NCBI RefSeq assembly: GCF_025716945.1
Contig: NZ_JAOVZT010000003.1
Location: forward strand, 2,032-66,031
Source: Geodermatophilus sp. YIM 151500
Lineage (GTDB): Bacteria > Actinomycetota > Actinomycetes > Mycobacteriales > Geodermatophilaceae
Length of the DNA: 64,000 nucleotides
Reading direction: 5' to 3'
The first letter of the stretch is position 1; each line of letters starts with the position of its first letter. Below, in pieces: positions 1 through 64,000 of the stretch. The translations under genes were made by a program, and so were the position numbers. The notes below the pieces were generated by a model. It was not told the DNA's origin and searched no databases. It saw only the letters and a list, made by a program, of their open reading frames with translations.

Positions 1-120
1 GACGTCGGGGAGCCGGACGTCGGGGAGCCGGACGTCGGGGAGCCGGACGTCGGGGAGCCGCACGTCGGGGAGCCGCACGTCGGGGAGCCGGGCATCGAGC
101 TGCCGGACGTCGAGGACGTG
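1..120 (+). repeat. 15-bp tandem repeat coding for DVGEP pentapeptides
   Basis: The unit GACGTCGGGGAGCCG is perfect four times (1-60), changes only its first base in two more copies (61-90), then decays over two units (91-120). Near-identical nucleotides, not just residues, imply recent expansion by slippage. The array probably extends upstream of the window. Confidence 0.9.
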
Positions 121-297
121 CCGCCCCCGGCTGGCGAGACCACCGACCGCGTCGATGCACCGCAGCCGGCGGACGTCGACCTGGGTGGAGCGGACGCCCC
201 GGACGCCGACTTCGACGCGGAAGTCGAGGCGGAGGTGGCCGAACTCCTCGGCGAGACCGGACCTCCGGCGGACGGCCCGGACGACCGGCAGCACTGA
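1..297 (+). CDS. C-terminal part of an acidic repeat-containing protein (5' truncated by window edge)
   Basis: Frame 1 is open from the first base to a TGA at 295-297, giving about 98 residues. It begins with four Asp-Val-Gly-Glu-Pro pentapeptides, two His-Val-Gly-Glu-Pro variants and two degenerate units, then an acidic tail ending in GPDDRQH. Low complexity and high Asp/Glu/Pro content suggest a disordered tail or spacer. The start and any folded domain lie outside the window, so I do not assign a function. The small SSB-like gene begins 100 bp downstream on the same strand. Confidence 0.6.
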   Translation, partial: DVGEPDVGEPDVGEPDVGEPHVGEPHVGEPGIELPDVEDVPPPAGETTDRVDAPQPADVDLGGADAPDADFDAEVEAEVAELLGETGPPADGPDDRQH

Positions 298-397
298 GGT
301 CCGACAGGACCCGCGCGGACCGTCCCCATCCCGCGGGGCCGTCCACAGATGCCGGGAGGGCCTGGGTCCGCGGCCGCCGGCCGGAGAGGCTCCGGGC

Positions 398-757
398 ATG
401 AGCGTGGCTGTCATCGATCGCAACGACGTGGTCCTGCGCGGACGCCTGTCGGCCCCCGCAGAACTCCGCGAGCTGCCCAGCGGCGACACCCTGGTGACCT
501 TCCGTCTCGTGGTGCGGAGACCGGAACCCCGGGCCCGAGGCCGGACGGTCGACGTCCTGAGCTGCATCACCTACGACCGGGCGTTGAAGCGCCGCGCGGC
601 CGCCTGGCAGCCCGGCGACGTCGTCGAGGTGGAGGGTGCGCTGCAGCGGCGCTTCTGGCGGACGTCGAGCGGAACCGCCTCGGTGTGCGAGGTCAACTGC
701 CGCCGCGGCCGGAAGGTGGCACGGTCACCGGCCGGAGGGTCGGTGGAGTCGGCCTGA
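398..757 (+). CDS. Small single-stranded DNA-binding (SSB-like) OB-fold protein
   Basis: A 119-residue protein. The ATG at 398 has a GGAGAGG ribosome site about 8 bp upstream, so I prefer it to the longer upstream reading. The sequence follows the SSB family layout: an early strand (VVLRGRLSAPAELREL), then TLVTFRLVVRR, a basic loop, VDVLSCITYDRALKRRAAAW and GDVVEVEGALQRRFW. It lacks the acidic C-terminal tail of housekeeping SSB and ends in a basic stretch (RRGRKVARSP), so it is probably an accessory SSB paralogue. It converges on the DUF1015 gene 10 bp downstream. Confidence 0.8.
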   Translation: MSVAVIDRNDVVLRGRLSAPAELRELPSGDTLVTFRLVVRRPEPRARGRTVDVLSCITYDRALKRRAAAWQPGDVVEVEGALQRRFWRTSSGTASVCEVNCRRGRKVARSPAGGSVESA

Positions 758-767
758 GGGAGAACGC

Positions 768-2114
768 TCAGTCGTCCAGCGGTCGTAGCACCAGCCCGGT
801 GCGCGGCTTCGGCACGAACAGCGTCGACTTGCGCGGCATCCGGGCGCCGGCCCGGGCCACGGCGGCGACGTCCGCCGGTGAGGGCGGACGGAGCAGGACC
901 GCGGTGCCCGACCGCTCGGCCGCCGTGCGCAGCGCCGCGCTCACGTCGTGGGCGATGACCACCGTCGCCGGGTCGTCGGGCACCGACCACGGTCCGTCGA
1001 GCAGCGCGTGGTGGGCCAGCACGACGTCCAGGCCGCGCCAGGCCGCGGGGGCCTCCGTCGGTACCGCGGCGAGCGCTTCGGCCGAGGGCTCGGTCAGCGC
1101 CACCACCCGGCGGCCGTCGCTGACCAGCAGGCCGCGTGCCCCCGGCTCGGCGAGCCAGGTGCGGGCCAGCCGCTCCGCCTCGGGGCAGTCCCGGCCCGAC
1201 CCGACCTCGGAGACGGTGAAGCGCGTGGCCGCCGTCGCGACGGCCCGGTCGAACGGGAGGTCCGGCACGACCCGGTGGATGGCCTCGACGCGGAGGCCGC
1301 CCGGTCCGCTCGAGGTGACCAGCGCGAGCACCGCGTCGCTCCCCGGCCGTCGCGGATCGCTGCGGTGGTGCGCCAGCGCGGCGGCGAAGCGGTGGTGCCC
1401 GTCGGCGATGACGGCCTGCGTGGCGGCCAGCGCGCCGACCACCTGCCGCAGCGTGGGCTCGTCGGTCACCCGCCACAGCCGGTGCCACACCCCGTCGTCG
1501 TCGCGGAAGGCGAGCGTGGCCGGCCGGAGGGACACGTCGCGGGCGAGCTCGGCGGCGCGGGGCGAAGGGTCGTGCGCGAGCACGATCGGCTCCAGGTCGG
1601 TGGCCGTGGCGGCCAGCAGCGCCCGCCGACCCTCGACGGCCGGGGGATAGGTGTCCTCGTGCGGGAGGACCGCCGACGACCCGGCCGGGGGCAGCGCGAC
1701 GGCGCCCAGCCAGCCGACCGTGGCCGGCGCGCCGTCCGGCGGCTGCAGCTCGTACACCCACAGCGCCGGGACGACGTCGCGCACGAGCACGCCGTCGGCG
1801 CGCCAGGACGCCAGCGTTCCCGCGGCCGATCGGAGCGGGTCCCCGGCCGGCGGTGGGTCCGCGGCCGGCGGTCCGGCGTTGCTCCCGTTGGCGACCCCAC
1901 CGCGCGGCAGGATGAGGCGGACCACGTTGTGCGGATCCGCCCCGGCCAGCCGGTCGCGACCGGAGGGCGACACCAGGTCGTAGGCTGGCGAGCTGACCCT
2001 GGCCAGGTGCTCGGGGTCGTGTCGCCGGTAGGTGAGGGCCCGGAAGGGCCGGACGTCGAGCCCCGTCGCGCCCGGCGACGGGGAGTCCACCGACGACGAG
2101 GGCACGACGGACAT
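768..2114 (-). CDS. DUF1015 family protein
   Basis: A 448-residue protein. The ATG at 2114 starts MSVVPSSSVDSP; a longer reading to 2201 would run into the promoter and ribosome site of the divergent TPR gene, so I reject it. The family hallmark ADGHHRFAAAL is present in the middle. The N-terminal part has the usual PFRALTYR and SSPAYDLVSP stretches, and MPRKSTLFVPKP near the end is also typical. DUF1015 proteins are widespread, of about this length, and lack an established biochemical role; links to amino-acid metabolism have been suggested from gene context. It is divergent from the TPR gene. Confidence 0.85.
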   Translation of the reverse strand: MSVVPSSSVDSPSPGATGLDVRPFRALTYRRHDPEHLARVSSPAYDLVSPSGRDRLAGADPHNVVRLILPRGGVANGSNAGPPAADPPPAGDPLRSAAGTLASWRADGVLVRDVVPALWVYELQPPDGAPATVGWLGAVALPPAGSSAVLPHEDTYPPAVEGRRALLAATATDLEPIVLAHDPSPRAAELARDVSLRPATLAFRDDDGVWHRLWRVTDEPTLRQVVGALAATQAVIADGHHRFAAALAHHRSDPRRPGSDAVLALVTSSGPGGLRVEAIHRVVPDLPFDRAVATAATRFTVSEVGSGRDCPEAERLARTWLAEPGARGLLVSDGRRVVALTEPSAEALAAVPTEAPAAWRGLDVVLAHHALLDGPWSVPDDPATVVIAHDVSAALRTAAERSGTAVLLRPPSPADVAAVARAGARMPRKSTLFVPKPRTGLVLRPLDD

Positions 2115-2203
2115 GGTAGGAGCGCCGCGCTCCGACCCGCGGCCGCGTCCGCACGGCGGCGGGGCGCTGCCGGACGGCGCCCACCGGACGAGGAGGTGCA
2201 TGC

Positions 2204-2599
2204 GTGGCCGAGGCAGGAGCCCCCGAGGGCGGCGTCTACGAGTGGTACCGGCGTGGCATGCAGCTGCTCGGGGAACGCAACCCCGACGCCGCGGCGACGC
2301 TGCTCGCGCGAGCCGCCGAGGCCGAGCCCGGTTCGCGCAGCGTGCTCGAGGCGTTGGCCCGCGCCCAGTACGACGCGGGCCGCTACGCGGAGGCGATCGC
2401 CAGCTTCACCCGGCTGACCGCGGTGAACCCGACCGACGACTACGCCCACTTCGGCCTCGGGATGGCCGCCAGCCGCGCCGGCGAGCTCGACCTCGCCGCG
2501 GAGCACCTGGCCCTGGCCGTGGCCATGCGTCCCGAGCTCGGCCACTACAGCCGTGCGCTGCGCGGCGTGCGGGCCCGCCGGGCGGCGGGGCCGTCGTGA
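2204..2599 (+). CDS. Tetratricopeptide repeat protein
   Basis: A 131-residue protein starting at GTG 2204, with AGGAGG 7 bp upstream. Three to four helical TPR units are visible: GVYEWYRRGMQLLGERNPDA, then RSVLEALARAQYDAGRYAEA, and DDYAHFGLGMAASRAGELDL, each with the small/aromatic pattern of TPR helices. No signal peptide or membrane segment is seen. TPRs mediate protein-protein contacts; the partner is unknown. The HAD phosphatase gene follows about 80 bp later on the same strand and may be co-transcribed. Confidence 0.85.
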   Translation: MAEAGAPEGGVYEWYRRGMQLLGERNPDAAATLLARAAEAEPGSRSVLEALARAQYDAGRYAEAIASFTRLTAVNPTDDYAHFGLGMAASRAGELDLAAEHLALAVAMRPELGHYSRALRGVRARRAAGPS

Positions 2600-2678
2600 C
2601 CGGGCAACCCGCCGCCCGGTGCGCCGTCATCCGGGCACCACGTCCGGTGCCCGTCGCGTCCCGGCGCCCGTTCCGGCG

Positions 2679-3773
2679 ATGAACGGCGCCACCGATCCGC
2701 CGCCGCTCGCGGCCGGGTGTGCCGAGCCGCCCGCGCGGGCCTTCGACGTCGCGCTGCTCGACCTCGACGGCGTCGTCTACGTCGGGCCCGAGGCCGTCCC
2801 CGGCGTGCCGGACGCCCTGGCCCGGGCCCGGACGGCCGGCCTGCGGCTGGGCTTCGTGACCAACAACGCCAGCCGGACGCCCGAGCGGGTGGCCGCCCTG
2901 CTGACCGGGCTGGGCGTCGACGCCGGGCCGGGTGACGTCATCACCAGCGCCCAGTCCGCGGCCACGGTCGTGCGGGAGCGGTGGGGGGCCGGTGCCGCCG
3001 TGCTGCCGGTCGGTGGCCCGGGTGTGGCCGCCGCGCTGAGGGCGGCCGGACTCCGCGTGGTGGCCGGGGCGGATGACGGGCCGGTCGCCGTCGTCCAAGG
3101 CTTCGGCCCCGACGTGGGGTGGCAGCAGCTGGCCGAGGCCGTCGTCGCCGTCCGCGCCGGCGCCCGGCACGTGGCCACCAACGCCGACGTCACGGTCCCT
3201 TCCCCGCGGGGACCCGTGCCCGGCAACGGCGCGCTGGTCGCCGTGGTGCAGGCGGTCACCGGCGTCCCGCCGCTGGTGACCGGCAAGCCCGATCCCGCGA
3301 TGCACGCCGAGTGCGTGCGCCGCACCGGGGCGCGCCGGCCGCTGGTCGTCGGCGACCGGCTCGACACCGACATCGAGGGCGCGCACCGGGCCGGCGTGCC
3401 GAGCCTGCTCGTCCTGTCCGGGATCACGGGCGCGGCGGCACTCCTGGAGGCCGAGCCGGCCCAGCGTCCGCACCTGGTCGCGCCCGACGCGGCCGGGCTG
3501 CTCGCGGTGCACCCGCCGGTGGTGAGCGACGGCGGCGCGTGGCGCTGCGGGGGCTGGACGGTCCGGCCGGGGGAGGCCGGTGCGCTGCAGCTCTCGCTGC
3601 GGGAGCGGGGCGGGTTCCCGGACGGCGGCTCCGGCGACGGCCTCGACGGGCTGCGCGCCCTCTGCGTCGCGCGCTGGTCGCGGCCCGCCGCATCGGGCGG
3701 ACCGGCGCGGATCGTCGCGACCGACGCGCCGGCTCGGCGGGCGCTCGACCGGTGGGGGATGGCTCCCGGCTAG
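2679..3773 (+). CDS. HAD superfamily (subfamily IIA, NagD-like) hydrolase
   Basis: A 364-residue protein from ATG 2679. The catalytic HAD motif I, LLDLDGVVY, places the nucleophile and acid/base aspartates at residues 28 and 30. Motif II is in LGFVTNNASRTPERV, the conserved lysine in TGKPDPAMH, and the metal-binding aspartates in VVGDRLDTDIEGA. This layout is that of NagD/PGP-like sugar-phosphate or p-nitrophenyl phosphatases. The last about 100 residues extend beyond the core HAD fold and contain no recognised motif. The physiological substrate cannot be read from sequence. The gene lies upstream of tlyA-nadK-recN, a common actinobacterial arrangement. Confidence 0.9.
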   Translation: MNGATDPPPLAAGCAEPPARAFDVALLDLDGVVYVGPEAVPGVPDALARARTAGLRLGFVTNNASRTPERVAALLTGLGVDAGPGDVITSAQSAATVVRERWGAGAAVLPVGGPGVAAALRAAGLRVVAGADDGPVAVVQGFGPDVGWQQLAEAVVAVRAGARHVATNADVTVPSPRGPVPGNGALVAVVQAVTGVPPLVTGKPDPAMHAECVRRTGARRPLVVGDRLDTDIEGAHRAGVPSLLVLSGITGAAALLEAEPAQRPHLVAPDAAGLLAVHPPVVSDGGAWRCGGWTVRPGEAGALQLSLRERGGFPDGGSGDGLDGLRALCVARWSRPAASGGPARIVATDAPARRALDRWGMAPG

Positions 3774-3785
3774 ACCGGCTGCGGA

Positions 3786-4136
3786 TCAGAGCAGCGAGCG
3801 CAGCCGCAGCACGTCGCGCAGACCCGCCTCGAACTTGATGCGGCCCGACGCCCACGCCGGCCCGAACGACAGGTCGCCCGCGGTGAGGGCGACCAGGTCG
3901 TCGCTCGTCATGGCCAGGCGGATGTCGGCCCGGGGCGCGTCCGGACCCTCAGGCACCACCCGGAGGTCCCGCACGGACCCGGTGGCCAGACGCCCCAGCA
4001 GGACCTGGCGCAGATCGGTCAGGTGGCAGGAGATGCTCCGGTCCAGCCCCGCGGCGGCGCGGTGCGACGCCAGGGGCTGCAGGACGCCGCGCAGGGCGGT
4101 CATGCACTCGTCGGTCGTGGCCACGCGGGCGGGCAC
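3786..4136 (-). CDS. SCP2 sterol-binding domain-containing protein
   Basis: A 116-residue protein from GTG 4136; a second in-frame GTG at 4124 is better spaced from the GGAGG at 4137-4141 and may be the real start. The second half (DIRLAMTSDDLVALTAGDLS, then FGPAWASGRIKFEAGLRDVL) is typical of the SCP-2 lipid-carrier fold, where an aliphatic ligand tunnel precedes a conserved G-x-I/V-K. The role is probably lipid or cofactor binding; the ligand is unknown. It converges with the HAD gene (12 bp gap). Confidence 0.75.
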   Translation of the reverse strand: MPARVATTDECMTALRGVLQPLASHRAAAGLDRSISCHLTDLRQVLLGRLATGSVRDLRVVPEGPDAPRADIRLAMTSDDLVALTAGDLSFGPAWASGRIKFEAGLRDVLRLRSLL

Positions 4137-4441
4137 CTCCGGGGAGGACGGTCGTCGACAGCCGGCGGCGGGACGCTACCGTCCGGCTGCGCCGACCGCA
4201 GCCGCGGGCGGGTGTGCGGCCCCGCGGGGGGCCCCGGCGGCCGGGTCCCGCGACCCCGGTCGGCCGGCCCCGCGCACGCGTCGCGGCCGCCGTCCGGGCC
4301 GCCGGGACCGGCCGGACCGTCGGTCCCGCCCGGTAACCTCGGACGGGGACGGAGGGGAGCGGGTACGGCCACGACCACCGCCTCCGCCCGCCGGCCGGAG
4401 CGCCCCGGCCACCACCCAGCGCACCTCGGAGGCGACCAGCC
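4137..4441. other. Divergent intergenic region between the SCP2 gene and the tlyA operon
   Basis: About 305 bp without a convincing gene. It contains a TAGCGT box facing left at 4173-4178 and a GC-rich, proline-coding-like stretch facing right before the ATG at 4442. It probably carries the promoters of both flanking units. The open frames crossing it are antisense shadows. Confidence 0.6.
4173..4178 (-). promoter_or_regulatory. Candidate -10 box (TAGCGT) for the SCP2 gene
   Basis: The reverse strand reads TAGCGT, matching the actinobacterial TANNNT consensus, about 37 bp upstream of GTG 4136. No clear -35 is seen. Confidence 0.4.
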
Positions 4442-4651
4442 ATGACCCAGCCGAGCCCGGCCCGCCCGGTCCCGGGTCCGCCGCGGCCCGGTGCCGCGGC
4501 CCCGGCTGCCGAGCCGGAGGAGCCCCGCGAGGACCGGGAGCCCGAGCGCCTCGCCGATCTGGCCGAGCGGCCGGTCGCCGAGCACGTCGCCGTCTTCGAG
4601 GCCGAGCACGCCCGGCTGCAGCGCGAGCTCGGCAGCATCGACCCGCTCTGA
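4442..4651 (+). CDS. Small conserved actinobacterial protein upstream of tlyA
   Basis: A 69-residue protein from ATG 4442. The N-terminal half is proline/alanine-rich and probably disordered. The C-terminal half forms an amphipathic helix (AEHVAVFEAEHARLQRELGS). Its stop codon TGA shares one base with the ATG of tlyA, so the two are translationally coupled. Small proteins of this kind often sit between the HAD phosphatase and tlyA in Actinobacteria; the function is not known. Confidence 0.7.
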   Translation: MTQPSPARPVPGPPRPGAAAPAAEPEEPREDREPERLADLAERPVAEHVAVFEAEHARLQRELGSIDPL

Positions 4652-5448
4652 TGGCCCGTCGCAGCCGCCTGGACGCGGAGCTGGTGCGGCGGGGCCTGGC
4701 CCGGTCGCGCGAGCACGCCGTCGCCCTCATCGCCGAGGGCCGCGTCGCCGTCGCCGGGCAGGCCGCGAGCAAGCCGGCGACGGGTGTCGACGCCGGCACG
4801 CCCGTCGTCGTCCGCACCGATCCTGGCGAGCCGGCCTGGGTGTCGCGCGGGGCGCACAAGCTGCTCGGTGCCCTCGACGCCTTCCGGGTCGTCGTCGACG
4901 GACGCCGCGCCCTCGACGCCGGCGCCTCCACCGGCGGCTTCACCGAGGTGCTGCTCTCCCGCGGTGCCGCGGAGGTCGTCGCGGTCGACGTGGGGTACGG
5001 CGAGCTGGCCTGGTCGCTGCGCACCGACGAGCGGGTGCGCGTGCACGAGCGGACCAACGTCCGCACGCTCACCCCGGACGCGATCGGCGGCCCGGTCGGC
5101 CTCGTCGTCGCCGACCTGTCCTTCATCTCCCTGGCGCTGGTGCTACCGGCGCTGGCCGCCTGCGCCGGGCCCGCCGCCGATCTGCTGCCGATGGTGAAGC
5201 CGCAGTTCGAGGTGGGCCGCGCCCGCCTCGGTGCCGGCGGCGTCGTCCGCGACCCCGAGCACCGGGTGCAGGCCGTCCTGGACGTCGCCCACGCGGCGGC
5301 GGGGCTCGGCTGGGGCGGCGCCGGCGTCGTCGCCAGTCCGCTGCCGGGACCGGCCGGGAACGTGGAATTCTTCCTGTGGCTCCGGCGCGACGCCGGACTC
5401 CTCGACGAGGAGGACGTCCGCCGCGCCGTCCGGGAGGGACCCCAGTGA
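4651..5448 (+). CDS. tlyA: TlyA-family 2'-O-ribose rRNA methyltransferase
   Basis: A 265-residue protein, the usual TlyA length. An N-terminal S4 RNA-binding domain (RRSRLDAELVRRGLARSREH, residues about 2-60) precedes an FtsJ-like SAM-dependent methyltransferase. The SAM loop is ALDAGASTGGFTEVLL and a later catalytic-region motif is DLSFISL. In mycobacteria TlyA methylates 16S and 23S rRNA at the subunit interface and makes the ribosome sensitive to capreomycin. Hemolysin annotations for this family are historical. The gene overlaps the upstream small gene by 1 bp and nadK by 4 bp. Confidence 0.92.
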   Translation: MARRSRLDAELVRRGLARSREHAVALIAEGRVAVAGQAASKPATGVDAGTPVVVRTDPGEPAWVSRGAHKLLGALDAFRVVVDGRRALDAGASTGGFTEVLLSRGAAEVVAVDVGYGELAWSLRTDERVRVHERTNVRTLTPDAIGGPVGLVVADLSFISLALVLPALAACAGPAADLLPMVKPQFEVGRARLGAGGVVRDPEHRVQAVLDVAHAAAGLGWGGAGVVASPLPGPAGNVEFFLWLRRDAGLLDEEDVRRAVREGPQ

Positions 5449-6512
5449 CCGATCCGCACACCGGCGCCGACGCCCACGCGACCGTCCGCCGCGTCCTGCT
5501 GGCCGTGCACACCGGCCGGCGGGACATCGTCGACCTGGCCCGCACCTCGGCCGCCCGGCTCAGGCGCGACGGGATCGCCGTCCGCGTGCTCGAGGAGGAG
5601 GCCTCCCGCCTGGGCATCGAGGGCGCGGAGGTGGTCCCGGCCGGTCCCGGCGCGGCGCACGCGACGGAGATCGTCATGGTGTTCGGCGGCGACGGCACCT
5701 TCCTGCGCGCCGCCGAGCTCGCGCGGTACAGCGACGCCGCCCTGATGGGGGTGAACCTCGGGCGCGTCGGGTTCCTCGCCGAGACCGAGCCGGAGGCCGT
5801 CGAGGAGACGCTCAGCGCGATCGAGCACTGCGAGTACTCGGTGGAGGAACGCCTGGCCATCGAGGTCGACGTGCTGGACGCCGACGGCACGGTGGTCGGC
5901 GGCACCTGGGCGCTCAACGAGGTCTCGCTGGAGAAGACCCAGCAGTCGCGCGTGCTCGACGTGGTCATCGCCATCGACGGGCGTCCGCTGACCAGCTTCG
6001 GCTGCGACGGGGTCCTGCTCGCCACGCCCACCGGGTCGACCGCGTACGCGTTCTCCGCGGGCGGGCCCGTCGTGTGGCCCGACGTCGAGGCGCTCCTCCT
6101 CGTGCCGACCAACGCGCACGCCCTGTTCGCGCGGCCGCTGGTCACCTCGCCCGACTCGGTGCTCACCGTCGCGGTGCCGACCGACGGCAACCGGGCCCGG
6201 ATCTCCGCCGACGGCCGGCGGGCGGTCGACGTCCCGGTCGGCGGGCGGATCGACGTCCGGCGGGCCGCGCACGCGGTGCGCATCGCCCGGGTGCACGCGT
6301 CGACCTTCGGGGACCGGCTGGTCGCCAAGTTCGGCCTGCCCGTCCGCGGTTTCCGCGACGCGCGCAGCCACGGGCCGGGGCACGAGCTGTTCCCCAGCCG
6401 CAACGTGCTCACCCGCGACGTCGTCACCGGGCCGGTCGCCGACGACGGCCGGGGCTGGGGGAGCGCACCGGCGGAGGAGGTGCGCGGTGCCGGCACGGCC
6501 GACCACGGCTGA
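5445..6512 (+). CDS. nadK: NAD kinase
   Basis: A 355-residue protein that phosphorylates NAD to NADP. GTG 5445 overlaps the tlyA stop (GTGA). Diagnostic motifs are the catalytic GGDGTFLRAAELA near residues 81-93, then NLGRVGFLAE, ALNEVSLEK, and the nucleotide-binding TPTGSTAYAFSAGGPVV. The C-terminus is longer than in many bacterial enzymes and ends in a probably disordered stretch overlapping the recN start. The tlyA-nadK-recN order is conserved in Actinobacteria. Confidence 0.95.
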   Translation: MTDPHTGADAHATVRRVLLAVHTGRRDIVDLARTSAARLRRDGIAVRVLEEEASRLGIEGAEVVPAGPGAAHATEIVMVFGGDGTFLRAAELARYSDAALMGVNLGRVGFLAETEPEAVEETLSAIEHCEYSVEERLAIEVDVLDADGTVVGGTWALNEVSLEKTQQSRVLDVVIAIDGRPLTSFGCDGVLLATPTGSTAYAFSAGGPVVWPDVEALLLVPTNAHALFARPLVTSPDSVLTVAVPTDGNRARISADGRRAVDVPVGGRIDVRRAAHAVRIARVHASTFGDRLVAKFGLPVRGFRDARSHGPGHELFPSRNVLTRDVVTGPVADDGRGWGSAPAEEVRGAGTADHG

Positions 6513-8388
6513 CCGCGCGGCCCGCCGCCCGGCGGGCTCGCCCGCCGACCGCGCGGACCGGCCGCCCGCCGACCGGGTCGACGGACGCGGTGCCGAGCGG
6601 ACCGGCGGCACGGGACCGGACCGGCACCGGGACGCGGCGGGGAGGGCCGACGCCGCGGCCCTCGGGCGGCTCGGCGAGCTGCGCATCCGCGGCCTGGGGG
6701 CCATCGACGACGTCACCCTCGAGCTCGGCAGCGGTCTCACGGTCGTCACCGGTGAGACCGGCGCCGGCAAGACCATGGTGGTCACCGGGCTGACGCTGCT
6801 GTTCGGCGGCCGCGCCGACCCCGGGCGGGTGCGGGCCAACGGCCGGGCCGGCGTCGAGGGACGGCTGCTGCTGCCGGCGGACTCCCCGGTGTGGGAGCGC
6901 GCCGCTGACGCGGGAGCGGATGCGGACGACGACGGCAGCCTCATCCTCGCCCGCACGGTGAGCGCCGAGGGCCGCTCGCGCGCCTTCCTCGGTGGGCGCA
7001 GCGTGCCCGTGGGGGTCGTCTCGGAGCTCGCCGAGAGCCTGCTCGCCGTGCACGGGCAGACCGACCAACTGCGGCTGTCCCGGCCTGCCGAGCAGCGCCG
7101 CGCGCTCGACCGGTACGCCGGCGCCGCGCACCTGGCGCTGCTCGACGAGTACCGTGCCGCGCACACTCGCTGGCGGGAGCTGGCCGCCGACCTCGACCGG
7201 CGGCGCACCCGGGCGCGGGAGCTCGCCCATACCGCCGACGTGCTGCGGCACGGGCTGGAGGAGATCGCCGCGGTCGCACCCGAGGCGGGAGAGGACGAGG
7301 CCCTCGACGTCCAGGCCAAGCGGCTCGGCGACGCCGACGCACTCCGGGCGGCCGCCGACGAGGCCCGCATGGCGCTGGTCGGCGACATCACCGGCGACCT
7401 CGGCGGCGGCGAGCTGGCCCCCGACGCGACCGCCGCCCTGGCAGTGGCGGAGCGCGCGCTGGCCGCGGCCGACGACCCGGCGCTGACCCCGCTGGCGCAG
7501 CGGCTGGCCGACGCCGCCGCGGTGGTGGCCGACGTCGCGGTCGAGCTGGCCGGCTACGTCGCCGACCTGGACGCCGACCCGGGCCGGCTGGCCGAGGTCC
7601 TCGACCGGCGCGCGGCCATCACCGCCCTGGTGCGCAAGTACGCCGACCCGGGAGCAGGGCTGGCCGGCGTCCTGGACTGGGCGGAGGACGCCCGGCGCCG
7701 GCTGTCCGAGCTCGACGTCTCCGACGAGGCGCTGTCCCGGCTGGAGGCGGCTCGGGACGCCGCCCGGGTCGACGTCGACGAGCTGGCCGGCCGCCTCACC
7801 GAGGGCCGGCGGGCCGCCGCCGACGGCTTCGCCGCGCAGGTCGGCGCGGAGCTCTCGGGACTGGCCATGTCGGCCGCGCGCGTCTCCTTCTCGATCGACA
7901 GCCATCCCCACGATCCGGGACCCGAGGGCGTCGACGAGGTCGCGTTGCTGCTCGCCGCCCATCCGGGTGCACCGCCGCGGCCGGTGCACCGGGGGGCCTC
8001 CGGCGGCGAGCTGTCTCGGGTGATGCTGGCCATCGAGGTGGTCTTCGCCGGTGCCGACCCGGTGCCGGTCATGGTGTTCGACGAGGTCGACGCCGGGGTC
8101 GGCGGGCAGGCCGCCGGGGAGATCGGCCGGCGCCTGGCGCGCCTGGCGCGCGACCACCAGGTCGTCGTCGTCACGCACCTGGCCCAGGTGGCGGCCTTCG
8201 CCGACACCCACCTCGTGGTCGACAAGTCCGCCGACACCGCGGCGGGGGTCACGGCTACCGACATCCGCGCCGTCGACGGCGAGGAGCGCGTCCGGGAGCT
8301 GGCCCGCATGCTGTCGGGGTTGGCCGACAGCGACACCGGCCAGGCGCACGCCCGCGAGCTGCTGGCGGTGGCCGCCGCCCGCGGCTGA
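6487..8388 (+). CDS. recN: DNA repair protein RecN
   Basis: A 633-residue SMC-like ATPase of recombinational repair. The Walker A motif TGETGAGKTMVV lies near residues 88-99. A coiled-coil middle follows, then the ABC signature GGELSRVMLAIEVV and Walker B MVFDEVDAGVGG. RecN normally begins right at the LRIRGLGAIDDV strand; here about 60 charged, low-complexity residues precede it. No other in-frame ATG, GTG or TTG exists closer to the core, and GTG 6487 has a strong GGAGGAGG site, so the extension appears genuine. It overlaps nadK by 26 bp. Confidence 0.93.
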   Translation: MPARPTTADRAARRPAGSPADRADRPPADRVDGRGAERTGGTGPDRHRDAAGRADAAALGRLGELRIRGLGAIDDVTLELGSGLTVVTGETGAGKTMVVTGLTLLFGGRADPGRVRANGRAGVEGRLLLPADSPVWERAADAGADADDDGSLILARTVSAEGRSRAFLGGRSVPVGVVSELAESLLAVHGQTDQLRLSRPAEQRRALDRYAGAAHLALLDEYRAAHTRWRELAADLDRRRTRARELAHTADVLRHGLEEIAAVAPEAGEDEALDVQAKRLGDADALRAAADEARMALVGDITGDLGGGELAPDATAALAVAERALAAADDPALTPLAQRLADAAAVVADVAVELAGYVADLDADPGRLAEVLDRRAAITALVRKYADPGAGLAGVLDWAEDARRRLSELDVSDEALSRLEAARDAARVDVDELAGRLTEGRRAAADGFAAQVGAELSGLAMSAARVSFSIDSHPHDPGPEGVDEVALLLAAHPGAPPRPVHRGASGGELSRVMLAIEVVFAGADPVPVMVFDEVDAGVGGQAAGEIGRRLARLARDHQVVVVTHLAQVAAFADTHLVVDKSADTAAGVTATDIRAVDGEERVRELARMLSGLADSDTGQAHARELLAVAAARG

Positions 8389-8513
8389 CCCGAACGGGTC
8401 AGGGCGTCCCCGTCGGGGGGAGTGTTCTCGGCCGGGGCGGGGTAGACCGGGCGCGTGCCACGGAGAAGTGCGCCACTCGTCCCGCCCGCCGTCCCCGCAC
8501 CGGACGCCGCCCG

Positions 8514-9227
8514 GTGAGCTGCTTCGACTCCGTCGACGAGTCCGCGCACTACGGCGCCTCCGTCTGCCTGCTGCTCGACCGGTACCGGTCCCTCCTGCGG
8601 TGGGAGGAGGCGGGGGTGGTCGAACTGGGCACCGGTGACGCCGCCGCGATCGCCGAGGTGGTCGCCGGGCTGCCCGGCCTCCGCGTGCACGGTTACGACA
8701 TCAGCGCCGCCGCGGTCGAGCGCGCCCGGGCGAACATCGCCGCGCGCGGGGTGGCCGACCGGTACACCGTCGAGCACGGCGACTTCTTCGACCAGGCCGA
8801 CGCCGCGGGCGGACCGGCGGTGACCACCGCGATCGCCAATCCGCCGTACATCCCGGCGCCGGACGGCGACATCCTCATGCCCGAGCTCTGGGGCGGTGTG
8901 CACGGCAACGACCTGCTGCTGCGCCTGCTCAAGGCCGGCTACGACCACGTCGTCGCGGCCGTGGCCAGCTACGCCGACCCGGCCGCCACCCTGGCGACCG
9001 CGACCGACCTCGGCTACCGGGTGGTCAACTTCCTGGCCATGGGCCTGGACTACGGCCGGTACAGCGGCGAGCCGAAGGTGCGCGACCACATCCGCCGCAT
9101 CTGCGCCGCGGGCCGGGGCTGGACCGGCGACGACGAGTACGTGGTGGCCGTGGCCCTGTTCAGCCGCGACCCCGACGTCCCCGGCGACCGCTCCGCGCAG
9201 TTGCTGGGGGCCCTGCAGCTGGGCTGA
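8514..9227 (+). CDS. Class I SAM-dependent methyltransferase (PrmC/HemK-like)
   Basis: A 237-residue protein from GTG 8514. The SAM-binding glycine loop is VVELGTGDAAAIAEV, the acidic ribose-binding loop follows at VHGYDISAAAVERA, and the catalytic NPPY motif is in IANPPYIPAP. NPPY enzymes methylate planar amide or exocyclic nitrogens: glutamines in release factors, or adenine/guanine bases. It lacks the N-terminal helical domain of true PrmC, so the substrate is uncertain. It is about 125 bp downstream of recN and may be transcribed from its own promoter. Confidence 0.75.
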   Translation: MSCFDSVDESAHYGASVCLLLDRYRSLLRWEEAGVVELGTGDAAAIAEVVAGLPGLRVHGYDISAAAVERARANIAARGVADRYTVEHGDFFDQADAAGGPAVTTAIANPPYIPAPDGDILMPELWGGVHGNDLLLRLLKAGYDHVVAAVASYADPAATLATATDLGYRVVNFLAMGLDYGRYSGEPKVRDHIRRICAAGRGWTGDDEYVVAVALFSRDPDVPGDRSAQLLGALQLG

Positions 9228-9240
9228 TCACCGTGCGCCG

Positions 9241-9460
9241 ACGGGTGGCGCTCGGCGCGCCGGGGGGACGGCCGGTGGCCGCGGTGTCGTGACGAGCGGG
9301 GGCCCGGAGGTTCCCCCGAGGAGCGACGGGTGGCGCTCGGCGCGCCGGGGGGACGGCCGGTGGCCGCGGTGTCGTGACGAGCGGGGGCCCGGAGGGTCCC
9401 CCGAGGAGCGACGGGTGGCGCTCGGCGCACGGGGGGGACGGCCGGTGGCCGCGGTGTCAT
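9241..9460. repeat. 85-bp tandem repeat, about 2.6 copies
   Basis: Units begin at 9241, 9326 and 9411 with ACGGGTGGCGCTCGG; the third is cut short near 9460. Copies 1 and 2 differ by very few bases. Each complete copy carries a GGGGG...CCCCC stem (for example 9299-9318 region) and ends in GAGGAGCG. The block lies between two convergent genes, so it may act as a bidirectional terminator. It encodes no protein of note. Confidence 0.85.
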
Positions 9461-9472
9461 CCGGAGGATGAC
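9456..9472 (-). terminator. Short hairpin downstream of the TetR gene
   Basis: GTCATCC, a three-base loop GGA, then GGATGAC forms a perfect 7-bp stem 11 bp beyond the TetR stop. It lacks a T-tract and is weak alone, but the repeat array next to it adds further stems. Confidence 0.45.
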
Positions 9473-9482
9473 TATGTCACCG

Positions 9483-10583
9483 TCATCGCCGCTTGCCGTA
9501 GCCGGCCAGGCCGAACTGCAGCAGTGCGAGGCCGCGCTGGCCGCGGCGGCGCAGCTCGGCGGCCAGCGGAGCGCCGGTGATCCCGGCCAGCGCGCGGTCC
9601 CGGGCCAGCTCCAGCAACCCGGCGTACAACCCCAGGACGGCGTGCGCGGTGAGCCACGGTTCCAGTTGACCGGACCGCGCATCGGTCTCCTCGGCGATGA
9701 GCGCGGCCAGCGCGGTGGTCAACTCGCCGAGGATCTCCTGCTCGCGGACCTGCAGCGTGCGCGAGCCGCGGACGATGCGCGCCATCCGGGCGAGGCCGGA
9801 CGCCACCTCCGGCTCACCGAGGCGGCTCATCGCCGTGACGACGAAGGTCCCCGCCGCCGCCGACACCGACTCGCCGACCGGCCGGCGGCGGACCGCTCCC
9901 AGGAGGGCGGTGCGCACCGGTGGGTCGGCGTCGAAGACCAACCCCTCCTTGACCGGGAAGTGGTTGAAGACGGTCTTCTCCACCACGCCTGCCCGGCGGG
10001 CGATCTCCACGACGCTCACCGAGTCGAAGCCGCGTTCGGCGAAGAGGTCGGCGGCCGCGTCGACGATCCGCGCCCGGGTCTCCTGGCGCCGGAGCTCGCG
10101 CCGTCCCGGTCCGTTCGCCGTGCGGCCCCGACGGGCCGGAGCGGCGTCACCCGACGCAGGGGAGTCGGGCGCCGCCGCGAGATCGAGGGCACTGCGGTCC
10201 GGCGCGGTGCGGTCGGGCGCTGCCGGGTCGGGGGCTGCGAGGTCGGACGCCGGGACATCGGGCGCGGTGAGGTCGGGGGCTGCGGGATCGGACGCCGGGA
10301 CATCGGGTGCCCGGGCGCACGGCTCGTCCGGGGCCTCCCGCGTCGGCGCGGGCTCGGGCGGCGCCACGGGTGCGGCGGCCTGCGGCGCCACGGGTGCGGC
10401 GGCCGGTGGCGCCGGCGCGGGCGCGCCGGGCGGCGTCGGCCGGGGATGCGGCACGGGGGCGCTCGGCACCGCGCGGACGACGGCCGGAGCGCCGTCCAGC
10501 CGCCCCTCGTCGCGCCGCTCCTCGGGCGCCGTGCCGTCCGGCGCGCTCGTCGTCCGGGGCAGGGCCCGCGCCACTCCAGTCAC
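9483..10583 (-). CDS. TetR-family transcriptional regulator with a long disordered N-terminal extension
   Basis: The DNA-binding domain is clear: RRQETRARIVDAAADLFAER, then GFDSVSVVEIARRAGVVEKT and VFNHFPVKEGLVF, the helix-turn-helix of TetR proteins. A helical ligand-binding domain of about 140 residues follows. Before the HTH lie about 165 residues very rich in Ala, Pro and Asp, with repeated AAPD and TAPDVPASD units. Choosing GTG 10583 gives 366 residues; it sits 7 bp after a TAGCGT -10 box, consistent with a leaderless mRNA. GTG 10574 is an alternative. The real protein could be shorter if translation starts inside the repeat region. Ligand and targets are unknown. Confidence 0.75.
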   Translation of the reverse strand: MTGVARALPRTTSAPDGTAPEERRDEGRLDGAPAVVRAVPSAPVPHPRPTPPGAPAPAPPAAAPVAPQAAAPVAPPEPAPTREAPDEPCARAPDVPASDPAAPDLTAPDVPASDLAAPDPAAPDRTAPDRSALDLAAAPDSPASGDAAPARRGRTANGPGRRELRRQETRARIVDAAADLFAERGFDSVSVVEIARRAGVVEKTVFNHFPVKEGLVFDADPPVRTALLGAVRRRPVGESVSAAAGTFVVTAMSRLGEPEVASGLARMARIVRGSRTLQVREQEILGELTTALAALIAEETDARSGQLEPWLTAHAVLGLYAGLLELARDRALAGITGAPLAAELRRRGQRGLALLQFGLAGYGKRR

Positions 10584-10590
10584 AGCCGCA

Positions 10591-10596
10591 ACGCTA
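10591..10596 (-). promoter_or_regulatory. -10 box (TAGCGT) for a leaderless TetR transcript
   Basis: Reverse-strand TAGCGT, then exactly 7 bp to GTG 10583. This is the standard actinobacterial geometry in which transcription begins at the start codon. Confidence 0.55.
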
Positions 10597-10748
10597 GCCA
10601 CGCCGGGTCGGCGTCCCCGCGCCGCGAACGGCCTCGTCGGCACCGGCGTGTCGCTCCGCCCGTGGTGTCGGCCACGTCCTGTGACGGACCGGTCGCGCTC
10701 GCGCGTCGGTCGGGGAGGCCGCAGGCCGCTCATGGGACCATCGGGGGC

Positions 10749-11936
10749 ATGCGCATCGGGACCCTCCGACGGAGCCGGGCCGCCGACGTCGGGTCGGACG
10801 CCACCGGCACCGTCCGCCTGGACCGGCGCACGAAGACCCTCACCAAGCGGCTGCGGCCCGGCGACATCGCGGTCATCGACCACGTCGACATCGACCGGGT
10901 CAGCGCCGACGCGCTGGTGGCCTGCCGCGTCGCCGCCGTCGTCAACGCCGCGTCGAGCATCTCCGGCCGCTATCCCAACCTCGGCCCGGAGATCCTCGTC
11001 ACCGCCGGCATCCCGCTCGTCGACGGGGTCGGGACCGAGGTCTTCGCCGCGGTCAAGGAGGGTGCCCTCGCCCGCGTCGACGGCGACCGGCTGATCGGCG
11101 AGGACGGCACCGTCCTGGGCGAGGGCATCCGCCAGGACGCCGAGTCGGTCGCGGCCGCCATGGCCGAGGCCCGCGCCGGTCTGTCGGTGCAGCTGGAGGC
11201 GTTCGCCGCCAACACCATGGAGTACATGAAGCGGGAGCGGGCGCTGCTGCTCGACGGCGTCGGCGTGCCGGACGTCGCGACGCAGATCGAGGGCCGGCAC
11301 GTGCTGGTCGTCGTCCGCGGTTACGACTACCGGGAGGACCTCCACGCCCTCCGCTCCTACATCCGCGACTACCGGCCGGTCCTCATCGGCGTCGACGGCG
11401 GTGCCGACGCGCTCAAGGACGCCGGCTACCAGCCGGACATGATCATCGGCGACATGGACTCCGTGAGCGACGACGTGCTCCGGTCCGGTGCCGAGGTCGT
11501 CGTGCACGCCTACGCCGACGGCCGGGCGCCGGGGCTGGCCAGGGTGCAGGACCTCGGCGTCGAGGCGATCACCTTCCCCGCGGCGGCCACCAGCGAGGAC
11601 ATCGCCATGCTGCTCGCGGACGAGAAGGGCGCCAAGCTGATCGTCGCCGTCGGCACGCACGCCACGCTCGTCGAATTCCTCGACAAGGGCCGCGGCGGCA
11701 TGGCCTCGACCTTCCTCACCCGGTTGCGCCTGGGCGGCAAGCTGGTCGACGCCAAGGGGGTCAGCCGGCTGTACCGCAGCCGCATCTCCACCGCCGCGCT
11801 GGTCGTGCTGGTGATCGCGGCGTTCGTGGCCATCGGGTCGGCCATCGCGGTGTCGGCCGCGGGCCGGGTCTACCTCGAGCTGCTGCTCGACCAATGGAAC
11901 AGCTTTGTGTTCTGGCTGGAGAACCTCCTCACGTGA
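10749..11936 (+). CDS. steA: SteA-like putative cytokinetic ring protein
   Basis: A 395-residue protein from ATG 10749. The middle resembles thiamin-pyrophosphokinase folds: VDGGADALKDAGYQPDMIIG, then GDMDSVSDD. A transmembrane helix lies near residues 345-370 (ALVVLVIAAFVAIGSAIAV), and a short amphipathic tail follows. This matches the Rv1697/SteA family; in Corynebacterium glutamicum SteA and SteB form a complex at the division septum. The stop overlaps the steB GTG by 4 bp. It is the first gene of a run of six tightly coupled envelope-related genes. The TetR gene is divergent from it. Confidence 0.9.
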   Translation: MRIGTLRRSRAADVGSDATGTVRLDRRTKTLTKRLRPGDIAVIDHVDIDRVSADALVACRVAAVVNAASSISGRYPNLGPEILVTAGIPLVDGVGTEVFAAVKEGALARVDGDRLIGEDGTVLGEGIRQDAESVAAAMAEARAGLSVQLEAFAANTMEYMKRERALLLDGVGVPDVATQIEGRHVLVVVRGYDYREDLHALRSYIRDYRPVLIGVDGGADALKDAGYQPDMIIGDMDSVSDDVLRSGAEVVVHAYADGRAPGLARVQDLGVEAITFPAAATSEDIAMLLADEKGAKLIVAVGTHATLVEFLDKGRGGMASTFLTRLRLGGKLVDAKGVSRLYRSRISTAALVVLVIAAFVAIGSAIAVSAAGRVYLELLLDQWNSFVFWLENLLT

Positions 11937-12931
11937 TCGACTTCCGCTACCACCTGGTCTCGCTGATCGCCGTCTTCCTGGCGGTGGCCCTCGGGATCGT
12001 CATCGGCACCACCCAGCTCAACGACCCGATCCTCGCCGACATCGAGGCGCAGGTGACCGACCTCGAGCAGGACAAGCGGGCCCTGGAGGACCAGACGCAG
12101 CAGCTGCAGGCCCGGCTGGACACCGCGGACGACTTCGAGCAGTCCGTCGCGCCGGCCCTGGTCGAGGGCGCCCTCACCGACCGCAGCGTGCTGCTGCTGA
12201 CCACCAACGAGGCCGTCGGCACCGAGATCGTCGACGAGGTGGCCTCGCTCGTGGCGCAGGCCGGCGGCAGCGTCACCGGCACGCTGCGGCTGCAGCCCGA
12301 GTACAGCGACCCGGCGACCGCGGCCGCGCTGCAGAGCTACGTCACCGGACCGGGGCTGCCCCCGGGCGTGCAGCTGCCGGAGACCGACGACGCCGGCCGG
12401 TTGGTCGCCGCGCTGCTCTCCCAGGTCCTGATGGCCCCCGCCGACGCCGGGTCGCCGGAGCAGAACACCGCGCCGGAGGCGGAGGCCGGGGGGTCCCCGG
12501 CCGGCCAGCCGAGCACCGCCGACGTCTCGTCGGTGGTCGCCGGCCTCTCCGCGCTCGACGTGCTGACCCAGGAGAGCGCGTCGGTGGCCCCGGCCGACTT
12601 CGCCGTCGTCCTCACCGCCGACGCCTTCACCGCCGACGCCGAGGAGCGCAACGGGACGCTCGTCGAGCTGGTCACCGCCCTGGACGCCGCGGGCTCGGGT
12701 GCGGTGGTCGCCGGCGACGCCGCGTCCGCCGCCGAGAGCGGCCTGGTGGGCGCCATCCGCGCCGACCCGACCCTCTCCGCCGCGATCTCCACGGTCGACA
12801 ACGTCGGCACCTCCGCGGGACGGATCAGCACCGTCCTGGCCCTCGGCCGCGAGGCGGAGGGCACTTCGGGCAAGTACGGCACGGGGGAGGACGCGCAGCC
12901 GGTGCCCCCGGTGTCGCCCGCCGCCCCGTGA
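11933..12931 (+). CDS. steB: SteB/MctB-like copper transporter family protein
   Basis: A 332-residue protein from GTG 11933, overlapping steA. Its first residues DFRYHLVSLIAVFLAVALG form one N-terminal transmembrane helix, typical of the family. A coiled coil follows (IEAQVTDLEQDKRALEDQTQ, residues about 36-60), then an extracytoplasmic alpha/beta domain. The M. tuberculosis homologue Rv1698 (MctB) has been linked to copper tolerance. The corynebacterial SteB instead partners SteA in the divisome. Coupling to steA here favours the second role. Confidence 0.88.
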   Translation: MIDFRYHLVSLIAVFLAVALGIVIGTTQLNDPILADIEAQVTDLEQDKRALEDQTQQLQARLDTADDFEQSVAPALVEGALTDRSVLLLTTNEAVGTEIVDEVASLVAQAGGSVTGTLRLQPEYSDPATAAALQSYVTGPGLPPGVQLPETDDAGRLVAALLSQVLMAPADAGSPEQNTAPEAEAGGSPAGQPSTADVSSVVAGLSALDVLTQESASVAPADFAVVLTADAFTADAEERNGTLVELVTALDAAGSGAVVAGDAASAAESGLVGAIRADPTLSAAISTVDNVGTSAGRISTVLALGREAEGTSGKYGTGEDAQPVPPVSPAAP

Positions 12932-13797
12932 CGAGCGGGACGGGGCGGACGGCGGCGCGTCGGGCCGGGCTCGCGCTCGCCGGCGCGGCGACCTCGCGGG
13001 CGGCCCTGAGCGCGGCCGAACGGCTCGCCGACCGGCCGGGTGGCGAGCCCTGGCGGCGCACCAACTACGCCGGCCGGCCGGTGACCCTGCTGGGCGGCCC
13101 GGCGCTCGCGGCGGCGGCGACCGCGACTGCGGTGCTCGGTGCGGCCCCGGGCGGCCGCGCCGCGGCGGCGCTGGTGGGCACGGTGGCCGGGGCGGTCGGT
13201 GCCTACGACGACCTCGCCGGTGCGCGGCCGGAGCAGGCCCGCGACAAGGGCCTCGCCGGGCACCTGGCCGCGCTGCGCGCGGGCCGCATCTCCGCCGGCG
13301 CCGTCAAGGTGGCCGGCATCAGCGCGGCCGCGGTGGCCGCGGCCGTGCTCACCGGCCGGGTGCCGGCGCGGCGGCCGACCGCGCTCACCCGCCTCGCCGA
13401 CGGTGTGCTGACCACCGGCCTGGTCGCCGGGACGGCGAACCTGGTCAACCTGCTCGACGTGCGCCCGGGACGCGCGGCCAAGGCGAGCGCGCTCGCGGCG
13501 GCCGCCACGCTCGGCGGGCCCGCGGGTGGGCTGGTGGCCGGACCGCTCGGCGCCACGCTCGCCGCCCTCCCGGCCGACCTGGGCGAACGGGTCATGCTCG
13601 GCGACTGCGGGGCCAACGCCGTCGGCGCGCTGCTCGGGCTGCGGCTGGCCGGCGTGCCGGCCCGGCCGTCCCGGACCGCGCTGCTCACCGCGGTCGTGGG
13701 CCTCACGCTGGCCAGCGAGCGGGTCAGTTTCACGCGGGTCATCGAGGCGACCCCCGGGCTGCGGGAGCTGGACCGGCTCGGCCGCCGCGGCCGATGA
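12928..13797 (+). CDS. MraY/WecA-like polyprenyl-phosphate sugar-phosphate transferase
   Basis: A 289-residue membrane protein from GTG 12928 (GTGA overlap with steB). Three family hallmarks are visible: the acidic pair in GAYDDLAGARPEQ, the NLLDVRPGRAAK loop corresponding to the N-x-x-D motif, and MLGDCGANAVGALLG. Most of the rest is hydrophobic Ala/Leu/Val helices, about 8-9 in all. Such enzymes transfer a sugar-phosphate from UDP-sugar to a polyprenyl phosphate. It is shorter than MraY (about 320-360 residues) and lacks an obvious C-terminal histidine motif. The neighbours (flippase, GT4) suggest it starts a lipid-linked glycan. Confidence 0.75.
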   Translation: MTSGTGRTAARRAGLALAGAATSRAALSAAERLADRPGGEPWRRTNYAGRPVTLLGGPALAAAATATAVLGAAPGGRAAAALVGTVAGAVGAYDDLAGARPEQARDKGLAGHLAALRAGRISAGAVKVAGISAAAVAAAVLTGRVPARRPTALTRLADGVLTTGLVAGTANLVNLLDVRPGRAAKASALAAAATLGGPAGGLVAGPLGATLAALPADLGERVMLGDCGANAVGALLGLRLAGVPARPSRTALLTAVVGLTLASERVSFTRVIEATPGLRELDRLGRRGR

Positions 13798-15422
13798 GCC
13801 GCCGGCAGTTCCTCTCCGGCGTCGCGGGCGCGGCGGTGCTCATCTCGGTGCTCACCGTGCTCGCGCGGCTGGCCGGCTTCGGCCGCACGCTCGTGTTCAC
13901 CAACACCGTCGGCGCCGGCAGCACCGGCGACACCTACTTCGCGGCCAACGCCGTCCCCAACATCGTCTTCGAGGTCGTCGCCGGGGGAGCGCTGGCCAGC
14001 CTCGTCGTCCCGATGCTGGCCGGCGGCATCGCCGCCGGCGACCGGGCGCAGGTGCGTGCCACGGCGTCGGCGTTGCTGGGGTGGACGCTGCTCGTGCTGA
14101 CCCCGCTGGCCGTCCTGGTCGCGGTGCTGGCCGGGCCGCTCGCCCGGCTGCTGCTCGGCGGTGGCGCGGACGGCTCCGCGGAGGTCGCCCTGGCCGCCCG
14201 CTTCCTGCTCGTGTTCGCGCCCCAGGTCGTGCTCTACGGCGTGGGCATCGTGCTGACCGGGGTGCTGCAGGCGCACCGCCGCTTCGCCGGGCCGGCGCTG
14301 GCGCCGCTGCTGTCGAGCGTCGTGGTGGCCGCCTCGTACCTGCTGTTCGCGGCGATGGACGGCGCGGGGTCCGCCGAGGCGCTGTCGACGCCGGCCGAGC
14401 TCGTCCTCGGGGTGGGGACGACGCTCGGCGTGGCCGCGCTCAGCCTGAGCCTGCTCGCCCCGCTGCGCCGGCTCGATCTCGCGCTGCGCCCGTCGCTGCG
14501 CTTCCCGGTGGGCGCCGCACCACGGGTGCGCCGGCTTGCGGTCGCGGGCGTGCTGACCCTCGCCGGCCAGCAGCTGCTGGCCGCGGTGGCCATCCGGCTG
14601 GCCGCCGCGGGCCCGGACGGCACCCAGGTGGTCTACGCCGCCGGCCTGACGCTGTTCCTCGTGCCGTGGGCGGCGCTGGCGGTGCCGCTGGCCACGTCGG
14701 CCTACCCGGGGCTGGCCGAGCGGGCCGAGGCCGGTGACGAGGTCGGCTTCGGCCAGGTGCTGGCGCCGACCGCCGTCCTCACCGTGGTGACGGCCGCGGG
14801 CGCGGCCGCGGTGCTGGTCACCGTCGCCGGTCCGATGGCCCGCGTCTTCCTCAGCTCCGCGGCGACCGACCAGGTCGAGGCGCTGCGCCAGACCATCGTC
14901 GCCTTCGCCCCCGGGCTGCTCGGCTACGGCCTGGTCGCCCTGCTCGGCCGGACGCTGTACGCGCGCGGGCTCTGGCGGGCGCCGACCGCCTGCGTCGTCG
15001 CGGGGTGGCTGGTGGCCGTCGCCGCCGACGTGGTCCTGGCCGGCCTGCTGCCCCAGGCCGACCGCGCGCTCGCGCTCGGCCTGGGGCACACGCTCGGCGT
15101 GACCGTCGGCGGCGCGGCGCTGCTGGTCGTGGTCGCCCGCGTCGTCGGCCCGCACGCGCTGCGCGGGCTGCCGCACGCCGGCGCGGCGGCGCTGCTCGGT
15201 GCGGTCGTCGCCGCTGCCGTCGGGCTGGCCGTCGCGCGGGCGCTGGGGGCCGCCCCGCGACCCCCGGAGGGGGTGCTGCTCGCCCTCGGCTCGGGTGCGC
15301 TGGCCGGCTGCACCGCCGCGGTGGTGGCCGCGGCGGTCATCATGGGAACCGCGCGCGCCCCCATCACGGCGGCGCTGCGTGATCTGCGGTCGCCCGTCCG
15401 GCAGGAGGTGCACGGTGGCTGA
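13794..15422 (+). CDS. murJ: MurJ/MviN-family lipid flippase
   Basis: A 542-residue integral membrane protein with about 14 predicted helices. The ATG at 13794 overlaps the upstream stop (ATGA). The start is typical of the MVF family: AAVLISVLTVLARLAGFGRT, then GDTYFAANAVPNIVFEVV and GGALASLVVPMLAGG. Family members flip polyprenyl-diphosphate-linked precursors such as lipid II. Actinobacteria usually keep their canonical MurJ near the origin, often with a C-terminal pseudokinase that is absent here, so this is probably a paralogue serving the local glycan pathway. That paralogy is inference. Confidence 0.85.
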   Translation: MSRRQFLSGVAGAAVLISVLTVLARLAGFGRTLVFTNTVGAGSTGDTYFAANAVPNIVFEVVAGGALASLVVPMLAGGIAAGDRAQVRATASALLGWTLLVLTPLAVLVAVLAGPLARLLLGGGADGSAEVALAARFLLVFAPQVVLYGVGIVLTGVLQAHRRFAGPALAPLLSSVVVAASYLLFAAMDGAGSAEALSTPAELVLGVGTTLGVAALSLSLLAPLRRLDLALRPSLRFPVGAAPRVRRLAVAGVLTLAGQQLLAAVAIRLAAAGPDGTQVVYAAGLTLFLVPWAALAVPLATSAYPGLAERAEAGDEVGFGQVLAPTAVLTVVTAAGAAAVLVTVAGPMARVFLSSAATDQVEALRQTIVAFAPGLLGYGLVALLGRTLYARGLWRAPTACVVAGWLVAVAADVVLAGLLPQADRALALGLGHTLGVTVGGAALLVVVARVVGPHALRGLPHAGAAALLGAVVAAAVGLAVARALGAAPRPPEGVLLALGSGALAGCTAAVVAAAVIMGTARAPITAALRDLRSPVRQEVHGG

Positions 15423-16598
15423 CACGCTGCCCGCCGCCGGGCGGGAGGATCCGGTCGCGCCCGGGGCGCCGCTGGCCGGCCGGCGGATCGCCGAGGTCCT
15501 CGCCACCAGCACCGGCGGGGTCGGCACGCACGTCCGGTCGGTGCTCGCGCCGCTGGCCGCGGCCGGGGCGGGCGTCCGGGTGTGCGGGCCCGCCGCGACC
15601 GACGCGCTGTTCGCCTTCACCGCCGCCGGCGCGGACTTCCGGCCCGTCGAGATCTCGGCGGGCCTGGCGCCCCCGGCCGACGCCCGGGCCGTGCTCGCCC
15701 TCCGCCGGGCGCTGGCCGGCGCCGACCTCGTGCACGCCCACGGGCTGCGCGCCGGCCTGGTGACCGCGGCCGCCGTGCGGAGCACCGCACCCCGGCGGCC
15801 GCTCGTCGTCACCCTCCACAACGCGCTGCCCGAGGGCGGCGGGCTCCACCGGCGCGTGCTGCAGGCCGCCGAGCGCACCACCGTGCGGGCGGCCGACCTG
15901 GTGCTGGCCGCCTCCGACGACCTGGCCGCGAACGCCCGCCGGCTGGGTGCTGCCGACGTCCGCACCGCCCCCGTGTCCGCGCCGCCGCTGCCGCCGCCCC
16001 GGCGCACCCGCGCGGAGGTGCGGACCGAGCTCGCGGTCCCCGACGGGGTGCCGCTCGTGGTGGCGGTCGGCCGGCTGCACCCGCAGAAGGGGTACGACGT
16101 CCTGCTCGACGCCGCCGGGCGGTGGTCGGCGGACGCGCGGCTGCCGGCCGCTCCGCTGGTCGCCGTCGCCGGCGACGGACCCCTCCACGCGGAGCTGACC
16201 GCCCGCATCGCCGCCGGGCGGCTGCCCGTCCGGCTGCTGGGCCGCCGGGGCGACGTCGCCGACCTGCTCGCCGCCGCCGACGTGTGCGTGCTCCCCTCCC
16301 GTTGGGAGGCGCGGTCGCTGACCGCGCAGGAGGCGCTGCGGTCGGGCACCCCCCTGGTGGCCACCCGCACCGGCGGTCTGCCCGGGCTCCTCGGCGACGC
16401 CGCCGAGCTGGTGCCGGTCGACGATCCGGCCGCGCTGGCCGAGGCGGTCGTCCGCGTGCTGACCGAGCCCGGCCGGGCGACCCGGCTGGCCGAGGCCGGC
16501 CGGGCCCGGGCCGCCGGGTGGCCGGACCAGGCCGCGACCGCGCGGCAGCTCGTGGCGGTCTACCGGGAGCTGCTCGGGCCGCCGGAGGGCGGGCCCCG

Positions 16599-16602
<4 letters not shown>
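15415..16602 (+). CDS. GT4-family glycosyltransferase
   Basis: A 395-residue GT-B enzyme from GTG 15415, with GCAGGAGG upstream and an 8-bp overlap with murJ. The N-terminal domain carries STGGVGTHVRSVL and DLVHAHGLRAGL. The C-terminal donor-binding domain has VVAVGRLHPQKGYDVLLDA and the E-x7-E-like stretch PSRWEARSLTAQEALRSGTP. These are retaining GT4 features; the donor is an NDP-sugar. Its location between a flippase and a membrane phosphatase-like gene suggests it extends the lipid-linked sugar made by the MraY-like enzyme. Confidence 0.88.
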
Positions 16603-20786
<4,184 letters not shown>

Positions 20787-20787
<1 letters not shown>

Positions 20788-21401
20788 TGTCCGGCACCAC
20801 GGGGGCGACCGGCCCGGCCGGCCACCGGTACGAGGTGCTCGCCTCGGAACCGGTGTTCGACGGGCCGATCATCTCGCTGCGCCGCGACACGGTGACGATG
20901 CCCGACGGCGGCGACAGCGTGCGCGACGTCGTCCGCCATCCCGGCGCGGTCGCCGTCGTCGCGCTCGACGAGCAGGAGCGGGTGGTGCTGCTGCGGCAGT
21001 ACCGCCACCCCGTGGCCGCCTACCTGTGGGAGCTGCCGGCGGGCCTGCGCGACGCCGACGGCGAGCCGCCGCTGGACACCGCGCGCCGGGAGCTGGCCGA
21101 GGAGGCGCGGCTCGCCGCCGGCCGATGGTCGCTGCTCGTCACCACCTACAGCAGCCCCGGCTTCAGCGACGAGCAGGTGCTGGTCTACCTGGCCGAGGAG
21201 CTCAGCGAGGTGGAGCCGCCGGAGGACTTCGTCGTCGAGTTCGAGGAGCTGGACATGGAGGTCGTCCGGGTGCCCCTCGCCGAGGCCGTGCAGCGGGTGT
21301 TCGACGGCGACATCCGCAACGGGACCGCCGTGGCCGGATTGCTCGCCGCGGCCCAGCACCGGGCGGCGCGGCCCGGGCTGCGCCCGGTCGACGCCGGCTG
21401 A
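20787..21401 (+). CDS. NUDIX hydrolase (ADP-ribose pyrophosphatase type)
   Basis: A 204-residue protein from ATG 20787. The sequence has the ADP-ribose pyrophosphatase pattern: VVLLRQYRHPVAAYLWELPA, then the Nudix box with GEPPLDTARRELAEEARL, in which the metal-binding RELAEE core is intact, followed by YSSPGFSDEQVLVYLAEEL. The final glycine of the box consensus (REUxEExG) is replaced by Ala-Arg. Members hydrolyse ADP-ribose and related nucleotide-sugars. The pyrG-NUDIX-xerD order is common in Actinobacteria. Confidence 0.9.
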
Positions 21402-21473
21402 CACCCGGCGGTGCCGGACCCGACCACCGACCCCCGGCTGCGGGGCGGACGGGCGGCCTGCCAAGGTAGCCGC

Positions 21474-21893
21474 GTGCTGACCTGCGACCAGGCCCTGTCC
21501 CTGCTGTCCGCCGCCCGCGAGGAGTCCGGCCGGCTCGGCGTGCCGATGTCCTTCGCCGTGATGGACGCCGGTGGCCATCTCGTGGCCCTCGCCCGCATGG
21601 ACGGCGCCCCGTGGATCTCCACGGAGGTGGCCCAGGGCAAGGCGTGGACCGCCGCGGCCTACGGCATGCCCAGCGCCGGGCAGAAGGCGAAGATGGACTC
21701 GCTGCCCAATTTCTCCACGGCGCTGAGCGCGATGACCGACGGCCGCTTCACGCCGCAGCCAGGCGCGGTGCCGGTCTACGCCGACGGGCAGCTCGTGGGT
21801 GCGCTGGGCGCCAGCGGCGGCACCGGGCAGCAGGACGAGGACGTCTGCAGCGCTGCCGTGCAGGCCTGCGGGTACGCGACCAGCGCCGGCTGA
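21474..21893 (+). CDS. GlcG/HbpS-family heme-binding-like protein
   Basis: A 139-residue protein from GTG 21474; an upstream GTG at 21411 would add 21 residues with poor character. Family features are FAVMDAGGHLVALARMDGAP, EVAQGKAWTAAAYGMPS and VGALGASGGTGQQDEDVCSAA. HbpS of Streptomyces binds heme and senses redox stress, while GlcG of E. coli sits in the glycolate operon; neither role is evident from the neighbours here. No signal peptide is visible with this start. Confidence 0.8.
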   Translation: MLTCDQALSLLSAAREESGRLGVPMSFAVMDAGGHLVALARMDGAPWISTEVAQGKAWTAAAYGMPSAGQKAKMDSLPNFSTALSAMTDGRFTPQPGAVPVYADGQLVGALGASGGTGQQDEDVCSAAVQACGYATSAG

Positions 21894-21961
21894 GCCGGTC
21901 CCCGGCCCACCCGCAGGGGTCAGGGGCCGGCGAGTGGCGGGAGGCGAGGGGGTCGGTCACC

Positions 21962-21967
21962 TAGACT
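21962..21967 (+). promoter_or_regulatory. -10 box (TAGACT) upstream of ald
   Basis: TAGACT fits TANNNT and would give a 5' leader of about 85-90 bp before the ald ATG at 22063. The same hexamer precedes aroH at 28861. Confidence 0.5.
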
Positions 21968-22062
21968 TCGCGCCAGGCCCGCTCCGAACGGGCGGCCCAC
22001 GACGCGGTGGGCGAGGCCCCGTCACCCTCGGGGACGACCCGCCAGACCAGGGGAGACGTGCG

Positions 22063-23178
22063 ATGCGGGTCGGAGTCCCGACGGAGGTCAAGAACCACGA
22101 GTACCGGGTCGCGCTCACCCCGGCCGGGGTGACCGAGCTGGTCCGGGCCGGGCACGAGGTGTTGGTCCAGCGCGGCGCGGGGGAGGGGTCGTCCATCCCG
22201 GACGGCGACTTCACCGCCGCCGGGGCGCGCATCGTCGCCGACGCCGACGACGTGTGGGCCGACGCCGACCTGCTGCTCAAGGTCAAGGAGCCGGTGCACG
22301 AGGAGTACCACCGGCTGCGCGCCGGGCAGACGCTGTTCACCTACCTGCACCTCGCGGCGTCCAAGGAGTGCACCGACGCCCTGGTCACCAGCGGCACCAC
22401 CGCCATCGCCTACGAGACCGTGCAGACCGCGGACGGCGCGCTGCCGCTGCTCGCGCCCATGTCGGAGGTGGCCGGCCGGATGGCGCCCCAGGTCGGCGCC
22501 CACTGCCTCGAGCGCGCGCACGGCGGGCGCGGGGTGCTCCTCGGCGGCGTCTCCGGCGTCTACGCGGCCAAGGTCGTGGTGATCGGCGCCGGTGTGTCCG
22601 GTATGAACGCGGCGACCATCGCCCTCGGCATGCAGGCCGAGGTCCTCGTGCTCGACCGCGACGTCGACAAGCTGCGGGCCGCCGACCGGGTCTACCGCGG
22701 CCACCTCCAGACCGTCGTCTCCAACGCCTACGAGCTCGAGCGGGCGGTGCTCGACGCCGACCTCGTCATCGGCGCGGTGCTGGTGCCCGGCGCCAAGGCC
22801 CCCACGCTGGTCAGCGACGAGCTGGTGTCGCGGATGAAGCCGGGCTCGGTGCTCGTCGACATCGCCGTCGACCAGGGCGGCTGCTTCGAGTCCAGCCGGC
22901 CCACGACGCACGACGACCCGACCTTCCGGGTGCACGAGTCGGTGTTCTACTGCGTGGCCAACATGCCCGGTGCGGTGCCCAACACCTCCACCTACGCGCT
23001 GACCAACGTCACGCTGCCCTACGTCATGGAGCTGGCCAACGAGGGCACCGGCGCCGCGGTGCGCGGCAACCGGGCGCTGGCGCACGGGGTCAACGTCGTC
23101 GACGGGCAGGTGGTGCTGCCCGAGGTGGCGGCGGCGCACGGCACCACCGCCGTCCCGCTCGAGGAGGTGCTGGCCTGA
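22063..23178 (+). CDS. ald: Alanine dehydrogenase
   Basis: A 371-residue enzyme interconverting L-alanine and pyruvate plus ammonia with NAD(H). ATG 22063 has GGGGAG upstream. It begins [20 protein letters not shown], the classic Ald N-terminus. The substrate-binding and catalytic histidine is in [10 protein letters not shown]; the NAD-binding Rossmann loop is [18 protein letters not shown]; and [17 protein letters not shown] is near the end. In mycobacteria Ald supports alanine use and redox balance under hypoxia. A copy of the last bases of ald is duplicated downstream. Confidence 0.96.
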
Positions 23179-23310
23179 CGACGGCGACGGGAGCATCGCA
23201 GCGAGGAACGAGCGAGGAGCGGACCGGCGCGCGGAGTCGGGCCGACCGGCACGGCCTGACGACGGCGACGGGAGCACCGCAGCGAGCGCCGGCGAGCGAG
23301 GAGCGGCCCG
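23172..23310 (+). repeat. 81-bp-spaced duplication of the ald 3' end
   Basis: GGCCTGACGACGGCGACGGG at 23172, including the ald stop codon, recurs at 23253. Both copies continue through GCAGCGAG and end in GCGAGGAGCGG. The second copy has an extra GCGCCGGC insertion. The duplicated segment occupies the ald-xerD junction. Confidence 0.8.
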
Positions 23311-23330
23311 CCGCGCCCGACGTCGATCGG

Positions 23331-24245
23331 GTGGTGCGCGGCTACCTCGACCACCTCGCCGTCGAGCGAGGGCTGGCCGCCAACACCATCGCCTCCTACC
23401 GGCGCGACCTGCGCCGCTACGCCGAGCACCTGACCGCGGCCGGGGTCGCCGACCTCGGCGAGGTGGCCGAGGCCGACGTCGCCGCCTTCCTCGCCGCCCT
23501 GCGCGCCGGCGACGACGACCACCTCCCGCTGTCGGCGACCTCGGCCGCGCGGGCGGTGGTCGCCGTCCGCGGCCTGCACCGCTTCGCGCTGCTCGACGGG
23601 CTGGTGCCCGACGACGTCGCGCACGAGGTGCGCCCGCCGACCCCGGCGCGTCGGCTGCCCAAGGCGATCCCGGTCGAGTCGGTCGTCGCGCTGATCGAGG
23701 CCGCCGGCTCCACGGAGGGGCCGCGGGGGCTGCGCGACCGGACGCTGCTCGAGCTGCTCTACGGCACCGGGGCGCGGATCTCCGAGGCCGTCGGGCTGGC
23801 CGTCGACGACCTCGACCGCGGGCAGGCGGCGGTGCGGCTGGCCGGCAAGGGCGGCAAGCAGCGCGTCGTCCCCGTGGGCAGCTTCGCGCTGCGCGCGGTC
23901 GACGACTACCTGGTGCGCGCCCGGCCGGCGCTGGCGGCCGCCGGGCGGGGCGGCGCCCGCGGCGGAGCGTTGTTCCTCAACGCCCGGGGCGGCCCGCTGT
24001 CGCGGCAGAGCGCCTGGGCCATCCTCCGGACGGCGGCGGAGCGGGCCGGTCTCTCCGTCGAGGTGTCGCCGCACACGCTGCGGCACTCCTTCGCCACCCA
24101 CCTGCTCGACGGCGGAGCCGACGTCCGGGTCGTGCAGGAGCTCCTCGGGCACGCGTCGGTGACGACGACGCAGGTGTACACGCTCGTCACCGTCGACCGA
24201 CTGCGGGAGGTGTACGCGACCAGCCATCCGAGGGCGCACAGCTGA
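23331..24245 (+). CDS. xerD: Tyrosine recombinase XerD
   Basis: A 304-residue recombinase that, with XerC, resolves chromosome dimers at dif. The N-terminal core-binding domain is [20 protein letters not shown] and onward. The catalytic domain shows the first Arg in [11 protein letters not shown], the Lys in [11 protein letters not shown], the His-x-x-Arg box [12 protein letters not shown], and [16 protein letters not shown] with the nucleophilic Tyr. I start at GTG 23331 because no ATG/GTG/TTG lies between the ald stop and there; GTG 23334 is equally possible. No good ribosome site is seen. Confidence 0.9.
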
Positions 24246-24373
24246 CAACCGACGCGCGCGTCGTCGGCGGACCTGCACAACGCTTTCGGCTTGAGGGTGG
24301 CGACTTGTCGTCACTTCTGCACAGCGAAGGCGTCGTCGCGGCGTGCCTCCGTGGCACGGCTGACGACACTCCG

Positions 24374-24379
24374 TAGCTT
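24374..24379 (+). promoter_or_regulatory. Candidate -10 box (TAGCTT) for the parA-scp operon
   Basis: TAGCTT lies 80 bp before parA in the 214-bp gap after xerD. No convincing -35 accompanies it, so it is a weak call. Confidence 0.3.
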
Positions 24380-24459
24380 CGTCGTCACCCGAGCGGGCAG
24401 GACGGCTGACCGCGACCGGAACCGACCGGATCGGGGCACGAGCTGGAGGCGATGGACCC

Positions 24460-25365
24460 ATGGCGATCCGAGCGGACGCAGCCCCCGCCGTCGCGCGCCC
24501 GCACGACACCGACGTCGAGATGGGCGCCGCCCCCTCCCGGCTGGACCCCGCCCGGGCGCGGCAGCACCGGCTGCCCGACCCGCCCCCGCTCGAGCGGCAC
24601 GGCCCCGCGCGGATCATCGCGATGTGCAACCAGAAGGGCGGTGTCGGCAAGACGACGTCGACCATCAACCTGGGTGCGGCGCTGGTCGAGTTCGGCCGTC
24701 GGGTGCTGCTCGTCGACCTCGACCCGCAGGGTGCGCTCTCGGTCGGGCTCGGCGTCCCGGCCCAGCAGCTGGAGCGCACGGTCTACAACGCGCTGATGGA
24801 GCGGCGGACCACGCTGGCCGACGTCCGGGTGCCCACCGACGTCGCCGGGCTGGACCTGGTGCCGAGCAACATCGACCTGTCGGCCGCCGAGGTGCAGCTG
24901 GTCAGCGAGGTGGCGCGGGAGCAGACGCTGATGCGCTGCCTGGACTCGGTGCGCGAGGAGTACGACTACATCCTCGTCGACTGCCAGCCCTCGCTGGGCC
25001 TGCTGACGGTCAACGCACTCACCGCCGCGCACGGCGTGATGATCCCGCTCGAGTGCGAGTTCTTCTCCCTGCGCGGCGTCGCCCTCCTCGTCGACACCAT
25101 CGACAAGGTCAAGGAGCGGCTCAACCCGCAGCTGGAGATCTCCGGGATCCTGGCCACGATGTACGACTCGCGCACCGTGCACTGCCGCGAGGTGTTCAGC
25201 CGGGTGGTCGAGGCCTTCGGCGACACCGTCTTCCAGACCGTCATCCACCGCACCGTCCGCTTCCCGGAGACCACGGTCGCGGGGCAGCCGATCACCACCT
25301 GGGCTCCCACCTCGTCGGGTGCCTCGGCCTACCGCGACCTGGCCAAGGAGGTTCTCTCGCTGTGA
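24460..25365 (+). CDS. ParA/Soj-family ATPase of the scpAB locus
   Basis: A 301-residue deviant-Walker ATPase from ATG 24460. About 50 disordered residues precede IIAMCNQKGGVGKTTSTINL (Walker A). Walker A' is LLVDLDPQGALSVGLG and the switch region YDYILVDCQPSLGLLTVNAL. This ParA is not the one partnered with ParB near the origin. In Actinobacteria this version sits upstream of scpA/scpB, as here, suggesting a role linked to condensin-mediated chromosome organisation. The stop overlaps the next gene by 4 bp (GTGA). Confidence 0.88.
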   Translation: MAIRADAAPAVARPHDTDVEMGAAPSRLDPARARQHRLPDPPPLERHGPARIIAMCNQKGGVGKTTSTINLGAALVEFGRRVLLVDLDPQGALSVGLGVPAQQLERTVYNALMERRTTLADVRVPTDVAGLDLVPSNIDLSAAEVQLVSEVAREQTLMRCLDSVREEYDYILVDCQPSLGLLTVNALTAAHGVMIPLECEFFSLRGVALLVDTIDKVKERLNPQLEISGILATMYDSRTVHCREVFSRVVEAFGDTVFQTVIHRTVRFPETTVAGQPITTWAPTSSGASAYRDLAKEVLSL

Positions 25366-25913
25366 CGAGGAGGCCCGTGCTCCCCGGCGCGTCGGAGCTG
25401 TTCCGGCGCACCGACACCAAGCCCGACGAGGCGGAGGTGACCGAGCTGCCGAGCATGTCCGCGGCGACCAGTTCCCCGGCGCTGCGCGGCCGTCGTGCCG
25501 AGGCCGGGGAGCCGACCCCGGGCATGCCGCTGACCCTGGTGCCCGGCGGGGCGTCCGGCTCCGGTGCCGCGTCCGGGCCCGCGTCCGGCTCCGCCGACGC
25601 GCTGGCCGCCTTCCGCGCGCCGACGGCCCCGGCCGTCCCCACCGCGCAGCCGCTGTCCGCCCCGGGGCCGCTCAAGCGCGGCCGGCCGGCGCGCACCCGG
25701 GTGGAGCGGACCAAGCACGACGAGAAGATCACGGTCTACATCTCCGCCGACGAGCTGCTGGCCCTGGAGAGCGCGCGATTGTCGCTGCGCGCGCAGCACG
25801 GTGTGGCCGCCGATCGCGGGCGGATCGTGCGCGAGGCCGTGTCCGTGCTGCTCGCCGACCTCGCCGAGCGCGGCGAGGAGTCGGTGCTCGTCCGGCGGCT
25901 CAAGGGCTCGTAG
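25362..25913 (+). CDS. Ribbon-helix-helix-like protein coupled to the ParA
   Basis: A 183-residue protein from GTG 25362. About 110 residues of low-complexity Ala/Ser/Pro/Gly sequence come first. A basic patch (KRGRPARTRVERTKHDEK) follows, then ITVYISADELLALESARLSL and RIVREAVSVLLADLAERGEE. The strand plus two helices resemble a ribbon-helix-helix DNA-binding domain. Its translational coupling to the ParA suggests it is the DNA- or partner-binding component, in place of ParB. The family assignment is from visual pattern only. Confidence 0.65.
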   Translation: MTRRPVLPGASELFRRTDTKPDEAEVTELPSMSAATSSPALRGRRAEAGEPTPGMPLTLVPGGASGSGAASGPASGSADALAAFRAPTAPAVPTAQPLSAPGPLKRGRPARTRVERTKHDEKITVYISADELLALESARLSLRAQHGVAADRGRIVREAVSVLLADLAERGEESVLVRRLKGS

Positions 25914-26060
25914 CTCCGTCGTCCACCGGACGACACCGCGGCCAGGTGCCGTCCCGGGATGCGATGAGCCGCTGCTCCCACCTCGGTCGGGAGGCCCCCT
26001 GCCCCCGCGCCCGAGACGGGACGTTCCGCAGCGGCGGCGCCTCCCGTCCGCCCCGGCTCC

Positions 26061-26066
26061 TAGGCT
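26061..26066 (+). promoter_or_regulatory. -10 box (TAGGCT) for a leaderless scpA transcript
   Basis: TAGGCT is followed by 6 bp and GTG 26073. No Shine-Dalgarno sequence precedes the GTG, which supports leaderless initiation. Confidence 0.6.
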
Positions 26067-26072
26067 GGCTCC

Positions 26073-26900
26073 GTGACCGAGGACGGGGCGGCGCGGTTCA
26101 CGGTCCGGCTCACCAACTTCGAGGGCCCGTTCGACCTGCTGCTGCAGCTGATCGGCCGGCACAAGCTCGACGTCACCGAGATCGCCCTGTCGACGGTCAC
26201 CGACGAGTTCATCGCCCACCTCCGCGCGCTCGGCGACGGGCTCGACCTCGACCAGGCCAGCGAGTTCCTCGTGGTGGCCGCCACCCTGCTCGACCTCAAA
26301 GCCGCGCGGCTGCTGCCCGCCGCCGACGTCGACGACGAGGACGACCTCGAGCTGCTGGAGGCCCGCGACCTGCTGTTCGCGCGGCTGCTGCAGTACCGGG
26401 CCTACAAGCAGGCGGCCGAGTTCCTGCGCGGCCGGGACGAGACGGCGGCGAGGCGCTTCCCGCGGACGGCGACCCTCGAGCCCCGCTTCGCCGACCTGGT
26501 GCCCGAGGTGGCCCTCGACCTCACGCCGGAGCAGTTCGCCGCGCTGGCCGCGCGGGCGCTGGTGCCGAAGGCGCCGCCGGTGGTCGACGTCGGCCACCTG
26601 CACGCTCCGCCGGTCAACGTCGCCGAGCAGCTGCTCGTCGTCCGCAACCACCTGGCGCGGGTGGGCACCGCGTCGTTCAGGTCGCTCACCGCCGACTGCG
26701 CGCACACGCTCGAGGTGGTGGCTCGCTTCCTGGCGCTGCTGGAGCTCTACCGTCAGCAGCGGGTGGTGTTCGAGCAGCTGACGCCGCTGGGGGAGCTGGT
26801 GGTCCGGTGGACCGGTTCGGCGCTGCCCGCCCGGGCCGGCGCGGCGGAGCCGGACCCGGACGGCGGGGGCGACGTGGACGGGATGGAGGACCACCGGTGA
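26073..26900 (+). CDS. scpA: Segregation and condensation protein A
   Basis: A 275-residue kleisin of the SMC-ScpA-ScpB condensin. The N-terminus FTVRLTNFEGPFDLLLQLIG is the SMC-neck binding part, followed by HKLDVTEIALSTVTDEFIAH. The C-terminal winged-helix region includes VVARFLALLELYRQQRVVFE. The stop overlaps scpB by 4 bp. The gene has its own promoter despite following the parA unit by about 160 bp. Confidence 0.93.
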   Translation: MTEDGAARFTVRLTNFEGPFDLLLQLIGRHKLDVTEIALSTVTDEFIAHLRALGDGLDLDQASEFLVVAATLLDLKAARLLPAADVDDEDDLELLEARDLLFARLLQYRAYKQAAEFLRGRDETAARRFPRTATLEPRFADLVPEVALDLTPEQFAALAARALVPKAPPVVDVGHLHAPPVNVAEQLLVVRNHLARVGTASFRSLTADCAHTLEVVARFLALLELYRQQRVVFEQLTPLGELVVRWTGSALPARAGAAEPDPDGGGDVDGMEDHR

Positions 26901-27727
26901 ACGGCGAGGACCGCGGGCCCATCTCGTGGGAGTCGCTGGCCGCCGAACTCGCCGCCACCCGCGAGGAGGCGGCCGACCGGGGCGACGCCGACCCGCAGAC
27001 CTGGGACGCCGTCGCGGCGGAGCTGGCCGCGCGGGTGGCCGAGCGGCCGGCCGGGGCGGAGCCGCCGCTGGTCGCCGTCCCGGTGGAGGACGACGACTCG
27101 CCGGACACCGCACCGCCCGCCGCGCCGCAGCCGGCGGCCGGCGCGGAGCCGGCCGCCGACGAACCCCTCGCCGAATTGGACCCGGTCGCGCTGCGCGGCG
27201 GCCTGGAGGCGCTGCTGTTCGTGGTCGACGACCCGGTCGACGAGGAGACGCTGGCCGCCGCGCTGCGCTGTCCGCCCGAGCAGGTGGCGGCCGGGCTGGC
27301 CGAGCTGGCCGCCGACTACGACCGCCGCCGGGCCGGGATGACGCTGCGCCGGGTGGGGGAGGAGTGGCGGCTCTACACCCGCGACGAGCACGCGGAGGTG
27401 GTCTCGCGGTACCTCGGGGAGGGGCAGCGCAGCCGGCTGAGCCAGGCCGCGCTGGAGACCCTCGCGGTGATCGCCTACCGCCAGCCGGTGACCCGGGCCC
27501 GCGTCTCCGCGATCCGCGGCGTCGGCGTGGACGGCGTCATGCGCACCTTGCTCGCCCGCGGGCTGGTGCACGAGGTCGGCAGCGACCCCGACACCGGGGG
27601 TGGCCTCTACGGGACGACGCCGCTGTTCCTCGAGCGGCTCGGGCTCACCGGGTTGGACGAGCTGCCCGACCTGGCGCCGCTGCTGCCCGACCCGTCGTCC
27701 GTGCTCGACGAGCACCCCGACGGCTGA
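26897..27727 (+). CDS. scpB: Segregation and condensation protein B
   Basis: A 276-residue protein from GTG 26897. About 90 acidic, Ala/Pro-rich residues precede the conserved core, which has two winged helices: LRGGLEALLFVVDDPVDEET to MTLRRVGEEWRLYTR, then LSQAALETLAVIAYRQPVTR and GVDGVMRTLLARGLVHEVG. ScpB dimers bind the ScpA kleisin. The N-terminal extension makes it longer than the usual 180-220 residues. Two hairpins follow its stop. Confidence 0.93.
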   Translation: MNGEDRGPISWESLAAELAATREEAADRGDADPQTWDAVAAELAARVAERPAGAEPPLVAVPVEDDDSPDTAPPAAPQPAAGAEPAADEPLAELDPVALRGGLEALLFVVDDPVDEETLAAALRCPPEQVAAGLAELAADYDRRRAGMTLRRVGEEWRLYTRDEHAEVVSRYLGEGQRSRLSQAALETLAVIAYRQPVTRARVSAIRGVGVDGVMRTLLARGLVHEVGSDPDTGGGLYGTTPLFLERLGLTGLDELPDLAPLLPDPSSVLDEHPDG

Positions 27728-27743
27728 GCACGGCCCGCGCGGC

Positions 27744-27761
27744 TGGCGGCCCGGGCCGCCA
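27744..27761 (+). terminator. Perfect 18-bp palindrome after scpB
   Basis: TGGCGGCCC is followed directly by GGGCCGCCA, 17 bp past the scpB stop. It has no T-tract, as is common for high-GC terminators. Confidence 0.5.
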
Positions 27762-27771
27762 GTGGTGCCCA

Positions 27772-27835
27772 TCTGCGGTGCTGTTCGAGCTCCTGCGGTG
27801 CTGCACGACCGCAGGAGCACGAAGACCACCGCAGA
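27772..27835. repeat. 64-bp near-perfect palindrome
   Basis: The segment closely matches its own reverse complement. The outer arms TCTGCGGTG/CACCGCAGA (27772-27780, 27827-27835) and the inner perfect arms GCTCCTGCGGT/ACCGCAGGAGC (27789-27799, 27808-27818) are separated by short mismatched stretches; the loop is 8 bp. It lies between scpB and the pseudouridine synthase gene. It could be a terminator, a REP-like element or a protein-binding site. Confidence 0.8.
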
Positions 27836-27880
27836 AGCGGGCCGAACCGGGCGCTCCGCCCGGGTGGGAGACTGGATCCG

Positions 27881-28759
27881 ATGAACGCCGATCCGCCCAC
27901 CGGGCCGCGCGACGCCTCGATCGACCTCTCCGACGAGGGGCCCACGACCGAGGGCGGCGAGGGCTGGTCGGAGCACATGGAGCTGGCGCCCGCCCATCCG
28001 GGCGACCGGCGGGAGCCCGCGCGCGAGCCGGAGCGGCAGGGCGAGCGGCTGCAGAAGGTGCTGGCGCGGGCCGGCGTGGCCTCCCGGCGGGTGTGCGAGG
28101 ACATGATCGCCGCCGGGCGGATCAGCGTGAACGGCAAGCGGGTCGACGTCCAGGGCATGCGGGTCGACCCGCGCACCGACCGGATCGCCGTCGACGGCGC
28201 GCGCATCGAGATCCGCGACGACCGGGTCTCCTACGCGCTGAACAAGCCGTACGGGGTTCTCACCGCGATGAGCGACGACCGCGCCCGACCGACCATCGGC
28301 GACATGATCGGCGACCTGGCGCCCGGCCTGGTGCACGTCGGCCGCCTCGACCAGGACACCGAGGGCCTGCTGCTCGTCACCAACGACGGCGAGCTCGCCC
28401 ACCGGCTGGCGCACCCCTCCTACGAGGTCCGCAAGACCTACCTCGCCCAGGTGTCGGGCTCCATCCCGCGCGACCTGCACCGGAGGCTGCGCGCGGGCGT
28501 CGAGCTCGACGACGGCCCGGTCGCCGTCGACTCGTTCCAGGTGGTCGACACCCACGCCGGGCAGTCCGTCGTCGAGGTGGTGCTGCACGAGGGGCGCAAG
28601 CACATCGTGCGGCGGCTGCTGGCCGAGGTCGGGCTGCCGGTCTCCCGGCTGACGCGCACCGCGGTCGGACCGGTGCAGCTTCAGCGCATGCGCACCGGCA
28701 CCATCCGGCGGCTGACCCGCCAGGAGGTCGGCGCCCTGGAGGAGCTCGTCGGCCTCTGA
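27881..28759 (+). CDS. rluB: RsuA/RluB-family pseudouridine synthase
   Basis: A 292-residue protein from ATG 27881. About 50 charged residues come first, then an S4 RNA-binding domain (ERLQKVLARAGVASRRVCED), then the synthase domain. The catalytic Asp is in VGRLDQDTEGLLLVTNDGEL, and the family's EGRKHIVRRLLAEVGLPV follows. Enzymes of this group modify the 23S rRNA peptidyl-transferase region (RluB type) or 16S rRNA (RsuA type). The scpA-scpB-rluB order favours RluB. Confidence 0.9.
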   Translation: MNADPPTGPRDASIDLSDEGPTTEGGEGWSEHMELAPAHPGDRREPAREPERQGERLQKVLARAGVASRRVCEDMIAAGRISVNGKRVDVQGMRVDPRTDRIAVDGARIEIRDDRVSYALNKPYGVLTAMSDDRARPTIGDMIGDLAPGLVHVGRLDQDTEGLLLVTNDGELAHRLAHPSYEVRKTYLAQVSGSIPRDLHRRLRAGVELDDGPVAVDSFQVVDTHAGQSVVEVVLHEGRKHIVRRLLAEVGLPVSRLTRTAVGPVQLQRMRTGTIRRLTRQEVGALEELVGL

Positions 28760-28860
28760 ACCGGTCGCGCCGCCCGACGCTGCGCCTCCGTGCCGCGGTC
28801 GGGGCGTGTCCGGCGACGGGGCGGCGGGGAAGCCGAGGACGGTGGCCGGCGCGGCGAACC

Positions 28861-28866
28861 TAGACT
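28861..28866 (+). promoter_or_regulatory. -10 box (TAGACT) upstream of aroH
   Basis: TAGACT fits TANNNT, about 74 bp upstream of the aroH ATG. Confidence 0.5.
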
Positions 28867-28939
28867 CGTACGGGCTCCCGGTCGACCGGGCGCCGGATCC
28901 CGCAGGCGCCCCGGCGTCGCGAGCGAGCGAGGAGAGTGC

Positions 28940-29302
28940 ATGGCCGTCCGAGCCATCCGCGGCGCGACCCAGGTCGACGCCGACGACCGGGAGGAGATCC
29001 TCCGCGCCACCCGGGAGCTGGTATCGGCTGTGATCGACCGCAACGGCCTGGTCTCCGACGACCTGATCAGCATCCTGTTCACCGCCACCCCCGACCTCGT
29101 CGCCGAGTTCCCCGCGCTGGCCGCCCGCGAGCTCGGCCTCGGCGACGTCCCGCTGATGTGCGCCACCGAGATCGACGTCCCGCACGCGCTGCCGCGGGTG
29201 CTGCGGCTGATGGCGCACGTGGAGACGCCGAAGTCGCGCGCCGACATCCAGCACGTCTACCTGCGCGGTGCCGTGGCCCTCCGCCGGGACATAGCCCAGT
29301 GA
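28940..29302 (+). CDS. aroH: Chorismate mutase, AroH class
   Basis: A 120-residue protein from ATG 28940 with GGAGAG upstream. It follows the monofunctional AroH fold: [20 protein letters not shown], then [40 protein letters not shown] and [13 protein letters not shown]. The catalytic Arg (RGAT), Glu (TEIDV) and Tyr/Arg near the end are present. It converts chorismate to prephenate for Phe/Tyr synthesis. The stop overlaps the first of three GTGs that could start cmk. Confidence 0.92.
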
Positions 29303-29402
29303 GCGAGCGCCAGCGAGCGGATGCCACCGGGCCGGGTCAGAGCCCAGTGAGCGAGCGCCAGCGAGCGGATGCCGCCGGGCCGGGCCAGAGCGCAGTGAGC
29401 GA
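29293..29402 (+). repeat. 48-bp tandem duplication carrying the cmk start codon
   Basis: Units at 29293-29340 and 29341-29388 are nearly identical, and a 14-bp third start lies at 29389. Each begins AGC[C/G]CAGTGAGCGA, so each supplies an in-frame GTG (29299, 29347, 29395). The unit length is a multiple of three. Confidence 0.85.
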
Positions 29403-30081
29403 CTTCCGAGGGCAGGTGACGCTCGACGGGCCGTCGGGGACCGGCAAGAGCAGCGTCGCCCGGGACGTGGCCCGCCGGCTCGACGCGGCCTACCTCGACA
29501 CCGGGGCCATGTACCGGGCCGCGACTGTCGCGGTGCTCGACGCCGGCGTGGGGCTCGACGACAAGGTCGCGGTCGCCCGCGCCGTCGCCGACGCGAAGAT
29601 CGAGATCGGCACGGACGCCGCCACCGAGGTGGTCACGGTCGACGGCGTGGACGTGGCCGAGCGCATCCGGGGCGCCGAGGTGACCCGCGCCGTCTCCCCG
29701 GTCTCCGCCGTCCCCGCCGTCCGCCGGCTGCTGGTCGCCCGGCAGCGCGAGTTGGTGGCCGAGGCGGACGCCGTCGTCGTGGAGGGCCGCGACATCGGCA
29801 CGGTCGTGCTGCCCGACGCGACGCTGAAGATCTACCTGACCGCCGCGCCCGAGGTCCGGGCGCGGCGGCGGGCCGGTCAGCTGGGCGTCACCGACCCCGG
29901 CAAGATCGCCGCGCTCGCCTCCGACATGCGGCGTCGCGACGAGTACGACAGCCGGCGGGCCGACAGCCCGCTGCGCCCGGCGGCCGACGCCGTCGTGCTG
30001 GACAGCACCGACCTCGACCGCGAGGCCGTCGTCGACCGCGTCGTCGAGCTGGCCCGGTCGACGGTGGCGGGGCGGGCATGA
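29395..30081 (+). CDS. cmk: Cytidylate kinase
   Basis: A 228-residue P-loop kinase phosphorylating CMP/dCMP. The P-loop is [20 protein letters not shown]. The family motifs [38 protein letters not shown] and the Asp in [18 protein letters not shown] are all present. I chose GTG 29395, which gives the usual family length. GTG 29299 (overlapping the aroH stop) or 29347 would add one or two 16-residue repeats ([16 protein letters not shown] type). Coupled to der by a 4-bp overlap. Confidence 0.92.
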
Positions 30082-31457
30082 GCGCGCCCGGCGGTCGCGG
30101 AGGAGCGGACACCGAGCAGGCCGGCGGCCGGGTGCTGCCGGTGGTCGCGATCGTGGGCCGGCCCAACGTGGGGAAGTCGACGCTGGTCAACCGCATCCTC
30201 GGCCGGCGGGCCGCGGTCGTGCAGGACGTGCCCGGTGTCACCCGCGACCGCATCTCCTACGAGGCGCTGTGGAACGGGCGCACCTTCCTCGTCGTCGACA
30301 CGGGCGGGTGGGACCCCAAGGCCAGCGGCCTCGGGGCGTCGATCACGCGGCAGGCCGAGCACGCCATGCGGACGGCGGACGTCGTCGTGCTCGTCGTCGA
30401 CAGCACCGTCGGCGCGACCGACACCGACCTGGCCGCCGCGCGGGTGCTGCGCCGCAGCGACCGGCCGGTGATCGTGGTGGCCAACAAGGTCGACGACGAG
30501 CGCAGCGAGGCCAACGCCGCCGAGCTGTGGTCGCTGGGGCTGGGTGAGCCGCAGCCGGTCAGCGCGCTCCACGGGCGGGGCAGCGGAGACCTGCTCGACC
30601 TGGTGCTGGACGCGCTGCCGGACGCGCCGCGCGAGCAGCCGGACGTGGGCGGGCCGCGGCGGGTGGCCCTGGTCGGGCGGCCGAACGTGGGCAAGTCCAG
30701 CCTGCTCAACCGGCTCGCCCGCGACGAGCGGTCCGTCGTCGACCCGGTCGCCGGCACCACCGTCGACCCGGTCGACTCGATCGTGACGCTGGGCGGCGAG
30801 GAGTGGCGGTTCGTCGACACCGCCGGGTTGCGCCGCAAGGTCGGCACCGCCAGCGGCATGGAGTACTACGCCAGCCTGCGCACCGAGGCGGCGATCCACG
30901 CCGCCGAGGTCGCCGTCGTCCTGCTCGCCGCCGACGAGGTCGTCAGCGAGCAGGACCAGCGGATCGTCAGCCAGGTCATCGAGGCCGGCCGCGCCCTAGT
31001 CATCGCCTTCAACAAGTGGGACACCCTCGACGAGGACCGGCACGCCCAGCTCGAGCGGGAGATCGAACGCGACCTGTCGCGCGTCCGGTGGGCCAGCCGG
31101 GTCAACATCTCGGCGGTGACCGGCCGCGGTGTGGGAAAGCTCGCGCAGCACCTGCGGTCCGCGCTGGCCTCCTGGGAGCACCGGGTGCCCACCGCGGAGC
31201 TGAACACCTTCATCCGTGCCGTCGTCCAGGAGCAGCCCCCGCCGGCCCGCGGGGGAAGGGCGCCGAAGATCAAGTACGTCACGCAGGCCGACGTCCGGCC
31301 GCCCCGGTTCGTCGTGTTCTCCACCGGCTTCCTGGAGGCCGGCTACCGCCGGTTCCTGGAGCGCAGGCTGCGGGAGCGGTTCGGCTTCGCCGGGACGCCG
31401 ATCGAGGTGTCGGTCAAGGTCCGCGAGGGCCGGGGCAGCGACGCGGCGCGCCGCTGA
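30078..31457 (+). CDS. der: Ribosome-assembly GTPase Der (EngA)
   Basis: A 459-residue protein with two tandem GTPase domains. The P-loops are [20 protein letters not shown] and [20 protein letters not shown]; the G3 motifs are VDTGG and VDTAGLRRK; the G4 motifs are VVANKVD and AFNKWD. A C-terminal KH-like domain ends the protein ([20 protein letters not shown]). Der acts in 50S subunit assembly. ATG 30078 overlaps the cmk stop. Convergent with vapC (11 bp gap). Confidence 0.96.
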
Positions 31458-31468
31458 CGCGCGCCGGG

Positions 31469-31861
31469 TCAGCGACCCACGGGCCAGTGCTCCACGGCGA
31501 CCTCCGCCATCGGGAAGTCACGGGGATTCCCGGTGGCGACGCGCCCACCCGCGGCGAGCGCCGCGGCGGCGACCAGGCAATCGGCCTGCGACAGAGTCGT
31601 TCCCCGCGCGGCGAAGTCGCGGCGCCACCGGCCGGCCCGCTCGCCGGCGGCGCGGTCGAGCGGGACGACGAGGAGCCCGTCGAAGAGTGCGTCCACCGCC
31701 GACGCCTCCGCGCGGCGCAGGCCGCGGACGACCTCCTCGACGTTGACCGGGCTGGTCGCGGCGACGTCGCCCTGGCGGGCCATCAACCGCAGCCGCTCGA
31801 CCACCGGGCGACCACGCAGCACGTCGATGAGCACGGTCGTGTCCAACAGGACGACCGCCAC
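31469..31861 (-). CDS. vapC: Type II toxin VapC (PIN-domain ribonuclease)
   Basis: A 130-residue PIN-domain protein from GTG 31861, one base after the vapB stop. The acidic active-site residues are visible: Asp in VVLLDTTVLIDVLRG, Glu in VNVEEVVRGLRR, Asp in LSQADCLVAAAALA, and Asp in ATGNPRDFPMAE. VapC toxins cleave tRNA or rRNA and are neutralised by VapB. The gene seems intact. Confidence 0.9.
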   Translation of the reverse strand: MAVVLLDTTVLIDVLRGRPVVERLRLMARQGDVAATSPVNVEEVVRGLRRAEASAVDALFDGLLVVPLDRAAGERAGRWRRDFAARGTTLSQADCLVAAAALAAGGRVATGNPRDFPMAEVAVEHWPVGR

Positions 31862-31862
31862 G

Positions 31863-32102
31863 TCACCCGACCCGGTCGGGATCGCTGCGCCGCTGGCCGG
31901 CGACCCAGGCCGCGGGGTCGTCGTCCCATTCGTGGCCCTCGTCGGCCACGGTCCCGGCGGCGGAGAGCAGCGACTCCCACCGTCGCTCGTTGTCCAGCCG
32001 CTGCCGGAGGGCCTCGGTGACGTACCGGGTGCGCCCGCCCTTGCCGGCGCGCTCGTCGATCTGCCTGACGAGGTCGTCGTCGAGCACGATGTGCATGCGC
32101 AT
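31863..32102 (-). CDS. vapB: Antitoxin VapB (ribbon-helix-helix)
   Basis: A 79-residue protein from ATG 32102: RMHIVLDDDLVRQIDERAGK, then GGRTRYVTEALRQRLDNERR. The strand-helix-helix DNA-binding domain is N-terminal and the acidic/Trp-rich C-terminus (HEWDDDPAAWVAG) probably binds the VapC active site. An upstream ATG at 32120 lies before the -10 box and is unlikely; ATG 32096 is an alternative. VapBC pairs autorepress their promoter. Confidence 0.85.
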   Translation of the reverse strand: MRMHIVLDDDLVRQIDERAGKGGRTRYVTEALRQRLDNERRWESLLSAAGTVADEGHEWDDDPAAWVAGQRRSDPDRVG

Positions 32103-32108
32103 GTGCCT

Positions 32109-32114
32109 AAGGTA
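32109..32114 (-). promoter_or_regulatory. -10 box (TACCTT) for a leaderless vapBC transcript
   Basis: Reverse-strand TACCTT is followed by 6 bp and then ATG 32102, the same geometry as at scpA. Confidence 0.5.
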
Positions 32115-32206
32115 GCCCATCCTTGCTCGCGATCGAGGCCGTCGTCCTTCCCGCCCGGCCGCTCCGGGTGGATGCTCGTGCCCCGACCGCCCGGAGGCCC
32201 GGACCG

Positions 32207-32605
32207 ATGGACCGTGACGCGTTCCTCGACCAGGTGCTCGACCGCCACCTCGCTGCCATGGACGCCTTCCACAGCGGCGACCCGGGACCGTGGCGGGAGC
32301 TGTGGGGTGACACCGAACCGGTCACCCTCTACGCGCCGGGGCGCCCGCCGGCGGTGGGCCGGGAGCAGGTGGTGACGACGTTCGCCCGCGCGGCGGCACG
32401 GCTGTCCCGGGGCAGCGATGCCCGCGTCGAGGTGCACCACGTCGAGGTCGGGGGCGACCTCGCGGTCCTGGCCGGGCTGGAGCACTCCGTCTTCTCGGCG
32501 GCGGACGGCCCGCGCCGACCGCAGACGCTGCGGGTGACGCTGGTCTACCGGCGGGAGGACGGGGTGTGGCGGCTGGTCCACCGCCACGCCGATGCCGTGC
32601 CCTAG
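32207..32605 (+). CDS. NTF2-like (SnoaL/DUF4440-type) protein
   Basis: A 132-residue protein from ATG 32207, with GGAGG upstream. It has the cone-shaped NTF2-like layout: a long helix (DRDAFLDQVLDRHLAAMDAF), then VTLYAPGRPPAVGREQVVTT, and a final sheet with RVTLVYRREDGVWRLVHRHA. The fold serves ketosteroid isomerases, polyketide cyclases and many uncharacterised ligand-binding proteins; the role is unknown. Between vapBC and tRNA-Pro, transcribed rightward. Confidence 0.75.
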   Translation: MDRDAFLDQVLDRHLAAMDAFHSGDPGPWRELWGDTEPVTLYAPGRPPAVGREQVVTTFARAAARLSRGSDARVEVHHVEVGGDLAVLAGLEHSVFSAADGPRRPQTLRVTLVYRREDGVWRLVHRHADAVP

Positions 32606-32678
32606 CCGGCTGTCGGCCGCAGGCTCCGACGGTGCCAGCGGAGGGACGCCGACCCGCGGTCGGCCGGGCGCGGTGGGG

Positions 32679-32684
32679 TAGTCT
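32679..32684 (+). promoter_or_regulatory. -10 box (TAGTCT) for tRNA-Pro
   Basis: TAGTCT lies 41 bp upstream of the mature tRNA 5' end and fits TANNNT. Confidence 0.5.
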
Positions 32685-32725
32685 GCTCGGGCAGCGACCG
32701 CGCGGATCACCGCCCGCGCGGCGCT

Positions 32726-32799
<74 letters not shown>

Positions 32800-32857
32800 C
32801 AGTGGAACCGCAGGTCAGCGGCGGGTCGGCCGAGAGGCCGGCCCGCCTCTCGCGTGA

Positions 32858-32897
32858 GTACAGCAACCGGTACAGCAACGCGGTCGCGTACAGCAAC
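32858..32897. repeat. Three direct repeats of GTACAGCAAC next to tRNA-Pro
   Basis: Perfect 10-bp copies lie at 32858, 32870 and 32888, spaced 12 and 18 bp, 59-98 bp from the tRNA end. They may be recombinase arm-type sites or remnants of repetitive coding sequence. Confidence 0.6.
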
Positions 32898-32943
32898 GGT
32901 CACCCTGGCGGCGCTCGGTCGAGCCGACCGGGGACCGACTCCC

Positions 32944-33545
32944 TCACTCGCTGCCGGGGACCTGCGTGTAGTCGGTGAGGTCCTGCAGCGTGTGGTACTC
33001 GGGTTCGCTGATGAAGTGGCACCACGGCAGCTGGGTGCGGGGGAAGCGTAGGCGGCGGGCCCCGGCCCAGGTGGCCAGCTCGACATGGCCGAGCTGGCCG
33101 GTGTAGACGGTCTCGATGGCCGGCATGAGGTCGGTGTCGGAGGAGACGACGATCGCCGCGTCGTACTCCTTGCGCAGCGCCATGGCCACCACGTCGATGG
33201 CCAGTGCGACGTCGATGCCCTTCTCCTGGGCCGGAGCGGTCGGCCAGTCGGCCGGATAGCCCAGCGGCCGGCGGATGACGGTGACCGCGCCACTGCGCTG
33301 CCAGGCGGCGGTCTGGCGGTCGTTCGCGGCCGCGGCGCGCGGCTGGTGATCCGGTGACGGACGCCCGCGGTACACGCGCACACCCTCTACCGCTGAGGGG
33401 CGGCGGCGACGACGGACGAGGAGTTGTGCCAGGCGCAGCGGGTCGACGTGCCCGTCGGCGGGGGGGCGTTGACCGGGAGGAAGAGGCGGCGGGCCCAGCC
33501 GTGCACGTTCTGGTAGTCGATGAAGACGACGACGCGGTCGCTCAT
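32944..33545 (-). pseudogene. NYN-domain (PIN-like RNase) protein interrupted by a frameshift at a G7 tract
   Basis: The reading frame starts at ATG 33545 (AGAGGA upstream) with RVVVFIDYQNVHGWARRLFL, the NYN signature with its first Asp. It loses phase at the homopolymer of seven Gs (33470-33476 on +), beyond which it ends early. The other frame continues the protein to 32944 with EKGIDVALAIDVVAMALRKE and AAIVVSSDTDLMPAIETVYT, which hold the remaining NYN aspartates. Adding one base to the tract restores about 200 residues. NYN proteins are metal-dependent ribonucleases. It could be an inactivating mutation, phase variation or a sequencing error. Confidence 0.75.
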
Positions 33546-33616
33546 CGACAGTCCTCTCGGGCTACGGCAAGAAAAATCCCCGCCAGTCCCGGAGGACGAC
33601 GGGGAGGAATGACAAA

Positions 33617-33622
33617 ACCATA
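33617..33622 (-). promoter_or_regulatory. Candidate -10 box (TATGGT) for the NYN gene
   Basis: Reverse-strand TATGGT sits in an unusually AT-rich patch about 72 bp upstream of ATG 33545. Confidence 0.4.
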
Positions 33623-33708
33623 ACACCCCCGACACCCCTGACAGGGCCGACGTTGGGCACTCCGCGGAGGCTGCCGTGGCCGTGGCTGTCTGGTCGTTGC
33701 AGCAAGGG

Positions 33709-34354
33709 TCACCACCGGAGCGCCTGGTCGAGCCGATCCGCGGCCTCGCGCTGCTGCGCCGGACCGCCGTGGCTGTAGACGTCCGCGGTGATCGCGTAGG
33801 ACGAGTGACCCAGGTGCTCCTGGACGACCTGTGTGCGTCCCGGCCGCCAGTAGGAAGCTCGCCGCGGAGGCCGAAGGGTGTGCAGGGTGACGCCGCGGAG
33901 GCCGGCTGGCTCCGTGAGGACCTCGAAGCGTCGCCGCAGGACGTTGCGGGGCTCTAGCGGTGTTCCGATCACGGTGGTGAAGACCAGCCCGTGCTCCTGC
34001 CAGGCTCCGGCGGACGCCCGCTGTTCCTCCAGTTGCCGGGTCCGGTGCCCCGGGGCGTCGCGATGGCCGAGCGGGGGAGTGGCACGGTTCTGCGGGACTC
34101 GTCCGTCCTGGGCTCGTCGAGCTGCAGCCCCTGGGACGTCCTGTTGAGGGTCCAGCGGACCCTCAGCAGGCCGGCGTCGGGGTCGACGTCGGACAAGTGC
34201 GGGGCCAGCGCCTGCCCTCGGCGCAGCCCGCTGGCGGGCATCAACCGGAACCCGGAACTAGGCGTCCAGCCGGTCGCCCCGGATCGACTCGAGGAGCGCC
34301 TGCCCTTGCCTGCGGTCAGGTGCGGCGCGTCCCTGCGCTCGCCGCCGCCGCCGC
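33709..34354 (-). pseudogene. Degenerate tyrosine integrase
   Basis: Reverse-strand pieces of a phage/ICE-type integrase can be followed in order but in different frames. They are: an N-proximal piece with QGQALLESIRGDRLDA (ending at a stop near 34258); GLRRGQALAPHLSDVDPDAG and LRVRWTLNRTSQGLQLDEPR with the first catalytic Arg; then IGTPLEPRNVL, VTLHTLR, QVVQEHLGHSSYAITADVYS with the His and Tyr of the active site. A garbled stretch after HTLR replaces the second-Arg neighbourhood. The N-terminal SAM-like domain is missing. It must be inactive. Confidence 0.8.
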
Positions 34355-34444
34355 ACCGCCGCAGCAGTCGAGGAGACTCCTGTGGACGCTCCCGTCGCGG
34401 TGACTTGCAAGATAACTTGTGAGCCGTCGACGATGTGGTGATCG

Positions 34445-34682
34445 CTCCCCAGCGCGCTCAAGCGCGGGTACAGCGAGGAGGACATCCGCCACGCACTGCG
34501 CAACGCCATCGACGTGTTCCCCGACCAGGGCGACCACCACCTGACCGTGGCGGTCGGCCCAGACACCACCGGGGCAAAGCCTGGAAGTGGGCTACGACCG
34601 CGATGAGGAAGGCCGCAATGTCGTCGTCCACGTCATGGAGCGCCGCGGCAAGTACGACCGCAATCGAGCGAGAACGAGGTGA
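34445..34682 (+). pseudogene. Remnant of a small toxin-like gene upstream of its HTH antitoxin
   Basis: Reading from 34445 gives ALKRGYSEEDIRHALRNAID and FPDQGDHHLTVAVGPDTTG; then the frame shifts within GGGGCAAAG, and the other frame continues LEVGYDRDEEGRNVVVHVME to a TGA at 34680-34682. The pattern fits a small toxin family paired with HTH antitoxins. No start codon remains in the first frame (a stop lies at 34439), so the gene is broken at both the 5' end and internally. Confidence 0.65.
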
Positions 34683-34972
34683 TGCAGATGCCCCGCAGCT
34701 ATGACGAGATCGTCGCCCTCTCCGAGGAGATGGCCCGCTCCCTGGAGGAGGACCGCAGCGATCCGTCCGTCCCGCCGGCCGAGTCGGCTCTGCGGGCGGC
34801 CGCGCTGCGCCGCTCGCTGGCCGAGAGCGACCTCGGCCAGGCCGTGGTCGCGGCCCGGGCAGCGGGCGTGTCCTGGGACCGGATCGGAGATGCTGTCGGC
34901 ACCTCCGGTGAGGCGGCGCGGCAGAAGTACGGGCGCCTGACGGCCGGCGTGCGCGAGGTCCGACCGGCGTAG
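34682..34972 (+). CDS. Helix-turn-helix antitoxin-like protein
   Basis: A 96-residue protein from ATG 34682, which overlaps the toxin remnant's stop (ATGA); ATG 34688 is the likely alternative with better spacing to GAGG. Helices RSYDEIVALSEEMARSLEED and SALRAAALRRSLAESDLGQA precede the HTH: AVVAARAAGVSWDRIGDAVG, TSGEAARQKYG. Intact, while its toxin partner is broken: an orphan antitoxin. A strong hairpin follows. Confidence 0.75.
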   Translation: MQMPRSYDEIVALSEEMARSLEEDRSDPSVPPAESALRAAALRRSLAESDLGQAVVAARAAGVSWDRIGDAVGTSGEAARQKYGRLTAGVREVRPA

Positions 34973-35020
34973 CACAGGGGCGCGGAGTCTGCGGCACCGC
35001 ACGGTGGCTCCGGTGCCGCG

Positions 35021-35072
35021 CCCGCCGTCCGACCGGCCCGCCGTCCGACCAGCTCGCCGGTCGGACGGCGGG
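35021..35072. terminator. Strong hairpin after the antitoxin gene
   Basis: CCCGCCGTCCGACC (35037-35050) pairs perfectly with GGTCGGACGGCGGG (35059-35072) across an 8-bp loop. A direct copy of the left arm lies at 35021-35034, so two alternative stems compete for one right arm. Confidence 0.65.
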
Positions 35073-35098
35073 TGCGGTCAGCCGGCGGGATCGCGTGA

Positions 35099-35368
35099 AC
35101 TCGCACGCTCTGCGGCCCGGCGGCGGGGATCACCTTCGACGGCTCGTCGGGGGAGCTGCTGGCGCTGACCGGCGGCAAGGCCCGCGCGATCGCCGCGGCC
35201 TGGGAGGCTGGTCTGCGGGTGCTCGCCTCGACCGAGCCGAGCGCCGACCTCGACACCGTGCTCGCCGCGGTGGAGCAGCTGCCGACACGCTGGTGTGGCG
35301 GCCGCCGCACGTCGTATTGTTCGTCCGTGGCGATCGGGCAGATTTCCAGCGGGCCCGCCGGTTCCTGA
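35099..35368 (+). other. Open fragment without a start codon (probable gene remnant)
   Basis: The frame is open from a stop at 35096 to TGA 35366-35368 and reads like real protein for about 55 residues: GITFDGSSGELLALTGGKAR, then AIAAAWEAGLRVLASTEPSA and DLDTVLAAVEQLPTR, after which it turns to noise. No initiation codon precedes it. I do not recognise the family. It lies in the decayed island between two small genes. Confidence 0.35.
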
Positions 35369-35446
35369 CTCTCGGTCGGCGGGTCCGAGGCGTGCCGTCG
35401 AGAGCATCCCGCCGACCTCGAGCCGCCTGGGCTCGTCGAGGAAGCC

Positions 35447-35716
35447 ATGCCGCCCCTTCCGCTGTCACCCGTCAAGCTGTACGTCACCGTCGAGGACCTG
35501 CCGTGCGTCCAGCGGGTGCTCACCCTGCTGACCGGCCGCGCGTACCGGATCACCCGCTTCGAGGCCGAGGAGGCCGGCGCCGGGCGCTGGCGCTTGACCA
35601 TCGACACCATGGTCGACGTCGACGGCGCCGGGCTGCTGGAGGCGCGGCTGCTGCGCCTGCCGAGCGTGCTCACCGTGGACCTCTGCCGAGGCGCGCTTCT
35701 CGCCGTCGCCGGCTGA
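35447..35716 (+). CDS. Small ACT-like domain protein
   Basis: An 89-residue protein from ATG 35447. The sequence LYVTVEDLPCVQRVLTLLTG, then YRITRFEAEEAGAGRWRLTI and LRLPSVLTVDL has the beta-alpha-beta-beta-alpha-beta pattern of ACT domains, as in the small subunit of acetolactate synthase (IlvN). It is short and isolated from amino-acid biosynthesis genes, so function is open. Confidence 0.6.
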   Translation: MPPLPLSPVKLYVTVEDLPCVQRVLTLLTGRAYRITRFEAEEAGAGRWRLTIDTMVDVDGAGLLEARLLRLPSVLTVDLCRGALLAVAG

Positions 35717-36081
35717 CCGCTGGGGATCGAGCCGGTGCCGGCGCATGGGAACAGTCTTCTTCCCAGCCCTTGCGGGCCGGCCAGACTCATCGGCGTGGTC
35801 ACCGTCGCCCCGCAGGGCCCGCCGAACCGCCTCGTCGTCATCCGGGGTGACGGCCCGGTCTGCTGATCAGGCGCCGCCCGGAGGGTGAGGACGGTGTCCG
35901 ACCTCTGCTGAGCGTGGCGACGCGCCATGGCCGCGTCCAGCTCCTCAGATGCGCCTTCGCGTCGGCGGGGGACATGGACGTCACGGTCAGGAGCACGAAG
36001 ACTTGCTGCGGTCCTGCGCGCCGTGGCCGTCCGGCCACCACATGCGCCGAGACGGCCGACCCCAGCGATCGTGCCCTGGCG
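35717..36081. other. Intergenic stretch with no recognised gene
   Basis: About 365 bp between the ACT-like gene and the LysR gene. Short open frames occur on both strands, but none has a ribosome site plus protein-like composition. I see no RNA gene or repeat. Confidence 0.5.
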
Positions 36082-36990
36082 TCACGAGCGCTGGTACGTG
36101 CGTGCCACATCCGTGAAGACGCGGACCATCGCGGCCTCGGCCGGGGCGGGGACGCGCTCCTGCCGGCGGGCGAGCAGGATGCGCCGGGCAGGCGCCGTGC
36201 TCCCCAGTGAGATGACGCGGACGTCGGGGTGCGGGTTCGTGACGGCGGTTCGTGGAGCGAGTGCGATGCCGAGCCCGACGCTGACCATGGCCTGGGCCTC
36301 CTGGTAGTCGTTGGCGTGGAAGGCGATCCGGGGGCGGAAGCCGGCGGCGCGGCAGCTGCGGTCGAGCACTTCGGCGACCGGGTGATCGGGTTCGCGGACG
36401 ACCCACTCCTCGGCGGCGAGGTCGGTCATGTCGACTCGCTCACGGTCGGCGAGCGGGTGGTCGGCGGAGACGACGAGCATCGTGGGGTCGTCGAGCAGGT
36501 GGGTGAGCGCGTAGGACCCGGGGTCGACGCGGTTCCACGCGTAGTCCCACAGCAGGGACATGTCGGCCTCGCCGGCGTCGAGCATCTCCGTGAGACGGTC
36601 CAGCCGCGCTGAGCGCACGGTCAGCCTGACGCCGGGGTGGGCGGACCGGAACTGACTGACGGCGAGAGCCAACAGAGAGCCGCCGACGGTCGGGAAGGTG
36701 CCGACGGTCAGCCGGCCGCGGCGTAGTCCGGCGACCTGGGCGAGGTCGGCTTCCGCCGCGGCGAGTTGCCGGGCGACCCGGCGTGCGTGGTCGGCCAGCA
36801 CCAGCCCCGCCTCGGTCGGCACGATGCCGCGAGGCTGCCGCTGCAGGAGGGGTTGGCCCACCTCCTTCTCGAGCCGGCTCAGCTGCTGGGACACCGCCGA
36901 GGTGGTGTAGCTCAGGGTTTGGGCTGCGGCGGTCATCGAGCCGCTGTCGATGACCGCCGCGAGCAGCACCAACCGGCGGACGTCCAGCAC
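36082..36990 (-). CDS. LysR-family transcriptional regulator of the prpF-tct operon
   Basis: A 302-residue regulator from GTG 36990 (GGGAG upstream). The N-terminal winged HTH is LLAAVIDSGSMTAAAQTLSY, then TTSAVSQQLSRLEKEVGQPL and LLQRQPRGIVPTEAG. A linker helix and a periplasmic-binding-like co-inducer domain follow (LTVGTFPTVGGSLLALAVSQ onward). It is divergent from prpF, and LysR proteins typically activate the divergent operon in response to its substrate, so the inducer is probably the organic acid taken up by the TctABC system. Confidence 0.9.
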   Translation of the reverse strand: MLDVRRLVLLAAVIDSGSMTAAAQTLSYTTSAVSQQLSRLEKEVGQPLLQRQPRGIVPTEAGLVLADHARRVARQLAAAEADLAQVAGLRRGRLTVGTFPTVGGSLLALAVSQFRSAHPGVRLTVRSARLDRLTEMLDAGEADMSLLWDYAWNRVDPGSYALTHLLDDPTMLVVSADHPLADRERVDMTDLAAEEWVVREPDHPVAEVLDRSCRAAGFRPRIAFHANDYQEAQAMVSVGLGIALAPRTAVTNPHPDVRVISLGSTAPARRILLARRQERVPAPAEAAMVRVFTDVARTYQRS

Positions 36991-37024
36991 ATCGGCTCCC
37001 AGGGTTAAGGGTTCCTAAAAGGGA

Positions 37025-37052
37025 TTGAACACTTCCGTGATTGTGCTACATG
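37025..37052 (+). promoter_or_regulatory. Candidate promoter of the prpF-tct operon
   Basis: TTGAAC (37025-37030) and TACATG (37047-37052) are spaced by 16 bp in an AT-rich patch. Just upstream, TTAAGGGTTCCTAA (37004-37017 region) is an imperfect palindrome that could bind the LysR regulator. Confidence 0.45.
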
Positions 37053-37164
37053 GGTGGCCGCCCGCACAGTCGTCCTCGAGCGGCTCCCCGAACTGAGGAG
37101 CCTCCCGGCCCCGGACGACGGCATTCCGTCCGGGGCCGGCCATTCCGCACCGTGAGGAGATGGC

Positions 37165-38376
37165 GTGCGCGAGCTTGCGGCGACATGGATGCGTGGAGGC
37201 ACCAGCAAGTGCTGGGTCTTCGACCGTGCCGACCTGGACAACCTCGGCCTGGACCCGGCCGCGGTGCTTCTGCGGGCCTTCGGCAGCCCCGACCCGCGAC
37301 AGGTCGACGGCGTCGGGGGAGCGACCTCGACGACGAGCAAGGCGGTCATCCTCGCGCCCGCGGGCACCGAGGACGCCGACGTCGACTACACCTTCGCCCA
37401 GGTCGGGATCGACGAGCCGGTGGTCGACTGGGGCAGCAACTGCGGCAACTGTTCGGCGGTCGCCGGCCTCTATGCGCTGCGGCGTCGCTGGGTCCAGCCG
37501 ACCGGCGAGCTGACGACCGTGCGGGTCCGCAACACCAACACCGGTCAGCTCATCGTCCAGCAGGTGCCCACCCCGGGCGGCGTCGTCGAGGAGGACGGCA
37601 CCGAGCACATCCCGGGTGTGCCCTTCCCGGGAGTCGGGGTGCGGATGTGGTTCCGCGACCCGGCCGGGCGGACCACGGGGTCGTTGCTGCCCACCGGGTC
37701 GCCCAGGGAAGAACTGGCCTTCGACGGACGTCTCGTCCCGGCAACCCTGATCGACGCCGGCGCGCCGGTGGTCGTCCTGGACGCCGCGACCGTCGGGCTG
37801 GCCGGGTCCGAGAGCCCGGCCGAGATCACCGCACGGGCCGGTCTGCTGGCCGCACTGGACGGGGTTCGGCGGCAGGCGGCCGTGCGCATGGGCCTGGCGG
37901 TCGACGAGGTCTCGGCGGAGCGGGCCGTGCCGAAGCTGGCCGTGGTCGGCCCCGCGCCCACGACCGGTGAGGCCGATCTGACCGTACGGATGCTGTCCAT
38001 GGGGCAGGTCCATCCGGCCCTGGCCATCACCGGCAGCGTCGCGCTGACGATGGCCGCGGCCACCCCGGGCACCCTCGTGGCCGACCGTGTCGTGGCCGCC
38101 ATCGCCGGCCGGCTGCGGCTGGCCACTCCTTCGGGAGTGGTCGCCACGCACACCGGCGAGATGGACGGCGCACCGGCGGTCGCGGTCACGCGCACCGCCC
38201 GACGCATCGCCGACGCCGTGCTGGCGCTGCCCGACGACGCCCTGCCGCTGCGGGGGCCCGCATCCCGGCGGAACTCCTTCCCGGCTGCTTCATCGCGAGC
38301 CGACGGTCGAGCATGGTCGGCGTGGGTGGAGCCGGCTCTCCCAGCCGCTCCCGTGCAGACGGAGGTGCACCGATGA
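37165..38376 (+). CDS. prpF: PrpF-family isomerase (2-methylaconitate cis-trans isomerase / 4-oxalomesaconate tautomerase type)
   Basis: A 403-residue protein from GTG 37165, with GAGGAG upstream. It starts with RELAATWMRGGTSKCWVFDR, the PrpF N-terminus. The GGATSTTSKAVI stretch carries the active-site Lys region, and DWGSNCGNCSAVAGLYALRR carries the family's Cys motif; MSMGQVHPALAITGSVALTM is near the end. The family isomerises or tautomerises unsaturated tricarboxylates (methylaconitate, oxalomesaconate, aconitate-like). No prpC/prpD is nearby, so the methylcitrate pathway is not the obvious role; linkage to a tricarboxylate importer suggests processing of the imported acid. Confidence 0.88.
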   Translation: MRELAATWMRGGTSKCWVFDRADLDNLGLDPAAVLLRAFGSPDPRQVDGVGGATSTTSKAVILAPAGTEDADVDYTFAQVGIDEPVVDWGSNCGNCSAVAGLYALRRRWVQPTGELTTVRVRNTNTGQLIVQQVPTPGGVVEEDGTEHIPGVPFPGVGVRMWFRDPAGRTTGSLLPTGSPREELAFDGRLVPATLIDAGAPVVVLDAATVGLAGSESPAEITARAGLLAALDGVRRQAAVRMGLAVDEVSAERAVPKLAVVGPAPTTGEADLTVRMLSMGQVHPALAITGSVALTMAAATPGTLVADRVVAAIAGRLRLATPSGVVATHTGEMDGAPAVAVTRTARRIADAVLALPDDALPLRGPASRRNSFPAASSRADGRAWSAWVEPALPAAPVQTEVHR

Positions 38377-39539
38377 GCACCCAGACCCCTGAGCGGGAAG
38401 CAGTCGCTGCTGCCCCCACCCCGGGCTGCTCGAAGCAGGCGGCCCTGATGATCATGAGCCTGTTCGTGGTGCTGGCCGTGGCCGCGACCACCCTGGGCTC
38501 GGACCTGCTGCGCAGGGCCGCGGCAACGACCGACGGCGACTTCGCGGGGGAGACCCTGGAGGTGCTCATCCCGCTGGCCGAGGGCGGTGGGACCGACACC
38601 TGGGCCCGCTACGTCGGCACCGAGCTCAGCCACGTGGTGCCCGGGCAGCCAGGCTTCGCCCCGGTCAACGAGCCCGGCGGGGAGGGCATCGCAGGAACCA
38701 ACGCCTTCGTCGCCGAGGCCCGGGCCGACGGCACGGAGATCCTCGTGTCCACGGCCAGCAGCGTCGTCCCGTGGGTGTTGGGCCGCAGCGAGGTGCAGTA
38801 CGACTTCGATCAGCTGACCCCGATCCTGGCCAACGGCAGCGGCGGGGTCATCTACGCACGGACTGCCGCCGGCGTGTCCTCCGTCGAGGACCTGGTGAAC
38901 CGGGACACCCCGCTGCGCTTCGGCGGCATCAGCGCCACCGGGCTGGACCTCACGACCCTCGTGGCCTTCGACCTGCTCGGTGCCGACGTCGAGTCCATCT
39001 TCGGCTTCGAAGGCCGAGGGCCGGTCAACCTGGCGCTCCAGCGCGGCGAGGTGGATCTGGACTACCAGACCACGTCGGCGTACGGGCCCGCCGTCGCACC
39101 TCTGGTCTTGTCCGGCACCGCCGTCCCCTTGATGTCCATGGGCCAGGTCGACGTGGCCGGCAAGATCGTCCGGGACCCCAACTTCCCGGACCTGCCCACC
39201 GTCGTCGAGGTCTACGAGCAGCTGTACGGCGAGGCTCCCGGCGGGCCCGCCCTCGAGGCATACCGCTCGCTCCTGGCGCTGACCTACACCTGGCAGAAGG
39301 CCATGTGGGTGCCGGAGAAGACCCCCGACGCGGCGGTCCAGACCCTGCGCACCTCGGCTCACGAGATGGCCGAGGACCCCGAGTTCACCGACGCCGCCGC
39401 CGAGGTGCTGGGCGGCTACCCGATCATCGCCGACGACGACCTTCCCGCGCTCGTGCACGACGCCTACACCGTCGAGCCCGACGTCCGCGACTACGTCGTC
39501 GAGCTGCTGGCCTCCGACCACGACGTCCAGCTGGACTGA
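38373..39539 (+). CDS. tctC: Tripartite tricarboxylate transporter substrate-binding protein (TctC)
   Basis: A 388-residue protein from ATG 38373 (4-bp overlap with prpF). One N-terminal hydrophobic helix (LMIMSLFVVLAVAATTLGS) anchors or exports it. The binding domain begins LEVLIPLAEGGGTDTWARYV and has VVPGQPGFAPVNEPGGEGIA and LRFGGISATGLDLTTLVAFD, the usual TctC topology. There is no lipobox Cys, so it is probably membrane-tethered. It is longer than the usual about 320 residues. It presents the substrate to the fused TctAB permease downstream. Confidence 0.88.
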   Translation: MSTQTPEREAVAAAPTPGCSKQAALMIMSLFVVLAVAATTLGSDLLRRAAATTDGDFAGETLEVLIPLAEGGGTDTWARYVGTELSHVVPGQPGFAPVNEPGGEGIAGTNAFVAEARADGTEILVSTASSVVPWVLGRSEVQYDFDQLTPILANGSGGVIYARTAAGVSSVEDLVNRDTPLRFGGISATGLDLTTLVAFDLLGADVESIFGFEGRGPVNLALQRGEVDLDYQTTSAYGPAVAPLVLSGTAVPLMSMGQVDVAGKIVRDPNFPDLPTVVEVYEQLYGEAPGGPALEAYRSLLALTYTWQKAMWVPEKTPDAAVQTLRTSAHEMAEDPEFTDAAAEVLGGYPIIADDDLPALVHDAYTVEPDVRDYVVELLASDHDVQLD

Positions 39540-39549
39540 GGAGCTCTCC

Positions 39550-41535
39550 GTGCTCGACTCCGCACTCGCCGCCCTGGCCTCGCTCACCCAACCGTCCCTG
39601 CTGCTCATGCTGGCCGTCGGCGTGGTCGCCGGTCTGGTCATCGGCCTGATCCCCGGCCTGGGCGGCACCGGCGCCGTCGCCATCCTGCTCCCGGTCACCT
39701 TCGGCATGGAGGCCGAGCAGGCGCTCGCGCTGCTCATCGGGGCGCTGGCCGTGGTGCACACCTCCGACACCGTCGCCGCGGTGCTGCTGGGGGCACCCGG
39801 CTCGGCGTCGGCCAGCGTCACCATGCTCGACGGCTACGCGATGGCCAAACAGGGCCGGGCCGCACGGGCGCTGTCCCTGGCGTTCCTGTCCTCCATGGCC
39901 GGCGGGATCATCGGCGCCGTCGGCCTCACCCTGGCCATCCCGCTGGCCCGGCCGCTGGTGCTCTCCTTCGGCGCTCCGGAGCTGTTCATGCTCACGGTGC
40001 TCGGTGTCTCACTGGCAGCGGTGCTGTCACGGGGCAACGTGGCCAAGGGCCTGGTCGCCGGTTGCCTCGGCCTGCTGCTGGGTCTGGTCGGCATCGCACC
40101 CTCCACGGCGGAGTACCGGTTCACCGGCGGCAGCCTGTTCCTCGCCGACGGGCTGTCCCTCGTCGCCGTCGCGCTCGGTGTGTTCGGTCTGGCCGAGATC
40201 GCCTCGCGGGTCGGGCAGCGGCAGCAGCCCGGTGAGGAGATCGCCCTGGGCCACGGCTGGCTGGCCGGCGTCCGGGAGTGGCTGGGCCACTGGACGCAGG
40301 TCATCCGCGGCGCACTCATCGGCATCTGGGCCGGCGTGCTGCCCGGCGTCGGCGCCACGGCCGGCACCTGGCTGGCCTACGGGCAGAGCGTGGCCACGGC
40401 CAAGGACAAGAGCAAGTTCGGCAAGGGCGACCCTCGCGGGATCATCGGCCCGGAGAGCGCGAACAACTCGGTGGAGGCCGGTGACCTCATCCCCACGTTG
40501 CTGTTCGGCATCCCCGGCGGGGTGCCCGCAGCGATGCTCCTCGGCACCCTGCTGACCTACGGCATACAGCCCGGCCCGGCCATCGTCACCGACCACCTCG
40601 ACCTCATGTACCTGATCGTGTGGGCGTTCGCGATCGCCAGCGTCGTCGGCGCCGCGCTGTGCTTCCTGGTGACCAAGCCGCTGGCCCGCATCACCAAGGT
40701 GCCTTTCGCCGTCCTCGGCCCCGGCCTGGTGGTCGTGATGCTGCTCGGCGCGTTCCAGGAGAGCGGTCAGCTCGGCGACCTGTGGGTCATGATCGCGCTC
40801 GGCTTGCTCGGCTGGCTGCTCAAGGACACCGGGTTCCCGCGGGCGCCGTTCCTCATCGGCTTCGTCCTGGCCATCCCTCTGGAGCGCTACTACTTCCTCA
40901 CCGACGCCGTGTACGACGGCGCCGAGTGGCTGGCGCGCCCCTGGGTGATCGTCTTCCTGGTCGTGCTGATCGCACCGGCTGTCTTCGCGCTGATCCGCTA
41001 CCTGCGTCGGCGCCGGGGCACCGACACCGACGACCGGACGGTCGAGCCGGCCGGCGACGACGAGGGCGAGCTGTCCGGCTCGGTGTGGTCATTGCTGACT
41101 GCCGCGGGGATGCTTGTGGTCTTCGTGACCGCCTTCGTGGTGGCCGGCGGCTACAGCCCGGACGCCCGCCTCGTGCCGAGGCTGATCACGGGCGTCGGCG
41201 CGCTCGCCGCGCTGGTGCTGCTGATCCTGGAGATCCGCCGGTTGCGGTCGGTGTCGACCAGCCCGGTTCCGGGGGAGCAACCCGCACGCCGGCGGTTCCC
41301 CGGCGTCGCCGTGGCCGCCCGCACCTTCGTCTGGATGGCGGCCTTCCTGGGCCTGGTCGCCCTGGGTGGCTACGTCGCCGCAGCCCTGGTGTTCGTCCCT
41401 GCCTTCCTGCTCTACGTCGCCCGGGCCCGCACCCGGACGGTGCTCGTCTACGGACTGGTCACCGCCGCCCTGCTGGTCCTGGCCCCCATCCTGCTGCCCG
41501 TCGAACTACCCCTGGGAGCTCTGATGACCCGGTGA
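39550..41535 (+). CDS. tctA: Fused TctA-TctB permease of a tripartite tricarboxylate transporter
   Basis: A 661-residue protein from GTG 39550 (GAGGAG upstream). Residues 1-about 485 are TctA: GLIPGLGGTGAVAILLPVTF, GAPGSASASVTMLDGYAMAK and LLFGIPGGVPAAMLLGTLLT, with about 11-12 helices. After an acidic linker (TDTDDRTVEPAGDDEGELSG), the last about 155 residues form four helices resembling TctB, with RLITGVGALAALVLLILEIR and a terminal ARTFVWMAAFLGLVALGG. TctA and TctB are usually separate; here no separate tctB exists in the operon, so the fusion supplies it. Driven by the proton or sodium gradient. Confidence 0.88.
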   Translation: MLDSALAALASLTQPSLLLMLAVGVVAGLVIGLIPGLGGTGAVAILLPVTFGMEAEQALALLIGALAVVHTSDTVAAVLLGAPGSASASVTMLDGYAMAKQGRAARALSLAFLSSMAGGIIGAVGLTLAIPLARPLVLSFGAPELFMLTVLGVSLAAVLSRGNVAKGLVAGCLGLLLGLVGIAPSTAEYRFTGGSLFLADGLSLVAVALGVFGLAEIASRVGQRQQPGEEIALGHGWLAGVREWLGHWTQVIRGALIGIWAGVLPGVGATAGTWLAYGQSVATAKDKSKFGKGDPRGIIGPESANNSVEAGDLIPTLLFGIPGGVPAAMLLGTLLTYGIQPGPAIVTDHLDLMYLIVWAFAIASVVGAALCFLVTKPLARITKVPFAVLGPGLVVVMLLGAFQESGQLGDLWVMIALGLLGWLLKDTGFPRAPFLIGFVLAIPLERYYFLTDAVYDGAEWLARPWVIVFLVVLIAPAVFALIRYLRRRRGTDTDDRTVEPAGDDEGELSGSVWSLLTAAGMLVVFVTAFVVAGGYSPDARLVPRLITGVGALAALVLLILEIRRLRSVSTSPVPGEQPARRRFPGVAVAARTFVWMAAFLGLVALGGYVAAALVFVPAFLLYVARARTRTVLVYGLVTAALLVLAPILLPVELPLGALMTR

Positions 41536-41906
41536 CCGTCCTGACCACCGTGGCGAATGCCGTCGAAGCAGCCGCCGTCCTCCCGGCAGCCGCCGCCGAG
41601 GCGGCCCGCCGCAACAGCGACCTGCACGTCCTGAATCTCACCAGCGGGAGGGACACGCAGGCCCTGACCGCGGCACTGGACGCAGCTCGTGCAGAATTGG
41701 GTCCGGACGGGCGAGCAGTCGTCGTGACCGAGCCGTCCATCCCCGACCACGCGTCAGCGGCCCTCGTCGCGGCCGACGAGACCCGCGCCGAGGTCCTCGT
41801 GATCGGAGTCCGACGGCGCAGCCCGGTCGGCAAGCTGGTGATGGGCTCGGTCGCCCAGACCATCCTGCTCGACGCCGACTGCCCCGTCCTGGCCGTGCGG
41901 GTCTGA
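41532..41906 (+). CDS. Universal stress protein (UspA family), short
   Basis: A 124-residue protein from GTG 41532, overlapping tctAB by 4 bp. The C-terminal Usp motif is LVIGVRRRSPVGKLVMGSVA, then QTILLDADCPVLAVRV: the ATP-binding G-x2-G-x9-G pattern is altered (GVRRRSPVGKLVMGS). The N-terminal strand (VTVLTTVANAVEAAAVLPAA) lacks the usual DGS start. Usp genes often accompany TTT and TRAP transporter operons; the role is unknown. Confidence 0.82.
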   Translation: MTVLTTVANAVEAAAVLPAAAAEAARRNSDLHVLNLTSGRDTQALTAALDAARAELGPDGRAVVVTEPSIPDHASAALVAADETRAEVLVIGVRRRSPVGKLVMGSVAQTILLDADCPVLAVRV

Positions 41907-42016
41907 CCACCACACCGGCAGCGTGAGCAGAAGGGCCGCGGCCCGGCCACCCGCGGTGGCCGGGCCGCGGCAGTCCTCAGCATGCTCTGTCGACCAGGTC
42001 CGAGGAGGCCGACGAG

Positions 42017-42363
42017 ATGCCCACCCCCGGCGAGCCTGCGGGCGCCACGCCCGGCGGAGACCGGGACGACGACCGCCGCCGGCCGTCGATGACGATCCCG
42101 ATGACGCCGGACACGTCCTACTCGACGTGCAACGGCCACGGCGGTCCGCTGCCGAAGTACCTGGACCAGGTGGCCTGCACACGTGACCCGCTGGGCGCGG
42201 AGTTGCGCAGTCACGCTGTCGGTGGGCCAGATCGTGTTCCGCGAACCCGCGCACGTCGGTGAGTTGGTGACCTTCCGGGCCAGTCAACCGCACCGGTCGC
42301 ACCTCCATGGAGATCAGAGTGCGGGGACTATGCAGGACCTGGTGAGCCGGGTCGTCCTTCGCG
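42017..42363 (+). pseudogene. Decayed acyl-CoA thioesterase (hotdog fold)
   Basis: From ATG 42017 one frame reads PSMTIPMTPDTSYSTCNGHG, then LPKYLDQVACTRDPLG. A second frame continues LSVGQIVFREPAHVGELVTF, RASQ, and a third gives VNRTGRTSMEIRVRG. Together these match the order of a standard acyl-CoA thioesterase (TPD...GN-HGG...LDQVA...VGELV-FRA...VN-TGRTSMEI-V-V), with at least two frameshifts and missing stretches. Inactive. Confidence 0.7.
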
Positions 42364-42375
42364 CTCGACCCGGCG

Positions 42376-42576
42376 GTGCACGTCGTCGTCAACTACGACG
42401 ATCTCGACCTCGGCCCTGACGCAGCGGATCCCTTCTGCGCCATGGTCAGGAGCAACGAGGAGCGCTTCTTCCTCTCCTCCACCCGCTGCTCGACGAACGC
42501 GTTCCTCCGCCGCCGGTTGGGCCGGGAGTTCACCGTGAACGACCTCGACGCCGGCTTCGGCGAGCACCCTCGCTGA
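42376..42576 (+). pseudogene. Possible C-terminal remnant of an acyl-CoA:3-ketoacid CoA-transferase
   Basis: A 66-residue open piece from GTG 42376: HVVVNYDDLDLGPDAADPFC, then AMVRSNEERFFLSSTRCSTN and AFLRRRLGREFTVNDLDAGF. The pattern NYD-x-(F/L)-x-L...RY-T-AFLR-KLG resembles the C-terminus of family I CoA-transferases. The rest of the protein is absent, so this is a fragment next to the thioesterase remnant. Confidence 0.45.
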
Positions 42577-42890
42577 GTGCGTGCCTCCACCACCGTGGCC
42601 CCGCCCGGGGGACTCCTGGCGGGGACGGCGTTGGCCACGCGCCGCCGACCGCCTCGGCGGCGCACCAGCCGGTGGAACAGACGGCCAGGACGGCGCCGGA
42701 CGCACCGCCGAAGGCGGTGGCTCGGGAGGTCGCGAGGATCAGGCGTTCGGTCCTCTGGGGGTCCACCTCGGGCCGGGGGCATGACCCTTCCTCGGTGACG
42801 AGTTGATCTGCGGTGCCGATCCGTGCCATCCGGCACCCCCAGCCCCTAGCGTCGGCACCGACCCACCGGAGGACCACGGAAGGGGATCCC
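42577..42890. other. Intergenic stretch upstream of the dinB-like gene
   Basis: About 314 bp. It contains the promoter box of the next gene near its end. The remainder shows only short, non-convincing frames on both strands, possibly more eroded coding DNA. Confidence 0.45.
42847..42852 (+). promoter_or_regulatory. -10 box (TAGCGT) for the dinB-like gene
   Basis: TAGCGT fits TANNNT, about 38 bp upstream of ATG 42891. Confidence 0.5.
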
Positions 42891-43403
42891 ATGACCGGTA
42901 CGACCACCCTCACGCGCGAGCGGGCCGACCTCGTCGAGTCCCTGCGGCGACACCGGGCTTTCCTGCGGTTCACCGTGCGCGACCTGACCGCCGAACAGGC
43001 GCAGCGGCGGCCCACCGCCAGCTCACTCGACCTGGCGGGGCTGATCAAGCACGTCGCGGCCCAGGAGGCCGGATGGGTGCGGTTCGCCGAGGGCGGGGCC
43101 GAGGCGATGAACCGCAATTGGGGCCCCGACGTCGTGTCCCGACACTGGCACCTCGCGCCGGGGGAGACGCTGGCAGGTGTGCTGTCCGACTACGAGGCGG
43201 TGGCCCGGCACACCGATGAAGTCGTCGCCACGCTCCCGGACCTGGACGCCGAGCACGCGTTGCCAGAGGCACCCTGGTTCGAGCCGGGCGCCCGCTGGTC
43301 GGCCCGACGCGTCTTCCTGCACATCATCGCCGAGACCGCTCAGCACGCCGGCCACGCCGACATCCTGCGGGAATCGATCGACGGTCAGAAGACGATGGGC
43401 TGA
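42891..43403 (+). CDS. DinB-superfamily (DUF664-like) protein
   Basis: A 170-residue four-helix-bundle protein from ATG 42891, with AAGGGG upstream. The DinB-like metal site can be seen in SLDLAGLIKHVAAQEAGWVR and in the last helix, VFLHIIAETAQHAGHADILR, where histidines alternate as in bacillithiol/mycothiol-dependent enzymes. Actinobacterial members are often mycothiol-dependent transferases; the substrate is unknown. Intact, with its own promoter, between decayed genes. Confidence 0.82.
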   Translation: MTGTTTLTRERADLVESLRRHRAFLRFTVRDLTAEQAQRRPTASSLDLAGLIKHVAAQEAGWVRFAEGGAEAMNRNWGPDVVSRHWHLAPGETLAGVLSDYEAVARHTDEVVATLPDLDAEHALPEAPWFEPGARWSARRVFLHIIAETAQHAGHADILRESIDGQKTMG

Positions 43404-43786
43404 CGCAGGCGCTCCCCGCCATCCATCCGGCACCCGGGGCGCCCGGCGGCCGGGCGCTCCGGGTCACCATGGTCGACCTAGCTCCCGGACGTGGCGCGGT
43501 CGCCGGACTGCTGCCAGAGCGCCCGCACGGTGTCGTTGATGGGCGGGCCGGTGAACTGGATCTCGTGCCCGCGCCTTCGACCACCGCCCGCGAGGCGCCG
43601 ATCCGCTCCGCCAGGTCGTCGCAGATGGCGTCGAAGAGCCGGGACCGTGCGCCCTCGGCCGCGCCGACGGTCTCGGCTTCGCCGAGCAGGCGACCCACGT
43701 CCTCGTGGTCGGCTCGGGCGGCCGCGCGGGCGCCAACCACGCCTCCACCGCGCACCGCGGCACGGAGCAGCTGCTGCCACGGCCGG
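43404..43786 (-). other. Degenerate coding stretch downstream of the anti-sigma gene
   Basis: Reverse-strand frames contain protein-like fragments without usable starts: RADHEDVGRLLGEAETVG with RSRLFDAICDDLAERIGASR (faintly hemerythrin-like), and in another frame GHEIQFTGPPINDTVRALWQ followed by a stop near 43480. They look like eroded remains of one or two genes. I cannot name the family with confidence. Confidence 0.4.
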
Positions 43787-44059
43787 TCAGCGTCGTCGTG
43801 CCTCGAGGAACGTGGCCATCAGCCGGTCGCGCAGCAGGGGGTCGACGTCGGCGACGTCGGCGGTGGTGAGCCGTCCGGCCAGCCGCACCACCGTGCGCCA
43901 CTGCGCGAGGGCCGTGCGGCAGCCCTCGCAGCGTTCGAGGTGCTGCTCGATGCGCCGGCGCTCCTCGACCGGCAGGGTGCCGTCGAGGTACGCGGTGAGC
44001 TGCTCGACGAGGTCGACGCACCGTTCCTCGGTGCCGCCCGTGCCGGGCTCGCCGTTCAC
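43787..44059 (-). CDS. Zinc-finger (zf-HC2) anti-sigma factor
   Basis: A 90-residue protein from GTG 44059. The HC2 zinc-binding anti-sigma motif is RRRIEQHLERCEGCRTALAQ (His-x3-Cys-x2-Cys), preceded by VDLVEQLTAYLDGTLPVEER. There is no transmembrane helix, so it is a soluble ZAS-type domain protein. Such proteins sequester a cognate ECF sigma factor and usually overlap its gene. Here the overlapping upstream gene (GTGA) is instead the MFS-sigma fusion, so the anti-sigma's target may be that fused domain. Confidence 0.88.
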   Translation of the reverse strand: MNGEPGTGGTEERCVDLVEQLTAYLDGTLPVEERRRIEQHLERCEGCRTALAQWRTVVRLAGRLTTADVADVDPLLRDRLMATFLEARRR

Positions 44060-45624
44060 GTGGCACGCCTCCCCTCGAGATGCCGCGCCACCCGGGAGCG
44101 CACCAGACCGCGTGCCGCATGCAGACGCAGCTGCTCGTCCCGGGGACTGATACCGAGCGCTCGGGCCACGTCACCGGGTGGTCGGCCCTCGACGTCGCGC
44201 AGGACCATGACCCGCCGGAGCTCGACCGGCATCTCCATGAGCGCGGTGCGGACCTCGGCGGCCGCTTCCGCGTCGTGCACCTCCGTGCCGAGCCCCGCCC
44301 AGGCGGCGGGCGGTACCGCCCAGTGACCCGGCCAGTCCGGATCGTCGTCGGGCAGGAACCGATCCGGCGGGAACGTGGGCGCCGCCTCCTCGTGCAGCGG
44401 TGCAGCGACGGGAGCCGTCGGTGCCGTGGGCAGGACCGTGATGACGAGGACGCCGCAGACGACCGCCACCGCGACGAACAGCCAGCCCGCGTCGCCGACG
44501 CCCACCCGGTCGCTGACGAACCCGACGAGGAGCGCGAACGGCACGAAGGTGAGCCAGGTGAGCGTGCCGACGCCGGAGGCGACTCCGGCGCGGACCGCCG
44601 ACGGCACGGCGTCGTGCAGCCGTCGCGTGACCGGGATCCCCACCGCGACGACGACGGCGGTGAGCACCACCTGCGCGCCGACCACCACTGCCGGTGCGGT
44701 GCTCCCCACCAGGACGAGCGTGCAGGCGACCATCACGCCGGCCAGCGCGGCCGCCCCGCTCCGCCGCGTCACCCAGCGCTGCGAACCGAGCAGTCCGCCC
44801 AGCCCCAGGGCAGAAGTCAGGCCGGCCCAGTGCGGCCCGTACCAGATCGCCGGGACGGCGAGGGCGACCAGCCAGAGGGGACCGAACTCCAGCATCCCCT
44901 GCATCGTCAGCGCGGCCGCGATCGTCAGCGCGATCACGGGCCGCAGCCGGCCCCGCTGCAGGAGCGTGCGGTAGGTGGTGGCGAGCTGGCGTCGGAGCGG
45001 GACGGACTCCTCGGCCCGGTGCAGCCGCGGCTCGCGGAACAGGCACACCGCCACCCCCGCCGCGACCAGGAGCGGGACGGTCAGGAAGTACGTGACCCGC
45101 AGGGAGAGGAGTTCGGCGAGGACTCCGCCGGTCAGCGCGCTCGTGACGAGCGCGACGCTCTCGACGACCCGTACCCGGCCGATGACCCGTTCGAAGTCAT
45201 CGCTCGAGCCGGTCTCCTCGAGGAGCGTGTCGTAGACGACCGACTCGAACGTCCCCGACTGCATGGCGAAGAAGATGCCGAGGAAGAACGCCGACACCAT
45301 GTACGTCGCCACGTTCGGACTGGCCCCGCCGATCGCGGCACTCAGCGCCGCGGCGAGGCAGGCCAGCACCAGGACGCCGCGACGGCTCCACCGGTCGGCG
45401 AGCACGCCCGACGGCACCTCGAAGACGGGCACGACCACCGAGTACACGGCCGCCATCAGGCCCACGCCGGCCGCGTCGAAGCCGATGCCGGTCATGAACA
45501 GCTTCTCGATGGGCACCCACAGCGCGAGGTTCTGCAGGAACGCGGCCGCGTACAACGGCGCGAGCCGCCGCCGGAGTGCCCGGCGGGTCGGCACCGCCAC
45601 CCGCTTCTCCGCCGCCACGGCCAC
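44056..45624 (-). CDS. MFS transporter fused to the C-terminal half of an ECF sigma factor
   Basis: A 522-residue protein from GTG 45624 (GGGGAGG 6 bp upstream); ATG/GTG further up to 45738 adds a poor basic extension. Residues about 10-405 are a 12-helix MFS transporter with motif A in GVLADRWSRRGVL. From about residue 412 the sequence turns soluble: FPPDRFLPDDDPDWPGHWAV is the inter-domain linker typical of an ECF sigma group, and EVRTALMEMPVELRRVMVLR, DVEGRPPGDVARALGISPRD is sigma region 4 with its HTH. Region 2 (-10 binding) is absent. The stop overlaps the anti-sigma GTG. Either a functional membrane-tethered -35-binding or decoy domain, or a deletion chimera. Confidence 0.85.
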   Translation of the reverse strand: MAVAAEKRVAVPTRRALRRRLAPLYAAAFLQNLALWVPIEKLFMTGIGFDAAGVGLMAAVYSVVVPVFEVPSGVLADRWSRRGVLVLACLAAALSAAIGGASPNVATYMVSAFFLGIFFAMQSGTFESVVYDTLLEETGSSDDFERVIGRVRVVESVALVTSALTGGVLAELLSLRVTYFLTVPLLVAAGVAVCLFREPRLHRAEESVPLRRQLATTYRTLLQRGRLRPVIALTIAAALTMQGMLEFGPLWLVALAVPAIWYGPHWAGLTSALGLGGLLGSQRWVTRRSGAAALAGVMVACTLVLVGSTAPAVVVGAQVVLTAVVVAVGIPVTRRLHDAVPSAVRAGVASGVGTLTWLTFVPFALLVGFVSDRVGVGDAGWLFVAVAVVCGVLVITVLPTAPTAPVAAPLHEEAAPTFPPDRFLPDDDPDWPGHWAVPPAAWAGLGTEVHDAEAAAEVRTALMEMPVELRRVMVLRDVEGRPPGDVARALGISPRDEQLRLHAARGLVRSRVARHLEGRRAT

Positions 45625-45860
45625 GGCACGCCTCCCCGCCCTCGGCCGGAGCGCTGATCGACGCTCCACGGGCCCGCCGGCCGCACGCGGCATCGACCGG
45701 CCCGCACCGTTTCGACCGCATCCCGGCACCGAAGTCATCGCCCGGCACCGGGAGGTCGCCGCCCAGCTCCGGGAGGTGGCCGTGGCGCTCCCGGGACGAC
45801 CCGCCCGCCGGAGTCGGGGTCACCGGCCTGGGCGGGTGGCCGGCGGGCCGAGGCGCGCCC

Positions 45861-48194
45861 TCACGTGCGCGGTTCACGACCGATCGGCTGCGTCGGCTCG
45901 TCGAGCAGCGGGGTGGGAGCGCGGAGCGGCACCCGGACGGGGGCGGCGGCCGTGACCTCCAGACGTGCGCCGTCCACGACGACGGTCACCGGTTCCTCGC
46001 CGCGCACCAGCGTCACCGTGGTGCCCTCCCTCGTCGTCTCGACGCGGAGCAGCCGGCCGCGCCAGGTGACGGAGTAGGCGGTGCGCGAGAGCGAGGACGG
46101 CAGCAGGGGCGCGAGCTCGAGGTCGTCGTGGTCCTCCCGCAACCCGCCGAGGCCGGCCACGAACGCCAGCCACGCCCCTCCCACCGAGGCCAGGTGCAGG
46201 CCCTGGGCGGTACCGCCGGTGACGTCGCGCAGATCCACGAGGGCGGCCTCGCGCAGGTACCGGAGCGCGAGGTCGGGGTGCTGCGCCTGGGCGCACACGA
46301 CCGCCTGGACGGCGGCCGAGAGCGAGGAGTCCCGGACGGTGCGCGCCTCGTAGTAGTCCAGATCGCGCGCCACCTCCTCGGCCGTGAAGTCGTCGCGGCA
46401 CCACCACAGCGCCTGGACCAGGTCGGCCTGCTTGAGCACCTGCCGCCGGTAGAAGGTGGCGTAGTGCTGGTGCTCCTGGACCGGGTAGGCGTCGCGTCCG
46501 TCCTCGAAGTCCCACTCCCGGTAGGTCGTGAAGTTCGCGTTCATCGGGTGCACCCGCAGACCCTCGTCCCACGGGACGTGCACCGCCGCCGCCGCGGCCC
46601 GCCAGGCGGCGATCTCGGTCGTGTCGACGCCCAGCTCCGCCGCGCGCGCCTGCAGCCGTTGGCACGCGTCGGCGGCCCACCGGAGGTTGCGCCGGGCCAT
46701 GAGGTTGGTGAAGACGTTGTCGTCCACGATCCCCGTGTACTCGTCCGGCCCCGTCATGCCGAACAGGTGCCAGCCGCCGGCTGCGTCCTCGTGGCCGATG
46801 GACATCCACAGCCGCGCCGTCTCGACGAGCACGCCGAGGCCCCCGACGGAGACGAGGTCGGCGCCGGTGACGTTCCGGTAGAGCCAGAAGGCGCGGGAGA
46901 TGTCGGCGTTGACGTGCATCGCCGCCGTGCTCGCCGGCCAGTACGCGGAGACCTCGCGCCCGCTGATCGTGCGCCACGCGAAGCACGCGCCCGCCAGCCC
47001 CAACGTCCGGGCACGCTCGCGGGCGAGGTCGAGCGTGGCGGAGCGCCACCGCAGCAGGCGTGCCGCCGCGTCCGGGCGCAGCAGCGCCAGGGCGGGTAGC
47101 ACGAACCCCTCGACGTCCCAGAAGGTGTGGCCGCTGTACCCCACGCCGGTCAACCCCTTGGCGCCGACGGGGGCGTTCGAGATGCAGGCGGCGGAGGAGT
47201 GCAGCTGGAAGACGGCGTAGCGCAGCGCCTGCTGCAGCTCGGGATCGCCGTCGACCTCCACGTCCGCCGTCGCCCACAGCTCGTCGAGCGCGGCGCGCTG
47301 ACCGGCGAGCAACCCCTCCCATCCCAGGTCGAGGGCGGAACTCACGGCTGCCGAGGCCTCCCCGAGGACGGAGTCGGACCCGGCGTCGTACGACCAGCTG
47401 TACCCGACGGCCTTGACGATCGTGAGGGTCTGCCCGGGGAGCAGGTCGGCGGCGATCGTGACGACGACGTGCTGCTGGTCGACGTGCGGGCTCACCCGCC
47501 CGCCGTCGACCTCGTGGCCGACCGCGGTGGCGATCGTGATGCCCGACCGGCGCGTCCGCTCCACCAGGGCGCCGCCGTGCTCGTCGCCGATCTGCGCGCG
47601 CGGCTCGAAGGCCTGGTCCAGGCACTCCGCGACGCGCGGGTCGTCGTTGTCGACGCCCGCCGGCGTGACCTCCCCGGCGGCGAGCTCGGACCGGACGAGG
47701 ACGTGCGCGGGCCCGTCCAGGGCGCGGACCTCGTACCGGACGGCGCAGACCGAGCGCTCCACGAGGTGGACCAGCCGCCGCGAGGACACCTCCAGCGTCG
47801 TGCCCGACGGCGCCGTCCAGCACAGGCGGCGGTCGAGGGTACCGGCGCGCAGGTCCAGCGTGCGTTCGTGGACCTGCGGCCGGGCCTCGCGCACGTCGAG
47901 CGGGACACCGTCGACGAGCAGGCGCAGCGGCGTGCCGTCGGCGACGGTGAGCATCGCCTGCCCCTCCTCGGGGTGCCCGTAGCCGCCCTCGGGATAGGAC
48001 AGCGGATGCGTCTCGTGGACGCCGGACAGGTAGGTGCCGCGCATGGCGGAGGGCTCGACCTCGTCGAGCGTGCCGCGGATGCCGAGGTACCCGTTGGAGA
48101 GGCTGAAGAGGGATTCGGCGACGGCGAGCGCGTCGGGGTCCACGTGCGGCTCGCGGACGAGCCACGGGTCGGTGTCGAGGGTCGGGGCGGCCAC
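45861..48194 (-). CDS. GH65 family glycoside phosphorylase/hydrolase
   Basis: A 777-residue protein from GTG 48194. The N-terminal beta-sandwich begins VAESLFSLSNGYLGIRGTLD; the (alpha/alpha)6 catalytic barrel contains TGVGYSGHTFWDVEGFVLPA and the catalytic-acid motif MTGPDEYTGIVDDNVFTNLM. The family comprises maltose, trehalose, kojibiose and nigerose phosphorylases, plus trehalases; specificity cannot be read. The usual partner, a beta-phosphoglucomutase HAD gene, is not adjacent. No signal peptide, so cytoplasmic. A 236-bp gap separates it from the MFS fusion downstream. Confidence 0.9.
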   Translation of the reverse strand: MAAPTLDTDPWLVREPHVDPDALAVAESLFSLSNGYLGIRGTLDEVEPSAMRGTYLSGVHETHPLSYPEGGYGHPEEGQAMLTVADGTPLRLLVDGVPLDVREARPQVHERTLDLRAGTLDRRLCWTAPSGTTLEVSSRRLVHLVERSVCAVRYEVRALDGPAHVLVRSELAAGEVTPAGVDNDDPRVAECLDQAFEPRAQIGDEHGGALVERTRRSGITIATAVGHEVDGGRVSPHVDQQHVVVTIAADLLPGQTLTIVKAVGYSWSYDAGSDSVLGEASAAVSSALDLGWEGLLAGQRAALDELWATADVEVDGDPELQQALRYAVFQLHSSAACISNAPVGAKGLTGVGYSGHTFWDVEGFVLPALALLRPDAAARLLRWRSATLDLARERARTLGLAGACFAWRTISGREVSAYWPASTAAMHVNADISRAFWLYRNVTGADLVSVGGLGVLVETARLWMSIGHEDAAGGWHLFGMTGPDEYTGIVDDNVFTNLMARRNLRWAADACQRLQARAAELGVDTTEIAAWRAAAAAVHVPWDEGLRVHPMNANFTTYREWDFEDGRDAYPVQEHQHYATFYRRQVLKQADLVQALWWCRDDFTAEEVARDLDYYEARTVRDSSLSAAVQAVVCAQAQHPDLALRYLREAALVDLRDVTGGTAQGLHLASVGGAWLAFVAGLGGLREDHDDLELAPLLPSSLSRTAYSVTWRGRLLRVETTREGTTVTLVRGEEPVTVVVDGARLEVTAAAPVRVPLRAPTPLLDEPTQPIGREPRT

Positions 48195-48445
48195 GTACGG
48201 TCCTCGCTCGCGTCGTCCGGGAAGGGGAGGGACGCCGGGCCGGCGTCCGGCCCCTGTCCTACCGGTCGGCGCACCCCGGCGCGATCCGGGGGCGACGGAC
48301 GGTTCCCCGGACCGGCTCGACGCGCTCGGCGACCCCCTGGCGCGGCTGCGGGATCACCGCGGCGGACGACGAGGGCCACGCGTCGGCACAGCGGGGGTCC
48401 CGATCACGAGGTGCCCGGTCGAGCTCCGAACGACCGCGTCCAGCC

Positions 48446-48483
48446 GGCGGGGGCCTCGGGAGCAGGCGGGGGCCTCGGGAGCA
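48446..48483. repeat. 19-bp tandem duplication before the acyl-CoA dehydrogenase stop
   Basis: GGCGGGGGCCTCGGGAGCA occurs twice head-to-tail (48446-48464 and 48465-48483), ending 5 bp from the stop of the leftward operon. The rest of 48195-48487 shows no gene. Confidence 0.7.
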
Positions 48484-48487
48484 GGTG

Positions 48488-49684
48488 TCAGGAGAAGGCC
48501 GGGATGCCGGTGATGTCCCGCCCGACGATGAGCGACTGGATGCTGTCGGTCCCCTCGTAGGTGTGCACGACCTCCATGTCGGTGAGATGACGGGCGACGT
48601 GGTGGTCGACGAGGAGGCCGTTGCCGCCGAGGATGTCGCGGGCGTCGAGGCAGACCTGGCGGGCCTTGCGGGCGTGGTTCATCTTCGCCAGGGACGCCAT
48701 GGGGCCGGTCCACTTGCCCTGCTCCTGCAGCTCGGCCATCCGGAAGCAGTACAGCTGCATCGACGTGATCTCGGCGAGCATGCCGGCGAGCTTGTGCTGC
48801 ACCAGCTGGAAGCTGGCGATCGGTCGGTCGAACTGGGTCCTCGACAGCGCATGGGCCAGGGCGAGCTCGTAGGCGGCGATGGCGTGGCCGAGGGATTCCC
48901 ACGCCGCACCACCGCGAGTGGCGGTCAGCACCTGCGTAGCGGCACGGAACGACTCGGCGCCGGGCAGCTTGTTCTCCAGCGGCACTCGCACGTCGCGGAG
49001 GACGACGTCCGGCTGCCAGACGGCGCGCTTGCCGATCTTGCCGGTGATCAGCTCGGCGGAGTATCCGTCGGGGTAGCTGCCGTCGGGGTTCTTCTCCACC
49101 ACGACGGCCTTGACGCGGCCGTCGGCGACGTCGCGGGCCCAGACGACGACCACGTCGGCGATGCTGGCGTTGCCGATCCAGCGCTTGGCGCCGTCGAGGA
49201 CCCAGTGGTCGCCGTCCCGGCGGACGGTCGTCTCCAGCCTCACGGAGTCGGAGCCGTGGTCGGGCTCGGTGAGCGCGAAGGCGCCGATCTTCTCCAGGGC
49301 GGCCATGCCGGGCAGCCAGCGCTGCTTCTGCTCCTCGCTGCCGAGCATGGCGATCGAGCCCATGGACAGGCCGGACTGCACGCCGATGAAGGTGTTGACG
49401 CTGCCGTCGCCGCGGGACATCTCGCGCGTGGCGATGCCGGCCGCCAGCCGGGACAGGCCGGGGCACCCGTACCCCTCGATCGTGCTGCCGATGATCTCGA
49501 GCTCGGCGATCCTGGGCACCAGTTCGAAGGGGAAGGCGGCGCGGTCCCAGTAGCCGTTGATGATCGGGAGCACGTCGCGGTCCACGAAGGCACGGACCCG
49601 GTCGCGGACCGTGCGGGCTTCATCGGTGAGCAGGTCGTCCACCAGGTAGTAGTCGGCGCTCGCGGACACCTCGACAGCGGTCAT
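48488..49684 (-). CDS. Acyl-CoA dehydrogenase, glutaryl-CoA dehydrogenase type (second copy)
   Basis: A 398-residue flavoenzyme from ATG 49684, overlapping the 3-hydroxyacyl-CoA dehydrogenase stop by 4 bp. FAD/substrate motifs are IGAFALTEPDHGSDS and [20 protein letters not shown]; the catalytic Glu is in VVHTYEGTDSIQSLIVGRDI. The layout is that of glutaryl-CoA dehydrogenases ([14 protein letters not shown]). Last gene of the cyclohexanecarboxylate operon, where it may oxidise pimeloyl-CoA or glutaryl-CoA; which of the two copies does which is not decidable from sequence. Confidence 0.88.
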   Translation of the reverse strand: MTAVEVSASADYYLVDDLLTDEARTVRDRVRAFVDRDVLPIINGYWDRAAFPFELVPRIAELEIIGSTIEGYGCPGLSRLAAGIATREMSRGDGSVNTFIGVQSGLSMGSIAMLGSEEQKQRWLPGMAALEKIGAFALTEPDHGSDSVRLETTVRRDGDHWVLDGAKRWIGNASIADVVVVWARDVADGRVKAVVVEKNPDGSYPDGYSAELITGKIGKRAVWQPDVVLRDVRVPLENKLPGAESFRAATQVLTATRGGAAWESLGHAIAAYELALAHALSRTQFDRPIASFQLVQHKLAGMLAEITSMQLYCFRMAELQEQGKWTGPMASLAKMNHARKARQVCLDARDILGGNGLLVDHHVARHLTDMEVVHTYEGTDSIQSLIVGRDITGIPAFS

Positions 49685-50613
49685 GGCGCATCCGTCCCGT
49701 GAGCCGGCCGGGTGTGCCGGCGGCCCTCCTCGTCGTAGCGGTAGAACCCCGTGCCGGTCTTGCGGCCGAGCTCGCCGCGTTCGACCAGGCGGGTGAGCGT
49801 GCGGCTCGGCAGGTCGCGCGGGTCGCCGGACACCGCGTGACGGGCCAGCTTGGCGTGGTAGCCGATGTCGATCCCGGTGAGGTCCATGAGCTCGAAAGGC
49901 CCCATCGGGTAGCCGAGCGCGGTGCGGCAGGCGGTGTCGATCGCCTCCACCGAGGCGACTCCTTCCTCGAGGAGGAAGAGCGCCTCGTCGCGGACCGCGT
50001 TGAGGATGCGGTTGGCCACGAAGCCGGGGATCTCCTTGGCCAGGAGGACCGGCTCCTTGCCGAGGGCGCGAGCCAGGCCGACGGTGGTGGCGATGGTGTC
50101 CGGCGACGTCTGCGGACCGCCGACGACCTCCACGCAGCGCATGACCAGCGCCGGGTTGAAGAAGTGCATGTTGCACACCCGGTCGGGTCGGGCGGTCGCG
50201 CCGGCCAGCTGCGAGGAGACGATCGCCGAGGAGTTCGTCGCCAGCACCGCGTGCGCCGGGGCGGTCGCGTCGAGGCGGGCGAAGATGTCCCGCTTCACGT
50301 CGAGCTTCTCCGCGGCGGCCTCGATGACGAAGTCGGCGGTGCTCGCCGCGGGGTCGAGCTCTGCGCTGAACGCGAGCCGGCCGAGCGCCGCGTCGACGTC
50401 CGACTGCTGCCGACGGCCCTTCGCAACGTCGCGCGCCAGCAGGTCGCGCAGCCGACCGGCGGCGCGGTCGAGCGCGTCCTGCTCGACGTCGAAAGCGGTG
50501 ACGACGTATCCGGCGAGCGCGCAGAGCGCCGCGATCTGCGATCCCATCGTGCCCGAGCCGACGACGAGGATCCGCCGAACGGGATCGGTGGTCGGTACCG
50601 CCACGGCCCTCAC
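49681..50613 (-). CDS. 3-Hydroxyacyl-CoA dehydrogenase
   Basis: A 310-residue NAD-dependent enzyme from GTG 50613, coupled to the hydratase gene by GTGA. The Rossmann loop is ILVVGSGTMGSQIAALCALA, and the catalytic region has VLATNSSAIVSSQLAGA and VCNMHFFNPALVMRCVEVVG (catalytic His). The C-terminal dimerisation domain carries EIPGFVANRILNAVRDEALF. It oxidises 3-hydroxyacyl-CoA; in this operon that would be 3-hydroxypimeloyl-CoA or 3-hydroxybutyryl-CoA. Confidence 0.93.
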   Translation of the reverse strand: MRAVAVPTTDPVRRILVVGSGTMGSQIAALCALAGYVVTAFDVEQDALDRAAGRLRDLLARDVAKGRRQQSDVDAALGRLAFSAELDPAASTADFVIEAAAEKLDVKRDIFARLDATAPAHAVLATNSSAIVSSQLAGATARPDRVCNMHFFNPALVMRCVEVVGGPQTSPDTIATTVGLARALGKEPVLLAKEIPGFVANRILNAVRDEALFLLEEGVASVEAIDTACRTALGYPMGPFELMDLTGIDIGYHAKLARHAVSGDPRDLPSRTLTRLVERGELGRKTGTGFYRYDEEGRRHTRPAHGTDAP

Positions 50614-51386
50614 CTGCCCCGGAAGGCGGCCGGGCGCTTCTCCAGGAAGGCCGTCGCCCCTTCGCGCTTGTCGTCCGTGGTGTAGAGCAGGGCCTGCGCC
50701 AGCCGCTCGACGACCAGGCCCGTGCGCTGGTCGGCGTCCATGCCGGCGCGGATCACGAGTTTCGCCAGCCGCACCGACAGCGGGCCCTTGGCGAGGATCC
50801 GGTCGGCGAGCGCGCGCACCGCGGGGAGCAGCTCCGGCTGCGGGACGACGGTGGTGACCAGTCCGATCTCGCGCGCCTCGGCGGCGGCGAGGAAGCGTCC
50901 GGAGAGGACCATCTCGATCGCCCGCCCGGTGCCGACCAGCCGGGCCAGGCGCTGGGTACCGCCGGCCCCGGGGAGCACCGACAGGTTGGTCTCCGGCAGG
51001 CCGAAGCGAGCCGTGTCGGCGGCGATGCGGATGTCGCAGGACATCGCCAGTTCGCAGCCGCCGCCGAGCGCGAAGCCGTTGACGGCCGCGATGGTGGGCT
51101 TGTCGAAGGCCTCGATCTCGTCGAAGAGCCGCTGCATCGCGCCCTCGAGCCCGGTGTGCAGCGTGTATCCCTGCAGCTGCGAGATGTCGGCACCGGCCAC
51201 GAAGGCCTTGTCCCCGGCTCCGGTGAAGGCGACGGCGCCCACCTCGTCGTCGTCGCGGAGCACCGCGAGCACGTCCTGCAGGTCGGCGAGCACCTGCCGG
51301 CTCAGGGCGTTGCGGAGCTCGGGCCGGTTGATGGTGACGACGGCGAGCCGGTCGGAGACCTCGACGGTCAGCGTCGGGTGGCTCAT
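50610..51386 (-). CDS. Enoyl-CoA hydratase (crotonase/BadK-like)
   Basis: A 258-residue crotonase from ATG 51386. The oxyanion hole is in FVAGADISQLQGYTL and GFALGGGCELAMSCDIRIAA; both catalytic glutamates are present (GCELAM and LPETNLSVLPGAGGTQRLAR). It can hydrate cyclohex-1-ene-1-carboxyl-CoA (the BadK step), 2-pimelyl-CoA or crotonyl-CoA. No other hydratase is encoded in the operon apart from the BadI-like hydrolase, so it may serve more than one step. Overlaps neighbours by 4 bp on both sides. Confidence 0.92.
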   Translation of the reverse strand: MSHPTLTVEVSDRLAVVTINRPELRNALSRQVLADLQDVLAVLRDDDEVGAVAFTGAGDKAFVAGADISQLQGYTLHTGLEGAMQRLFDEIEAFDKPTIAAVNGFALGGGCELAMSCDIRIAADTARFGLPETNLSVLPGAGGTQRLARLVGTGRAIEMVLSGRFLAAAEAREIGLVTTVVPQPELLPAVRALADRILAKGPLSVRLAKLVIRAGMDADQRTGLVVERLAQALLYTTDDKREGATAFLEKRPAAFRGR

Positions 51387-52561
51387 GACGGCCGCCCGGG
51401 GGCGAAGGCGGGGATGCCGGTGATGGCCCGGCCCATGATCAGCGTGTGCATCTCGTCGGTCCCCTCGTAGGTGCGGACGCTCTCCAGGTTGTTGGCGTGC
51501 CGCAGGGGGGAGTGGTCCAGCGTGATGCCGTTGCCACCGAGGATGGTGCGTGCCTCGCGGCAGATGGCGATCGCGCTGCGGACGTTGTCGAGCTTGCCGA
51601 GGGAGATCTGCTCCGGCCGCAGCCGTCCCGCGTCCTTGAGCCGGCCGGTGTGCAGGGCGACCAGCATGCCCTTCTGGATCTCGACCACCATGTCGACGAG
51701 CTTCTGCTGGGTCAGCTGGAAGCCTGCGAGCGAGGCGTCGAACTGGCGGCGCTGCAGGGCGTAGGCCAGCGCGGTCTCGTAGGCGTCGCGGGCTGCGCCC
51801 ATGGCGCCCCACATGATCCCGTAGCGGGCCTCGTCGAGGCAGGTGAAGGGGCCGCGCAGGCCCGTGACGCCCGGCAGCACGGCCTCGGCGGGGAGCCGGA
51901 CGTCGTTGAGGGTGATGTCGCACTGGATGGACGCCCGCATGCTCAGCTTCGGTTCGATCGCGGTGGCGGTGAAGCCAGGGGTCGCCGTCGGGACGAGGAA
52001 TCCGCGGACGCCGGCGTCGGTCCTCGCCCAGACGACGGCGACGTCGGCGAGGGAGGCCAGGCCGATCCACCGTTTGGCGCCGTCGAGCACCCAGCCCGAG
52101 CCGACGCGGACGGCGCGGGTGAGCATGCTCGCCGGGTCGCTGCCCGCGGTCGGTTCGGTCAGCGCGAAGCAGCCGATCAGCTCCCCGGCGGCCATGCCCG
52201 GCAGCCACCGCTGCTTCTGCTCCTCGGAGCCGAACTTCGATATCGCGCTCATCGCCAGCGAGCCCTGGACGCTGACGAACGTGCGCAGCCCCGAGTCGCC
52301 GGCCTCCAGTTCCAGGGCGGCCAGCCCGTACTCGACGGCGCTGCGGCCTGCGCAGCCGTAGCCGCGCAGGTGCATGCCGAGCAGGCCGAGCGCGCCCATC
52401 TCCTTGACGAGCTCGCGCGGGAAGTGCGCGGCCTCGTACCACCGGGCGACGTCCGGCCGGATGCGCTCGTCGACGAAGGAGCGGACCCGCGCCCGCAGCT
52501 CGAGCTCGTCCGCTGAGAGGAGGCTGTCCAGGTCGAGGTAGTCGTGGGCCAGGTCGGTCAT
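51383..52561 (-). CDS. Acyl-CoA dehydrogenase, glutaryl-CoA dehydrogenase type (first copy)
   Basis: A 392-residue enzyme from ATG 52561. Motifs are [39 protein letters not shown] and the catalytic Glu in [20 protein letters not shown]. The ending ITGIPAFA and HANNLESV stretch are characteristic of glutaryl-CoA dehydrogenases, which both oxidise and decarboxylate glutaryl-CoA to crotonyl-CoA. This fits the end of the pimeloyl-CoA route. Coupled to the hydratase gene by ATGA; 14 bp after the thiolase stop. Confidence 0.9.
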
Positions 52562-52575
52562 CGCGGTCTCCTGTC

Positions 52576-53771
<1,196 letters not shown>

Positions 53772-53775
<4 letters not shown>

Positions 53776-55403
53776 GCCCCGTCCCCGATCTCCTCGCGGA
53801 GGCGGAACTTCTGGATCTTGCCGCTGGGCGTTCGCGGCAGCTCCGAGCGGATCTCCAGACGCTCGGGCCAGTACTGCTTGGCCACCCCCTTCTCGGCGAG
53901 GAACGCCTTGAGGTCGTCGAGGGTGAGATCCGCATCCGCGATGGGGACGATGCAGGCGCACGCGCGTTCCTGCAGCCGCGGGTCGGGCACGCCGACGACC
54001 GCGACCTCCTGGATCTGCGGGTGCTCGTAGAGCACGTTCTCGACGTAGGCGACCGGGATGTTCTCCCCGCCGCGGATGATCACGTCCTTGGTCCGGCCGG
54101 AGATGCTGAGGTAGCCCTCGGCGTCGATGTGCGCGAGGTCGCCCGTGTCGAACCATTCGCCGTCGAAGAGCGCCCGCGTCATCTCCAGCCGTTCCGCGTA
54201 GCCGACGAACAGGAACGGCCCGGTCACCTGCAGCCGGCCGTCGACGCCGGGAGGCAGCTCGGCGCCGCTGTCGTCGACCACCCGGATCTGCATGCCGGGC
54301 CACGGGTGGCCGTCGGTGTCGATCAGCTTCTCGTCCGGGTCGCCGGGGATGCCGAGGGTGACCAGCGCGTCCTCGGTCTGCCCCCATCCGCCGAGCACCA
54401 CCAGGCCGGGCAGCTCCCGGCGGGCCGCACGGACCATCGCCCGCGGGATCGGCGCGCCCATGCAGCAGAACCGCACGAGCGACGAGACGTCGTGCTGGGC
54501 AAGGTTCGGCGCGGCGAGCAGGTCGTGGAGGAAGGGGGTGGCGGCCGAGGTGTAGGTGATCCCGTGCTGCTCGACGAGCTCGACGAACCGCACCGGGTCC
54601 CAGACGTCCTGGAGGACGCCGGTCGCACCGTTCTGCACGGGCAGCCGAGCTCCGTACAGCAAGCCGGTGAGGTGCGCCAGCGTCGACGCCATGTGGACCA
54701 CGCTGTGGGACGTGATGCCGAGCCGCTCCGGCAGCGGGTGGTTCGCGGCCACCAAGGTGTTGTGGGTGTGCATCACGCCCTTCGGCTCGCCCGTGGTGCC
54801 CGAGGTGAAGATCAGCACGGTGACCTCGTTCGGGTCGGGCCGCAGCTCGGCCAGCCCGGCCGGATCGCGACGCTCCTCCCAGGGCGTCGCCATGAACTCG
54901 GCCCAGGACTGCGTGCCCTGGCCGGGGGAGCCGTCCACGACGAGCACGTGCTCGAGCGCGGGCCAGTCCACCCGCAGCTTGTCCACCATGCCCGGGTGGT
55001 CGAAGCCTCGGAACTCCGACGGCACGACGATGACCTTCGAGCGGGCCAGGCCGACCATGAAGCCGACCTCCCGCTCCCGGTAGATGGGGATCAGCGGGTT
55101 GCTGATCGCCCCGATCCGGGTGGCGGCGTAGTGCAGTACCACCCACTCGATCCAGTTGGGCAGCTGGAAGGACACGACGTCACCGGGGCGGATGCCGAGC
55201 TCGAGCAGCCCGAGGGCGCAGCGGTCGACCTCGCGGCGGAGCTCGGCGTAGGTGATCTGCCGGCGTGCGTCGATGAAGGCGACCCTGTCCGGGGTGGCGG
55301 CGGCTGCCTCGTCGAGATGGTCGGTGATCGTGCGGTCCACCCAGAAACCGTCGCGGGTGTGCAGGTCGGTGCGCTCGCGGCTGAGGATCGTCTCGAGGGC
55401 CAT
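53772..55403 (-). CDS. aliA: AMP-forming acyl-CoA ligase, cyclohexanecarboxylate-CoA ligase (AliA) like
   Basis: A 543-residue ANL-family enzyme from ATG 55403. The AMP-binding P-loop is VLIFTSGTTGEPKGVMHTHN, the A5 motif GGWGQTEDALVTLG, the adenylate Asp is in GEWFDTGDLAHIDAEGYLSI, the hinge in GRTKDVIIRGGENIPVAYVE, and the catalytic Lys in PRTPSGKIQKFRLREE. Its neighbours (BadH-, BadI- and AliB-like) point to cyclohexanecarboxylate as substrate; a related alicyclic or medium-chain acid is the alternative. Confidence 0.85.
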
Positions 55404-55419
55404 GGCGGGTGCGTCCCTG

Positions 55420-56166
55420 TCAGCTCATGGTCAGGCCGCCGCTGACGCTGACGGTCTGCCCGGTGATGTAGGAGGCCTCGTCGGAGGCGAAGAAGGCGAC
55501 GGCGTTGGCCAGGTCGGCGGGCTGGCCGAGGCGGCGGAACGGGATGGCCTTGGTCAGCGCCTCCCGCAGCTTCGGGTCGTCGCCACCCACGGAGGCGAAC
55601 AGGGCGGTGTCGGTGGGCCCGGGGCAGAGGCAGTTGACGTTGACCCGGGAGCGGGCCATCTCGCGGGCGGTCGCCTTGGTGAACGCGATGACACCGCCCT
55701 TGGCCGCGGAGTACACCGCCTCCCCGGAGGAACCCACGCGGCCGGCGTCCGAGGCCAGGTTCACCACTGACCCCGATCCCTGCTGGGCCATGACCGGCAG
55801 GACCGCCTTGGAGGTGTTGAGGACGCCGTAGAGGTTGATCTGGACGATCCGGTCCCAGTCGGCCGGATCGGAGTCGACGAACGGACCGACCTTGTCCCAG
55901 CCGGCGTTGTTGACCAGCACGTCGATCCGGCCGAACTGCGCCCTGACCTGGCCCACCATCGCGTTCACCGACTCCGGCGAGGTGACGTCGGTGCGGATGC
56001 CGATCGCCCCGTCGCCGATCGCCTCGGCGGTCTCCGTCGCCGTCGCCTCGTTGACGTCGGTGACGATGACGGTGGCGCCCTCGGTGGCGAGCTTCTCCGC
56101 GATGGCCCGGCCGATGCCCTGGCCGGCGCCGGTCACGATGGCGACCCTGCTGTCGAGCTTTCCCAT
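55420..56166 (-). CDS. badH: SDR, 2-hydroxycyclohexanecarboxyl-CoA dehydrogenase (BadH) like
   Basis: A 248-residue short-chain dehydrogenase from ATG 56166 (an AAAGG site 8 bp upstream; GTG 56181 is possible). The cofactor loop is VAIVTGAGQGIGRAIAEKLA, then NNAG in DVLVNNAGWDKVGPFVDSDP, and the catalytic Ser and Tyr-x3-Lys in SSGEAVYSAAKGGVIAFTKA. NAD preference is suggested by the Asp in VIVTDVNEA. Its N-terminus MGKLDSRVAIVTGA resembles Rhodopseudomonas BadH. It would oxidise 2-hydroxycyclohexanecarboxyl-CoA to the 2-keto compound for ring cleavage by the BadI-like enzyme. Confidence 0.85.
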   Translation of the reverse strand: MGKLDSRVAIVTGAGQGIGRAIAEKLATEGATVIVTDVNEATATETAEAIGDGAIGIRTDVTSPESVNAMVGQVRAQFGRIDVLVNNAGWDKVGPFVDSDPADWDRIVQINLYGVLNTSKAVLPVMAQQGSGSVVNLASDAGRVGSSGEAVYSAAKGGVIAFTKATAREMARSRVNVNCLCPGPTDTALFASVGGDDPKLREALTKAIPFRRLGQPADLANAVAFFASDEASYITGQTVSVSGGLTMS

Positions 56167-56193
56167 GGCGGTGCCTTTCACCTGTGTCGGGAT

Positions 56194-57342
56194 TCAGGGG
56201 GCGAGCTCGCGGCCCAGGCGCTGCCGGGCGATGACGAGCTTCATGATCTGGGCGGTGCCGTCGCCGATCTGCAGGCCGAGGACGTCCCGCAGGCGCTGCT
56301 GGACGGGCAGCTCGGTCCGGTAGCCGTACTGGCCGTGCAGCAGGAGGCACTGGGTGATGACGTCGTAGGCGGTCTTCGGCGCCCACCACTTGCTCATCGC
56401 CGCCTGCGAGGTGTGCGGAAGACCGGCGTCCTTCAGCCACAGGGTGTGGTAGCAGAGCAGCCGGGCCGCCGTCAGCAGCGTCTCGGCCTCGGCCAGCGGG
56501 AACGCGACGCCCTGGTTCGTGGACAGCGGCCGGTCGAACGCCTGCCGGGTGCTGACGTGCTCCCACGTCTCGTCGACGGTCTGCTGGGCGCAACCGACGC
56601 ACTGCAGACCGATCAGCGCCCGGCTGAAGTCGAAGCCCTGCATGACCTGGGTGAAGCCACTCCCGGCCTCGCCCAGCAGGTGACCGGCCGGGACGCGCAC
56701 GCCGTCGAAGTGCGCGGCGCCGCGGCCGACCGCCGTCGTCCCCATGTCCGAGAACGGCTCCCGGGTGACACCCGGCAGGTCGAGCGGGACCAGGAAGGCG
56801 CTGATGTCCTTGCCGCGCGCCTCCGAGGGGCCGGTGCGGGCGAAGACCACGACCGCGGCGGCGTCGCGGCCGAAGGACAGCGACTTGACGCCGTCGAGCA
56901 CCCAGTCGTCGCCGTCCCGCTTCGCGGTGAGCCGGGGCATCCCGGCGTCGGAGCCGGCGTGCGGCTCGGTCAGCCCGATGCCGACGATCTCCTCGCCGCT
57001 GCAGATCCGCGGCACCCACTCGCGAGCGAGGTCCGGCGTGGCGTTCCCGGCCAGGATCTGGGCGACCAGGGAGCCGACCACCTGCAGGTAGGCGACGTTG
57101 ATGTCGCCGCGCCCGATCTCCTCGGTCACGGCACCGGAGGTCACCCGGTCCATGCCCCGGCCGCCGAGCGCCTCCGGGATCTCGGGGGCGATCAGGCCCA
57201 GCGCGCCGAGCTCGCGCCGGAGCTCGGGCTCGATCCGGCCGGCCCGCTCCCGCCCCCGGTACTCGGGAAGCAGCCTCGTCACCGCGATCGCGCGGGCCCC
57301 GTCGCGGTACTCCTGCTGCTCGGCGCTGAGTGCGAAGTCCAT
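56194..57342 (-). CDS. aliB: Acyl-CoA dehydrogenase, cyclohexanecarboxyl-CoA dehydrogenase (AliB) like
   Basis: A 382-residue flavoenzyme from ATG 57342. FAD/substrate motifs are VGIGLTEPHAGSDAGMPRLT and WVLDGVKSLSFGRDAAAVVV. At the position of the usual catalytic Glu (Y-E-G-T) it reads LQIGDGTAQIMKLVIARQRL, that is Asp instead of Glu. Position in the operon between the BadH- and BadI-like genes supports oxidation of cyclohexanecarboxyl-CoA to the 1-ene. The Asp may reflect the bulky alicyclic substrate. Confidence 0.85.
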   Translation of the reverse strand: MDFALSAEQQEYRDGARAIAVTRLLPEYRGRERAGRIEPELRRELGALGLIAPEIPEALGGRGMDRVTSGAVTEEIGRGDINVAYLQVVGSLVAQILAGNATPDLAREWVPRICSGEEIVGIGLTEPHAGSDAGMPRLTAKRDGDDWVLDGVKSLSFGRDAAAVVVFARTGPSEARGKDISAFLVPLDLPGVTREPFSDMGTTAVGRGAAHFDGVRVPAGHLLGEAGSGFTQVMQGFDFSRALIGLQCVGCAQQTVDETWEHVSTRQAFDRPLSTNQGVAFPLAEAETLLTAARLLCYHTLWLKDAGLPHTSQAAMSKWWAPKTAYDVITQCLLLHGQYGYRTELPVQQRLRDVLGLQIGDGTAQIMKLVIARQRLGRELAP

Positions 57343-57358
57343 GGTCGTCGTCCGGCGC

Positions 57359-58156
57359 TCAGTGGGAGACGACGTGCTTGGCGAAGTCGGGACTGCGCTT
57401 CTCCGCGAACGCCGTCGCCCCCTCCATCCCCTCGGGGGAGACGGCGTAGAGGTCGAGGGCGGACATCGCGAGGTTGCTCAAGCCCGCTTGGTGGTCGGTG
57501 TCGGCGTTGAACGACTGCTTGAGGAACCGGATGGCGGTCGGGCTCTTCGCCGCGATCTCGGCGGCCCATGCCTTGGCCTCGTCGAGCAGCTCCGCGGCCG
57601 GGACCACCTTGTTCACCAGGCCCCAGCGCTCCGCGGTGTGGGCGTCGTACTGCCGGCACAGGTACCAGATCTCCCGCGCCCTCTTCTCCCCGACGACGCG
57701 GGCCAGGTAGGCGGAGCCGAACCCCGCGTCGAAGGACCCGACCCGGGGGCCGGCCTGGCCGAAGCGCGCGGTCTCCGAGGCGATGGACAGGTCGCACAGC
57801 ACGTGCAGCACGTGTCCGCCGCCCACCGCGACCCCGTTGACGGCGGCGATGACCGGCTTGGGGATGTCCCGGATCAGCTTGTGCAGGTAGCCGATCTCGA
57901 ACATGCCGCTCTCGGTCGGCCCGTAGTCGCCGGTCTCGGCGCGCTGCTTGACGTCGCCGCCGGTGCAGAACGCCTTCTCCCCGGCACCGGTGAGGATCAC
58001 CGCCTGCACCGTCCGGTCGGCCCATGCCGTGCGAAATGCCTTGATCAGCTCCTCGACCGTCCTGCCGCGGAAGGCGTTGTAACGCTCCGGACGATCGATC
58101 GTGATGACGGCCGTCGGTCCTTCGACCGCGTAGTCGACGTCCTCGAAGTCACTCAT
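57359..58156 (-). CDS. badI: 2-Ketocyclohexanecarboxyl-CoA hydrolase (BadI) like crotonase
   Basis: A 265-residue protein from ATG 58156, with AGGAGG 7 bp upstream. The sequence follows BadI closely in order and wording: VITIDRPERYNAFRGRTVEE, AFCTGGDVKQRAE, KPVIAAVNGVAVGGGHVLHV, RFGQAGPRVGSFDAGFGSAY, LARVVGEKRAREIWYLCRQY and FNADTDHQAGLSNLAMSALD. The MenB/BadI subgroup performs Dieckmann or retro-Dieckmann chemistry; BadI opens the ring to pimeloyl-CoA. First gene of the operon; its promoter region holds the TetR sites. Confidence 0.9.
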   Translation of the reverse strand: MSDFEDVDYAVEGPTAVITIDRPERYNAFRGRTVEELIKAFRTAWADRTVQAVILTGAGEKAFCTGGDVKQRAETGDYGPTESGMFEIGYLHKLIRDIPKPVIAAVNGVAVGGGHVLHVLCDLSIASETARFGQAGPRVGSFDAGFGSAYLARVVGEKRAREIWYLCRQYDAHTAERWGLVNKVVPAAELLDEAKAWAAEIAAKSPTAIRFLKQSFNADTDHQAGLSNLAMSALDLYAVSPEGMEGATAFAEKRSPDFAKHVVSH

Positions 58157-58202
58157 GTCCCGGCCTCCTGGTCTCCGACGTGTCCTGACCACGGTGACAA
58201 AC

Positions 58203-58220
58203 TTTGACTCCTCGGTCAAG
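58203..58220. promoter_or_regulatory. TetR operator-like palindrome, site 1
   Basis: TTTGACTCCTCGGTCAAG is centred on the dyad TTGAC-N6-GTCAA. It lies 47 bp upstream of badI and matches site 2 at most positions, including the outer TT and GG/AG ends. Confidence 0.65.
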
Positions 58221-58234
58221 ACCGCGGGTCGAAA

Positions 58235-58252
58235 TTCGACTCGGGAGTCAGG
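58235..58252. promoter_or_regulatory. TetR operator-like palindrome, site 2
   Basis: TTCGACTCGGGAGTCAGG has the dyad GACTC-N2-GAGTC. Its centre is 32 bp from that of site 1, about three helical turns, and it lies 31 bp before the tetR ATG. It probably mediates autoregulation. Confidence 0.65.
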
Positions 58253-58282
58253 AACTGGCAGACTGCTGCCGGAGGTGGCGAG

Positions 58283-58954
58283 ATGACCAGCGAGCAGGTC
58301 GAGCCGGGCCGGGTCGAGCGGAAGCGGGGACGGCGGATCCAGGAGATCCTCAGAACCGCCGCCGAGCTGTTCGGCGAACGGGGCTACGACGGGGCCAACC
58401 TCGAGGACGTCGCCCAGCGGCTCGACGTCACCAAGGGGTCGCTCTACTACTACTTCGCCAGCAAGGACGAGCTGGTCACCGCGGCGATCGAGACGCTGGG
58501 GAAGGAGTGGACCGAGCGCCTCGAGCGGCTCTCCGAGGCGCGGGACGGATCACCCGCCGACCGGCTGCGCGCGCTCATCCGCGAGCACGTCGACATCGCG
58601 GTCCGGGAGTATCCCGGCGTCCTCCGCCTCTACCTCGTGCCTCGCAACTGGCCGGAGCCGCAGCGGCAGCGGATCGAGGCACTCCGTCGAGAGCACAACG
58701 CGCTGTTCCGGCGGGTCGTCGAGGAGGGCGTGGCCAGCGGTGACTTCACCGTCGCGAGCGTGGAGACGACGCTTCGCTGCATGCACGCGGCGATGTCCCA
58801 GGCACCACTCTGGTGTTCGCACAAGAAGGGCGCGGCGCTCGAGCGTGCGCTGGACGAACTGGCGGACGCGTTGATGATGCTCGTCGGCGTGTGGCCCGAG
58901 TCGGGAGAGCCTGGGGCCGGGGCGGTCAGAGCCCCTCGCCCTTCGCGATCGTGA
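58283..58954 (+). CDS. TetR-family regulator of the cyclohexanecarboxylate operon
   Basis: A 223-residue protein from ATG 58283 (GGAGG upstream), divergent from the badI operon. The HTH is RIQEILRTAAELFGERGYDG, then ANLEDVAQRLDVTKGSLYYY and FASKDELVTAA. The C-terminal ligand domain is of the type that senses acyl-CoA thioesters in many catabolic TetR proteins. The two dyads between the genes are natural binding sites, so repression relieved by a pathway CoA-ester is the simplest model (inference). Confidence 0.88.
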   Translation: MTSEQVEPGRVERKRGRRIQEILRTAAELFGERGYDGANLEDVAQRLDVTKGSLYYYFASKDELVTAAIETLGKEWTERLERLSEARDGSPADRLRALIREHVDIAVREYPGVLRLYLVPRNWPEPQRQRIEALRREHNALFRRVVEEGVASGDFTVASVETTLRCMHAAMSQAPLWCSHKKGAALERALDELADALMMLVGVWPESGEPGAGAVRAPRPSRS

Positions 58955-59072
58955 GTGGTGGCCGCGTCGGTGCAGCCACGCAGGAGGCTGTGCCCGACGG
59001 GGTGACCGCCGCGTGAGGCGCTCGCCCGGGAGCGCACGCACCCCGGCGCACGGGACCGACGGCACGGAGCGC

Positions 59073-59109
59073 GAACGCCCCGGCCCGCACGGTGCGGGCC
59101 GGGGCGTTC
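59073..59109. terminator. Very stable hairpin downstream of katG
   Basis: GAACGCCCCGGCCCGCAC pairs perfectly with GTGCGGGCCGGGGCGTTC: 18 bp around a single central base. It ends 14 bp from the katG stop. No T-tract; it could also stop readthrough from the TetR side. Confidence 0.75.
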
Positions 59110-59122
59110 GGGCAGGGGGCGT

Positions 59123-61336
59123 CTACCGCAGGTCGAAGCGGTCGAGCTCCATGACCTTCACCCACGCCTCGGCGAAGTCGTGCACGAACTTCTCCTGCGC
59201 GTCGTCGGAGGAGTAGACCTCCACGATGCCGCGCAGGATGGAGTTCGAGCCGAACACGAGGTCGGCCGCGGTCGCGGTGCGGACGACGTTCCCGTCGGCG
59301 TCCAGGCCCTCGTAGACGCCCTCGGTGTCTACCGAGGTCCGCCAGGAGATGCCCAGGTCCAGCAGGTTGCGGAAGAAGTCCTGCGACAGGACACCGGGTC
59401 GGTCGGTGAACACCCCGTGCGGAGCGCCGCCGGTGGTGGCGCCGAGCACCCGCAGGCCGCCCAGCAGGACGGTCATCTCCCGCGCGGTCAGCTCGAGCAT
59501 GTAGGCGCGGTCGACCAGCAGCGTCTCGGGCGCGAGCTTGCTGCCCGGGGTGATCCAGTTGCGGAAGCCGTCGGCCTGCGGCTCGAGCCAGCCGAAGTTC
59601 TCCACGTCGGTCTGCTCCTGCGAGGCGTCGGTGCGGCCGGGGTGGAAGGGCACCGTGACGGCGACGCCGGCGTCCGCGGCGGCCTTCTCGACCGCCGCGC
59701 TGCCGCCGAGCACGATGAGGTCGGCGAGCGAGACCCGCTTGCCGGTCTGCTGCTCGAAGTCGGCCTTCACCCGCTCGAGCACCGGCAGGACGTCGCGGAC
59801 ACCCTCGTTGACCGGCCAGCCGAGCTGCGGCTCCAGGCGCAGCCGGCCGCCGTTGGCGCCACCGCGCTTGTCGGTGCCGCGGTACGACGCCGCGGCCGAC
59901 CAGGCCGTGTGCACCAGCTGGGGAACGGTCAGGTCGGAGGAGATCAGCCGCTGCTTGAGGTCGGCGATCTCCGCGTCGCCCACCAGCTCGTGGTCGACCG
60001 CGGGGACCGGGTCCTGCCAGATCAGGTCCTCGCCGGGCACGTCCGGGCCGAGGTAGCGGGCCTTCGGGCCCATGTCGCGGTGCAGCAGCTTAAACCAGGC
60101 GCGGGCGTACTGGTCGGCGAAGTAGTCCGGGTCGTCGCGGAAGCGCTCCGCCACCCGGCGGAAGTCGGGGTCGACCTTGAGGGCGAGGTCGGTCGTCGCC
60201 ATCATCGGCGGGTTCTTCTTGCCCTCGATGTGCGCGTCGGGGACGAGTTCCTGCGCCTCGGGGTCCTTGGGCTTCCACTGCTTGGCGCCGGCCGGGCTCT
60301 CGGTGAGCTCCCACTCGTAGCCGAAGAGGGTCTCCCAGTAGGAGTTGTCCCACGTCGTCGGCGTCGGGGTCCAGGCGCCCTCCAGGCCGCTGGTGATCGC
60401 GTCGGCGCCCTTGCCGGTGCCGTGCTGGCTGATCCAGCCGATGCCGTTGCCGTGGACCGGGCAGCCCTCGGGCTCCGGACCGACGAGGTCGGGGTTGCCC
60501 GCGCCGTGCGTCTTGCCGAAGGTGTGGCCGCCACCGATCAGGGCGACGGTCTCCTCGTCGGTCATGCCCATCCGGCGGAAGGTCACCTTGATGTCGTGGG
60601 CCGACCGGGCCGGGTCGGGCTGGCCCATCGGGCCCTCGGGGTTGACGTAGATCAGCCCCATGGTCACGTTGGACAGCGCGCCCTCGAGCTCGAGGGGGGC
60701 GTCGCCGCTGTAGCGCTCGTCGCCGAGCCAGGTGTCCTCCGGCCCCCAGAAGACCTCCTCGGGCTGCCAGACGTCCTCGCGGCCGAAGCCGAAACCGAAG
60801 GTCGGCAGGCCCATGTCGTCGTGCGCCACGTTGCCGGCGAGGACGAGCAGGTCGGCCCAGGAGAGCTTGCGGCCGTACTTCTGCTTGATCGGCAGCAGCA
60901 GGCGCCGGGCCTTGTCGAGGTTCGCGTTGTCCGGCCAGCTGTTGAGGGGCGCGAAGCGCTGGGCGCCGTCCCCTCCGCCGCCGCGGCCGTCGGCGATCCG
61001 GTAGGTGCCGGCCGCGTGCCAGGACATGCGGATGAACAGCGGGCCGTAGTGGCCCCAGTCGGCCGGCCACCAGTCCTGCGACGTGCGCATGACCTGCACG
61101 AGGTCGCGCTTCAGCTCCTCGACGTCCAGCTTCGCGAACTCGGCCTTGTAGTCGAAGTCCTCGCCGAGCGGGTCGGAGTCCTTCGAGGGCTTGTTCAGCA
61201 CCGACAGGTCGATCTGGTTGGGCCACCAGTCCCGGTTGCTCTGGGGCCGGCGGTTGGTCACCTGGGTCGGCGACGGGATCGCCGGGTTCTCGCTCTCGCT
61301 GGTGCTCTCGGTCCGGGTCTTGTCGTACTCGGTCAC
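59123..61336 (-). CDS. katG: Catalase-peroxidase
   Basis: A 737-residue heme enzyme from GTG 61336, with AGGAAGG upstream. The distal site is in [20 protein letters not shown] (Arg, Trp, His); the Tyr of the Trp-Tyr-Met adduct is in [16 protein letters not shown], and the proximal His in [17 protein letters not shown]. The second, heme-free domain is complete. It detoxifies hydrogen peroxide and activates isoniazid in mycobacteria. It follows furA by 57 bp and is presumably co-regulated by it. Confidence 0.97.
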
Positions 61337-61393
61337 GACGAACCTTCCTGTGCTGCGGGACGGTACGGATGGGACAGGAGGAGCGGGGCCGAC

Positions 61394-61816
61394 CTAGCCG
61401 GCCGCGCAGGAGGGGCAGGTGCCCCAGAAGATGACCTCGGCCTCGTCGACCACGAAGCCGGCGTCGTCCGCGGGGATCAGGCAAGGGGCCGCACCGGTGG
61501 TGCAGTCGACGTCGGCGATGGCGCCGCAACCGCGGCAGACGACGTGGTGGTGGTTGTCGCCCACGCGCGCCTCGTACCGGGCATCCGAGCCCTGCGGCTC
61601 GATGGCCCGGACGAGCCCGGCGGCCACGAGCGCGCGCAGGACGTCGTAGACCGCCTGGTGCGAGACCGCACCGAGGCGGGCGCGCGTCGCACCGATGAGC
61701 GCCTTGGTGTCGAGGTGCGGTTGCGCACGGACGGCCTCCAGCACCGCGAGGCGCGGTCGGGTGACGCGCAGCCCGGCGTCGCGCAGCGCGCGCTCCAGGT
61801 CCAGCGTGTCGGCCAT
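61394..61816 (-). CDS. furA: FurA-type peroxide/iron regulator
   Basis: A 140-residue Fur-family repressor from ATG 61816. The winged helix is LRDAGLRVTRPRLAVLEAVR, then AVSHQAVYDVLRALVAAGLV. Metal ligands are in ARVGDNHHHVVCRGCGAIAD and the C-terminal FWGTCPSCAAG, which gives two Cys-x2-Cys pairs for structural zinc. The furA-katG order is as in mycobacteria and streptomycetes (FurA/CatR), where the repressor controls katG and itself. Confidence 0.93.
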   Translation of the reverse strand: MADTLDLERALRDAGLRVTRPRLAVLEAVRAQPHLDTKALIGATRARLGAVSHQAVYDVLRALVAAGLVRAIEPQGSDARYEARVGDNHHHVVCRGCGAIADVDCTTGAAPCLIPADDAGFVVDEAEVIFWGTCPSCAAG

Positions 61817-61831
61817 GCCAGCAGCCTCCCG

Positions 61832-61851
61832 CTCATTCTTGAACGAGTCAA
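61832..61851 (-). promoter_or_regulatory. Candidate furA operator/-35 region
   Basis: CTCGTTCAAGAATGAG (reverse strand, 61832-61847) is an imperfect dyad in an AT-rich patch, abutting TTGACT (61846-61851). It lies 16-35 bp before the furA ATG. The position suits FurA autoregulation, but no -10 is clear. Confidence 0.4.
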
Positions 61852-61977
61852 GTGCGGGGGCGCGGCCACGGAGGGGACCGGACGGAGGCGGACGACGCAG
61901 GAGGCGGACGACCGGGGTGCGGCTCGCCGACCGGCGCGCCTCCGGCCCGTCCACGCGCAGGTGGCGTCCGGTCCCGC

Positions 61978-63162
61978 TCAGTAGGAGCGGGGGAGCCCGA
62001 GCACCTTCGTGGCCACGAAGGCCTTGATGAGGTTGTTGTTGACCGGCGCGATCTGGTACATGCGGGTCTCGCGGAACTTGCGTTCGATGTCGTACTGGTC
62101 GACGAAGCCGTTGCCGCCGTGGGTGTCGAGCGCGGCGTTGCCCGCCGCCCAGCTCGCCTCGGACGCGAGGTGCTTGGCCATGTTGGCCTCGGCCCCGCAC
62201 GGCTTGCCCTCGTCGAACAGCCGGGCCGCCTCGTACCGCATCAGATCGGCCGCGCGCACCTTCATGTAGGCGTCGGCCAGGGGGAACTGGACGCCCTGGT
62301 TGGCGCCGATCCGACGGCCGAACACCTCCCGCTCGTTCGCGTAGGCGACGGCCCGCTGGATGAACCAGTAGCCATCCCCGATGGCCTCGGACGCGAGCAG
62401 GATGCGCTCGGCGTTCCAGCCGTCGATGACGTAGCGGAAGCCGGCGTCGACCTCGCCGATGACGTGGTCGGCCGGCACGCGCATGCCCCGGTAGAAGACC
62501 TGGTTGGTGGCGTAGTTGAACATCGTGCGCACGGGAACGACCTCGAGCGTGGCCGGCTGCTCGGCGCGCACCTGCCGCAGGTCCACGAGGAAGAGGGTCA
62601 GCCCGCGCGTCCGGTCGGCGCCCCGATCGCTCGTCCGGGCCAGGACGAGCGCGAGGTCGGACTCCAGGATGCGGCTGGTCCAATTCTTGTGGCCGGTGAT
62701 GACGTAGTCGTCGCCGGCCCGGGTCGCGGCGGTGGCGATGCTGGTGGTGTCCGAGCCGGCGGCCGGCTCGGTGACGGAGAACGCCTGCAGCCGCAGCTCG
62801 CCCGTGGCGACGCGCGGGAGGTACCGCTCCTTCAGCTCGTCGCTGCCGTGCCGCAGCAGGGCGCCCATCGTGTACATCTGCGCGTGGCAGGCGGCCGAGT
62901 GCCCGCCGGACCGGTTGATCTCCTCCATCACCACGGACGCCTGGGTCACGCCCAGCCCCGAGCCGCCGTACGCGGTGGGTATCAGGACGGCGAGCAGCCC
63001 GGACGCGGTCAGTGTGTCGACGAAGTCCTGCGGATAGCGGCGGTCGCGGTCGGTGTCGCGCCAGTACTGGTCGGGGAACCGGGCGCACAGCGCGCGGGTG
63101 CGTGCGCGGAGCCCGTCGAGATCGCCGGCGCCGACGCCCCGCCCGGGGGTGGTCTCGGACAT
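61978..63162 (-). CDS. Acyl-CoA dehydrogenase family protein with an atypical active site
   Basis: A 394-residue protein from ATG 63162 (GAGGAG upstream). Recognisable features are LAVLIPTAYGGSGLGVTQAS, LQAFSVTEPAAGSDTTSIAT and YVITGHKNWTSRI, then a C-terminal helical domain with DTHGGNGFVDQYDIERKFRE. Where most family members have the catalytic Y-E-G-T, it reads MYQIAPVNNNLIKAFVA: no Glu. The base must come from elsewhere, or the enzyme does other chemistry. It is not part of the badI operon; neighbours give no clue to substrate. Confidence 0.85.
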   Translation of the reverse strand: MSETTPGRGVGAGDLDGLRARTRALCARFPDQYWRDTDRDRRYPQDFVDTLTASGLLAVLIPTAYGGSGLGVTQASVVMEEINRSGGHSAACHAQMYTMGALLRHGSDELKERYLPRVATGELRLQAFSVTEPAAGSDTTSIATAATRAGDDYVITGHKNWTSRILESDLALVLARTSDRGADRTRGLTLFLVDLRQVRAEQPATLEVVPVRTMFNYATNQVFYRGMRVPADHVIGEVDAGFRYVIDGWNAERILLASEAIGDGYWFIQRAVAYANEREVFGRRIGANQGVQFPLADAYMKVRAADLMRYEAARLFDEGKPCGAEANMAKHLASEASWAAGNAALDTHGGNGFVDQYDIERKFRETRMYQIAPVNNNLIKAFVATKVLGLPRSY

Positions 63163-63425
63163 GCTCGCTCCTCGGGATCCGTGTCGTCGTCGTGCGAGCT
63201 TGCATCGCTCACCGGTTCGCCCCGCACGCGGCCCTCGGGGTCCCGGTCCGTCGCGGGCGCGGGCGGGAGCGTCGGTCGGCGTCCGGCTGCCCTGCGGGGA
63301 TCCACCGAACCGCCGGCCTGCGAGTCACCCCGCCGGGACGGTCCGGCCGCTCCTCCGGGTGTCCGGCCGGCCGAGCGGCCGTCTGCCACCGGGCTCCGGA
63401 CGGCGCGGTCTGGTATGCCTCCGCC

Positions 63426-63644
63426 ATGAGCAGCGAATACGTGGTGGGCCGCCGCGCGGGCGGCGACGGCAACCCGGTGGGGGAGCGGCACGCCGTCGTG
63501 GCCAAGGCGGCCCGCCGGGACGGCCCCTACCGGGCCGAGTGCGGAGCCCGGGTGGAGGTGGTGGTCGGCGACTGGCCGCCGGAGGGCGGCGACGAGCACG
63601 CCTGCCCGGTCTGCGCGCGCGACACCAGCGCACCCTGGGGATGA
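63426..63644 (+). CDS. Small hypothetical protein with a Cys motif
   Basis: A 72-residue protein from ATG 63426: MSSEYVVGRRAGGDGNPVGE, then HAVVAKAARRDGPYRAECGA and DEHACPVCARDTSAPWG. Three cysteines, two in a Cys-x2-Cys, might bind zinc. No family recognised. Upstream long readings to 63012 are antisense shadows of the dehydrogenase gene. Confidence 0.55.
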   Translation: MSSEYVVGRRAGGDGNPVGERHAVVAKAARRDGPYRAECGARVEVVVGDWPPEGGDEHACPVCARDTSAPWG

Positions 63645-63805
63645 GCCCGCGTCGCCGTCCACCCGACGGCGGGTGGGGGGTCCGGCGCGTCGGGCCCGGG
63701 CGCGCCGGACGGCGTCCGTCGTCCGTACCGGGGTCTTGATCGTCCCCCGCCGCCCAGGCAGGCTGTGAACCACAACACAGCTCGGAGCACTGCCGGGAGG
63801 TCGCC

Positions 63806-64000
63806 GTGGAAGCTCACGTCGGGGACAGGATCGTCGTCCGCTCGACCCACCAGGGGGAACCGGAGCGCACCGGGACGATCCTCGAGTGCCACGAGCCCGG
63901 CGGCGGGCCGCCCTACCGGGTGCGCTGGGAGCCCGACGGCCACACCGGGCTCTTCTACCCGGCCGGCACGGCGGCCGTCGTCGAGCCCGGCCCCTCACGC
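63806..64000 (+). CDS. DUF1918 domain protein (3' end beyond window)
   Basis: GTG 63806 with GGGAGG 6 bp upstream starts MEAHVGDRIVVRSTHQGEPE, then GTILECHEPGGGPPYRVRWE and PDGHTGLFYPAGTAAVVEPG; no stop is reached at the window edge, so at least 65 residues. This is the small SH3-like DUF1918 fold common in Actinobacteria (VGD-ivv-G...G-I-e...PPY-VRW-dtGh-t---Pg-D). Function unknown. Confidence 0.85.
   Translation, partial: MEAHVGDRIVVRSTHQGEPERTGTILECHEPGGGPPYRVRWEPDGHTGLFYPAGTAAVVEPGPSR

Follow-up and report, generated by a model that had tools for sequence, protein, structure and literature searches.

An MFS transporter fused to sigma region 4 beside a zinc anti-sigma gene in Geodermatophilus and Promicromonospora: a possible sigma decoy

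The window analysed here, a 64,000-nt stretch of DNA from Geodermatophilus sp. YIM 151500 (contig NZ_JAOVZT010000003.1, positions 2,032 to 66,031; its genome is labelled G000), carries on its minus strand a gene in which an MFS transporter is continued, in the same frame, by the linker and region 4 (sigma4) of an ECF sigma factor, followed by an overlapping gene for a zf-HC2 anti-sigma factor (ZAS). Residue numbers of the fusion follow a 560-aa numbering that begins at the ATG at 45738. The features, in window coordinates, are:

44056-45624, minus strand: gene of the MFS::sigma4 fusion (522 aa if translated from the GTG at 45624); the same fusion occurs in Promicromonospora panici
44428-45624, minus strand: MFS transporter part, from the MFS_1 profile, hydropathy and the helix pattern of a low-confidence model
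44380-44427, minus strand: junction, residues about 438-453, where the MFS tail passes into sigma-derived linker, from the alignment with P. panici
44284-44379, minus strand: linker between sigma regions 2 and 4, containing DDPDWPGHW, a signature of the group
44071-44280, minus strand: residues 487-556, sigma region 4, which the model folds with confidence (pLDDT about 70-84)
44110-44139, minus strand: recognition helix DEQLRLHAAR, residues 534-543
44056-44059, minus strand: GTGA overlap, with the TGA stop of the fusion and the GTG start of the ZAS gene, likewise in P. panici
43787-44059, minus strand: ZAS gene, 90 aa, zf-HC2 with E 1e-11 (Pfam)

By mechanical call, the open reading frame of the fusion extends over 44056-45738 on the minus strand as a single uninterrupted frame of 560 aa. 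Since GGGGAGG lies just 5' of the GTG at 45624 and clear similarity to the P. panici protein begins only about there, we prefer this GTG to the ATG at 45738 as the likelier start. Pfam assigns residues 62-393 to MFS_1 (E 1.5e-22) and residues 495-543 to Sigma70_r4_2 (E 5.8e-7, better than the Pfam cut-off), with no match to Sigma70_r2 in the fusion; the P. panici fusion likewise lacks region 2 (sigma2). A preliminary description of this locus had reported one frame joining a 12-helix-type MFS protein to the linker and region 4 of a sigma factor, with region 2 missing and a junction at about 44390, and all of this is borne out, the proposed junction falling inside the interval given above. The P. 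panici junction aligns with that of the window and has 6 extra residues. The transporter assignment draws on the MFS_1 profile together with a 12-helix pattern, seen in hydropathy and in the helices of the low-confidence model, and the sigma4 fold is indicated both by Pfam and by the best PDB sequence matches, which are chains of Mycobacterium tuberculosis SigE (E 2e-5). In MFS proteins, motif A after helix 2 places the C-terminus of a 12-helix protein in the cytoplasm. A motif-A-like GVLADRWSRRG is located past the second helix here, so the C-terminus of the fusion should be cytoplasmic if the protein has 12 helices. Sigma4 is the best part of the predicted model, most of the linker (434-489) is disordered, and confidence is low for the MFS part; a fold search with this whole-protein model, built on a shallow alignment, gave no match at E <= 0.001. 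By Pfam, the gene upstream of the fusion encodes a glycoside hydrolase family 65 protein, and a mycothiol-S-transferase family gene converges on the fusion/ZAS pair from the opposite side. Between the latter and the ZAS gene (43404-43786), broken frames without a Pfam match look, by eye, like a gene remnant.

The ZAS protein keeps its zinc ligands, C14 and H40-x3-C44-x2-C47 (a CHCC site), and so displays the class I ZAS signature of Hx3Cx2C with an upstream Cys/His; a membrane segment is not apparent. Its D26 (in AYLDGT) is the equivalent of RseA D11, and the P. panici ZAS also retains both this aspartate and the zinc ligands. The GTGA overlap of the fusion with the anti-sigma gene, pointed out previously, is present and identical in P. 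panici. The best structural match of the predicted ZAS model is weak (E 0.22), and is RslA of 3HUG, the solved structure of a ZAS bound to isolated sigma4, in which the two co-purify; in surface plasmon resonance, isolated SigL sigma4 failed to bind RslA, for which self-association was blamed (PMC2877774).

A pattern scan of 84,980 species, with one genome per species, recovered the same MFS::sigma4 fusion in P. panici (L034), 61% identical over the protein and about 65% identical in the MFS part; junction and overlap are as in the window, and the ZAS proteins are related. The domain order, which the preliminary description had suggested looking for in related genomes, is therefore found in a second genus, and the breakpoint is not confined to this locus. 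We considered an assembly artefact or a private deletion, both of which the P. panici copy rules out; because the same fusion occurs there, it is beyond chance. No third fusion was found in about 1,600 whole genomes, so that two members are known (1 of 115 genomes in the family of the window, 1 of 222 in that of P. panici), and wider order and class searches returned MFS relatives without fused sigma4. In separate trees, the window and P. panici are sisters for MFS (100/100), sigma4 (100/99) and ZAS (99/92), which indicates that the module moved as a unit, and its patchy occurrence combined with high similarity suggests, from sequence comparison, spread by horizontal transfer. A plasmid origin was also considered, and tblastn against plasmids gave no match.

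Between the two fusions, dN/dS is 0.32 for MFS, 0.45 for linker plus sigma4 and 0.46 for ZAS, values that are rough because high GC and codon bias compress dS; for linker plus sigma4, nonsynonymous and synonymous change differ at p about 0.001. Both fusion domains thus look to be under purifying selection, and on these rough ratios sigma4 and ZAS appear constrained to a similar degree. This bears on the proposal that the fusion is a relic, in which a deletion joined two frames and left the transporter as the only working part, with the sigma4 tail and ZAS carried along as passengers. Such a deletion would be easy from the MFS-ECF-ZAS order seen in Kribbella monticola, sigma4 has a long branch and is conserved less than any other part, and ECF remnants occur elsewhere (in genome G145 and, by eye, at locus L082). 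We nevertheless consider a relic unlikely, as in both genera, at that MFS divergence, the frames of tail and ZAS are still open and under constraint, and the zinc ligands, contact residues and GTGA overlap are all kept. The simple deletion offered earlier as an alternative probably does explain the origin, given the K. monticola order, but its product has been kept and looks constrained.

The residues retained in sigma4 differ between its recognition helix and the remainder of the domain. In all 29 full-length ECFs of the same group, our comparison set, the recognition helix reads Q-R-x-L-L-H-R at the invariant positions, and the equivalents of RpoE R149, D150 and R178 are invariant too. The corresponding helix positions are E-Q-x-R-L-H-A in the window and E-Q-x-L-L-G-Q in P. 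panici, so that the equivalents of R171 and R176 (Q536 and A541 in the window), which we take to read the -35 element in RpoE, are lost in both fusions, while those of R149, D150 and R178 (the last being R543 in the window) are kept in both. The window retains 2 of 6 invariant positions in the recognition helix versus 11 of 13 elsewhere (Fisher p 0.046, marginal), and P. panici 2 of 6 versus 10 of 13 (p 0.13); these are not independent tests, as the two fusions share ancestry. In RpoE/RseA, R149 and R178 of sigma4 are coupled to RseA D11, forming the contact between sigma4 and anti-sigma factor, and RseA D11H abolishes RseA activity; both arginines touch the -35 region as well (PMC7406223), and their retention is therefore not specific to anti-sigma binding. 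Taken together, the residue pattern suggests that DNA reading has been lost and the anti-sigma face retained. The -35-binding function attributed to the domain in the preliminary description is accordingly unlikely, the recognition-helix arginines being invariant in every full-length relative and gone from both fusions.

The same loss counts against a split sigma factor, in which the fused sigma4 would work with a separate sigma2 protein, perhaps after proteolytic release. Two-subunit sigma factors exist, an example being SigO-RsoA of Bacillus subtilis (cited in PMC8103513). However, no sigma2-only gene was found adjoining the fusion, and all 27 genomic sigma2 copies lie in frames of at least 177 aa (sigma4, by a group-specific profile, was not detected in all of them). 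We consider this arrangement very improbable.

The MFS, ECF and ZAS genes are combined in several ways among relatives. The order ECF-ZAS-MFS is found in nine genomes, comprising eight of one genus (g123, family f34) and G057, and MFS-ECF-ZAS in K. monticola; the fusions stand as MFS::sigma4, ZAS in the window and as MFS::sigma4, ZAS, SDR in P. panici, and in several genomes the MFS gene has no detected ECF or ZAS alongside. Genome G668 has an intact full-length ECF followed by MFS::ZAS in one open frame (L115 2556-4380), which is, on its sequence, a putative membrane-tethered anti-sigma factor made from a transporter. Genome G145 (L090 5541-8053) has a sigma4-only ORF without sigma2, followed in turn by a frameshifted MFS::ZAS and an SDR gene. 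An SDR-family oxidoreductase thus lies 3' of ZAS in both P. panici (L112 14221-14949) and G145 (L090 7388-8053); a similar gene was not found next to the ZAS of the window. The repeated reshuffling of MFS, ECF and ZAS parts argues for a functional link, and the covalent MFS::ZAS of G668 suggests contact between MFS and ZAS. A single sigma2 loss shared with G145 is unsupported, since the G145 MFS groups with f32 genomes and not with the fusions, and the loss in G145 looks independent of the window's fusion. Derivation of the fused sigma4 from an ECF of the K. monticola type is likewise unsupported by the sigma4 tree, where the full-length ECFs nearest to the fusions, on long branches, are in G1100, G1059 and G246, whose ECF-ZAS pairs have no MFS of the same family alongside. 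In G246, a degenerate ECF-like protein is encoded directly 3' of the ECF-ZAS pair (L113 6880-7450). In genome G750, an apparent C-terminal ECF remnant can be seen by eye 5' of a ZAS plus MFS pair (L082 about 5600-5740).

An ECF-type promoter, TGTAACG-N17-GACTT, lies 5' of related MFS genes in three f32 genomes (L080-L082), with a variant 5' of the K. monticola MFS (shuffle expectation 0.05-0.25); it was not found upstream at either fusion. By eye, an MFS-only branch (L083, L084, L085, L088, L089, L111) has GGGAACGTTCCC or a similar palindrome 5' of the MFS gene and a TetR-like gene oriented away, as if TetR had replaced control by ECF and ZAS.

These data lead us to favour, at about even odds, a model in which the fusion is a transporter with a cytoplasmic sigma4-decoy tail that docks ZAS, and not a sigma factor. 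In this model, the retired sigma4 tail would mimic a sigma factor and offer a docking site to the soluble zinc anti-sigma protein that is translated together with it. With ZAS docked on the tail, a zinc- or thiol-sensitive protein would sit at the cytoplasmic face of the transporter; as its most likely output, and with less assurance, capture and release of ZAS may couple the redox or zinc state of the cell to transport. We infer that a deletion removed the MFS stop and sigma2 from an MFS-ECF-ZAS array like that of K. monticola, after which the fused module would have spread by horizontal transfer. The decoy is also supported by G668 and, with a frameshift, G145, lineages in which ZAS has itself been joined to the MFS C-terminus. 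The earlier idea that the transporter exposes, on its cytoplasmic side, a domain able to bind anti-sigma factor agrees with the occurrence of the fusion in two genera, the purifying selection and the retained R149/R178-D11 residues; the part of it concerned with -35 binding is unlikely to hold.

A broader and more tentative reading, unlikely in our judgement, is that the whole ECF/soluble-ZAS group has the MFS protein as its membrane sensor or partner, and that the window's module has dropped transcription in favour of post-translational transporter control. Here the MFS::sigma4 and MFS::ZAS joins would expose a direct transporter/anti-sigma complex, and the zinc/thiol anti-sigma protein docked on the sigma4 decoy would control the transporter after translation.

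The docking proposed in the decoy model could also serve a partner switch, in which the fused sigma4, as an anti-anti-sigma factor, competes for ZAS and frees a full-length ECF according to the presence or state of the transporter. PhyR, a known sigma mimic, does so for EcfG (PMC8999054). In the genome of the window, two ECFs of the group are encoded in full length. One, C11, has its own ZAS; the other, C15 (about 12120-12731 of its contig; L173 8949-9740), lacks a ZAS within about 9 kb, which makes it a candidate client. Yet full-length ECFs of the group are absent from P. panici and G145 (best matches about 3e-18 and 8e-18, compared with 1e-60 in the window's genome), and co-evolution ties anti-sigma factors to their ECF group (PMC7406223). 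Because P. panici lacks such an ECF, a general role in partner switching is unlikely; such switching is possible in the window's strain, whereas P. panici has no obvious client. The suggestion that the fusion tunes free anti-sigma factor therefore fails as a general account, since neither P. panici nor G145 has such an ECF, and keeps some force where two are present. On balance, we regard partner switching as improbable.

For soluble ZAS proteins without a membrane segment, the signal input is often unknown, and the covalent joining of transporters to sigma or anti-sigma parts points to complexes in which transporter and anti-sigma factor physically associate. The fusion further suggests how new regulators may arise, by loss of DNA reading with the inhibitor-binding face kept.

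Among known systems, the fusion is not an ECF sigma factor by definition, because region 2, which binds core and the -10 element, is absent. The literature searched, which excluded the main (2021) ECF reclassification, yielded no account of an MFS-sigma4 fusion. Its closest counterparts can be grouped as follows: (i) Pairs of an ECF and a class I ZAS, such as M. tuberculosis SigL-RslA (3HUG) and Streptomyces SigR-RsrA, share the sigma4 fold, the linker, the R149/R178-D11 residues, the CHCC zinc site and the GTGA-coupled gene order; unlike them, the fusion lacks sigma2 and the recognition-helix arginines, and its sigma4 is borne by a transporter. (ii) ECF36, ECF48, ECF52, ECF53 and IutY resemble it in having sigma sequence covalently tied to the membrane or to a ZAS (PMC8999054). 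They are, however, described as working sigma factors with a fused anti-sigma part (PMC8999054), whereas the fusion has lost sigma2 and has a transporter as its membrane part. (iii) In SigO-RsoA of B. subtilis, too, sigma regions 2 and 4 are carried by separate polypeptides, but no sigma2 partner was found here and the recognition helix of the fusion is degenerate. (iv) PhyR of Alphaproteobacteria is likewise a protein whose sigma-like domain is not a sigma factor, as we propose for the domain that would hold ZAS here. PhyR is a soluble response regulator, whereas the fusion has sigma4 only, on an MFS transporter, and Pfam finds MFS and sigma4 and no PhyR-type receiver domain. If the decoy model holds, the fusion would, by analogy, work like the sigma mimic PhyR without belonging to the PhyR family.
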